DNA of 34,683 nt from a virus. The first letter of the stretch is position 1. Every line of letters starts with the position of its first letter. A model generated the notes under the pieces. The model was not told the origin of the DNA, did not search any database, and was given only the letters and a program-made list of their open reading frames with translations. Positions 1 to 34,683 of this stretch are shown in pieces. The translations under genes and the position numbers were made by a program. The DNA lies in the IMG/VR virus record IMGVR_UViG_3300023238_000252, positions 1 through 34,683 of that record. One strand, given 5' to 3'.

Positions 1-949
1 CATTTCCGAATAAACTGATGTGTAGCCTTGGGGTGAAGCGCCATCCCTTTTCCATGCAGACTTCTGCCACTTCTTTAACGTTAAGGACATACTCTTCCGA
101 ACGTCCCCCAAGCGGCATACAATATACTGGACACTCAACGCCTGCGCCACGGTATGCTTGCACAGCTCTACCAGCTTCATCAATATCTGAACGATCAGCA
201 ACGACAAATTTAAGATACATGTCGCTACCATCAACAGTGGAGTAATTAAGAGCAACGTTAGGCTTAATAGCATCTTCCCAAGATTCTCCGCTAACGGATA
301 GTTTAGGCGAACAACTCCATGTGACTGTAATTCTATTGCTATCGTTGAGATAGTGGTATAAGTCATTATGTAATACTTGTGTAGTGTTTGTTTCAAATGT
401 GACATTTTTTAGATCCTGCATACGTGGATGCTCAAATAGTTCGACATACAATCGTTGCCACGCCAACAACGGCTCGCCACCTGTCATAATTAAGTGGATG
501 TCTTGTCCGTTATCCATTGTCCACTTGCCTTCTGGAGTAAGGGATAACAAATGTTCAACAACTTCTTCAACTTCTGCAAGTTTGTTAAAGTTTTTAAATT
601 CAGGATAGATACTTGCATACGTATCACAACCTGTATGAATAATAGGCAAGTCTGTAAACTTTTCGGTCCTTGCAATAATACCATCATCAAGTAAGTCTTT
701 TACTTCTTGATTGTATCTTTGACCATCTGCTTGTTTTTCTGCACGACTAGGTTCATCTTTACCAAGTCCAAAGTTCATGCAACGAAAGTTACAACCGAAG
801 GTACGTAGGAATACACTAGGCACTCCTACAAACTTACCTTCGCCTTGTACGCTGTAAAACGCTTCTGAATATCTTAGTTTCATACTTGACTTTCTGTTTA
901 CTGCTTCATGCGATGGATAGCCTTTTTCAAATACTGGAGATTCTGTCAT
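1..949 (-). CDS. queE: QueE-like 7-carboxy-7-deazaguanine synthase (3' end beyond left edge)
   Basis: Radical-SAM enzyme converting 6-carboxytetrahydropterin to 7-carboxy-7-deazaguanine in the preQ0 pathway. At least 316 residues are visible and the frame is still open at the left edge. The N-terminal part carries the QueE hallmark SVQGEG (about residues 33-38), then GCNFRC with cysteines at about 53 and 57; the third cluster cysteine is probably C108 in HTGCDTY, because the position after CNFRC that is normally Cys is Phe. MTGGEP follows. The start at 949 is chosen because it overlaps the folE stop as ATGA and has AGGAG eight bases upstream; an internal ATG at 883 lacks a clear ribosome site. 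It is translationally coupled to folE, the first enzyme of the same pathway. Family assignment is firm; activity with the spread cysteine motif is inferred. Confidence 0.88.
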   Translation of the reverse strand, partial: MTESPVFEKGYPSHEAVNRKSSMKLRYSEAFYSVQGEGKFVGVPSVFLRTFGCNFRCMNFGLGKDEPSRAEKQADGQRYNQEVKDLLDDGIIARTEKFTDLPIIHTGCDTYASIYPEFKNFNKLAEVEEVVEHLLSLTPEGKWTMDNGQDIHLIMTGGEPLLAWQRLYVELFEHPRMQDLKNVTFETNTTQVLHNDLYHYLNDSNRITVTWSCSPKLSVSGESWEDAIKPNVALNYSTVDGSDMYLKFVVADRSDIDEAGRAVQAYRGAGVECPVYCMPLGGRSEEYVLNVKEVAEVCMEKGWRFTPRLHISLFGN

Positions 950-1629
950 CGTGCAAACTCCTGTTGCAGTTTAATGTTATCGAAAAACTCTTTCTTTGTG
1001 CCCATGTCATCTTTAAATGCACCACGTAGTACAGTTGTTTGTGTTAAACTGCTAGTTGCCATAATGCCTCTGTTCTCACAACAACCGTGTGTTGCTTGTA
1101 TATAAACACCTAAGTGTTCTGCATCAGTCGCCGACTGTATTTCACGAGCAATGTCATTTGCAAGTTCTTCTTGTAGTGTACCGCGTCTAGCACACCACTG
1201 TGCAATACGTGTGTACTTAGACAGTCCAATAAGTTTATCTGCTGCAATAATACCAATGTATGCAACGCCTGCTACTGGCTGGTGATGATGCGAACACATG
1301 CTTTTAAGTTCGCTACGTACTACTAGCATGCCTGCATAGCGATCATCGCTATCATTAGGAAATGCTGTTGCCGCCGGTGCAGGGTCGTATCGTCCTGCCA
1401 TAATTTCATTGTAGTACATTTTAGCAAGACGCTTTGCTGTGCCTTTACTATTAGGATCGTTAAACCTATCAATTAATAGTGCGTCTAATACACCTTCAAA
1501 TGCAATAGATGCTTCGTTGATTAATTCTTCTTTGTCACCAGTCTCTAATACTTCACTGATATTGTCACCAGCCCAATGGCGAATGTTTGCTTCTTCAAGC
1601 CGGGCTTTGATTTGTACTATTTTGCTCAT
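946..1629 (-). CDS. folE: GTP cyclohydrolase I (FolE)
   Basis: Makes 7,8-dihydroneopterin triphosphate from GTP, the entry step to both folate and 7-deazaguanine (queuosine/preQ0). The 227-residue length is normal for the family. Zinc and active-site residues are visible: C112 and H115 in the MCSHHHQP block and C183/C184 in HGCCENRG, with the conserved GVAYIGII and SKYTRIAQW segments between. The start is preceded by CGGAG. A near-consensus sigma70 promoter and an inverted repeat lie just upstream, so folE opens its own folE-queE transcription unit. In a phage that also carries queD-, queE- and dpdA-like genes, supply of a modified guanine base for DNA is the likely role rather than folate synthesis (inference). 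Confidence 0.93.
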   Translation of the reverse strand: MSKIVQIKARLEEANIRHWAGDNISEVLETGDKEELINEASIAFEGVLDALLIDRFNDPNSKGTAKRLAKMYYNEIMAGRYDPAPAATAFPNDSDDRYAGMLVVRSELKSMCSHHHQPVAGVAYIGIIAADKLIGLSKYTRIAQWCARRGTLQEELANDIAREIQSATDAEHLGVYIQATHGCCENRGIMATSSLTQTTVLRGAFKDDMGTKKEFFDNIKLQQEFAR

Positions 1630-1664
1630 TTATTTCTCCGAGTTATAGACGAGGATGTCATGTA

Positions 1665-1695
1665 AGTAGTATACTCATAATACAAGTATACTACT
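1665..1695. repeat. Perfect 11-base inverted repeat over the folE -10 box
   Basis: AGTAGTATACT at 1665-1675 is mirrored exactly by AGTATACTACT at 1685-1695, with a 9-base spacer. One arm contains the -10 hexamer of the folE promoter and the other lies around or just after the transcription start. It could be a repressor operator or the 5' hairpin of the message; the sequence does not decide which. Confidence 0.7.
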
Positions 1696-1713
1696 CTATT
1701 TAGGTTTTGTCAA
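1685..1713 (-). promoter_or_regulatory. Sigma70-type early promoter of folE-queE
   Basis: Reading the minus strand, TTGACA (1713-1708) and TATACT (1690-1685) are separated by exactly 17 bases, and folE begins about 55 bases downstream. Both boxes match the bacterial sigma70 consensus almost perfectly, as expected for a phage early promoter read by host polymerase. The -10 box lies inside one arm of an 11-base inverted repeat. Confidence 0.85.
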
Positions 1714-1919
1714 GTATTAAAATATTTTTCTAACATATCAATACGATCAGTTGCATGAGCCATCTTGTCAAGTTCTTCTTGAATGGCTTCTACAATGTCA
1801 CTATGCTCGCCAATACCAGTTGCATTGTTCATATACACCATGATATTAGTCTTTGCTCTTTCGAGCTCACCTTCGGCATGCATACGTGCTGCTTTGACTA
1901 ATTGTTCTCTCAAGTTCAT
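1710..1919 (-). CDS. Small conserved phage protein, unknown function
   Basis: A 69-residue, probably all-helical acidic protein with a good ribosome site (AAGGAAA just before ATG). No catalytic motif is seen. The pattern NATGIGEHSDI-x-EAIQ-x-ELDKMA in the middle resembles a short protein I recall as common in marine T4-like phages, but it has no known role. It is the last gene of the unit that runs from queD, and its end lies at the -35 box of the folE promoter. Compositionally it matches its neighbours, so it looks like a resident gene. Confidence 0.7.
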   Translation of the reverse strand: MNLREQLVKAARMHAEGELERAKTNIMVYMNNATGIGEHSDIVEAIQEELDKMAHATDRIDMLEKYFNT

Positions 1920-1938
1920 TTCCTTTTCCTTATTGTTA

Positions 1939-2478
1939 TTATTTGTATTCAGCTACATTTTCCCAAGGGTAAACTAACCACACATCTTCTTCTGCTTTGT
2001 TAATTTCGTGACAAGTATATCGTACGTCACTAAAGTCGCTTGCTAAGTTTTCCGTTAGTGTAGCAAAACGAACATTCTGGTCCCAAACTGTTCCCCAACT
2101 TTTATCCATTGGCAAACAACTTTTAGGCCAGTCTTCTTTGATCCAATTGAAAGTAGCACCAGTATCGTTGATATCATCTACAATAAGGATATTCTTGCGT
2201 AAAGGACCTGCTGTAGCACGTGGTTCACTTTCGTAACCAAATGCATCTTCAGCCATCCAAAGATTACTTTCGCTTTCACTGTCATCATCACGCAAGCTTA
2301 CTTTAAGTGCTTCGCAACGTATGCCAGTCATATTACTAATAATAGTAGCAGGCACATTACCCCCGCGTGTAAGACCTACAATGTAATCAGGACGCCAGTT
2401 ATCAGCATACATTTGGTTAACAATGCTTACGCACATACGTTCAATGTCGGTCCAGCTATAATAATGTTTCTTAATCAT
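1939..2478 (-). CDS. PRPP-binding phosphoribosyltransferase
   Basis: Type I phosphoribosyltransferase fold, 179 residues. The PRPP loop is clear: NILIVDDINDTGAT at about residues 96-109 (hydrophobic strand, two acids, then D-T-G-A-T), and GLTRGGNVPA (35-44) is the usual N-terminal substrate/PPi loop. This pattern fits the xanthine/hypoxanthine-guanine phosphoribosyltransferase group; the actual base cannot be read from sequence. The long acidic stretch at 64-72 is family-variable. The start overlaps the upstream small gene as ATGA, so it is translated in the same operon. In a genome that makes 7-deazaguanines, purine salvage or handling of a modified base are both possible (inference). Confidence 0.82.
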   Translation of the reverse strand: MIKKHYYSWTDIERMCVSIVNQMYADNWRPDYIVGLTRGGNVPATIISNMTGIRCEALKVSLRDDDSESESNLWMAEDAFGYESEPRATAGPLRKNILIVDDINDTGATFNWIKEDWPKSCLPMDKSWGTVWDQNVRFATLTENLASDFSDVRYTCHEINKAEEDVWLVYPWENVAEYK

Positions 2479-2663
2479 TTTCCCGCCTTTGAGTCTTTCT
2501 CTGCTTTAGTTAATTTATTATTCCAAGTGTTGTTACTAATACCAAGTTCTGAAGCCATAGCTTTAGTTTTACCTTTAGTAACTTCTCCGCCCTTAGCTAA
2601 AAACTCTGCTTTCATTCGTTCCAGTTCATCGTCTTTAGGCTTTGCGTCGTGATTCATGCTCAT
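2475..2663 (-). CDS. Small lysine-rich phage protein, unknown function
   Basis: A 62-residue, strongly charged protein. It contains EFLAKGGEVTKGKTKAMA (about residues 20-37), a motif style I associate with short proteins of marine T4-like phages, followed by SELGISNNTWNNKL, which has the look of a helix-turn-helix recognition segment. It overlaps both neighbours by four bases (ATGA at each end), so it is clearly part of a translationally coupled operon. A DNA-binding role is possible but unproven. Confidence 0.65.
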   Translation of the reverse strand: MSMNHDAKPKDDELERMKAEFLAKGGEVTKGKTKAMASELGISNNTWNNKLTKAEKDSKAGK

Positions 2664-3055
2664 GTGTTATCTTCTTTCTTGCCTTTGTAATCTTGTTCTA
2701 CTAATTTGTATATAGTTTGAAAGTTTTCGTATGCCTTAGCAAGTGCAGGGTATTCCTCACACATGTTATTAACAGTGTATATATCAGGTAATGCTTCTTT
2801 CCATAATGTAGGCACAATTTTAATGTTGTCCCAATCAAAACTAATCTGATCATCTGAAGAAATAGTATAACCAGTTATACCACTTATAGTAGTAATACTA
2901 TCTAAATTAGGAGTACTAATAACAATAACACTACTGTTAGTATTAGTTGATACATTAAAAGTATAATCGGACCCTGTGTCAGTAATAAAAGCCTCGTCAG
3001 GATAATCGCTTAAATCAAGTGTAATAGTGTCAATCGCTTTGTTTGATTGTGTCAT
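2660..3055 (-). CDS. Conserved phage protein of unknown function (131 aa)
   Basis: Two parts are visible. The first ~90 residues are rich in Thr, Ser, Ile and Asp and probably form beta strands. The last ~40 (ALPDIYTVNNMCEEYPALAK and on to Y-E-N-F-Q-T-I-Y-K-L-V) are helical, and I recall a similar C-terminal segment as a conserved block in marine T4-like phage proteins. The start overlaps the end of the glycosyltransferase gene by 26 bases and the end overlaps the next gene by four, so it is read from the same message. No enzymatic motif is evident. Confidence 0.65.
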   Translation of the reverse strand: MTQSNKAIDTITLDLSDYPDEAFITDTGSDYTFNVSTNTNSSVIVISTPNLDSITTISGITGYTISSDDQISFDWDNIKIVPTLWKEALPDIYTVNNMCEEYPALAKAYENFQTIYKLVEQDYKGKKEDNT

Positions 3056-4106
3056 ACAATGCTGCTCCGCTAAAGAATTCTTTGTTTAGTTTTATACGTT
3101 GCTTCTCTAAGGACACTTGTAAATCGGTATAGTTATCCATATAATTTACAATTTGTGCAACTACTTTGTCTCTATGATACAAGTATGCGTCATAGTTCTC
3201 AGTCCATTCACTAGGATATAAAAACTCAGGTAATGCCATTTCACTATAGCTTAGTCTATCAGGCACCATAGGAATTGCATCAACTAATGCTCCTTCGTAC
3301 CAACTAATGCCAAGTGTTTCTTGTAAGTTAGCACTAAACACCATCTTAGCTTCGCCTAACAAGTTATGATACTCGTTTTTACTAAGTTCGTAGTCTTGAC
3401 AAACAACAAACTCGTATTGTGGCAATCGCTCTGCAAGGTCTCTAAAAATATCAACTTGCTTCTCAGGCGCAACTCTATGCGGAAACAAAATTAAATCACG
3501 TTTTTGCATACCTTTGTATTGCTGCAAACTGTTGTGCAAATATTCCATAGGCCATCCGACCCGCTTAATTGTTTCAGTTTCTCGTACATCATCGTCATCT
3601 TCGGTCCATTCTAGAACTCCTTTAGCAAACAAATCTATGTGGAATTCACTTGCATAAAAATTATGATCGTAGCAGCTAAACATACTATGTTCTGCACTGC
3701 GCACCCAAGGTTTATCACCAATAAGTCTTCCTAAGAAGTCTTGCGGATCATAACTGCCAGCATGCCACAAGCCGCCGATACGAATATCGACGCCTAGTAG
3801 TTCTGCCATATATTTAAGTTGTATAACTGTAGGGTTCCATGCATCAGTGTATAAAAAGTAGTCGCCGTCTTTAACTTGTCCGTTACAAAACATTTCGCCG
3901 ATAGTTTCTAGTTGTTTACTCTTGTATACATTAGTACCGCCAAAGTTGAGGAACGCCCCAGGCGTAGTTGCCTGAGGAGTCTCCCCACCACTAATGACCA
4001 CAACATTTTCATCAATAGCATGTTGCAGTTGTTTAGGGAGATACTCCTTCCACTGTTTAGTGTAACGAGTGTCTACTGCTTCGATATCTACAATGAAAAT
4101 AGTCAT
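3030..4106 (-). CDS. GT-B fold glycosyltransferase
   Basis: 358 residues with the C-terminal nucleotide-sugar site of GT4-like enzymes: LILFPHRVAPEKQVDIF (about 205-221), the typical start of the second Rossmann domain, then E263-x7-E271 in LQETLGISWYEGALVDAIPM, the EX7E signature that binds the sugar nucleotide. The N-terminal half is divergent and has a tandem of acids at 170-173. Ribosome site AAAGGATAAC precedes the ATG. Phage glycosyltransferases modify DNA, virion proteins or host surface sugars; the acceptor cannot be inferred. An epimerase and two dehydrogenases elsewhere in the window suggest sugar metabolism; a link to the deazaguanine genes is speculation. Confidence 0.78.
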   Translation of the reverse strand: MTIFIVDIEAVDTRYTKQWKEYLPKQLQHAIDENVVVISGGETPQATTPGAFLNFGGTNVYKSKQLETIGEMFCNGQVKDGDYFLYTDAWNPTVIQLKYMAELLGVDIRIGGLWHAGSYDPQDFLGRLIGDKPWVRSAEHSMFSCYDHNFYASEFHIDLFAKGVLEWTEDDDDVRETETIKRVGWPMEYLHNSLQQYKGMQKRDLILFPHRVAPEKQVDIFRDLAERLPQYEFVVCQDYELSKNEYHNLLGEAKMVFSANLQETLGISWYEGALVDAIPMVPDRLSYSEMALPEFLYPSEWTENYDAYLYHRDKVVAQIVNYMDNYTDLQVSLEKQRIKLNKEFFSGAALYDTIKQSD

Positions 4107-4111
4107 AGTTG

Positions 4112-4348
4112 TTATCCTTTAGTGTTGTTGTTAAAACGAGGCTTGCGCTCCCGTTGAACAAAGTCTTTGCCGCCGTTGCGAGCTTTTGCTCGTACCCAAC
4201 CTTGGTACTTTTGATAGGCAATCCAATTAGGATCTTCCTTCTTATAAAGTGCTCTTTCATCAAACACTTTGCCTTCAAAGCGACAATAATCACGATACTG
4301 ATCGAGATCGTTGAACACCTTATTTACTGCTGGATTAGCAATTGTCAT
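4112..4348 (-). CDS. Small conserved phage protein, unknown function
   Basis: 78 residues if started at 4348, where AGAGGA lies eight bases upstream; an earlier in-frame start at 4417 would overlap queD by 50 bases and is less likely. The product is rich in aromatic and basic residues, with the segment NWIAYQKYQGWVRAKARNGG near the C-terminus and a very basic tail (KPRFNNNTKG). This could bind nucleic acid, but no named domain is recognised. It is tightly spaced between queD and the glycosyltransferase and shares their operon. Confidence 0.62.
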   Translation of the reverse strand: MTIANPAVNKVFNDLDQYRDYCRFEGKVFDERALYKKEDPNWIAYQKYQGWVRAKARNGGKDFVQRERKPRFNNNTKG

Positions 4349-4364
4349 AATGTAAATCCTCTTG

Positions 4365-4766
4365 TTATGACTTGGGGTAATATATTGAACAGCCGTTTTC
4401 GCCATCTTCAGCGACATCTATCTCTACAAAGCGGCAGGGGTACTTTGCGGAAATTTCTTCGTACAAGTCATCTGCAATCATCTCACATGACTTGTGATTC
4501 AGTTGTATTACATCCTGTGCGTACAACCGTTCCATCCAGCGTTTAAACTGAATGAATTCTATGTCGCGATCGTTGTGAAACACTTCGATGCGAACTTTAA
4601 AGTGGAAAATATGACGATGAGGAATGCCGAGGAATGATACATCGTCCCACTCGCCTGTTGCTAATTTCGGGTCTGTGTCTGCACCCGGATACATATGCAC
4701 CCCCTCTTTAGAGAACGTGACCCAGATACTACGATCTGCTTTATTCATTGCGTTTTCTGTTGCCAT
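4365..4766 (-). CDS. queD: QueD/PTPS-like 6-carboxytetrahydropterin synthase
   Basis: 133 residues with a divergent 6-pyruvoyl-tetrahydropterin synthase pattern: a first zinc-type histidine (H24 in GVHMYPG), the HRHIFHF block (H50, H52, H55), a middle RDIEFIQFKRWM segment, LNHKSCEMIADDLYEEI (H91, C94) matching the usual LDH...T-x-EN region, and the C-terminal VEIDVAEDGENG strand with its glutamate. In the 7-deazaguanine pathway this enzyme acts between FolE and QueE, both encoded downstream. The start at 4766 is chosen because a consensus promoter would begin transcription at about 4829, leaving the upstream ATG at 4829 without a leader, while the ATG at 4766 has an AAGGAAGA stretch upstream. 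The unusual cysteine placement means the exact reaction is inferred. Confidence 0.72.
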   Translation of the reverse strand: MATENAMNKADRSIWVTFSKEGVHMYPGADTDPKLATGEWDDVSFLGIPHRHIFHFKVRIEVFHNDRDIEFIQFKRWMERLYAQDVIQLNHKSCEMIADDLYEEISAKYPCRFVEIDVAEDGENGCSIYYPKS

Positions 4767-4835
4767 TTTTGCGTCTTCTTCCTTCATTCTGCGTCCCATA
4801 TAATTATGATACGATTCGTGTTGTGTCATAGTATT

Positions 4836-4864
4836 ATTATACTTTCTTTAGTTAGTGTTGTCAA
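4836..4864 (-). promoter_or_regulatory. Consensus sigma70 promoter of queD
   Basis: On the minus strand TTGACA (4864-4859) and TATAAT (4841-4836) are both perfect consensus with an exact 17-base spacer. The predicted start of transcription is at about 4829. The -35 box and part of the spacer are also the last codons of the upstream GIY-YIG gene. The leader shares a 14-base block, TATCATAATTATAT apart from one preceding base, with the leader of the small gene at 5571-5753. Confidence 0.9.
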
Positions 4865-5525
4865 GTGTTTTTTTTGAACAGTTGTCAAAATGCCATCTTT
4901 TCATAGGACTATTGCCACCTGTTTTACCACAGTGCGGGCAAGTTACAGTATCTTGTGCAATACCTTTTAGAGCATCTGAACGTTTTTGATTAGATACAGG
5001 ATCTTGTGTTTTACCCTGCTTTGCTTTAGAAATCTTTAGTTTAGTTGCTTCACTATGATGCTTACCTTCCATACCAGATTTTACAGAACCATATCGTTCA
5101 ATCTTTGTCTGAATAATCTTTCGTTTAGTTTCTTCGCTTAACACTTTACCTGTATGTGCTTCAGATAGACGCTGTCTGTGTTCTTTTGATTTCGTTTTGC
5201 CTTTATGCGAAGGAGGACGACAGTCTGTGAGTATATTCATAAGTATTCCAGACTCGTCAATACGCCTACCATACTTTGCAATAAGTGTTTCTTCTAAAGT
5301 GTAAGCAGATTCTTCGTCCATATCTTTCTGTATGATTTCAATAGCAGGTATTAAACCGTTGTCAAGTATACTTTTGATTTTCATATCCTTCATATGATTA
5401 TCTGTAGAACGACCATTCTTTACAGCACGGAGATGATCCAAATGCCTTTTGTTGTCCCACTTACCTTTACCTATATAAAACGGTTCCATTGTTTCTGGGT
5501 CTTTATAGCAATAAACATAATACAT
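4848..5525 (-). CDS. GIY-YIG homing endonuclease with NUMOD3 DNA-binding repeats
   Basis: Free-standing Seg-like homing endonuclease, about 225 residues. The catalytic domain begins MYYVYCYKDP and continues FYIGKGKWDNKRHLDH, giving the GIY/YIG strands plus the conserved R and H of the family. Two or three NUMOD3-type repeats follow (KGKTKSKEHRQRLSEAHTGK and MEGKHHSEATKLKISKAKQG), then a C-terminal C-x2-C...H-x4-C zinc-like motif (CPHCGKTGG, RWHFDNC). A TTG start at 5540 is also possible. It sits between two genes that share homologous 5' regions, and its stop codon lies within the queD promoter spacer, so the element appears to have inserted without destroying queD expression. Confidence 0.9.
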   Translation of the reverse strand: MYYVYCYKDPETMEPFYIGKGKWDNKRHLDHLRAVKNGRSTDNHMKDMKIKSILDNGLIPAIEIIQKDMDEESAYTLEETLIAKYGRRIDESGILMNILTDCRPPSHKGKTKSKEHRQRLSEAHTGKVLSEETKRKIIQTKIERYGSVKSGMEGKHHSEATKLKISKAKQGKTQDPVSNQKRSDALKGIAQDTVTCPHCGKTGGNSPMKRWHFDNCSKKTLDNTN

Positions 5526-5570
5526 ATGTTTATTTAGCAAAACTTACCCTTATTATTCTAAAACTGACTC

Positions 5571-5753
5571 TTATAATCCTAAACCTGCAAGGAATGCTCG
5601 TAGCTTCTTACCTGTATCGTGTTCGTCGCCTTCACGATAACCATCTTCCATATAACGAAGAAACTCTTGATGCGTCATACCTGTGTCCTGCACTTTCTTG
5701 CCGTCGTATTCTTTACGAAAGGTTACCCAGACACTTCTGCTTGCTTCTGTCAT
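5571..5753 (-). CDS. Small orphan protein with QueD-like N-terminus
   Basis: 60 residues from the ATG at 5753. The N-terminal RSVWVTFRKE matches RSIWVTFSKEG at the start of the nearby QueD-like protein, but the rest (GMTHQEFLRYMEDGYREGDE and on) is unrelated and has none of the QueD zinc histidines. A longer start at 5807 would coincide with the predicted transcription start and is less likely. Together with the shared promoter and leader layout, this points to an ancestral duplication of a 5' gene region followed by replacement of the 3' part. Function unknown. Confidence 0.6.
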   Translation of the reverse strand: MTEASRSVWVTFRKEYDGKKVQDTGMTHQEFLRYMEDGYREGDEHDTGKKLRAFLAGLGL

Positions 5754-5812
5754 AGTTCTTTCTTCTTTCAGTTTTCGGGAAATATAATTATGATAACGTT
5801 CTTGCATGTTAA

Positions 5813-5850
5813 TACTATAACACTAATCAATGACTTTGTCAAGTCCATAA
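5813..5850 (-). promoter_or_regulatory. Sigma70 promoter of the small orphan gene
   Basis: On the minus strand TTGACA followed by 17 bases and TATAGT lies at about 5842-5814, at the 3' end of the gene at 5823-6350. Only one base differs from consensus. Transcription would start at about the 5807 ATG, so translation is expected from the ATG at 5753. The downstream leader carries the same CGT(T)ATCATAATTATAT block seen in the queD leader. Confidence 0.8.
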
Positions 5851-6350
5851 TCTTTCCAATCAGTATAAACTTTACGATCCATTAAATTATGAACACTGTG
5901 GCACCATATCCCGCTATTTGTGTCACCCCATGTGTTGTCATCTAATTTAAGAGTCGCATTATAATTAAACTGTTTAATATATGGAAGTTTGACACTAATC
6001 ATACTAATAAATGTGTTATACTCGTCGTATCCTGATTCTAACACACCGTGACTATATTCAACACCAAAATCAAGTGTACACCAATAACCTTCTTTTAGTA
6101 ATGGGAGAATCATATCATCCCACGCTTTCCAGTCGTCGGAATCTTCTGGAAAGTTTAATCCAGGAGTAAAGCTCTGACTAGTCCCGAAGTATAAGTGTTT
6201 AATGCCATGCTCATCAGCACGTTTCTTAATTTCATCCGCAGGCTGTATACCTACAACAAACAGAGTTTGTTCACCATACATTGCAGTATGTTCAACTTCT
6301 GTTCCGATAAAGTATATTACATTTTGTCTTTCGTCGGTATTTAATCCCAT
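5823..6350 (-). CDS. Unknown protein, paralogue of the gene at 8097-8546
   Basis: 175 residues, soluble, no named domain recognised. The first ~115 residues align with the product of 8097-8546: VIYFIGTEVEHT / IIFFTGVEVEKT, TLFVVGIQPADEI / TLFVTGVQPCDVI, HLYFGTSQSFTPGLNFPED / HIFFGANHSFNPGTNFPED, and LESGYDEY / LESGLIEY. Here the family carries its full-length C-terminus (SVKLPYIKQFNYNATLKLDD onward), so this copy is probably the ancestral form. The start overlaps the dehydrogenase gene by 10 bases, making it the last gene of the clamp-to-dehydrogenase operon. Position between the dpdA and queD genes is suggestive, but no function follows from that. Confidence 0.72.
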   Translation of the reverse strand: MGLNTDERQNVIYFIGTEVEHTAMYGEQTLFVVGIQPADEIKKRADEHGIKHLYFGTSQSFTPGLNFPEDSDDWKAWDDMILPLLKEGYWCTLDFGVEYSHGVLESGYDEYNTFISMISVKLPYIKQFNYNATLKLDDNTWGDTNSGIWCHSVHNLMDRKVYTDWKDYGLDKVID

Positions 6351-7240
6351 TTTATATAGCCTCTGCTGTAGTTGTCGGGTCTGTTTAAGCCATCTTCAAA
6401 AGCTTGTTGCCATTCTGTAGTTCTTGAATAACCTTTAGTCCAAAAGTCATCGATATCTACTTGATTGTTAGTAATCATACTCTCTGCAAGTTCCATTGAC
6501 TTAATAAAGCAATCTGCTCGCGGACTAGGAAATACAATAGTGCAAGCCTTCCAAAGTAAGTTACCAAAGTCTGATGTTAATTGTTTTTGCACTCCTAGTA
6601 TTAGCAATGCTTCGTTATTAAACGCTACATCATCCAATATATTAGTTCTACTACTCAGATCAATAACAACATCGTAAGCGCCGCTATACGACTGTTTTAG
6701 CGTGTCTCCCCACAGGTGTTTGTTATAACTGCCAACAACATCAACTGTTTCAAACGTAAGCCCAAATCTTTCAAGACTGTTATAAGCAATCCACGCTAAA
6801 AATCCACTTCCTAAAATTAAACACCTTTTATTAGGACCGACTCTAGTTTTAATAGCATCCAACGGTTGCATTACTACATTAATACCACACGCAACAGGCT
6901 CCAGTATATATTTTGGATCTGCACTAGGAACAACTACAAATTCATTGTGTCTACAGTTGTAGTAGTCTGCATAAGCAGGCTCACCTCGGGTAGCTACAAT
7001 GTCGCCAACCTTAACATTTTTAATCAACTCGCCAACTTGTGTAACTTCTCCTAGACCTTCGTGGCCTTGCATTTCTTTAGGAAGTGGACCAAAGTTGCCT
7101 ACCATCATTTCTATATCACTGCGGCATACACCTGTCATTAGTGCTTTAACTTCTATCTCATCAGACTTGTGTGCAGGCTTAGACCATTCGATTTCCTCGA
7201 AGCTACCTTTGCCGTCTGTATATAATAATTTAACTTTCAT
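6341..7240 (-). CDS. Zinc-type alcohol dehydrogenase family (MDR) oxidoreductase
   Basis: 299 residues from the ATG at 7240, which overlaps the stop of the upstream MocA-like gene as ATGA. The GroES-like N-terminal domain shows TGVCRSDIEMM (C39, D42) and GHEGLGEVTQVG (H60, E61), the catalytic zinc residues of medium-chain dehydrogenases. The Rossmann domain begins near CLILGSGFLAWIAY. The four-cysteine structural zinc lobe is absent and the protein is about 40-50 residues shorter than bacterial members. Such enzymes oxidise or reduce alcohols, polyols or sugar derivatives with NAD(P). Coupling to a MocA-family enzyme suggests two steps in one sugar-like pathway (inference). Confidence 0.82.
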   Translation of the reverse strand: MKVKLLYTDGKGSFEEIEWSKPAHKSDEIEVKALMTGVCRSDIEMMVGNFGPLPKEMQGHEGLGEVTQVGELIKNVKVGDIVATRGEPAYADYYNCRHNEFVVVPSADPKYILEPVACGINVVMQPLDAIKTRVGPNKRCLILGSGFLAWIAYNSLERFGLTFETVDVVGSYNKHLWGDTLKQSYSGAYDVVIDLSSRTNILDDVAFNNEALLILGVQKQLTSDFGNLLWKACTIVFPSPRADCFIKSMELAESMITNNQVDIDDFWTKGYSRTTEWQQAFEDGLNRPDNYSRGYIKWD

Positions 7241-8100
7241 AGTGCCTCGATCTGTTTGTGAATCCAAATATCTTGTCTTACTTGTTGCTGCCAAAAATTA
7301 TCATTGTCCACGTTATCAATCGCATCCTTTATCATATTATGATATGCTTCTTCAGGACACCATCCTAGTTCTATTGTAGTATCATTAATAGTAACACAAC
7401 TTTCTTCTGTTGTCAAGTCTCTCCAGTTTGCATGCACCCGCCACCTTTCACCAAACGACATTTCAACTTTATCGTCTACATCGTATGTTCCGTTGTAGTT
7501 AATAGTGCCGTAATCTGTACTATCGATGTTCTGCAAAGTCCATTGCTGTTCGCTAGTTTTCTTAGTAGCAGATGTGCTATACCAATACGGATTTAACGCA
7601 ATGTAAAGGCTTAATAAGTGAGGCACTAGGTCTCTGCTAACTCCACCGTATGCGAGTTCTTTAGTAGTAAACCAACTGCCAGGATGCGGAATACAATTCT
7701 TTCTAATCCACTTAATATCAATGCTATTTGATTGCGCTGCGAGAGTTTGCATTTCACCGATGTTATCTCTCCACATATTATTCTTTACCATCATAATACG
7801 TGTGTCAGGATATTGACTTAATATGTCTATCCATTCTTTAGAGTTCTTAAATCCTGGCTTTTCTACAAATACAATTTTACTATATGGCGCAACCTGTTGT
7901 GTAAGTTGTGCATGAGTAAAATTAGGTGTGCATATGTTTACAGTATCGAAAAAGCCATGCGCCACTAAAGCATCTTCTACTCTTGAAAAGTCTGCGTTCT
8001 TATCTGGGTTAGTATCAACAGTTATAACTTCAGCGTCTAATTGTGTTAAGACGCTTTTATAAAGCTCACCAATGCCCATTCCTATTATAAGACTTTTCAT
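7237..8100 (-). CDS. Gfo/Idh/MocA-family NAD(P)-dependent oxidoreductase
   Basis: 287 residues. The N-terminal Rossmann fold is marked by SLIIGMGIGELYKSVL, followed by VNICTPNFTHAQL and IVFVEKPGF (the conserved NxCTPN-x-xH and EKP motifs of the family). YGGVSRDLVPHLLSLY corresponds to the GG-x-x-x-D-x-x-x-H substrate loop. The family usually acts on sugars and inositols at C-OH groups. It overlaps the unknown paralogue upstream by four bases and the zinc dehydrogenase downstream by four, so the three are translated together. Together with the epimerase and glycosyltransferase it could build or alter a nucleotide-linked sugar, but the substrate is not visible. Confidence 0.83.
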   Translation of the reverse strand: MKSLIIGMGIGELYKSVLTQLDAEVITVDTNPDKNADFSRVEDALVAHGFFDTVNICTPNFTHAQLTQQVAPYSKIVFVEKPGFKNSKEWIDILSQYPDTRIMMVKNNMWRDNIGEMQTLAAQSNSIDIKWIRKNCIPHPGSWFTTKELAYGGVSRDLVPHLLSLYIALNPYWYSTSATKKTSEQQWTLQNIDSTDYGTINYNGTYDVDDKVEMSFGERWRVHANWRDLTTEESCVTINDTTIELGWCPEEAYHNMIKDAIDNVDNDNFWQQQVRQDIWIHKQIEAL

Positions 8101-8546
8101 TCTAAACCTTTTTGTACTAAGTATGCATTAATACGATGCATTTCGTCTTTTAGATAAAGTTTCATAGTTTTCATTCTACGAACTTCGTCGGTTACATATA
8201 AGTTATCATATTCAATTAGTCCTGATTCTAAAAATGCTTCTGCAAGTGTAATAGGAATATCTAAACTACAAATTTTACCTGCTGTTAAGAATGCCTTGAT
8301 CATATTCTCCCAAGGCGTCCATTGATCCGCATCTTCTGGAAAGTTTGTACCGGGATTAAAACTGTGATTGGCACCAAAGAAGATGTGTCCGCACTGTTCT
8401 TGGTCATAATGCTTTTGTATAACATCACAAGGTTGTACGCCTGTAACAAACAACGTCTTCATTCCAAATGCAGGAGTTTTTTCAACTTCTACACCTGTAA
8501 AAAAGATGATGTCGTTTGCTTCGCCTGTGTTGTAATCACGTTTCAT
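8097..8546 (-). CDS. Chimeric unknown protein: paralogue N-part fused to DUF465 tail
   Basis: 149 residues from the ATG at 8546 (GGAG six bases upstream). Residues 1 to ~115 are a paralogue of the protein at 5823-6350. Residues 117-149 (from YVTDEVRRMKTM to IQ/VQKGLE) match the C-terminus of the DUF465-like protein at 9144-9353 at 30 of 33 positions. The switch comes right after LESGLIEY, where the other paralogue continues with an unrelated sequence. DNA of the shared tail is also nearly identical, so the fusion is recent relative to the paralogue split. The reading frame is intact and overlaps the next gene as ATGA, which suggests a functional product. No activity can be assigned. Confidence 0.75.
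   Translation of the reverse strand: MKRDYNTGEANDIIFFTGVEVEKTPAFGMKTLFVTGVQPCDVIQKHYDQEQCGHIFFGANHSFNPGTNFPEDADQWTPWENMIKAFLTAGKICSLDIPITLAEAFLESGLIEYDNLYVTDEVRRMKTMKLYLKDEMHRINAYLVQKGLE
8134..8183. repeat. Direct repeat copy A (DUF465 tail coding)
   Basis: This 50-base segment matches 9181-9230 in the same orientation with a single mismatch, and weaker similarity extends about 30 bases to each side. It encodes the last part of the chimeric protein at 8097-8546. The two copies bracket the nuclease gene and most of the chimeric gene. Confidence 0.9.
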
Positions 8547-8547
8547 C

Positions 8548-9144
8548 TTACGCTCCAAACTCAAAAAGTCGGTTGTTTGTATTAGTTGAAACTTTTTTTA
8601 TATGTTCCATTGCACCTGGTGTAATACGATACTGATATTGTCCGCGTTCTTGTTTTTCAAAATAGCTCCAGTGATCATCACCTCGAATATATTTAGGCTT
8701 ATGCTCATGCTCTACTAGAGCATAATTGTCAAGTACTGCCTGACCGTACTCCCATGCTGCTTTAAGTTTAGATTGTATTTCGTTACATGTAAAATCATAA
8801 ACTTTTGCTTCAGTGACTACGTTGTCACCAGTAAGAATGTTCTCGTCATATTCAACACGGTATTGCCGTTGGATCTTATCTCTAATATTGCTATATTCCC
8901 AAGGAGTATTTATAATGTCAGCTGACAGCATTGCGCCTACTGTATGACCACTTGTACTACTCCGCAACCGACTTTTTATTTCAAGTCCATACTTGGGAAG
9001 ATCTATACCTTTTCCTCGATTAACTTTGTAACCTTTATCTTCAAGATCGTCTTCGATCCACCTTCCGATGTTGCCATGATCTTGCGTCATCGGAATAACT
9101 GTTCCGGGGATTATTGCACTATTAAGTGATATTACTTTTACCAT
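8548..9144 (-). CDS. PD-(D/E)XK-like nuclease candidate
   Basis: 198 residues. The segment GKGIDLPKYGLEIKSR gives D48, E55 and K57, the D-x(n)-E-x-K pattern of PD-(D/E)XK nucleases, preceded by a helix with E31 (GRWIEDDLEDKGYKV) that would complete the site, and followed by SSTSGHTVGAM as in some restriction-type enzymes. It overlaps the DUF465 gene by one base (TAATG type) and lies two genes downstream of dpdA. The C-terminus, NRLFEFGA, resembles the clamp-binding tail of gp43 (TSLFDFGE here). A role in cutting unmodified host DNA, or repair and recombination at the fork, fits the context but is inference. The fold call rests on motif reading only. Confidence 0.6.
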   Translation of the reverse strand: MVKVISLNSAIIPGTVIPMTQDHGNIGRWIEDDLEDKGYKVNRGKGIDLPKYGLEIKSRLRSSTSGHTVGAMLSADIINTPWEYSNIRDKIQRQYRVEYDENILTGDNVVTEAKVYDFTCNEIQSKLKAAWEYGQAVLDNYALVEHEHKPKYIRGDDHWSYFEKQERGQYQYRITPGAMEHIKKVSTNTNNRLFEFGA

Positions 9145-9353
9145 TATTCCAGTCCTTTTTGTATTAGATAACTATTAATTCGATGCATTTCGTCTTTTAA
9201 ATAAAGTTTCATAGTTTTCATTCTACGAACCTCCTCAGTTACGTATGCATTATTATACAACGATTCTATCTCTTCGTCAAGCTCTCTGTGCTTACGCTTT
9301 AATTCGTCGTAGTGTGCGCGGAGTTTATCTTCGACTTCATCATAGTTGCTCAT
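9144..9353 (-). CDS. DUF465/YdcH-like small coiled-coil protein
   Basis: 69 residues, nearly all helix. The pattern HYDELKRKHRELDEEIESLY, then EVRRMKTMKLYLKDEMHRI, is the two-helix antiparallel coiled coil typical of DUF465 (YdcH) proteins, whose function is not established. It overlaps the end of dpdA by 14 bases and the nuclease start by one, so it belongs to the same operon. Its C-terminal 33 residues have a near-identical copy at the end of the gene at 8097-8546. Confidence 0.75.
   Translation of the reverse strand: MSNYDEVEDKLRAHYDELKRKHRELDEEIESLYNNAYVTEEVRRMKTMKLYLKDEMHRINSYLIQKGLE
9181..9230. repeat. Direct repeat copy B (DUF465 tail coding)
   Basis: Partner of 8134-8183: 49 of 50 positions are identical in direct orientation. 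It lies within the DUF465-like gene and is the probable source copy, because here the sequence is part of a complete two-helix domain. Confidence 0.9.
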
Positions 9354-10878
9354 CCTGGAGTTCCTCTAATTTAGTTTCATCTAAAGTTTCTTGATCTTCG
9401 ACTTCTTCAGGCTCTTCTATATCAAACAATGCATTAAAGTGTGTACTAGAGTTCACAGACTTCTTACCTACTGCACCGCGTGTGCCAGGAATCTGCATCC
9501 ATAACCTACTATTGTCTTCGACTATCTTGTTTGCTTCTTCTCTAGTAGTAGCAGCAAAAACAGCATCAATAACATCGCCAACAAATAGTTGCTCATGCTT
9601 TTCATTTACTAACATTGAAGGAACTTTGCCTGCATCGTATTGACGATTTGCTTCTTGCACAGAGTTTAAATGCATCCATACATTATGTGCCATTAAGATT
9701 GCATAGCTAAAGCTATCCCAGGAAGTTTTGCCTTCCTTACCGATCCTGTTTAGATCACCTGGTGCATAAATGCAAACATCTTTTACAGTAGTATGTTCCA
9801 TTACAGGACTAGTAGCAAAGTTTTTGTGAATACCATCTTGTACTACTGCATCCTTAAATAATCTAGTATCTTGCGAATACTTTTTGTCATCCATTGCTGC
9901 TGCCATTCGATAAGACCATTTGCCACGATCTTCGATTTCAGTCTCAGTATAAACTTGACCATTTGCAGTTGCAAGGAAAGGACTAGCACAATCAAAGCTA
10001 ACAGTAAACTTAGGATTATGATACTTGCGTACAGCACGTTGAATGTCAGTTAACACTAATGCCCACTCTAATTTACTAGTACCTAAGAAGTGCATCCAGT
10101 CATGTAAGCCTTCTTCCAATAATCCGTCAAAGCGCAATGCAACTAGACGTTTTAGAACTAAGTGGACATCACACATGTTTTGTCCGCCCATTCCCCAACC
10201 ATTAAAATGATTGTCTGGATATATGGCAGGGTCGCAATACTTCTTCATACGATCATACCAATCGTCTGCGTCAGTATGATTCTCGCCTTGTAGCACATTT
10301 AAGAATTTGCAGTTGCCATTACGATTGTTAATAAAATAATCATTATTAATTTCTGTAGCTCGACATGCTTCTTCGTATGTGCTAATTCCTGTAGCTTTTT
10401 GACCTTCTGGACTACGAGCAACCCATGCTGGAATATCTAAACACATTCCATAATCCATTAAAGCATCCATCCAAGTTAAAACTTGCTTACGCTTTTTCAT
10501 TGCAGCAGGACAATTCGGATCTTTCCAATCGCCGGGCCACTTGCCTTTACCAATCTGGAAACCGCCTGAATCGCCTAGTACAAAACTTTTGCCATCACGT
10601 GGACGAGTTCTAAACATTTCTTCTCGGTCATCTTGTTTGTTCAAGTCGAGATTAGCATGTCCTGCAGAGTACAAGCACCACTTGTAATATAACAGTGGGC
10701 TTGTAGGATCTAAGTAATTAATACTTTCTACATCATTTGTAAAGTTTGTAGGCAATCTGGATGGTTCGATGTACGGGAATCGTTTTCTTTGATACCCGAT
10801 AAATGCGGAGTAAAAACCAGATGTTGCTGGTAAAAACAAGGCATAATCTTTTTGTGTTGCTGTTAAGTCTGTATTCAT
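9340..10878 (-). CDS. dpdA: DpdA-like DNA-guanine transglycosylase (TGT family)
   Basis: About 512 residues from the ATG at 10878, preceded by CGGAGAGC; an alternative ATG at 10899 lies one base after the gp45 stop. TGT-fold hallmarks are visible: FVLGDSGGFQIGKG with the preQ-base aspartate (DSGGFQ, ~103-108), LNVLQGE (~193-199), GWGMGGQ (~227-233), HFLGTSK (~263-269) and VSFDCASPF, whose aspartate (~D296) matches the catalytic nucleophile of transglycosylases. The cysteine-rich zinc site of tRNA enzymes is not apparent. DpdA enzymes exchange guanine in DNA for a 7-deazaguanine and so protect phage DNA from restriction (established for the family). With folE, queD and queE in the same window this is the most likely role. 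The acidic C-terminus is an extension. Confidence 0.8.
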   Translation of the reverse strand: MNTDLTATQKDYALFLPATSGFYSAFIGYQRKRFPYIEPSRLPTNFTNDVESINYLDPTSPLLYYKWCLYSAGHANLDLNKQDDREEMFRTRPRDGKSFVLGDSGGFQIGKGKWPGDWKDPNCPAAMKKRKQVLTWMDALMDYGMCLDIPAWVARSPEGQKATGISTYEEACRATEINNDYFINNRNGNCKFLNVLQGENHTDADDWYDRMKKYCDPAIYPDNHFNGWGMGGQNMCDVHLVLKRLVALRFDGLLEEGLHDWMHFLGTSKLEWALVLTDIQRAVRKYHNPKFTVSFDCASPFLATANGQVYTETEIEDRGKWSYRMAAAMDDKKYSQDTRLFKDAVVQDGIHKNFATSPVMEHTTVKDVCIYAPGDLNRIGKEGKTSWDSFSYAILMAHNVWMHLNSVQEANRQYDAGKVPSMLVNEKHEQLFVGDVIDAVFAATTREEANKIVEDNSRLWMQIPGTRGAVGKKSVNSSTHFNALFDIEEPEEVEDQETLDETKLEELQDEQL

Positions 10879-10900
10879 GCTCTCCGCCGGTCCATCCATA

Positions 10901-11644
10901 TTACTTGCTCTGCGCTGGTAGAATATAATCGTATGTTGCCATACCTGAATCAACTGCAATCTTCATTGCACCTTGATCGCTAATGCTCATAGTAATATCA
11001 CCGCTCAGATTCAAAACAGCTTGTACTGCTGCTACGGGCCAACTCCAAGTATGCTGCAATGTACCTGCTACTGCATTTTGGAATACAAACTCGCCTGCGT
11101 GTGTACTTGCATCGCCGAAGCTAAACACTAAGTCACTTACACCAGCAGTTGCTTTGGTAGTAACATTAAATGTAGGCTCTTCGGTATGTGCCGCACTCAT
11201 TAACTTCATACGTCCGATACTAGCAACACTTGGCTTAAATTCTACAGCCCATGCAGCACCTTTAAATGTAACATTTTTTAACTTCTCTTCGATAATTGCT
11301 TTGTTCATAAAGCGATAATCATTTTCAAAGTCACCTGCGTTGTTTTCAAAGTGAATATGCGTTGGCATAGTTTCGCCATTACGTTCTGCTGTAATTACAT
11401 CAATCTTAGCATCTTTCTGATACTCGGGATTTTTCAAATGCAATGCAAGTTTGTCTAAGTTAGGCATACCAAATGTGCCAACAAACTCAGTAACTGGTGT
11501 GTGGGTAGTTGCAGATAAGATAACACTCCTATCCTCTGCCATTGAATTAACACTAGTAGTACCATCTTCCGATGTGACTTTGACTAGTGGTAGGAAACCT
11601 AGTGCATGTGTGTGTGCTACTACGTCTTGTAAGATATCTTTCAT
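10901..11644 (-). CDS. 45: Sliding clamp, gp45-like
   Basis: 247 residues, close to T4 gp45 (228). The segment FVGTFGMPNLDKLALHLKNP, then IHFENNAGDFENDYRFMNK, and the C-terminal MKIAVDSGMATYDYILPA are the kind of blocks found in divergent T4-type clamps. As a trimer it would tether gp43 to DNA and couple late transcription to replication. It is the first gene of a long operon with its own strong promoter and is followed after one base (or 22) by dpdA, so the clamp and the base-modifying enzyme are co-expressed. The assignment relies on remembered family patterns, with no invariant active site to verify. Confidence 0.78.
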   Translation of the reverse strand: MKDILQDVVAHTHALGFLPLVKVTSEDGTTSVNSMAEDRSVILSATTHTPVTEFVGTFGMPNLDKLALHLKNPEYQKDAKIDVITAERNGETMPTHIHFENNAGDFENDYRFMNKAIIEEKLKNVTFKGAAWAVEFKPSVASIGRMKLMSAAHTEEPTFNVTTKATAGVSDLVFSFGDASTHAGEFVFQNAVAGTLQHTWSWPVAAVQAVLNLSGDITMSISDQGAMKIAVDSGMATYDYILPAQSK

Positions 11645-12396
11645 ACTGTTTCTCCATTGAATAAGTTTATTATAACGCCTTTTTTGGCCTTTGTCAAGTC
11701 TTTCTTTACTGAGTATTTAGGTTCGTACCCAAGTGCTTTCATTTTTTCTAAGTTAGCACAAGTATAAAAACGCTCTCCCGGGGTATTTAGACGTACTGGA
11801 ACATCAGTTGCTAAATCCTGGATCTTTACAGGAACTCCAGATCCAATATCAAGTACACCTTTAACGTAATCACATTCTATTAAAATATTAATAGCATCAA
11901 TCACATCAAGTAAGTGTACAAAATCTCTGTAGTGTCTAGTAACATATTCTAGTTCACCGTTAAATAGTTTATCAAAGAACATACCTTTACGCGGAGTATG
12001 AGACCATACTGTATGAAATCTCATTCCTAGTGTATTAGGATAACGTTCTGCAAGTTCTTCTAGCACATACTTAGACGCTGCGTAAGGGTTCAAATCGGGC
12101 TCGTAAGCACTCGAACTGCTCGCGTACAGTATACGTGTGTTTTGATAACGCTCAAACAAGCGCCTGCTTGCTTCGATGTTATTCATCCAGTATGCTGCTG
12201 GATCCTTAATGCTTTCTCTTACACCCGACCGTCCTGCTAAGTGTATAATTAAGTCAAAGTCTTTATTTGGAAAGTCACAAGTTAGTAAGTCATTTCCTTC
12301 CACTAAATCAATACCTGTAACAGTATGATTAAGTTTAAGTGCTCTTAATAGACTAGAGCCTATAAAGCCTCTATGTCCTGTTAGTAGTATATTCAC
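11641..12396 (-). CDS. NAD-dependent sugar epimerase/dehydratase (SDR family)
   Basis: 251 residues beginning with GTG (12396), whose GTGA overlaps the stop of the upstream frame. The extended-SDR cofactor loop is GHRGFIG (7-13), ILYASSSSAYE supplies the catalytic serine region, and Y105-AAS-K109 is the catalytic YxxxK. FVHLLDVIDAI is the usual downstream block. Related enzymes act on UDP-, GDP- or dTDP-sugars. It is shorter than typical bacterial members (about 310), mainly in the C-terminal substrate domain, so substrate is unclear. The last 25 codons double as the gp45 promoter and ribosome site. Confidence 0.87.
   Translation of the reverse strand: MNILLTGHRGFIGSSLLRALKLNHTVTGIDLVEGNDLLTCDFPNKDFDLIIHLAGRSGVRESIKDPAAYWMNNIEASRRLFERYQNTRILYASSSSAYEPDLNPYAASKYVLEELAERYPNTLGMRFHTVWSHTPRKGMFFDKLFNGELEYVTRHYRDFVHLLDVIDAINILIECDYVKGVLDIGSGVPVKIQDLATDVPVRLNTPGERFYTCANLEKMKALGYEPKYSVKKDLTKAKKGVIINLFNGETV
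11669..11697 (-). promoter_or_regulatory. Consensus sigma70 promoter of gp45, inside epimerase CDS
   Basis: TTGACA (11697-11692), 17 bases, TATAAT (11674-11669) on the minus strand, both perfect consensus. The whole promoter lies in the last codons of the epimerase gene (Leu-Thr-Lys-Ala-Lys-Lys...Ile-Asn-Leu), so the DNA is both coding and promoter. The gp45 ribosome site GGAGAAACAG follows. Confidence 0.9.
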
Positions 12397-12517
12397 GTAG
12401 CCTCTCCCATGTGTGTTGCCATCCTTCTACATGATGGTTTATACCGCTGTAGTTTGCTAGTTTTAATGGATAATCGTTGCCATCTATGTCGATGTCCTGT
12501 AGTAGTTTTCTTAGCAT
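12371..12517 (-). CDS. Alternative-frame ORF, possible displaced C-terminal coding
   Basis: A 48-residue frame from ATG at 12517 to TAG at 12371, overlapping both the 78-residue frame and the first 26 bases of the epimerase. Its translation (DIDGNDYPLKLANYSGINHH, then VEGWQHTWERLREYTT) looks like ordinary protein, unlike the basic, low-quality C-terminal half of the competing frame. No ribosome site is obvious at 12517. It is either a small overlapping gene or the true continuation of the 12629 gene after a one-base frameshift or an old deletion. Confidence 0.4.
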   Translation of the reverse strand: MLRKLLQDIDIDGNDYPLKLANYSGINHHVEGWQHTWERLREYTTNRT

Positions 12518-12629
12518 TTAACTTTGTACTACTTACTACAAGATTGTTAAGTTCGGTATTATCTGTAACAACATACCGACTATCAGACTTAACAACTTCA
12601 CCGCCTATATCCCAAATAATATCATTCAT
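12393..12629 (-). CDS. Small protein with cupin-like N-terminus and abnormal tail
   Basis: 78 residues. The first ~48 (WDIGGEVVKSDSRYV, TELNNLVVSSTKLNAKKTTT, then GHRH) resemble the beginning of a cupin-type protein, in which G-H-x-H would be the metal motif. The rest is very basic and Ser/Arg/Lys rich, as expected for out-of-frame reading, while the +1 frame there (12371-12517) is more protein-like. The stop overlaps the epimerase GTG as GTGA, which argues that this frame end is used. A truncated or frameshifted cupin is the best guess. Confidence 0.45.
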   Translation of the reverse strand: MNDIIWDIGGEVVKSDSRYVVTDNTELNNLVVSSTKLNAKKTTTGHRHRWQRLSIKTSKLQRYKPSCRRMATHMGEAT

Positions 12630-12732
12630 ACATTAACTCCTTTAACTCTCTAAGCTTTTCCATAAGCTCTTCAATAGTATTTAGGTCCTGTTCGTTCTCC
12701 GTATCAATTTCTATCTCTAGTTTAATCTTCAT
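12622..12732 (-). CDS. Short acidic helical peptide gene between gp43 and cupin-like gene
   Basis: 36 residues: an acidic beta-like start (MKIKLEIEIDTENEQD) and an amphipathic helix (TIEELMEKLRELKELM). The ATG at 12732 lies one base after the polymerase stop, and the stop overlaps the next ATG, so the spacing is that of a real operon gene. AGAGT precedes the start. Too short to assign; it may bind a partner through the helix. Confidence 0.55.
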   Translation of the reverse strand: MKIKLEIEIDTENEQDLNTIEELMEKLRELKELMYE

Positions 12733-12733
12733 T

Positions 12734-13735
12734 TTACTCTCCAAAGTCAAACAAACTAGTAAATGTGTTATGACGCTTAGTATCCTCTAATGGATAGTTA
12801 AGCACACCAATTAAGTTGTCTAACTTATTATCAATAATAGTTTCCGCCATCGCTGCATCATCAAACGGAAGTTCTTTGAACCATTCCGGCAAACGCATTT
12901 GATCTGTCGGATACGCTACGCTTGTATAGCCTAATGGATTAGGTTTTAGTTTGCAAACAATAACTTTCATACCGTCTACAACTTCTTCAGAATACTTGTC
13001 GCCGTTCATTCGACGTAGTGTATTCCAGTTAATACTTGCTCGAACGTGTCCGGGCATGTTAGCTTTACCTTGCTTCTCTTCTAAGCGGCGATAGTGTCCA
13101 ACTTTGTTTGCACGTTTAGGTGAACCTTTCTCCCAACCCGGGCGCTCATGGAACTGTTGACGGAACTCTGTAATACGCTCAAGTACATCAGTACGCGGCT
13201 TATCAGTAAGTACCATAAGTAATAGCTCGCTTAGAAACTCCTGCATAAACACAGGTGTATCCGACCTACGTAAGTCTAAGCCCATTGCTTTTACTTTACC
13301 AACTTTACCGTCAATGTCTGTTCTAAAGCCTTCGTTGTCAACTACTAATGCTGCATAACGCTTCTTAGTAATATACAAGCCCGACTGTGCAACAATCTCG
13401 CGTCCTGCTGCAATAACAGTTGCACGACTCTTTGGACAATGATGCGACTTTGCCATCATCTCAGTAAACGTACCATCAACTGCGCCACATATCTGATCAT
13501 ACAATGTAATTGCTTTATCAGTATCCCATTCGATCTTACCTGATTCGATATCATTTTGTAAAGTAGGCCAAGCACTAAAGTAGACCGAATCTGTGTTATG
13601 AACCAAATGTCCATTTGCAAAGAAAAACGGATCGTCTTCGGCAATGCTTATATCATATACGTACTGGTCGCCTGTGTTTGGTATCTTTTCTACGCTTGCT
13701 ACTCGTTGTCTTATTACTTCAGCCATGTTATGCAC
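12734..13735 (-). CDS. 43B: DNA polymerase gp43 C-terminal part with split-intein C-half
   Basis: 333 residues. The first 44-47 (from MAEV at 13726 or ATG 13735 to FFFANGHLVHN, ending at 13595) are a C-terminal split-intein half with the terminal His-Asn. The next residue is Thr (+1), and the polymerase continues TDSVYFSAWPTL, the second half of motif C (YGDTDS) with a catalytic Asp. Then come KKRYAALV (the conserved KKRY template-contacting motif), thumb sequence and a C-terminal TSLFDFGE resembling the gp43 clamp-binding tail. The extein part is 286 residues; with the partner (602) the spliced enzyme would be 888, close to T4 gp43 (898). The start overlaps the end of the endonuclease gene by 22 bases. 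Confidence 0.92.
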   Translation of the reverse strand: MHNMAEVIRQRVASVEKIPNTGDQYVYDISIAEDDPFFFANGHLVHNTDSVYFSAWPTLQNDIESGKIEWDTDKAITLYDQICGAVDGTFTEMMAKSHHCPKSRATVIAAGREIVAQSGLYITKKRYAALVVDNEGFRTDIDGKVGKVKAMGLDLRRSDTPVFMQEFLSELLLMVLTDKPRTDVLERITEFRQQFHERPGWEKGSPKRANKVGHYRRLEEKQGKANMPGHVRASINWNTLRRMNGDKYSEEVVDGMKVIVCKLKPNPLGYTSVAYPTDQMRLPEWFKELPFDDAAMAETIIDNKLDNLIGVLNYPLEDTKRHNTFTSLFDFGE

Positions 13736-14658
13736 CTTTGAATTATTGTTTTAGGATCAGCCAAATACTCTGACTCCCATATGATTAGTGTGTCTATGTT
13801 ACGCTTATCTTTTAATGCTTGAATCTTCTTTGCATCTTTTTCCCATACGTGTCTTGCTAATAACTCAGATTGTGGATGATACCAGTTTTCAGCGTATTTG
13901 TTAGGATTGCAATGCCAGTAGTCGCCATTAAATTCTATTGCTTTGTCATTGTGTACAATGTCATAAAAGTTTGGCTTGTCATTTGCCCAAATGCAATATT
14001 GTTTCGTTTTGTAATAATAGCGCAATTCTTCTTCCAGTGCAGACATTATTTCATCAGCAAACTGCTTTTCTAAATTACTTGAATATTTTTCTGACTGTTT
14101 ATAATTAGCAATTATATCTAGTGCTACTGCTTCATCACAGTTGTTTCTTTCCATTACTACATCTAGTGAGTGTGACTTTATTCTACACACTTCATTGTAC
14201 ATGTCTGTACCAGTTGTAGTACCAAACTTTTCTATGAAATATTCTTTTGTGTTTGTGTATGCCTGTCTATCGCAATATGATTGCCATTTAATAGCACCTG
14301 TCACTTCACCGTGCCGTTCTATTAAGTTTTTTAATGTAACAGCTCTTGATTTATTATATTCATCAAAGTCGGCTTCGATCCATCCATGTTTCTCTTGTTT
14401 GTATTGCAGCGTATTAGAATACGCTTGTTTTCTTTTATAATCATCCCATGCAGCTTGACCCTGCACTGTTCCGTATTTCTTTTGCATATTAACTAGTGTG
14501 CAGGCTGTTGACTTAGCAACCTCATCGTCTACTAGTTTAGCATGGGGATATGCGATTTTGTATTCTTTACCGTTCTTAAACTTTCCAGTACATTTATAAA
14601 AAAAATGTGTCCACTGTAATCTTTTTGCGACTGTGCCGCACTCTATACATTTTGGCAT
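13714..14658 (-). CDS. Vsr-like homing endonuclease inserted between gp43 halves
   Basis: 314 residues. The N-terminus has a Cys pair (CIEC, 4-7). Three repeats of ~50 residues follow, each with G-x-x-x-G...W-x-x-Y...QAYSNT-type features (about 62-83, 116-137, 145-165), probably for DNA recognition. The C-terminal nuclease has PNFYDIVHNDKAIEFNGDYW (D233, E242) followed by HCNPNKY and a final IIWESEY strand, the pattern of Vsr/EDxHD-like homing enzymes reported with split inteins in environmental phage-like sequences. It lies exactly between the two intein halves and overlaps the downstream polymerase gene. Its likely job is to spread the intein cassette into intein-free gp43 alleles. Confidence 0.85.
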   Translation of the reverse strand: MPKCIECGTVAKRLQWTHFFYKCTGKFKNGKEYKIAYPHAKLVDDEVAKSTACTLVNMQKKYGTVQGQAAWDDYKRKQAYSNTLQYKQEKHGWIEADFDEYNKSRAVTLKNLIERHGEVTGAIKWQSYCDRQAYTNTKEYFIEKFGTTTGTDMYNEVCRIKSHSLDVVMERNNCDEAVALDIIANYKQSEKYSSNLEKQFADEIMSALEEELRYYYKTKQYCIWANDKPNFYDIVHNDKAIEFNGDYWHCNPNKYAENWYHPQSELLARHVWEKDAKKIQALKDKRNIDTLIIWESEYLADPKTIIQRCITWLK

Positions 14659-14723
14659 GACTATGGTGATACTCCTATCGTTGTATGCTTGCTATACTTA
14701 TTTAACATCATAGTCAAAAAACC

Positions 14724-16889
14724 CTACTTAGCAAGAGTAATAACTAAATCATTTTCTTGTAAATCTGTTGCCTTTATTTCCAGTAAGAACCCATCTCGGT
14801 CTATCATTAAACTGTGATCTTCTGTTACTGTAACCGACGTTCCGTCTTCCATTGTTACCTTGTATAATTGCTTAGAAGTTTTATGACGCATAACATAGTT
14901 CATTTTAGAAATAGTAATTTTATCATTTAATGCATGGAATCCAAGTGTTGTAATGTCCGAGTCGTTAAACATTGCATATTCCTTTCCACTAGGATGTAAT
15001 ACTTTATCCTCAACTGCATCAAACAAATCTTCAATTGCAATCATGCCATTTGATGTGTTAATCATCGAATCACCGGTAACGCTATCACCATAGATAACAG
15101 CATCACCTACGTGATCGTATACACCTGTAATAACTTTGTTTGCTTCTGCACTCATGTGCTTAACAATTGTGCGTCCTGTAAGTGTAGTACTCTGTCCAAT
15201 ACGCTTGTCAAAGAATCTACATCCTGGATTAAGAATAGCACCATACAAACTGTTCAAGTTAATCTTCTTAACCAACTGTCGCTTATCCCAATACTCAGTT
15301 TCAACAGCATTGCCTGCGTCTTTAGCTTTCTTAAGATGCGCCTGCAATTCTTTACGTTCACTGTACCAACGCTTTAGAATACCTGGAATAACACCTTCAA
15401 ACTCTGTAGTAAAGATAGTACCATTAGCACTAAGCATCCAAGGTTGATTGCTGTCAAATACTAATTGATAAATCTCTGCACCACTTAGTACATCACTGCG
15501 TCCATCTTCCCAGTCAATTGTAAGCGCAATAGCCTTGCTCTGGTCCATAACTGCTTCGTATTCTTCTGTAGCAAAGCGTCCTTCCCAGCTACCAGCAAAG
15601 CTTTTCTTCTTTAAGAACATGTCTTCATGTACTCGAGCGTCACTAATATCCGGACGTATCTGTCCTATAACAGTTTCAGGAGCCATATTTAATGCACGAA
15701 TCACACTAGGATATAGCGAATTCAAATCCATTGAACATATCCACTTGTGCAAGCCTTTTTTAGGATACGCAACGTATGCACCAGCAGCTTGTGTAGCTTC
15801 CTCATCGCGCTTTTTACGATTAGGTACTTGTAAGCCTCTGTGCCATGCTTCGTTAACGATAGCTTGCTCTGTAACAGCTACAGCACCCATTGTAGTTTGT
15901 AGAAGCACTGTGTTGCTGTGTGCTAGTTCGTTGCTTAGATCAATAAAGCGGAGCTTCTTATCCAACTTGTCAAGTAGTGCAGTATCCTGAATGTTATATT
16001 GAATAAACTTGCGGAAGTCGTTGTTGTAAAGTGCGTCAAGTGTACCTTCGTACTGCGTCTTATTTTCACCTACTTCAATTTCACCAATAGCATCTAGTCG
16101 ATATGTGTGACGTTCTTCATAAGTGTACTTACGGTATAAGTTCAAACTATCTAAGTGTACACGCCCGACTAAGTCAAACGTTTCACTTTCTTTGCCAAAC
16201 TTTTCGTACATACGCTTCTTAGGAAGTTGTCCCCACAAGCAGAATCTACGTGTGTCATCTTTGCTTAATACCCTTGCAGTCCTGTTTACAGTATATGGAA
16301 TATCATATCCTTCACTGTTCCAACCACTAAGTACGTCACTGTCTTCAATTAGTGTTAAGAAAGTATCGATCATGTCGCCTTCTTTCTCAAACAACATTAC
16401 ATTGTCAATGCCTTCTAGTTCTTTACGTGCTTGCTCCATAGTAAGTGTCTTAGGAGGAACAGCAATACACACCATTGTGTCTAACCACTGCAAGTATACC
16501 GAGATACTTGTAATAGGCATAAACGGATCACTAGGATCAGCAAAGCCTTTCTCTGGATCAAAGTCAGTTTCGATGTCGAAAAACGCAATGTTTAGTTTAG
16601 GTGCATCTTGGTTAAGATAGTTTTCACTTAAACACTGAAAGATAGGATTAATATCACTCTCAAACAGTTCTTTGTCTCTGTTAATGGCTACTTCTTTGCG
16701 GAAGTCTTTTGTGCTTTTGCACACAATACGACTCAGCGGATCACCGTACACACTTTTGTACTTGCCCTTTTGGTCTTTATAATAAAATGTATATTTTACA
16801 GGGTATTCGCGGAAAGTTCTCTTCCCGTCTTTGCGTTCAACTGCCCGAATAATATCGGCGTCTCGGTCGAACAGTGCGTCAACATACAT
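14724..16889 (-). CDS. 43A: DNA polymerase gp43 N-terminal part with split-intein N-half
   Basis: 721 residues. The family-B polymerase part (1-602) shows Exo I FFDIETD, Exo II GWNSEGYDIPY, Exo III YNIQDTALLD, motif A MDLNSLYPSVIR, motif B KKINLNSLYGAI, and ends at VIYGD, the first half of motif C. The next residue is Ser at 15083, starting a 119-residue intein N-half: block A (SVTGDSMINTSNG), block B with T-x-x-H (SVTVTEDHSLMI), ending at a stop codon. Alone it lacks the second catalytic aspartate and thumb, so it needs trans-splicing with the product of 12734-13735. Ribosome site AAGGAAA precedes the start. Confidence 0.94.
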   Translation of the reverse strand: MYVDALFDRDADIIRAVERKDGKRTFREYPVKYTFYYKDQKGKYKSVYGDPLSRIVCKSTKDFRKEVAINRDKELFESDINPIFQCLSENYLNQDAPKLNIAFFDIETDFDPEKGFADPSDPFMPITSISVYLQWLDTMVCIAVPPKTLTMEQARKELEGIDNVMLFEKEGDMIDTFLTLIEDSDVLSGWNSEGYDIPYTVNRTARVLSKDDTRRFCLWGQLPKKRMYEKFGKESETFDLVGRVHLDSLNLYRKYTYEERHTYRLDAIGEIEVGENKTQYEGTLDALYNNDFRKFIQYNIQDTALLDKLDKKLRFIDLSNELAHSNTVLLQTTMGAVAVTEQAIVNEAWHRGLQVPNRKKRDEEATQAAGAYVAYPKKGLHKWICSMDLNSLYPSVIRALNMAPETVIGQIRPDISDARVHEDMFLKKKSFAGSWEGRFATEEYEAVMDQSKAIALTIDWEDGRSDVLSGAEIYQLVFDSNQPWMLSANGTIFTTEFEGVIPGILKRWYSERKELQAHLKKAKDAGNAVETEYWDKRQLVKKINLNSLYGAILNPGCRFFDKRIGQSTTLTGRTIVKHMSAEANKVITGVYDHVGDAVIYGDSVTGDSMINTSNGMIAIEDLFDAVEDKVLHPSGKEYAMFNDSDITTLGFHALNDKITISKMNYVMRHKTSKQLYKVTMEDGTSVTVTEDHSLMIDRDGFLLEIKATDLQENDLVITLAK

Positions 16890-16916
16890 AGTGGGGTTTC
16901 CTTTTGTGATAATTTT

Positions 16917-16948
16917 GATAAATACATACGTAGATGCTACGTACAGGA
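16917..16948 (+). promoter_or_regulatory. Late promoter, hairpin and ribosome site of plus-strand endonuclease
   Basis: GATAAATA at 16917-16924 matches the T4-type late promoter. It is followed by TACGTAG (16927-16933), loop ATG, and CTACGTA (16937-16943), a perfect 7-base stem, and then AGGA (16945-16948) eight bases before the ATG at 16957. The hairpin ends one base before the ribosome site. Confidence 0.6.
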
Positions 16949-16956
16949 ATAATTAA

Positions 16957-17700
16957 ATGTCTAATAAACAATCTATTGCTCAAAGAAAAAGATTTTCTAA
17001 TTCTGTAAATCATAGAAAAAACAATTGGATTTGTGAATCTAATAAGATTCACAACGACAAATATGATTATACTAAAGTTGAATATAATAGTCAACTTACA
17101 AAAGTTGAAATAATTTGTCCATTTCACGGCAGTTTTTTTCAAAGACCTTGCGATCATAAAAATCAAAAACAAGGGTGTCCTAAGTGCTCTCATAATTTTC
17201 CTCTAACTAAGGAAGACTTTATAAACAGAAGTAAATCTCTATATAAAGAAAAATATAAGTTATTAAGCAGCTTTAAAGGAACAAAACAACCTGTAACTTT
17301 ATCATGCTCTGTCCACGGAGAATTTAAGTTAAAGTCTGCCCAACAGCACTTTAGTAAAAACGGCGGCTGTCCGACATGCTGGTATGAACTACGTTTAGAA
17401 AATCTTAAGCCCGGTAATATTTCCAAAAAAGAAACAGAATGGTTAGATTTATTAAATATTCCGTTAAGACAGGAGAAAATAATCATAGAAAACAACACTT
17501 ATCTTGTTGACGGGTTTGATCCCGAATCAAATACTGTTTACGAGTATTATGGTTCATTTTGGCACGGAAATCCTGAAAAATATAATTCAGACGATGTAAA
17601 TACCGTACTAAACAAAACATTCGGCGAGTTGTATCAAAAGACCTTAGACAGAGAATCTGTAATAAAAAAACATTATAATGTAATTTCTGTTTGGGGGTAA
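16957..17700 (+). CDS. Second Vsr-like homing endonuclease with zinc-finger repeats
   Basis: 247 residues on the opposite strand to gp43. Two repeated modules of ~60 residues (HNDKYDYTKVEYNSQLTKVE...CPFHGSF...GCPKC and YKEKYKLLSSFKGTKQPVTL...CSVHGEF...GCPTC) each end in C-P-x-C and resemble DNA-binding modules found in phage endonucleases. The C-terminal nuclease has LVDGFDPESNTVYEYYGSFW then HGNPEKY and a final VISVWG strand, parallel to the D...E...WHCNP pattern of the endonuclease between the gp43 halves. It sits just upstream of gp43. It is more AT-rich than its neighbours by eye, consistent with a mobile origin. The target is unknown. Confidence 0.8.
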   Translation: MSNKQSIAQRKRFSNSVNHRKNNWICESNKIHNDKYDYTKVEYNSQLTKVEIICPFHGSFFQRPCDHKNQKQGCPKCSHNFPLTKEDFINRSKSLYKEKYKLLSSFKGTKQPVTLSCSVHGEFKLKSAQQHFSKNGGCPTCWYELRLENLKPGNISKKETEWLDLLNIPLRQEKIIIENNTYLVDGFDPESNTVYEYYGSFWHGNPEKYNSDDVNTVLNKTFGELYQKTLDRESVIKKHYNVISVWG

Positions 17701-17791
17701 TCGCGTCTACGTAACTCATTCATTCTCCTTACAGATTGTGGCCTGCATACCTTTTACCTGCTCTTAAAGTGAGCGACTCTAAAATACTTAG
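17701..17791 (-). other. Short intergenic stretch with stranded ribosome site and start codons
   Basis: On the minus strand TAAGGAGA is followed by two staggered ATGs (17723 and 17719). The 17723 frame gives MNELRRRDYPQTEITL then stop, entering the 3' end of the plus-strand endonuclease gene. The 17719 frame is better spaced from GGAG and runs antisense through the endonuclease for 78 codons without protein-like character. This may be the leftover start of a gene cut by endonuclease insertion. No terminator is clear. Confidence 0.35.
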
Positions 17792-18076
17792 TTAGTTTAA
17801 AATAAACAATTGTATAAATGATATTAAATTCATCATAGTAAACCAAGTACACAGCACGATTACAAACGCTGCACGGCGCTTTACAGCGCTGATAATACCC
17901 AGTATACTACCTACTAGATACATTGGTACAAAGATGCGTGTAGCAGGATCTAAGATAGTAAATGTTAGAACAGCACTAGCACTAATTAGCAGCACTGCTT
18001 CTACCATTTCACAGTAGAACGCTACAGGACTAGTCTTGTAACTGTTCTTAAAAAACTCTGTAATTTTATTAATCAC
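17792..18076 (-). CDS. Small integral membrane protein
   Basis: 94 residues with three likely membrane segments: about 25-45 (VEAVLLISASAVLTFTIL), 48-66 (IFVPMYLVGSILGIISAV) and 70-92 (AAFVIVLCTWFTMMNLISFI), with a basic K-R-R between the second and third. The N-terminal FFKNSYKTSPVAFYCEM is amphipathic. It reads directly on from dsbA (TAATG overlap). I recall similar small membrane proteins as conserved in marine T4-like phages, with no known role; holin activity is possible but the lysis genes are far away. Confidence 0.65.
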   Translation of the reverse strand: MINKITEFFKNSYKTSPVAFYCEMVEAVLLISASAVLTFTILDPATRIFVPMYLVGSILGIISAVKRRAAFVIVLCTWFTMMNLISFIQLFILN

Positions 18077-18336
18077 TATTTGTCAATACCTACTGTTGCA
18101 ACTAGGGTTTCAAGATCGTCATATGCATCTGCATGCTTATCCCAATCACGTTTTAGTCCAATTTTAATTGCTTTGTTAATTAAAGAAGCCTTAATGTCAA
18201 GTTCTTCTGCTACTGCTTTTACAGTGTCTTTGAGACCACCCTGCAAGTCTTCAATCTCTTGCATTACTGTTACGCCTTCTTGGACTAGACGCTCAAGTTT
18301 TGCCTTTTCTTCTGCACCGTAGGTACGATCGCTCAT
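18076..18336 (-). CDS. dsbA: DsbA-like double-stranded DNA binding protein
   Basis: 86 residues, helical and charged. The core DLQGGLKDTVKAVAEELDIK, then ASLINKAIKIGLKRD, fits the T4 DsbA family, a small dsDNA-binding protein that affects late promoter regions. It has its own sigma70 promoter and ribosome site CAGGAGAG and is the first gene of a two-gene unit with the membrane protein. In this genome, late promoter sites GATAAATA are present, which suits a late-transcription helper (inference). Similarity is by pattern only. Confidence 0.65.
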   Translation of the reverse strand: MSDRTYGAEEKAKLERLVQEGVTVMQEIEDLQGGLKDTVKAVAEELDIKASLINKAIKIGLKRDWDKHADAYDDLETLVATVGIDK

Positions 18337-18370
18337 ATGTTCTCTCCTGTTGAGTTATGTTGTTAAGTAT

Positions 18371-18399
18371 ATTATAGCGCACATCGTGAAAAAAGTCAA
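18371..18399 (-). promoter_or_regulatory. Sigma70 promoter of dsbA
   Basis: TTGACT (18399-18394), 17 bases, TATAAT (18376-18371) on the minus strand; one mismatch to consensus. The -35 box lies in the 3' arm of the terminator-like hairpin at 18392-18415, so the end of one transcript and the start of the next share the same bases. Confidence 0.85.
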
Positions 18400-18415
18400 G
18401 TAAAAACTTGACTTT
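18392..18415 (-). terminator. Rho-independent terminator-like hairpin
   Basis: AAAGTCAAGT and ACTTGACTTT form a perfect 10-base stem around a 4-base loop. On the minus strand the stem runs into TTTTTT, as expected of an intrinsic terminator for the virion gene cluster ending at 18437. It is AT-rich, so efficiency is uncertain. Confidence 0.65.
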
Positions 18416-18436
18416 ATTTGATTTATTTGTGTAGGG

Positions 18437-19153
18437 TTACTTTTTAGCGTTTAGCTTGCGGTAAAGCATTTCTTTAATTGATTCTGTTGCAAAATCAAGC
18501 TGCTTCTTGTGCTTATCTTTACGCATAGGCTGCTTCTTCTTGTTTTGATCTGTATGTACACCAGAACCACTCGATTGTGCATGTGATGCAACAGGATTTC
18601 TAGTCTTTGGCATTTTTAGCTTAGGAGCTTCTTGTACATCTTCTGCCATCCTTGCCATAAAATCATCAAACTTTTTCGATTTTCTAGGATCTGCTGCAAT
18701 CTTGTGCAATTGTGCAGTATGCTTCTTAAGGAAAGTACTTAATGTAGCTTGTGAAGGCTTTTTTGCAACTACGTTAGTTTTATCTTTAGGTTTTGATTTG
18801 CCCAAGCTTTTTAACGGATTCTCAACACCAACTGCGCCTAAATTATTATGGTTGTCCCATCCTCGCTTAAAAGCACCACCGACATCCAATTCATTAACAG
18901 TTTTTTGTGATTCGTTCAACGGCACATCAGGTAATCTAACTCCTGCCAGTGCAGCAAAATCATTTAGACTGTAATCGCCTTCAACAGGCATAGTACCTTG
19001 TTGTACTTCTACACTTTCCTGCAGGAAGTTTTCTTCAGTTTGCACACTTTCTTGCGGCACACTGCCAACAGACTCGGTTAGTCTACGTAAGTCTTCTGCT
19101 CGATCACTTGGATCTAAGTCAAATAGTTTTTGTTGTAGTGCTGCAAAATCCAT
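18437..19153 (-). CDS. Probable virion or prohead-associated protein, unknown
   Basis: 238 residues from the ATG at 19153, one base after the preceding stop; an upstream in-frame start at 19210 would overlap the previous gene. N-terminal MDFAALQQKLFDLDPSDRAED is a helix of the kind that opens several marine T4-like phage virion proteins. The middle is low-complexity and polar, and the last ~70 residues are strongly basic (QNKKKQPMRKDKHKKQL), ending in the helix SIKEMLYRKLNAKK. Such a basic tail would suit DNA contact inside a head. No catalytic motif. It is the last gene of the cluster and is followed by a terminator. Confidence 0.6.
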   Translation of the reverse strand: MDFAALQQKLFDLDPSDRAEDLRRLTESVGSVPQESVQTEENFLQESVEVQQGTMPVEGDYSLNDFAALAGVRLPDVPLNESQKTVNELDVGGAFKRGWDNHNNLGAVGVENPLKSLGKSKPKDKTNVVAKKPSQATLSTFLKKHTAQLHKIAADPRKSKKFDDFMARMAEDVQEAPKLKMPKTRNPVASHAQSSGSGVHTDQNKKKQPMRKDKHKKQLDFATESIKEMLYRKLNAKK

Positions 19154-19154
19154 A

Positions 19155-19352
19155 TTAGTCTTCCCAAATCTTTGAAAGTCTGTCACCCATTGATCTGATA
19201 GCTTCTGCATCAGTCATTTGTGCTCGGGGCTTTTCAGGTTCTGTTTGAGAATTTACTAGTGGCGCCGCTATAGTATTTGACTGCATTACAGTCTTTTCAC
19301 GATTACCGTCTACTGCACCAAATATATCTTCTGCGTTTACTGGTTTATACAT
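19155..19352 (-). CDS. Small phage protein, probably virion-associated
   Basis: 65 residues. MYKPVNAEDIFGAVDGN at the start, a polar Pro/Ser/Gln-rich middle and a C-terminal helix EAIRSMGDRLSKIWED. No domain recognised. It lies between two genes of the same style, four bases from the one upstream and one base from the one downstream, so it is part of the virion-type cluster. Confidence 0.6.
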   Translation of the reverse strand: MYKPVNAEDIFGAVDGNREKTVMQSNTIAAPLVNSQTEPEKPRAQMTDAEAIRSMGDRLSKIWED

Positions 19353-19356
19353 AATA

Positions 19357-19938
19357 TTATTTTCCTAGTTTAGTTTTTAACTTTGCCTGGAGTGATTCTT
19401 TGTAGGTTTCAGATACTGCATTACAGTTACAATGCTTACAAGTTGGAGGACATGTGCAATCTTCTGCTAATGTATCAGCGCCACAGCACTTGTCTGAACA
19501 GGTTTTATCTTTTGCTTCTGTAACTTCACCCATTGGACTTTCTTGATACTCTAGGTGATGATAAACACTACCAATCATATCTGCTGATTTAGTAATTTTA
19601 GATTGTACCCAGCCTTCTAAGCCGTCTCTTTCACTTACGCCTTTGAGCATTTCGTGTAGTTTGATAGCATACTTTGCTAGTTTGTAAAGTTCAGCACGAG
19701 CCATTTGTACTTCATGGTCTTGTTCAGCTAGATGTGCTTCATCGCCTAAACCTTCTTTAACTTGTTCGTTTGCTCTTTTTAAAACTGCTGCAACTTGTTT
19801 ATGCTTAGATAACCCTGGGCTCAGCTTTTCAATAGCTGCCGTTGCGCCTGTCATGTTGCCACCCATTTTACTAGCAATAGCTAAGGCTTGCTTTACAACA
19901 CTTGGCGAATGCTCTTCGCTTAATTCTTTTTCTCTCAT
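19357..19938 (-). CDS. Probable virion protein with helical domain and Cys-rich tail
   Basis: 193 residues from the ATG at 19938; the longer frame reaching 20085 overlaps the previous gene and is rejected. Parts in order: charged N-terminus MREKELSEEHSPSV; helical core; QMARAELYKLAKYAIKLHEM, then EGWVQSKITKSADMIGSVYH, a block I recall in many marine phage structural proteins; and a tail with ten cysteines in C-x3-CC...C-x-C-x3-C-x2-C-x-C spacing that could bind zinc. A late-promoter sequence CATAAATA lies 28 bases upstream. The cysteine cluster is unusual for a virion protein. Confidence 0.62.
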   Translation of the reverse strand: MREKELSEEHSPSVVKQALAIASKMGGNMTGATAAIEKLSPGLSKHKQVAAVLKRANEQVKEGLGDEAHLAEQDHEVQMARAELYKLAKYAIKLHEMLKGVSERDGLEGWVQSKITKSADMIGSVYHHLEYQESPMGEVTEAKDKTCSDKCCGADTLAEDCTCPPTCKHCNCNAVSETYKESLQAKLKTKLGK

Positions 19939-19966
19939 GTGAGTGACTCCAATACGTATTATGTAG

Positions 19967-19974
19967 TATTTATG
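19967..19974 (-). promoter_or_regulatory. T4-type late promoter
   Basis: CATAAATA on the minus strand, one base from TATAAATA, overlapping the stop codon of the gene at 19970-20548 and about 28 bases before the next start (19938). Position and match fit a late promoter; no experiment supports it. Confidence 0.5.
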
Positions 19975-20548
19975 CTTTCTTCTTTGCTTTGGATTTCTTT
20001 TTAGGCTTTGTAACACGGCTGATAGGTTCACTGCCAATGCCACCGTTGACAAATCCATTGCCGCCGCCCATACTAGTTGCAACACTAGCAGATGTCATTT
20101 CTGTTGTTTCGCCCATTTTAGCTTTATTTAAAGCAAGCTCTTTGCGCTTTTTATTAATATGGGCTTCTGTGTCTTTGTCTATGCCACTTTTTGATTTGCG
20201 AATCTCTCTTTCAATATCGTCTAAATCCATACGATGACGCTTATTCTTATCTTTATCAGTTTCAGCTTCAGGAATTAAAGTGCCAGCTGCTTGTAACATT
20301 CGCTTGACATCGTACTCGTCAATATCAAAATCATAGGCTATTATATCTATTGCTGTTTCTGAGTCTTTGCTTTGGTCTATTAGTTCTTTATAATACTCAA
20401 CTACTTCTGGAGCAAGTCTTATCATATCTTGTCCCATTTTTTGATTTCGTTCTTTATTCCAAGCATCAAGAGCATCTTTGTCTAAATTTGAATGTGGGTT
20501 TTTAAAAGGTATTACATCACCTTCTTTTAATATTTCATTAATTTTCAT
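19970..20548 (-). CDS. Probable virion or prohead cargo protein
   Basis: 192 residues. The N-terminus MKINEILKE-GDV resembles T4 capsid-targeting peptides, which are cut by the prohead protease after L/I-x-E. A helical region rich in charged residues follows (about 95-145), then a Gly/Ser stretch (SASVATSMGGGNGFVNGG, ~153-170) and a very basic end (KPKKKSKAKKKA). The Gly-rich then Lys-rich ending suggests a DNA-contacting, loosely folded tail. It overlaps the upstream membrane protein gene by four bases. No enzymatic motif. Confidence 0.6.
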   Translation of the reverse strand: MKINEILKEGDVIPFKNPHSNLDKDALDAWNKERNQKMGQDMIRLAPEVVEYYKELIDQSKDSETAIDIIAYDFDIDEYDVKRMLQAAGTLIPEAETDKDKNKRHRMDLDDIEREIRKSKSGIDKDTEAHINKKRKELALNKAKMGETTEMTSASVATSMGGGNGFVNGGIGSEPISRVTKPKKKSKAKKKA

Positions 20549-20745
20549 TTTACTTTTCTATCCTTCAGTATATCTTTAATTACAGTTGTGCCTCTATCAG
20601 TAAAGAGCCCCGGTACCACAGCGTGTATTAACAGCGCCGGTATAAGTATCTGTAACTTTATTGCTACCTTAATAGCGTGGAACATATGTTCTAAACCTGT
20701 TTCATTTTGATCTCGCAGGTGTTGTTTACATTTCTTACTAAACAT
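20545..20745 (-). CDS. Small membrane protein, DUF6356-like
   Basis: 66 residues: an N-terminal polar stretch (KKCKQHLRDQNETGLEHMFH) followed by one hydrophobic helix (AIKVAIKLQILIPALLIHAVV) and PGLFTDRGT. The order HL-x(n)-TG...H...A-x(n)-IHA-x-x-P-x-LF matches what I remember of DUF6356, a small uncharacterised membrane family found in bacteria and phages. It is coupled to both neighbours (TAATG upstream, ATGA-type downstream). Confidence 0.55.
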   Translation of the reverse strand: MFSKKCKQHLRDQNETGLEHMFHAIKVAIKLQILIPALLIHAVVPGLFTDRGTTVIKDILKDRKVK

Positions 20746-21116
20746 TATTTCTTTTTCGCTTTCCCTGCTTTCATATTAGCCATCCAATGTGCCATGCGTT
20801 GTTTTTCACCACTGCTATTCTTTGCAGTTTTACGTAAACTACTTACACTTGCTTTAGTATTTACCCCACTGCGCTTGGCTAAACCTTTACGCCCTGGCTT
20901 CTTACCATCAGCAAAGTTTTCAGTCATCCCTAAGTTAAACATTACGTTAGTACTAGAACCTTTTACTTTTTTACTTAGCGTAGGCGGACGTCCGTCTTTG
21001 TCTACTTTATTGCCAAACTTAGCAGCTTGCTTTGTAACTTCATCAGGACCAACATCGTGTGTTTGGTTCTGTTTAGTGATGCGGCCAACGCCTTCTGTTA
21101 TTTCAGATATTTTCAT
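20745..21116 (-). CDS. Basic protein with capsid-targeting-like N-terminus
   Basis: 123 residues, strongly basic, mostly disordered in appearance. MKISEITE-GVGR at the start resembles the T4 capsid-targeting peptide with an I-T-E cleavage position before Gly. The C-terminal region (GEKQRMAHWMANMKAGKAKKK) is basic and amphipathic. A packaged DNA-binding head protein, like the T4 internal proteins, is a reasonable guess. It is followed immediately by the DUF6356-like gene. Confidence 0.58.
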   Translation of the reverse strand: MKISEITEGVGRITKQNQTHDVGPDEVTKQAAKFGNKVDKDGRPPTLSKKVKGSSTNVMFNLGMTENFADGKKPGRKGLAKRSGVNTKASVSSLRKTAKNSSGEKQRMAHWMANMKAGKAKKK

Positions 21117-21117
21117 G

Positions 21118-21363
21118 TTACCAAATCTTTATTATATGAAAATCTACAGGCTTTAAAAACTTAATTTCATGTCTGCGATCTTTTAAGTCGTTGAATACAA
21201 ACAGTTTAGGCGAAGCTTTAATTATTTTCTTAGCTGCGTATTGTCTTTCTCTAAACTTTTCGGTCCTTATACCATCTTTGTGTGTAGTAACTTCATCAGG
21301 AACAGTGATAATAAGTTGATACTCTTCCCGTGTAACTCTTTTCCACCAATTTCTTAAACCCAT
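21118..21363 (-). CDS. Small basic phage protein, unknown
   Basis: 81 residues with alternating strands (EYQLIITVPDEVTTH, KLFVFNDLKDRRHEIKFLK). N-terminal GLRNWWKRVTREE is amphipathic and tryptophan-rich. No recognised domain. It lies in the virion-type cluster with one-base overlaps or gaps to neighbours. Confidence 0.58.
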   Translation of the reverse strand: MGLRNWWKRVTREEYQLIITVPDEVTTHKDGIRTEKFRERQYAAKKIIKASPKLFVFNDLKDRRHEIKFLKPVDFHIIKIW

Positions 21364-21584
21364 TACTTACGTCCTCTAAATCCTTTAGGCACATTCTCAC
21401 CTGTCATTTTTGGAAGGCCAAACCATAGTTCGAACCATTCTTTATCGCCGGGCTTGATGTTTTTTGATTTCATTTGTTTGACATTGCTTGCAGCAGCGTC
21501 ACTAATGTTTTCTAGAGTGTACTCTGTGTAACCTTTAAATTCGTTTACACCTGCAAGTTGCTTTATGCGCTCTAGTTCATCCAT
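21363..21584 (-). CDS. Small phage protein with helical N-terminal tag
   Basis: 73 residues beginning MDELERIKQLAGVNEFKGY, a short amphipathic helix of a type found at the start of many marine phage virion proteins. The middle (TLENISDAAASNVKQMKSKN) is helical and the end, DKEWFELWFGLPKMTGENVP, is aromatic, followed by KGFRGRK. The start overlaps the nucleotidyltransferase stop. Unknown role. Confidence 0.58.
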   Translation of the reverse strand: MDELERIKQLAGVNEFKGYTEYTLENISDAAASNVKQMKSKNIKPGDKEWFELWFGLPKMTGENVPKGFRGRK

Positions 21585-22638
21585 TTTTTCGTAAAGCTAG
21601 AGAGATATCTTCGCGTGTGATAGTATAACGCTTGCCGCCACGTGTTTTAATTTCTCTACCTACCATCATTTTTAATAGTTTGGATAGTTTTTCAACATCT
21701 TGTTCTTTGTCTAAGTAGTCCATAATTAAATTTTTAATATAAGGAACAAGTGAAACTTTATCTACTACAACATCAGATTCTTTAACTGACTCTTTTTTAC
21801 TTTTCATATTTTTTACTGTTTTTTCTATTTTGTCTAAACGAGCAGCAAGGTCATCTGCCTCTTCGTCATTATCAAAATCAGTTGCTTTAATTAAATTTTT
21901 GTTATCAGTAATTGCTGCCAACATTAATTCTAAATCCGAGTCTGCGTGTGGATAACGAGCTTTTAATCTTGCCATGGCCCTTACAGTTTGCCCGGTAACT
22001 CCGTCAGTGCCATCTTCTTCGACTGGTGCATCAGAACCGCCAAGGGCTTTGTCGAGTAACTGTACTGCTTCATCGTGTCCATTACCGTACATAAGAGCAG
22101 CAGCTTTATGTTTGTCTTCATCACTCATATTGGGCCAAGTTGCACGTAATTCACTTGCACTCTTGATTTGCATGCCACTAAAGTCAAAGTTAATAGTAGG
22201 ACCATATGCCATGTATCCCATTTCATCAGATGAGTTTAAATCTTTGCCTGTGTATGTTCTTAAATATCCTGGCTCGCCATTCTTCTTAGTTTGATCTGGC
22301 TTAGGATGTTCAGCTTTGTCTTTTTGACTGCGTACAAATACAAGTGCAGTAGTATCATCTACAATATCTTGGTAGCTCATAGCATTAAAAGGTGACTTGA
22401 CTTGTATGAAATTGCTTTCGGGAACACCTGCCATGCCTGCTAGTTTCTTCTTTACATCAAATGGAAAAGGTCTAGCTGCGGTATCGTTAGTTGCAGCAAC
22501 ATAAACATTGCCTTGTCCGAATGTTTTTACCGCCCAATCATAAAGACTTTTATGCCCAGGATGAAACGGATGAAATCCACCAGGCATGACTGCTACAATA
22601 CGTTTTGCCGGAGCTTCATATAAGTCTCTAATAAACAT
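21577..22638 (-). CDS. Nucleotidyltransferase (cytidylyl/adenylyltransferase-like)
   Basis: 353 residues. The nucleotidylyltransferase motif is clear: IVAVMPGGFHPFHPGHKSLY (about 14-33), with HxGH at 26-29, as in NMN adenylyltransferases and CTP:phosphoglycerol-type enzymes. FVRSQKD and the SASELR segment (about 189) may correspond to the ISSTxxR nucleotide-contact motif. The C-terminal ~130 residues are a charged helical extension. Notably the protein starts MFIRDLYE-APAKR, which fits a T4 capsid-targeting peptide with L-Y-E cleavage before Ala, so it may be packaged in the head (inference). The substrate (NAD precursor or sugar/lipid phosphate) cannot be told. Confidence 0.8.
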   Translation of the reverse strand: MFIRDLYEAPAKRIVAVMPGGFHPFHPGHKSLYDWAVKTFGQGNVYVAATNDTAARPFPFDVKKKLAGMAGVPESNFIQVKSPFNAMSYQDIVDDTTALVFVRSQKDKAEHPKPDQTKKNGEPGYLRTYTGKDLNSSDEMGYMAYGPTINFDFSGMQIKSASELRATWPNMSDEDKHKAAALMYGNGHDEAVQLLDKALGGSDAPVEEDGTDGVTGQTVRAMARLKARYPHADSDLELMLAAITDNKNLIKATDFDNDEEADDLAARLDKIEKTVKNMKSKKESVKESDVVVDKVSLVPYIKNLIMDYLDKEQDVEKLSKLLKMMVGREIKTRGGKRYTITREDISLALRKNG

Positions 22639-22967
22639 TAATATGCTCCGTCTTTAATCATTTTCATTTCTTCGCCGAAGATTTTATTAATTATTAGACC
22701 TTTGTCTTCATCTCTAAAAACATTTTCTGGTTTGCCAAGCTGAAACCTTTTACAATATGTTTCCATTGCATTACCGCATACTTCGCCTAAACAATCTTCA
22801 GCAACACACTCGTCACCTGCATCGTGCCGATCTTTCATATTCATAATAGCAGGAAATAACTGCTTACGATAAAACATAGGATCGTTACGCATGAAGATAG
22901 CAACATCATCTGCTACATCAAATGGCAAACTGTCGTTAGTTGGCGCTGCAAATTCATCTATTCTCAT
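22638..22967 (-). CDS. Small conserved phage protein, virion cluster
   Basis: 109 residues. MRIDEFAAP at the N-terminus is again like a targeting peptide. The body (VADDVAIFMRNDPMFYRKQL, then FPAIMNMKDRHDAG) is helical, with four cysteines around CVAEDCLGEVCGNAMETYC that could bind a metal. The stop overlaps the nucleotidyltransferase start (TAATG). Unknown function. A possible late promoter, TATAAAATA, lies at 23019-23027. Confidence 0.6.
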   Translation of the reverse strand: MRIDEFAAPTNDSLPFDVADDVAIFMRNDPMFYRKQLFPAIMNMKDRHDAGDECVAEDCLGEVCGNAMETYCKRFQLGKPENVFRDEDKGLIINKIFGEEMKMIKDGAY

Positions 22968-23041
22968 ATTACCACTTCCATTTTCTTATACGTGCTTAGT
23001 TGTTCTACTATGATTAGTTATTTTATAGATAGTATAATGCA

Positions 23042-23629
23042 TTACCAAGCCCTACAACTCCAATATCTCGCGCCAGTACGCGGTCCTGGATTATCACAAT
23101 TGTGTCTTGCTCTAAAACTCTTTCGTGCGCCTGGGTTATTCTTTTTAATCTTCATAGCTTTACCTTTAACACTGCTTCCACCGTGTCCAAAGTTTACTTT
23201 TTTAGTATTACCTGTCTTAGGATCTTTAACATACACCTTAAACTTCTTAACATCACCTTGCATAGGCTTGCCTAGTTTAACTGTGCGTCCTTGATATTCT
23301 GCTTCGTCCATGATGTCGTCATCGTTGTACCACATTTCACCGTATTGTGCATAAAACTCGTCATCATCGTCATATGTTTCTTCGTCAATTTCTTCTGCAT
23401 CTGAACTAACTTCGATATCGAAGTCTTCGTAGCCTTGTTCAAACATAAGATTAGCAAGACGGTCTGCATACTCGTCTGATTCCTGTTCGCTTAATTGACG
23501 AGAAAGTGGTATTTGATATACAGTAGCTCCTTGCGCTGTTTCATATAGCTCAGTACCTGGAAAGATTGATTCGTCTAGCTGTGATGCTGACTCTTGCTTT
23601 TCCATTATTACTCTTACAAAGTGTTCCAT
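23042..23629 (-). CDS. Conserved phage protein with RKSFRARH domain
   Basis: 195 residues in three parts: an N-terminal segment with SQLDE-SIFPG that could be a prohead-protease site; a very acidic region (about 75-115, runs of D and E); and a conserved C-terminal domain of ~80 residues with GRTVKLGKPMQGDVKKFKVY, KDPKTGNTKKVNFGH, then ARKSFRARHNCDNPGP and ARYWSCRAW. I know this C-terminal pattern as widespread in marine T4-like phages, without an experimental function; a head or neck role is usually suggested. Ribosome site AAGGTAG lies upstream. Confidence 0.68.
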   Translation of the reverse strand: MEHFVRVIMEKQESASQLDESIFPGTELYETAQGATVYQIPLSRQLSEQESDEYADRLANLMFEQGYEDFDIEVSSDAEEIDEETYDDDDEFYAQYGEMWYNDDDIMDEAEYQGRTVKLGKPMQGDVKKFKVYVKDPKTGNTKKVNFGHGGSSVKGKAMKIKKNNPGARKSFRARHNCDNPGPRTGARYWSCRAW

Positions 23630-23639
23630 GTTGTCTACC

Positions 23640-23981
23640 TTAATGATTTAGTGTTACTGAGCTAACTGTGCCGTCAGTATAAACTACTTTGGCTCTAACC
23701 CATACATAATTGCCAGTAAAACTTGCAATTTTACTTGCTGTTTCTTCTGTTGCTGCATATGTATGTACATCAAACCAGTCTGCTTCTACAGGAGTAACTG
23801 CAAGGGTGCCTTGTATAGTTATTGTACCTGTTAGTCCACTGTAGGTGTACTGTACGCTGTGCAATCCGTCACTACGTCCGTAGTAACCGTCACCTTTAAA
23901 ATTTGTTCCAGTGACAGTCGTAACTGTACTATCCCCTGGGTGTGTATTAGTTGATAAAATTATTTCACTGTTAGCTGCCAT
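23640..23981 (-). CDS. Beta-rich structural-type phage protein
   Basis: 113 residues from the ATG at 23981 (an ATG at 23996 would overlap the previous gene). The sequence alternates Thr, Val, Ser and Gly in short strands (STVTTVTGTNFKGDGYYGR, GTITIQGTLAV, NYVWVRAKVVYTDGTVSSVT), as in phage tail or capsid-decoration beta domains. GATAAATA lies at 23987-23994, but transcription from it would start at the ATG itself. No catalytic motif. Confidence 0.62.
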   Translation of the reverse strand: MAANSEIILSTNTHPGDSTVTTVTGTNFKGDGYYGRSDGLHSVQYTYSGLTGTITIQGTLAVTPVEADWFDVHTYAATEETASKIASFTGNYVWVRAKVVYTDGTVSSVTLNH

Positions 23982-23982
23982 A

Positions 23983-24696
23983 CTAATATTTATCAATATC
24001 GCCGCTGTATACTAATTTATCTACTGACCTAATACTTGCGCCAGCTAGTATTGTTACAAGGCTCAATACCTTTTCATCTCTTAAATAAATGTATAGACCA
24101 TTTAAATATCCATAACTTTCTAAACTTTCTAGAGCAATTTTGCCTATTTTACATTTATCATCGTTAGCACGTAGCCAATTTGCAAAATCCTTATTAACCC
24201 GTGTGCTGTTAAACCAAACTTTTAATGGTAATTTTGGCACTTCGTCAACAATTTGAATTTTAGTTTTACTTTTAAGAAGTTCTATATATGCAACATTAGG
24301 TTCCCAGAATTTAACAGCCGTTGTGTTAAGTTTGTTGCCAAGAGTTAAAAGGAATTCTCTATTATTGGAAAATAGCGTAATTGTCGAATACGGATCTATT
24401 CTTAGTTTGTACTCATTAGAATTTTTTAGTGCAGAATAAAGTGTCATTGCATCAAAGTAATCGTTATTTGCAATAGGAATATCAGTCCTCCATGCTCTTT
24501 TAAATAAAGGAAAGTTGTTTCGATAATCTTCAGCAAGGCGATCAAGCTCTCTCCTTGCGTAACTTAACTTTTCTTTCTTTTGTAAGTCAGATCTAAAAAT
24601 GGAGTTAAGTTCATTCCGGAATACCAATTTATAAAGGTATTCCGAAAAGAACAGTTTGCGCGACTCAAGCAGTTTCAACTTGGAGCTCTTTGACAC
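23983..24696 (-). CDS. Unknown protein downstream of ClpA-like gene
   Basis: 237 residues, mixed helix/strand, soluble. I do not recognise the family. Features: long basic N-terminal helix (KLFFSEYLYKLVFRNELNSI), YARRELDRLAEDYRNN, PLKVWFNSTRVNKDFANWLR and a C-terminal region with a hydrophobic segment VLSLVTILAGAS. The start overlaps the ClpA-like gene by 32 bases, so translation is coupled. Adjacent position to the unfoldase makes an adaptor or a substrate possible; there is no direct evidence. Confidence 0.65.
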   Translation of the reverse strand: MSKSSKLKLLESRKLFFSEYLYKLVFRNELNSIFRSDLQKKEKLSYARRELDRLAEDYRNNFPLFKRAWRTDIPIANNDYFDAMTLYSALKNSNEYKLRIDPYSTITLFSNNREFLLTLGNKLNTTAVKFWEPNVAYIELLKSKTKIQIVDEVPKLPLKVWFNSTRVNKDFANWLRANDDKCKIGKIALESLESYGYLNGLYIYLRDEKVLSLVTILAGASIRSVDKLVYSGDIDKY

Positions 24697-26911
24697 AATC
24701 TAGTACTAGTTCTCCGTCTCTAAAGTCAACAGTAACTTTACCGCCATTCTTTAGATCACCGAACAAGATTTGCTTTGATAACGGACGCTTAATGTCTCTA
24801 TCAATAACACGCTGTAGTGGTCTTGCACCCATCTTAGGATCAAAGCCTTCATCAACTAAATGATCAAGTGCTTCGTCACTAACAGTAATGTCAATGTGCT
24901 TGTCTTTGACCATGTCTTTAAGTTCAACAAGGAACTTACCAACAATCTTCATCATAACAGGCTTACCAAGACTTGCAAATGTAATTACACCATCTAAACG
25001 ATTGCGGAACTCTGGACTAAAGTACTTTTTAAGTGCTTTATCTTCGTACACATGATCACTATCCTTACCAAAGCCAATAGTATTCTTCTCAGCATCCTTA
25101 GCACCTAAGTTAGTAGTAAGAATTAGTACACAGTTTCGAGCATCTGCTTCCTTGCCGTTGCTACCAGTTAGCTTACCATTATCCATTACTTGCAACAAGA
25201 TTTGTGCAACATCTGGGTGTGCTTTTTCGATCTCATCCAACAGTAATACACAGTTAGGTGACTCTTGTAGCTTAGTAATTAAGATACCTGCGTTCTCTTC
25301 GTGTCCTACATAGCCTGGAGGTGAACCAATTAGCTTACTTACACTGTGCTTCTCCATGTATTCACTCATATCAATACGTACAAGTTTTACACCAAGTTGA
25401 CTAGCAAGTGCTTTGGCTGTTTCAGTTTTACCTGTGCCTGTTGGACCCATAAACACAAACGCACCTACTAGCTTATCGTCTGCTTTAAGCCCTGCTTGAC
25501 TAACAAGTATCTTATCTACAATTTGTTCAATTGCAGTATCTTGTCCGTAAACAACTTTCTTAATATTCTCTTCAAGATTAGCAAGATTAGCTGATTCACG
25601 TTCTGCAACTTGATCCGTAGGCAAGTCTAGCATCTTAGCAAGTTCGAATTGAATACCTTCTTCAGTAACAATCTTTTCTTCCGAAGTATCATTATTAACT
25701 TTAAAGCGTGAACACGCAACATCAATTAAGTCAATAGCTTTGTCAGGAAGCTTCTTATCACTCTGATACTTTACACTAAGTTTTACTGCTGCTGCTATAG
25801 CGCCTTCTGTAATAGTAGTACCGTGATATTCTTCGTAATACTTCTTAATACCTTCGAGAATTTCTGTAGTTGTTTCTTTACTAGGCTCACCTACTACAAC
25901 ACGCTGGAATCGACGCATCAATGCACGATCTTTTTCAAAGTACTTGCGATACTCTTCCCATGTAGTCGAAGCAACAACTTTCAAGTCACCTTTACTTAGT
26001 GCAGGCTTCAGCATATTAGCAAGATCATTTGAACTATTGCCGCCACCTGCTCCAGCGCCACTCATCATGTGTGCTTCGTCAACAAACATAATAGTTTTGC
26101 CTTGCTTTTGTAGTGCTTGTAGTACTAATTTAAAGCGTTCTTCAAAGTCTCCGCGATACTTACTGCCAGCAAGCATAGCGCCGATGTCTAAGTTGTATAC
26201 TTTATACTCTTTAAGGAACTCTGGCACAGTGCCTTGCTCGATATTGTATGCAAGACCTTCTGCAATAGCAGTTTTACCTACGCCTGGATCACCCACCATT
26301 AGGACGTTGTTTTTAGAACGACGTCCTAATGCTAGTGCAAGACTTTCGAGCTCTTCGCCACGCCCGATAATAGGATCGACTTTGCCGCGCTTAACTTGGT
26401 CATTAAGATTAGTTGTAAATGCTCGTAGTGCCTTGCGAGCTTCTCCGCTCATTTCGTCGTCTTCGCTTTCGTCTTCTTCGTACTCGTTATTTAAAAATTC
26501 AGAAAACTTTATTTTCTCGCATCCGCCTTTTTCTAAGTAGTATGCGCATATGCTTTTCTTCTCAGATAGCATAGAAAGAAGTACATCGGTTAACTCAATA
26601 TGCTGCCGTCCAGCAAACAATACTTGTGTGAATGAACGGTTAAGGACACGTTCTACAGTTGCAGTTTTCTTAGGTTTAAATTTTGTTGCTTCAATTGTAA
26701 TATCGCCGCATTGTGTCTTAAGATGATGCTCAAGATTAGCTTTAATATAATCAACATCGGCGCCATACATTGTAGTAACATTAACGAAATTTTCCTCACA
26801 GAACATTGCATATAGCAAATGTTCTAGAGTTATATACTCATGCTGCAACTTTTGTGCATCTTTGATTGATTTATCAAAAACAAGTTGTAATTCTTTGCTT
26901 GGTTCTACCAT
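24665..26911 (-). CDS. clpA: ClpA-type AAA+ unfoldase
   Basis: 748 residues, normal for ClpA. Order: N-terminal double Clp repeat (~1-145, with EYITLEHLLYAMF), first AAA module with Walker A GDPGVGKT (207-214), Walker B FVDEAH and arginine finger region, second module with Walker A GPTGTGKT (489-496), LLLDEIEKAHPDV, and NRLDGVITF. No long middle coiled coil, so ClpA rather than ClpB. NTIGFGKD (IGF at 612-614) sits where ClpA carries its ClpP-docking loop, implying it can deliver substrates to host ClpP. It follows dnaJ by six bases (AAAGGA ribosome site). Phage-encoded ClpA could redirect host proteolysis (inference). Confidence 0.95.
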   Translation of the reverse strand: MVEPSKELQLVFDKSIKDAQKLQHEYITLEHLLYAMFCEENFVNVTTMYGADVDYIKANLEHHLKTQCGDITIEATKFKPKKTATVERVLNRSFTQVLFAGRQHIELTDVLLSMLSEKKSICAYYLEKGGCEKIKFSEFLNNEYEEDESEDDEMSGEARKALRAFTTNLNDQVKRGKVDPIIGRGEELESLALALGRRSKNNVLMVGDPGVGKTAIAEGLAYNIEQGTVPEFLKEYKVYNLDIGAMLAGSKYRGDFEERFKLVLQALQKQGKTIMFVDEAHMMSGAGAGGGNSSNDLANMLKPALSKGDLKVVASTTWEEYRKYFEKDRALMRRFQRVVVGEPSKETTTEILEGIKKYYEEYHGTTITEGAIAAAVKLSVKYQSDKKLPDKAIDLIDVACSRFKVNNDTSEEKIVTEEGIQFELAKMLDLPTDQVAERESANLANLEENIKKVVYGQDTAIEQIVDKILVSQAGLKADDKLVGAFVFMGPTGTGKTETAKALASQLGVKLVRIDMSEYMEKHSVSKLIGSPPGYVGHEENAGILITKLQESPNCVLLLDEIEKAHPDVAQILLQVMDNGKLTGSNGKEADARNCVLILTTNLGAKDAEKNTIGFGKDSDHVYEDKALKKYFSPEFRNRLDGVITFASLGKPVMMKIVGKFLVELKDMVKDKHIDITVSDEALDHLVDEGFDPKMGARPLQRVIDRDIKRPLSKQILFGDLKNGGKVTVDFRDGELVLDCVKELQVETA

Positions 26912-26917
26912 AGTAGT

Positions 26918-27751
26918 TTAACGTCCTTTATTAATTTCAATCTTTAATTGTTGTATTTTGTCTAACACATCTTTATCAGTTATTTTAGGTATATCTATAC
27001 CGATAGTTATATACATATTACCTCTTTTGCCTGTTTGCATATTTGGCAAACCATATCCTGGGATATTAAATGTTTGGCCTGGGTTTGTGCCTTGTGGTAC
27101 TTTTAATTCTAACTTCTTGTTTTCTAGTGTTGTAACTAGTATAACACAACCTAGTAATAAGTCAAATACATTTACGTCTTTTTTTGTAATTAAATTATCT
27201 GAATCTCGTTCCCAGTGCTTTGTCTTTTTAACTTTTATCCGTACTAATAAATTACCCCTAGGGTATCTTGGGTGTCCATTATCGCCCAAGCCTTCATATT
27301 GTATCGTATCGCCATGTTTTGCTCCTGCAGGCACATCAACTGTGACTGTTTCCATTTTTCCTGTTTGCAGTTGATACTGGATTATTAAATTTTTACCAGT
27401 TAATACCTCTGCTAACTCTATATCAGCTTGGACATTAATATCTCTATTGCGAGGAGTCTGTCTTTGTTGCTGTTGACCAAACCCGTGTTGAAAATGATGT
27501 TCAAAAGGTGTCCCTGCAAACGGGTTTTGACCTTGTTGCTGTCCGCCAAATGGATTTGCTTGCTGCGGATGATCATATGCATTACGTTTGTCACTATTAC
27601 TCAAAACTTCATACGCTTGCTGAACCTTAACAAACTCGTCTTGGTTACCTCCCCTGTCAGGATGGTGTATCATACTTGCTTTCTTGTATGCTTTCTTAAT
27701 ATCTTGTGGGGAAGCGTTACGAGTAACACCTAGAATAGAGTAATAGTCCAT
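26918..27751 (-). CDS. dnaJ: DnaJ/CbpA-type co-chaperone
   Basis: 277 residues. J domain 1-65 (MDYYSILGVTRNASPQDIKK, HPD at 30-32, YEVLSNSDKRNAYD). A Gly/Gln/Phe-rich linker (about 67-100) follows, then the two beta C-terminal client-binding domains without the zinc-finger region, as in CbpA. The family stimulates Hsp70 (DnaK); no DnaK is in the window, so it probably works with the host's. It is directly followed by clpA. The start codon lies in a perfect 12-base inverted repeat that could hide it from ribosomes. No strong ribosome site is visible. Confidence 0.93.
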   Translation of the reverse strand: MDYYSILGVTRNASPQDIKKAYKKASMIHHPDRGGNQDEFVKVQQAYEVLSNSDKRNAYDHPQQANPFGGQQQGQNPFAGTPFEHHFQHGFGQQQQRQTPRNRDINVQADIELAEVLTGKNLIIQYQLQTGKMETVTVDVPAGAKHGDTIQYEGLGDNGHPRYPRGNLLVRIKVKKTKHWERDSDNLITKKDVNVFDLLLGCVILVTTLENKKLELKVPQGTNPGQTFNIPGYGLPNMQTGKRGNMYITIGIDIPKITDKDVLDKIQQLKIEINKGR

Positions 27752-27778
27752 ACAATTACTTATCGCATGGACTATTAC
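27740..27778 (-). promoter_or_regulatory. Inverted repeat over the dnaJ start codon
   Basis: GTAATAGTCCAT (minus strand, 27778-27767) pairs perfectly with ATGGACTATTAC (27751-27740), with a 15-base loop. The 3' arm is the dnaJ start and first codons. The loop holds GATAAGTA (27764-27757), a late-promoter-like sequence. An RNA hairpin here would block translation of longer transcripts. Confidence 0.7.
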
Positions 27779-27795
27779 ACGTTGTTAGTAGTGAT

Positions 27796-28146
27796 TTACT
27801 TTTTGTTGATTGCTTCTTTGGCATAGAACGCAGCGACAATAGCAGCAACAGATACAAAGTACGTAGGAGCCATAGATCCTAGTATTTTTCCTGCTTCGTT
27901 TAGTCCTGCAAGTATTGCAATTACAACAGCAAATGGGTATAGTAGCATGCCAAATAGTGCAAACCATGCCATATTACGTTGTGCGTCACGCATTAGGTCT
28001 TCGTCTTCTAAACGCTTGCGCTTAAATTCAAGATCCATTTGCATTTCTTCTGCAGAGATGTGCCCGTCTCCGTTAGTGTCTATTTTGGTTGCTACTTCAG
28101 CATCCATTGTCACATTTTTCTTGTCGTCTTTCTTTTCTTCAGCCAT
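27796..28146 (-). CDS. Membrane protein with an EF-hand calcium site
   Basis: 116 residues. A complete EF-hand loop, DTNGDGHISAEE (23-34), has D, N, D, S and E at the canonical calcium positions. A charged helix follows (LEFKRKRLEDEDLMRDAQRN), then two membrane segments (about 56-76, FALFGMLLYPFAVVIAILAG, and 88-110, MAPTYFVSVAAIVAAFYAKE). It lies between the lysis cluster and dnaJ with ribosome site AGAGGG. A calcium-sensing membrane protein in a phage could be a holin-like or host-membrane factor; neither is proven. Confidence 0.75.
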   Translation of the reverse strand: MAEEKKDDKKNVTMDAEVATKIDTNGDGHISAEEMQMDLEFKRKRLEDEDLMRDAQRNMAWFALFGMLLYPFAVVIAILAGLNEAGKILGSMAPTYFVSVAAIVAAFYAKEAINKK

Positions 28147-28147
28147 A

Positions 28148-28423
28148 TTATTTTCCCTCTAATTCAGCTATTCGAGCTTCCAGCTCATCTATTTTTTTAG
28201 TTACGTGCGGGTATTTTTTGCGCCAAGCATCTGTAGGCTGAACAAACCATGTTAAGCCCCAACGCTCAACGAGCCAATCTAAAAACATATCAAACTTTGC
28301 ATAACACCAAAGTCCTGCCCTTGTTCCTTTAAACCACGCTAAAAAAGCGGCGCCTAATAATGCTCCTGCTATACTTGTGTAAATCCACAAAGTATCACTT
28401 AACAACCTATCTATAAGATCCAT
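28148..28423 (-). CDS. Small membrane protein with C-terminal coiled coil
   Basis: 91 residues: one membrane helix (about 12-30, LWIYTSIAGALLGAAFLAWF), a Trp-rich amphipathic stretch (FDMFLDWLVERWGLTWFV) and a C-terminal coiled coil (KKIDELEARIAELEGK). Strong ribosome site GGAGGA and a late promoter GATAAATA immediately upstream indicate late, high expression. With the endolysin and spanins nearby it is a candidate holin or antiholin, but topology alone does not prove this. Confidence 0.68.
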   Translation of the reverse strand: MDLIDRLLSDTLWIYTSIAGALLGAAFLAWFKGTRAGLWCYAKFDMFLDWLVERWGLTWFVQPTDAWRKKYPHVTKKIDELEARIAELEGK

Positions 28424-28440
28424 TTGTGTCCTCCACTAAC

Positions 28441-28448
28441 TATTTATC
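28441..28448 (-). promoter_or_regulatory. T4-type late promoter
   Basis: GATAAATA on the minus strand, 18 bases before the ATG at 28423, with the GGAGGA ribosome site in between. The short leader is typical of T4 late genes. Confidence 0.65.
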
Positions 28449-28460
28449 GTAGCAGGAATA

Positions 28461-28874
28461 TTATTTGATCTCGTAATAATTGCCGGTTTTTGCTTTTTCA
28501 GGATTTTTGCCTTGATAGTCTAGAACCGCAGCTTTAATAGCATCTTCAGCTAGTACACTACAGTGAATCTTTACTGGAGGCAATGCAAGCTCATGTGCAA
28601 GCTCGGTATTTTTAATTTTACCTGCTTCGCCTAACGACATACCTTTAACCCATTCGGTGAGTAAGCTACTACTTGCAATAGCACTACCGCATCCATATGT
28701 TTTAAATTTAGCATCTTCTATAATGCCATTTTCATCAACTTTAATCTGCAATCTCATTACATCACCACAGGCAGGAGCTCCTACCATTCCAGTACCAATG
28801 TTATCAGCTATTTCCCACTTACCAACATTACGAGGGTTTTCGTAATGGTCTAAAACGGCTTCACTGTAAGCCAT
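28461..28874 (-). CDS. iscU: IscU/NifU-like iron-sulfur cluster scaffold
   Basis: 137 residues, full length for IscU. All ligand residues are present: C36 in GAPACGDV with D38, C62 in TYGCGSAIASSS, and H104-C105 in VKIHCSVLAED. IscU receives sulfur and iron and passes assembled Fe-S clusters to targets. The canonical LPPVK motif for HscA/DnaK recognition is also intact (98-102). It overlaps the upstream HNH gene by 14 bases. QueE in the same genome is an Fe-S enzyme, and the phage also encodes a DnaJ-family protein, so a phage-aided cluster supply is plausible (inference). Confidence 0.92.
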   Translation of the reverse strand: MAYSEAVLDHYENPRNVGKWEIADNIGTGMVGAPACGDVMRLQIKVDENGIIEDAKFKTYGCGSAIASSSLLTEWVKGMSLGEAGKIKNTELAHELALPPVKIHCSVLAEDAIKAAVLDYQGKNPEKAKTGNYYEIK

Positions 28875-29118
28875 ATAATTTCTCCAATGTTACGGAACAC
28901 TTAGTTCCTTTTGATTCATTTACCTCATGCGGTAAAAATTCTAAATTAGCAATGTGTCCTATTACTTTAGGTGGCACATCGTTGTTAAAGCCTTCCATAA
29001 TACTATACTTGTGATCTAAATGATAATTAGTTCTACCACGCTTTTCGCAATGTTCCAACTGTGTTAGATCATTCTTCTCAGTCCAGTAATACACCCTACG
29101 TCTGTATTTATTAATCAC
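28861..29118 (-). CDS. Small HNH-type endonuclease
   Basis: 85 residues beginning with GTG at 29118. The core YHLDHKYSIMEGFNNDVPPK, then IGHIANLEFLPHEVNESKG, matches the free-standing HNH pattern: LDH-x-x-S, GF-x-N-x-VPP, I-x-H-x-x-NL and N-x-x-KG, with the D-H pair, Asn and final residues of a beta-beta-alpha metal site. The N-terminus is basic. It lies between the outer spanin and iscU, where a free-standing homing gene could have inserted. The ribosome site is weak. Confidence 0.75.
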   Translation of the reverse strand: MINKYRRRVYYWTEKNDLTQLEHCEKRGRTNYHLDHKYSIMEGFNNDVPPKVIGHIANLEFLPHEVNESKGTKCSVTLEKLYGLQ

Positions 29119-29142
29119 TTCGATCCATAATTTAGTCTCGTA

Positions 29143-29595
29143 TTAATCGAATGGGTTCCATTTGGAACCTTGTGATTTAGTTACTGTGTCAGCAACTTCT
29201 TCTTGCAACCGTTGTGCTTCTGCTTCATCTAATGCTTGAACACTTGCTTTATAATAGTTGTCGTATGCTACTATAATTTGCTGTTGCTGTTGTACTAGCG
29301 CACGAATGTCACTAAAGTTTAACCCTAAGTTTTCATACCCTTGTGCAGTGAGTCCAAATACTGCTAATGGTGCACCGCCCGCAGTTAGTTTAGCTATCTG
29401 ATCATCAATATTATCTTTATTAATAATAACCCATTCGACTTTACGCATGTTAACTTGGTCAACATTAGGTAAAACCAGTTCAGGTTTGTCAATAGGTTTA
29501 CTCGTTACTTGTATTTGCTGGGGTGTTGTCGAGCATGCCGCTAGACTTATAACGATCATAAAGCCAAGGACATTCCTTGTTAAATTTCTCACCAT
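29143..29595 (-). CDS. Outer-membrane spanin lipoprotein (Rz1-like)
   Basis: 150 residues with a lipoprotein signal: basic VRNLTRN, hydrophobic VLGFMIVISLAA, and lipobox cysteine at 21 (L-A-A-C). The mature part is larger than usual for Rz1 and has a helical region near its C-terminus (ALDEAEAQRLQEEVADTV). Its first 98 bases overlap the end of the inner spanin gene in another frame, the classical Rz/Rz1 overlapping arrangement. With the partner it would bridge the membranes and disrupt the outer membrane at lysis. Confidence 0.8.
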   Translation of the reverse strand: MVRNLTRNVLGFMIVISLAACSTTPQQIQVTSKPIDKPELVLPNVDQVNMRKVEWVIINKDNIDDQIAKLTAGGAPLAVFGLTAQGYENLGLNFSDIRALVQQQQQIIVAYDNYYKASVQALDEAEAQRLQEEVADTVTKSQGSKWNPFD

Positions 29596-29992
29596 TTTCC
29601 GCTTCCTTTTCAGTATCTGTTAGTGTTGCCCCTGATAGTAATTCAAAGCATCTACTAGCATTAGCAGATCCTCTATTTATTGCCCTTTGTATGCTTTCTG
29701 GTTTAGCTGCTGCTAATAGTCCTAAATCAAAATCAGCAAGTTTGCTTGCTAATCTATTGTTTTGTGTACGAATGGCAGCAAATTCGGCGTTGACTTTTTT
29801 AAGTTCAGCACTTGCTGCTGCATAGTCTGCTACCATTGTTTTTATTGTAGTTTCGTTTGTTGCAACTGCCATTTCTAATTTTGCATTGTTAGCTGTTAAT
29901 ACCGCAATGGTATTTTGTGTATCAGTATAATACCAATACCCCATACCACTTATGGTCATTATAACAATTAAAAGTAATCCTGCCAGTTTCAT
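29498..29992 (-). CDS. Inner-membrane spanin (Rz-like)
   Basis: 164 residues: N-terminal membrane anchor (about 2-22, KLAGLLLIVIMTISGMGYWY), then a long periplasmic coiled coil (about 30-90, LTANNAKLEMAVATNETTIK, AELKKVNAEFAAIRTQNNRL), and a C-terminal region with two cysteines (C118, C141 approximately). It follows the endolysin by four bases and overlaps the outer spanin. AATAAATA at 29674-29681 inside it could be a late promoter for the outer spanin, with low confidence. Confidence 0.82.
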   Translation of the reverse strand: MKLAGLLLIVIMTISGMGYWYYTDTQNTIAVLTANNAKLEMAVATNETTIKTMVADYAAASAELKKVNAEFAAIRTQNNRLASKLADFDLGLLAAAKPESIQRAINRGSANASRCFELLSGATLTDTEKEAENGEKFNKECPWLYDRYKSSGMLDNTPANTSNE

Positions 29993-29996
29993 AAAC

Positions 29997-30854
29997 TTAT
30001 CCTAGTAGTTCGCCTAGTGTCGCAGGTCCTGCAATACCATCTGCGCCTAAGCCGTTAGCTGTTTGCCATTCTTTAAGCTTGCGTTCAGTTCCAGCACCAA
30101 AGATACCATCTGCACCAATACCAAGTGCTTCTTGCATTGCTTTAACGCCTTCGCCACGCATACCTTTACGTAGTACACCATAGTTTTCTGCGTCAGCGTG
30201 ATCATCTTCGTCAACGGTTGAATCACTATGTTCATAGCTTGCACCCATTGCAGTAAGTGCCATTTCCCAGTGATGAATACGATCTTCTAAACCAATGTAT
30301 CCGCCGTTAATGCGCTTAGTCATTGTCTTAATGTCGCCACTGTCTGCATACTTATTAAGGCTGTTTTTATTCCAGTACCAAATTGCACTCATCAGTGCCA
30401 TTTCTTTATCTTCTGAAACATTATCTGGATTGTCAACTGCGTCTACATCCATGTCTGCACTAAATGCAGTGTAGTTTGCTTTACCAGTTAACTGAATAGG
30501 ACCACGTCCTCGGTACTTCCAACCATCACCACTGTCTGTATCGCCATTAGACATACGTCCGGCATATACTACGTTAGCGATCTTCTCTGGCTGTCTGTGA
30601 TATGCTTGTGCATCTCTTCCTGCTCTTTTAAAGTACTTGCCAAAAATAGCATCAAGTGCTTTAGCTGAATAATTTAAGTTTTCTGAGAATGTTCTCCATC
30701 CTCCTGACTCGTGACCACACTGTGCAATAAATGCTGCAATACGCTCTGGAGTATTAATTTCGTATTTTGGGAACACTTCATTCATAGCGTTTACCCATCC
30801 TTCGGGATCTTTGCAATTCGGAAATAAATCTGCAAATTGTGTAGCTGTTAACAT
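29997..30854 (-). CDS. Endolysin: GH19 lysozyme/chitinase-like with peptidoglycan-binding domain
   Basis: 285 residues. The catalytic domain (1-~200) has the GH19 signature IAAFIAQCGHESGGWRTFSE, with E49 and E58 as the probable acid and base, YRGRGPIQLTG, and a C-terminal helix pattern. The linker (about 205-218) is acidic (DSTVDEDDHADAE). The peptidoglycan-binding domain (~222-285) shows MRGEGVKAMQEALGIGADGI, FGAGTERKLKEWQ, GIAGPATLGELL. No signal peptide, so a holin is required. Followed directly by the two spanins, it forms a compact lysis cassette. Confidence 0.95.
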   Translation of the reverse strand: MLTATQFADLFPNCKDPEGWVNAMNEVFPKYEINTPERIAAFIAQCGHESGGWRTFSENLNYSAKALDAIFGKYFKRAGRDAQAYHRQPEKIANVVYAGRMSNGDTDSGDGWKYRGRGPIQLTGKANYTAFSADMDVDAVDNPDNVSEDKEMALMSAIWYWNKNSLNKYADSGDIKTMTKRINGGYIGLEDRIHHWEMALTAMGASYEHSDSTVDEDDHADAENYGVLRKGMRGEGVKAMQEALGIGADGIFGAGTERKLKEWQTANGLGADGIAGPATLGELLG

Positions 30855-30867
30855 ATATGTCTATCCT

Positions 30868-31602
30868 TTATAATATGATTCGTTCTAGGACAAGTGTATG
30901 TCCGTTATTCTCGAACGTTAACTTGTTACCATACTTAGTAATATTATAATCCCCAATGTACTTAGAAAGGAATATAATTTCGGAGAAATCATTAAAATTA
31001 AATGATTCAGTAATGCTATCTAGTGTTGGTTGTGTCGGTCCAAAAGCTTTAAATGTAAATGCAACTGGGTCTGCCCATACTTTTTTAATAGTAAGCATGT
31101 CTCCCCACATAGTTATATTTTCGACCATACTCTTGTTAAAGAAGTTGGTGTAGTTATCCATTGACTCTGACATGTCGCTAAGTATTTCGCTGTCGACTCC
31201 ATACAAGTCTGGATCAGTTGGAACTGCTGCGCTTAATTCTTCTAGTGTTAAAGGTTTGCTACGGAATTCTTTGTAGTATCGAAACTTAACATCGGCCATT
31301 CCTGTCAGGTTTTCAACACCGCCAGCAAGCTCCATAATTTGCTCACCAATTTCGTCGTCTCTCTGCATTTCAACAAATACTTTATATGTACCATCTGCTT
31401 GCTCACCGCTTGTAGCATCTGCATCTAGTACAAATGTATATCCACGTTCAATAAAGCTTGCTAAGTCGTCGGCACTTTCCTTAGTTTTAGTAGCAAATGC
31501 AACAGTGACAATATCTTTGTCTGCGCCCATTTTGCTTTTGTAGCCATCTATCTCTAGAATGTTGTCAACTAAATCTCTTAAATCGTATTGTTGTAGTGTC
31601 AT
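30868..31602 (-). CDS. Conserved virion-type protein, unknown role
   Basis: 244 residues. YDLRDLVDNILEIDGYKSKM, then ADKDIVTVAFATKTKESADD, and FVLDADATSGEQADGTYKVF are blocks I recall in conserved proteins of marine T4-like phages, where a structural role is suspected. The C-terminal part is mixed helix and strand. It overlaps the upstream gene by one base (TAATG). No catalytic motif. Confidence 0.65.
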   Translation of the reverse strand: MTLQQYDLRDLVDNILEIDGYKSKMGADKDIVTVAFATKTKESADDLASFIERGYTFVLDADATSGEQADGTYKVFVEMQRDDEIGEQIMELAGGVENLTGMADVKFRYYKEFRSKPLTLEELSAAVPTDPDLYGVDSEILSDMSESMDNYTNFFNKSMVENITMWGDMLTIKKVWADPVAFTFKAFGPTQPTLDSITESFNFNDFSEIIFLSKYIGDYNITKYGNKLTFENNGHTLVLERIIL

Positions 31603-32138
31603 TATACTGCTGCCTCTTCTGGTGCTGCTTCTGCCGGCAATGCAGCCGCTGCATCTTCTGCAGGCTCTGCGTCCGCATTTTGTGGTATATTAGGTGCTTG
31701 CGTTGGATCAATAAATGCTGCCTCTACATAACCGGTATAAATGTCTGCAATTAACTTCTTTGGCATCTGTATCTCTACAACCCATATAGGCTTGCGATCT
31801 AGTTTGCCTTTCTTAGTACCAGGACGAATGTCATCAGGCTTTTCAATTTTACGTGGCTCAATTACGTGGCTCTTTTTAAACGTTACTTTACAGTCGTAAT
31901 CTAACAGGCGCTTTCCGCCCATGGGATCTGGCATATTTTCAGCATTCCACATAAAGCTACATGTAACCCAGTGTCTTTCAATGTTCGGACCTATAGCAAG
32001 TTCACCGTCTTTCCAGTTTTTGTAAACATAGATGTCTAATTCGTCCAGCACTCTTTCAAAGTCCTTTAACACATTAAAGGAAGTATTAGAATCATATATT
32101 GATTCTACATTTTTAATAATATCTAAAACATCATGCAT
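31602..32138 (-). CDS. Conserved virion-type protein with Ala/Pro/Glu-rich tail
   Basis: 178 residues. The folded part (about 1-145) has DIYVYKNWKDGELAIGPNIE, RHWVTCSFMWNAENMPDPMG and LLDYDCKVTFKKS. The last ~30 residues (ADAEPAEDAAAALPAEAAPE and on) are low complexity. A late promoter, GATAAATA, lies at 32164-32171, 26 bases upstream of the start. It heads the transcription unit running into the gene above and the endolysin. A structural role is likely; no enzyme motif. Confidence 0.65.
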   Translation of the reverse strand: MHDVLDIIKNVESIYDSNTSFNVLKDFERVLDELDIYVYKNWKDGELAIGPNIERHWVTCSFMWNAENMPDPMGGKRLLDYDCKVTFKKSHVIEPRKIEKPDDIRPGTKKGKLDRKPIWVVEIQMPKKLIADIYTGYVEAAFIDPTQAPNIPQNADAEPAEDAAAALPAEAAPEEAAV

Positions 32139-32163
32139 AATTTAATCCATTCTCTACTATACT

Positions 32164-32171
32164 TATTTATC
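32164..32171 (-). promoter_or_regulatory. T4-type late promoter
   Basis: GATAAATA on the minus strand, 26 bases before the ATG at 32138. In the same divergent intergenic region, GATAAGTA (32215-32222, plus strand) may serve phoH. Confidence 0.6.
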
Positions 32172-32214
32172 GCACTTTAAGAGTTAACATATATTTTTAT
32201 TCTGATATCTTGAT

Positions 32215-32292
32215 GATAAGTAAATGTGTAGGGAAGAGTTTTTCCGTACTGGAAAAATAAGTCCTTGCATACATATCCCACCAAGGAGGACA
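32215..32292 (+). promoter_or_regulatory. phoH leader: late-promoter-like site, hairpin, strong ribosome site
   Basis: GATAAGTA (32215-32222) is followed by TTTTTCC/GGAAAAA (32239-32245 and 32251-32257, loop GTACT), a perfect 7-base inverted repeat, and then AAGGAGGA just before the ATG at 32297. The 158-base divergent region between 32138 and 32297 holds nothing else I can support. Confidence 0.45.
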
Positions 32293-32296
32293 CTTA

Positions 32297-33025
32297 ATGG
32301 GTGCTAAGAGAAAACCCGCTGAAAAGCGCAATTCAAAACGTGGCTACGATAACGTAGTTGATATTAAACCATTCCAAAAGCCTAACAAACAGGTTAACAT
32401 ACTTCCAAGAAACAGAAATCAAGAAACATACGTATTAAAGCTATTAGACGAATCTAAAAACATTGTTTTTGGTATCGGACCAGCTGGTACGGGTAAGACT
32501 CTGTTGGCGGTACAAGTTGCAGTTAAATTGTTTAAAGAAGGTGCAGTTGACAAGATTATTGTTACTCGCCCGGCTGTTTCAGTTGATGAAGATCTAGGAT
32601 TTTTACCAGGTACGCTAGAAGAAAAGATGGCGCCATGGACAAGACCTATATTTGATGTGTTAAAAGAATATTTTAATGCTGCTGAGATCACTGGTATGAT
32701 TCAAGAGGGTATTATTGAAATTTCACCATTAGCTTATATGCGTGGCAGAACGTTCAAGCGTTCGTTTATATTAGCAGACGAAATGCAAAACGCAACACCA
32801 AACCAGATGAAAATGCTGCTTACTCGTTTAGGCGAAGAAAGTATGATGGCTGTAACAGGCGATCTAAATCAAGCAGATAGACTAAAAGATAACGGACTAA
32901 TTGACTTTACAAGACTGTTAGAACATAGTGATCAATCGTGTTTGTCTGTAGTCCAATTTGATAAAGGAGATATCGAACGCCATGCCGCTGTTAAAGCAGT
33001 ATTAGCAGTTTATGGCGATGATTAA
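32297..33025 (+). CDS. phoH: PhoH-family ATPase
   Basis: 242 residues. Basic N-terminus, then FGIGPAGTGKTLLAVQVAV (Walker A GPAGTGKT, 61-68), TRPAVSVDEDLGFLPG, SPLAYMRGRTF, ILADEMQNATPNQMKMLLTR (Walker B D161-E162) and AVTGDLNQ (sensor). This is the full PhoH core found in many marine phages; it is a predicted ATPase, in some contexts RNA-linked, of unclear role in infection. One of only two plus-strand genes. Its TAA stop shares TTAA with the convergent dCMP deaminase stop. Confidence 0.94.
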   Translation: MGAKRKPAEKRNSKRGYDNVVDIKPFQKPNKQVNILPRNRNQETYVLKLLDESKNIVFGIGPAGTGKTLLAVQVAVKLFKEGAVDKIIVTRPAVSVDEDLGFLPGTLEEKMAPWTRPIFDVLKEYFNAAEITGMIQEGIIEISPLAYMRGRTFKRSFILADEMQNATPNQMKMLLTRLGEESMMAVTGDLNQADRLKDNGLIDFTRLLEHSDQSCLSVVQFDKGDIERHAAVKAVLAVYGDD

Positions 33026-33453
33026 ACTTTAATTACGTCAACGTTTGACTTAGTTAAAAACTCTAGGCCCTGTGTGCTACGATAATCATTTTTGTAGTAT
33101 ACAGTGTCTATTCCGCTTTGATAGACTAGTTTAGCACAGTCTATACACGGAGCATGTGTAACAAACATTGCTGCGCCCAATCCACTTTCACTACTTTTAG
33201 CTAATTTTGCAATAGCATTAGTTTCAGCATGTAACACTTCAGCTTTAGTTACTGTAGTACATGTTCCAAGCTCATGGTGATGAATTGTATCTTCACAACA
33301 GTTATCCCATCCTGTCGGAGTTCCATTCCAGGAAAACGATAAAATATTGTCGTCGTTAACAATTACACAACCTACTTGCAGTCGTACAGCTCTTGACATT
33401 TTAGCACATTCTTCTGCAATGTCCATATAAAAATTCTTCATTCTGTCATTCAT
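33022..33453 (-). CDS. cd: dCMP deaminase
   Basis: 143 residues. Zinc site complete: HAE (75-77) with catalytic glutamate, and PCIDC (C103, C106). A further C-C-x(n)-H motif in NCCEDTIHHH (52-60) and GTCTTVTKAEV matches the second zinc loop of T4-type and ComE-like deaminases. It converts dCMP to dUMP for thymidylate synthesis. The start overlaps the small ORF upstream by three bases within ATGAATGA. Convergent with phoH. Confidence 0.94.
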   Translation of the reverse strand: MNDRMKNFYMDIAEECAKMSRAVRLQVGCVIVNDDNILSFSWNGTPTGWDNCCEDTIHHHELGTCTTVTKAEVLHAETNAIAKLAKSSESGLGAAMFVTHAPCIDCAKLVYQSGIDTVYYKNDYRSTQGLEFLTKSNVDVIKV

Positions 33454-33625
33454 AGTAAATTATATTTTCCTGTGGTATATTTTGTAATATGTTTTTAATA
33501 TTTTCTTCGCCTTCGTAAAACAACCAACTTATGTTTTTTCCTTGACTGGGCGACTTGTAAGTATTAACATAGTTAATAAATCCAGGACCTTCGGATAGTC
33601 CTACGATCTTCTTCTTTTTGCTCAT
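33446..33625 (-). CDS. Small ORF between dCMP deaminase and acetyltransferase
   Basis: 59 residues: basic start MSKKKKIVGLSEGPGFINYV, then SPSQGKNISWLFYEGEENIK and NILQNIPQENIIYYE. The stop codon overlaps the deaminase start region (TGA within ATGAATGA), supporting real coding. TATAAAT at 33656-33650 is a weak late-promoter-like site 25 bases upstream. The I/L-W-L-F-Y-E-G strand hints at a small folded domain. Function unknown. Confidence 0.55.
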   Translation of the reverse strand: MSKKKKIVGLSEGPGFINYVNTYKSPSQGKNISWLFYEGEENIKNILQNIPQENIIYYE

Positions 33626-33651
33626 CAGTTAGCTTATGTGTAGACTTCAAT

Positions 33652-34239
33652 TTATACTAATCGTATCCGAACTGCATGTAGCATTGCATCACTTGGGATC
33701 GGATCAATAGTTACTCCGTCTGGATCAACAATTGCGGACCATCTTCCTACATACTTAGTATCACGGCCCCATTCTACCAATGTTCGCGGAAATACACCGT
33801 ATAGAATCAAATCTTCGAATCCTAACGACACAGCCAATGTTTCTATATCAGTAAATAATTGTGTGGCGATTCCAGTACCTTGATAATCTAAATCAACAAA
33901 AACATGCAGGATACAACATTTCTCTATATCTACATCATTATCCACAAACCAAGCTGCTAATTTTGGCTCGTCTGTAACTGCCCGAGATTCCTTTGTACTC
34001 ATCAAAATTATAGCACCTACCATTGTATTGGCTGCTTCAGAATCTCGTGCTGTGATTATACGATTAGTACTTCTTGGTACATACCATTTAGCATAATCTT
34101 GTACTAGTTCTTCCAGCCCCCATTTAGGATTAATTCCGCTCTTTTGCCAAATGCTTTTGTAGTTTAAGGCTACTACTTCAGTTACTTCCTCTGCTGTCAT
34201 AGTACTTAAACTAGCAGTGTTATCATATAATATAGTCAT
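33652..34239 (-). CDS. GNAT-family N-acetyltransferase
   Basis: 195 residues. Motif A of GNAT enzymes: CILHVFVDLDYQGTGIATQL (strand, then Q-x-x-G-x-A acetyl-CoA loop, about 112-131), followed by a helix (FTDIETLAVSLGF) and strand (DLILYGV). The N-terminal region with VEVVAL-type strands also fits. Substrate unknown. Upstream is a late promoter GATAAATA, a perfect 14-base palindrome and ribosome site AGAGGAG. Confidence 0.8.
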   Translation of the reverse strand: MTILYDNTASLSTMTAEEVTEVVALNYKSIWQKSGINPKWGLEELVQDYAKWYVPRSTNRIITARDSEAANTMVGAIILMSTKESRAVTDEPKLAAWFVDNDVDIEKCCILHVFVDLDYQGTGIATQLFTDIETLAVSLGFEDLILYGVFPRTLVEWGRDTKYVGRWSAIVDPDGVTIDPIPSDAMLHAVRIRLV

Positions 34240-34259
34240 TGTTACTTTCTCCTCTTAAT

Positions 34260-34284
34260 CTAAGTTAACTTAGTAATATTTATC
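34260..34284 (-). promoter_or_regulatory. Late promoter and palindrome upstream of the acetyltransferase
   Basis: GATAAATA (34284-34277) precedes CTAAGTTAACTTAG (34273-34260), a perfect 14-base palindrome at or just after the expected transcription start. The palindrome may form a 5' hairpin or bind a dimeric regulator. Confidence 0.55.
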
Positions 34285-34289
34285 TTGCT

Positions 34290-34454
34290 TTAGTCATCGT
34301 CGTGGTTGATTATATCAGGAGTTATTAAGTCCACAGTGTTTACAACTGTTTTACCTGCATATATTACTGTTGAAGCAGCTACGTCTACAACTGCAATTGC
34401 CGAACATCCTGTTGTCATTATACATATAACTGCTAATGCCATTAATTTATTCAT
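34290..34454 (-). CDS. Small lipoprotein
   Basis: 54 residues: MNKLMALAVICIMTTGC is a lipoprotein signal with the lipobox cysteine at 17 (T-T-G-C), then a short mature part ending in an acidic HDDD. The ATG overlaps the stop of the membrane protein upstream (ATGA). A tiny membrane-protein/lipoprotein pair resembles a spanin pair, but a full spanin pair is already present at 29.1-30.0 kb; it may instead act at the host surface, for example as a superinfection factor (speculative). Confidence 0.65.
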   Translation of the reverse strand: MNKLMALAVICIMTTGCSAIAVVDVAASTVIYAGKTVVNTVDLITPDIINHDDD

Positions 34455-34633
34455 TTTATGTATTTGTCCACTAGTTTCTTGCCAATGTATAAAACTGCTA
34501 TTACTGTCATTAAAATTCCTGCCTCTAGGTATAAGTTTCCTGTACTGCTGTCTACTTCAATGCCGTCTGTGCTTATTTCTATGCGACAGTCTTCACATGC
34601 TCCTGCTGCTATTTTTTCTAATCGTTCACTCAT
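34451..34633 (-). CDS. Small C-terminally anchored membrane protein
   Basis: 60 residues from the ATG at 34633. A short helix with two cysteines (GACEDCRIEI), a polar middle, then a single membrane segment (YLEAGILMTVIAVLYIGKKL) and basic end. The start overlaps the stop of a gene cut by the right edge, and its own stop overlaps the lipoprotein gene, giving a three-gene coupled unit. Function unknown. Confidence 0.6.
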   Translation of the reverse strand: MSERLEKIAAGACEDCRIEISTDGIEVDSSTGNLYLEAGILMTVIAVLYIGKKLVDKYIK

Positions 34634-34683
34634 TTTAATAATTCCAGTAGATATTCGTTCTTTGTAAAAATATAATCCCAATT
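34630..34683 (-). CDS. 3' end of an unidentified gene cut by the right edge
   Basis: The last 17 codons (NWDYIFTKNEYLLELLK) end in TGA overlapping the ATG at 34633. The coupling suggests genuine coding; too little is visible for a function. Confidence 0.4.
   Translation of the reverse strand, partial: NWDYIFTKNEYLLELLK

Follow-up and report, generated by a model that had tools for sequence, protein, structure and literature searches.

How did a nuclease gene come to lie between two copies of one gene tail, the second of which closes a chimeric reading frame? The question is raised by the window, the whole stretch of 34,683 nt analysed here, which is an uncultured T4-like virus. A repeat search of the window identified two direct repeats of 112 nt (83 % identity, spacing 1,047), and no other repeat in the window comes close to this length. 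The following features lie at this locus:

8099–8210, minus strand: direct repeat, right copy (repeat search)
9146–9257, minus strand: direct repeat, left copy (repeat search)
8097–8546, minus strand: chimeric gene, 149 aa (sequence comparison with relatives)
8548–9144, minus strand: MutH/Sau3AI-like PD-(D/E)XK nuclease, 198 aa (predicted structure and conserved residues)
9144–9353, minus strand: DUF465-like gene, left copy, 69 aa, a hybrid in which nt 1–46 (9308–9353) are resident and the rest is an imported allele (Pfam DUF465, E 3.8e-10)

The initial annotation had described the gene at 8097–8546 as the front of a paralogue joined to a DUF465-like tail, and this description holds. Residues 1–~116, the front of a phage gene family here termed HEAD that normally measures 172–180 aa, are paralogous to the product of 5823–6350 (43 % over 117 residues), while the last 33 residues match the upstream DUF465-like protein at 30 positions, with 49 of 50 bases identical in the core. 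The upstream product scores 40.1 bits against the DUF465 profile (PF04325), above the curated cut-off of 25 bits; residues 120–139 of the chimera give only a weak match below it (E 9e-4, 19.6 bits).

That the repeats bracket a nuclease gene was also correctly recognized, and the model of its product is of the MutH type. The AlphaFold2 model, built from a 12-sequence alignment, has a pLDDT of 88.7; MutH was ranked first by Foldseek (E 2.6e-7), followed by Sau3AI, and VIA-align gave Z 15.6 for MutH (rmsd 3.1–3.2 over 178–179 residues) and Z 12.6 for Sau3AI. Residues E31, D48, E55 and K57, which form the D...ExK motif plus an upstream E, are invariant in the 12 sequences. By fold and motif the product is a MutH/Sau3AI-like nuclease, its activity being predicted. 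GATC avoidance in the window, sought as a sign of specificity, gave no signal (observed/expected 1.04), a value that is uninformative as to GATC-specific cleavage. The nuclease had no match among isolate phages, and for both HEAD and the nuclease, comparison with PHROGs and NCBIfam and PDB sequence searches with their profiles yielded nothing credible.

The structure of the locus before the insertion is revealed by L081, a near-identical relative (98–99 %) found by searching with the downstream oxidoreductase. It is colinear with the window (98.8 % over 12400–9146 and 98.1 % over 8189–5709), lacks the insert and carries a single DUF465 gene directly before three genes, GFO, ADH and PARA. The same empty-site order occurs at lower identity in L083–L086 and L089, and DUF465 and GFO are direct neighbours in six distinct cases among the relatives. 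These empty-site relatives support the earlier interpretation of the locus as the recombination footprint of a cassette insertion. The resident downstream genes are:

7237–8100, minus strand: GFO/IDH/MocA-type oxidoreductase (GFO), resident (PF01408; 99 % amino acid identity to L081, in which it directly follows DUF465)
6341–7240, minus strand: ADH_N (GroES-like) dehydrogenase (ADH), resident (PF08240; 99 % amino acid identity to L081)
5823–6350, minus strand: PARA, the full-length paralogue of the chimera's front, resident (97 % amino acid identity to L081; 43 % to the chimera)

Comparison with L081 also separates the origins of the two tails. There are no mismatches over 9308–9576 and only 2/800 over 7297–8096, whereas the left DUF465 copy departs from L081 at 9307, with 0/46 mismatches in nt 1–46, 11/82 in nt 47–128 and 13/82 in nt 129–210. 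The chimera tail differs from the L081 DUF465 gene at 0/81 positions, versus 12/81 between L081 and the tail of the window's upstream copy (Fisher p=0.0003), and the left and right tails differ from each other by a dN of 0.086 and a dS of 1.03. A dS of about 1.0 marks them as old alleles that come from different phages, and together with the mismatch counts this identifies the chimera tail as the resident DUF465 end rather than a copy. The proposal that it arose by duplication of the local DUF465 tail is thus not supported, and the direction is the reverse of that envisaged: the chimera holds the resident end, while the upstream gene holds the imported one. Old shared ancestry of the tails, which the initial annotation had itself opposed to a local copy event, is in spirit what was found. 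The DUF465 alleles are themselves mosaic, because the first 120 nt of the left copy are nearly identical to L071; among isolate phages DUF465 had no match.

Between these boundaries lies an imported tract, composed of a different DUF465 3' end, the nuclease gene, a truncated PARA relative and a short DUF465 stretch:

8178–9307, no strand assigned: imported tract of about 1,130 bp, present in place of about 82 nt of the resident DUF465 (sharp identity changes at both edges versus L081)
8200–8546, minus strand: HEAD front part, first ~116 residues, native C-terminus missing (84–87 % DNA identity to L008, L010, L012 and others)
8178–8199, minus strand: short stretch of a DUF465-like allele distinct from both L081 and the left copy (versus L081, 6/21 mismatches in 8179–8199 and one more at 8178)
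8097–8177, minus strand: resident DUF465 3' end, now the chimera's tail (81/81 identical to L081 DUF465)

The join to HEAD lies between TATGATAACTT and ATATG; HEAD sequence continues up to GAATATGATAACTT (8200) and is followed by ATATGTAACCGACGAAGTTCG, which resembles a DUF465 allele and is equal to none sampled. In-register alignment of HEAD TATGATAAC with DUF465 TATAATAAT gives 7/9 identities, which suggests that the two were joined by short-homology exchange. Because the 8178–8199 stretch differs from the resident allele, the incoming DNA probably already ended in DUF465 sequence, and the final exchange would have used the conserved DUF465 core. Among the relatives, the HEAD/DUF465 fusion occurs only in the window and in the identical contig L001, the sole match in a scan for the exact join. 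The two are identical over 10,447 bp and possibly derive from common source reads; the join is seen in one haplotype. No donor carrying the join was found among the relatives, and the imported tract has no high-identity match in any one phage (87 % for HEAD and 84 % for the nuclease, at different loci).

The type of donor can be recognized from the surroundings of HEAD elsewhere. With the chimera product as query, 80 IMG/VR loci were recovered, in which the usual order is EPI, a conserved gene of 240–248 aa, a TGT-like gene, DUF465 and HEAD (172–180 aa). In L010, L012, L013, L021, L022, L059, L208–L210 and L212–L214, the nuclease is flanked by DUF465 and a full-length HEAD, and no tail is duplicated, so that its presence is independent of the duplication; the nuclease of the L208–L214 group has 84 % DNA identity. 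Nuclease homologues at 26–31 % directly follow PARA in other phages, so the nuclease and HEAD/PARA tend to travel together. This linkage is recurrent, distant MutH-like homologues being found directly after PARA in L117–L121, L145, L152, L185–L190, L206 and L243–L245.

Distinct HEAD proteins share the conserved C-terminus NPGVWCHSLHDLMDR..FTDW..YG.DK, a related form of which is present in PARA. The chimera's HEAD is without this conserved C-terminus of ~60 residues, which is kept in distinct relatives of the chimera front, L018 ending at its contig end, and the chimera is probably non-functional in the role of HEAD. The omega of the HEAD front is about 0.10 (L007 and L028, which were out of register, were ignored in the calculation), indicating no relaxed selection and mostly reflecting the time before truncation. 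Fold comparison of HEAD gave no convincing match (best Z 5.8). Among isolate phages, HEAD and the TGT-like protein have ~34–42 % identity to PA5oct-like Pseudomonas jumbo phages. The window's own TGT-like gene (9340–10959) encodes a very divergent TGT/DpdA-like protein with no family hit, containing a DSGGFQ motif that we take to be of the TGT/DpdA-like kind; with GTP cyclohydrolase I (FolE) encoded at 946–1629, it is suggestive of deazaguanine metabolism.

The reading that best accommodates these comparisons, to which we assign a probability of about 0.87, is that an L081-like phage took up ~1.13 kb from a phage of the DUF465–nuclease–HEAD type by recombination inside its resident DUF465 gene. 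The empty-site structure, the donor-type order, the sharp edges and the origin of each tail are established. Against the reading stand the missing donor, the lack of one phage that closely matches the whole tract, the single haplotype and a HEAD front free of relaxed selection. The course of events may be reconstructed as follows. The recipient would have had the order TGT-like gene, DUF465, GFO, ADH, PARA, and the donor, a related phage, the order DUF465, nuclease, HEAD. The HEAD/DUF465 join would have formed in the donor before entry, by short homology at TATRATAAY. Both exchanges would then have occurred inside the resident DUF465, one before nt 47 and the other in the conserved core around nt 129–155, such that the incoming 1.13 kb (the foreign DUF465 3' part with a promoter motif, the nuclease, the HEAD front and a short DUF465 stretch) replaced ~82 nt. 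The recipient would then carry a nuclease gene and a hybrid DUF465 that is still intact, and the displaced tail of the resident DUF465 would close the truncated HEAD in frame. A circle model with strictly one crossover, which would be possible only with a resident DUF465 already containing the L071-like middle part, was set aside.

An alternative, which we consider unlikely, is that the nuclease is of the homing type, cleaved a DUF465/HEAD locus that had no nuclease and entered it as a repair copy, in which case the broken HEAD would mark the edge of a co-conversion tract. The patchy distribution of the nuclease across different backgrounds and its conserved PD-(D/E)XK residues are consistent with such homing, as is a GIY-YIG cassette with similar chimeric edges in the same window, which has a counterpart in L212. 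On the other hand, relatives of MutH and Sau3AI differ from homing enzymes in recognizing a frequent 4-bp site, the window shows no depletion of GATC, and homologues that are placed differently in other phages, yet still beside PARA, suggest functional linkage with the HEAD/PARA family. The GIY-YIG gene (4848–5540) interrupts a gene that L081 has in one piece (6294–6731); the overlap at the SVWVTFRKE core is 34 nt in L081 coordinates:

5571–5807: N-terminal part (~30 residues) of the split gene fused to a foreign stretch (comparison with L081)
4365–4829: foreign N-terminus joined to the resident body (comparison with L081)

L212 has the same arrangement, its GIY-YIG protein being identical apart from the start codon. 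As the edges of this cassette are also gene fragments, the window contains two nuclease cassettes with chimeric gene edges. Further putative endonucleases were observed elsewhere in the window. The DNA polymerase is encoded by two genes (12734–13735 and 14724–16889) that show intein-like halves where they are broken and have a putative endonuclease gene (13714–14658) between them, so that 12734–16889 looks like a polymerase gene fractured by a split intein, and on the opposite strand a frame at 16957–17700 resembles, by eye, a free-standing endonuclease (YYGSFWHGNP motif).

Copying of the window's own DUF465 tail onto the downstream gene, for which the occurrence of both tails in one genome, the 49/50 core and the direct repeats would speak, is very improbable, given that the chimera tail matches L081 at 91/93 positions and the local copy at only 79/93, that dS between the local copies is about 1, against a difference of only 1–2 % between the flanks and L081, and that nearly all DUF465 genes have the conserved core in any case. 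Equally improbable is that two phages were fused at the DUF465 repeat during assembly: these are metagenomic contigs and related phages may coexist in a sample, but HEAD and DUF465 share only about 11–14 nt at the join, too short for assembler merging, the same join occurs in L001, a contig of different length, and the frame stays open across it. Excision of the nuclease, also envisaged in the initial annotation, is mechanically possible across the 49/50 core and would restore the DUF465–GFO order, but the expected product was searched for in IMG/VR and not found; L081 is not such a product, because 11/82 bases before the core differ from the window's left copy.

Unexpectedly, DUF465 also contains a motif inside the gene:

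9252–9280, minus strand: sigma-70-like promoter motif TTGACG-N17-TATAAT in the DUF465 coding sequence (sequence prediction)

Codon comparison shows that the CTT GAC ... TAT AAT codons are kept in DUF465 genes. TTGAC-N-TATAAT is present in 50/68 distinct DUF465 genes, 49 of them with a spacer of 17, and synonymous recoding with the phages' own codon usage gave 1.3 expected occurrences of TTGAC-17-TATAAT against 49/67 observed. The two strongest synonymous conservation scores in DUF465 belong to the codons for Leu25 and Asn34, and those for Tyr33 and Asp26 likewise rank near the top, all scores being inflated by shared ancestry. Over all loci fetched to that point, which are redundant, the strict motif occurred 400 times on the coding strand and twice on the other. 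It is also found in the EPI 3' end (43/49 versus 0.7 expected) and, in a less strict version, where HEAD/PARA ends. The window contains five strict motifs versus 0.15 expected; the others (11669–11697, 4836–4864, 17066–17094 and 18371–18399) likewise all lie on the minus strand, and two of them, at 11669 and 4836, immediately precede the start of a gene.

The window has the DUF465 motif in the left copy, upstream of the nuclease, the chimera and GFO–ADH–PARA; the right DUF465 copy starts only beyond the motif, and the HEAD 3' motif has disappeared together with the C-terminus. Judged from sequence, the DUF465, EPI and HEAD/PARA motifs may be working promoters, and the one internal to DUF465 may drive the downstream cargo. 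We tentatively propose, as a possibility on the doubtful side, that DUF465 and a few neighbours act as promoter-bearing exchange hubs. Cassettes (nucleases, oxidoreductases) that recombine into the conserved coding core would be expressed at once, since this core shares the 3' part of one small gene with a host-like promoter; nuclease cassettes would do so recurrently, leaving chimeric gene fragments at their edges. If real, a promoter in coding sequence would explain the unrelated cargo directly after DUF465 in many uncultured phages and offer a simple, testable form of module exchange in which the guiding promoter lies outside intergenic elements.

The insertion event is ordinary phage mosaicism, well resolved, in that the acquisition of a nuclease cassette can be traced base by base, including the resident end, the imported end and what was broken; the interest lies in the exchange point with its predicted promoter. 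With MutH and Sau3AI the phage protein shares the predicted fold and the E31/D48/ExK (E55, K57) residues, but this putative enzyme is phage-encoded and stand-alone. Free-standing phage homing endonucleases of the T4 seg/mob type spread by intronless homing, and the present case resembles them in having a nuclease gene between conserved genes, patchy in relatives, with edges in neighbouring genes; the window nuclease, however, has a predicted MutH/Sau3AI fold, not that of a homing family.

Promoter-early stem-loop elements (PeSLs) are associated with modular shuffling in T4-type phages (Arbiol 2010 and Comeau 2014, via PMC4503421 and PMC3950731). As PeSLs are described in the latter two papers, both systems involve a T4-related phage, a host-like (sigma-70) promoter motif at a module border (predicted in the window), variable cargo between conserved genes, and exchange through recombination at border sequences that are repeated or conserved. 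The window motif differs from PeSLs in lying inside the DUF465 reading frame (and in the EPI and HEAD/PARA 3' ends) rather than between genes, and a simple consensus scan of the coding strand over 9144–9353 found no terminator-like site or stem-loop near it. Since it has neither the stem-loop nor the intergenic place, the window case resembles a PeSL in its possible working without being a member, and, judged from those two papers, PeSL-mediated shuffling is the nearest described mechanism.
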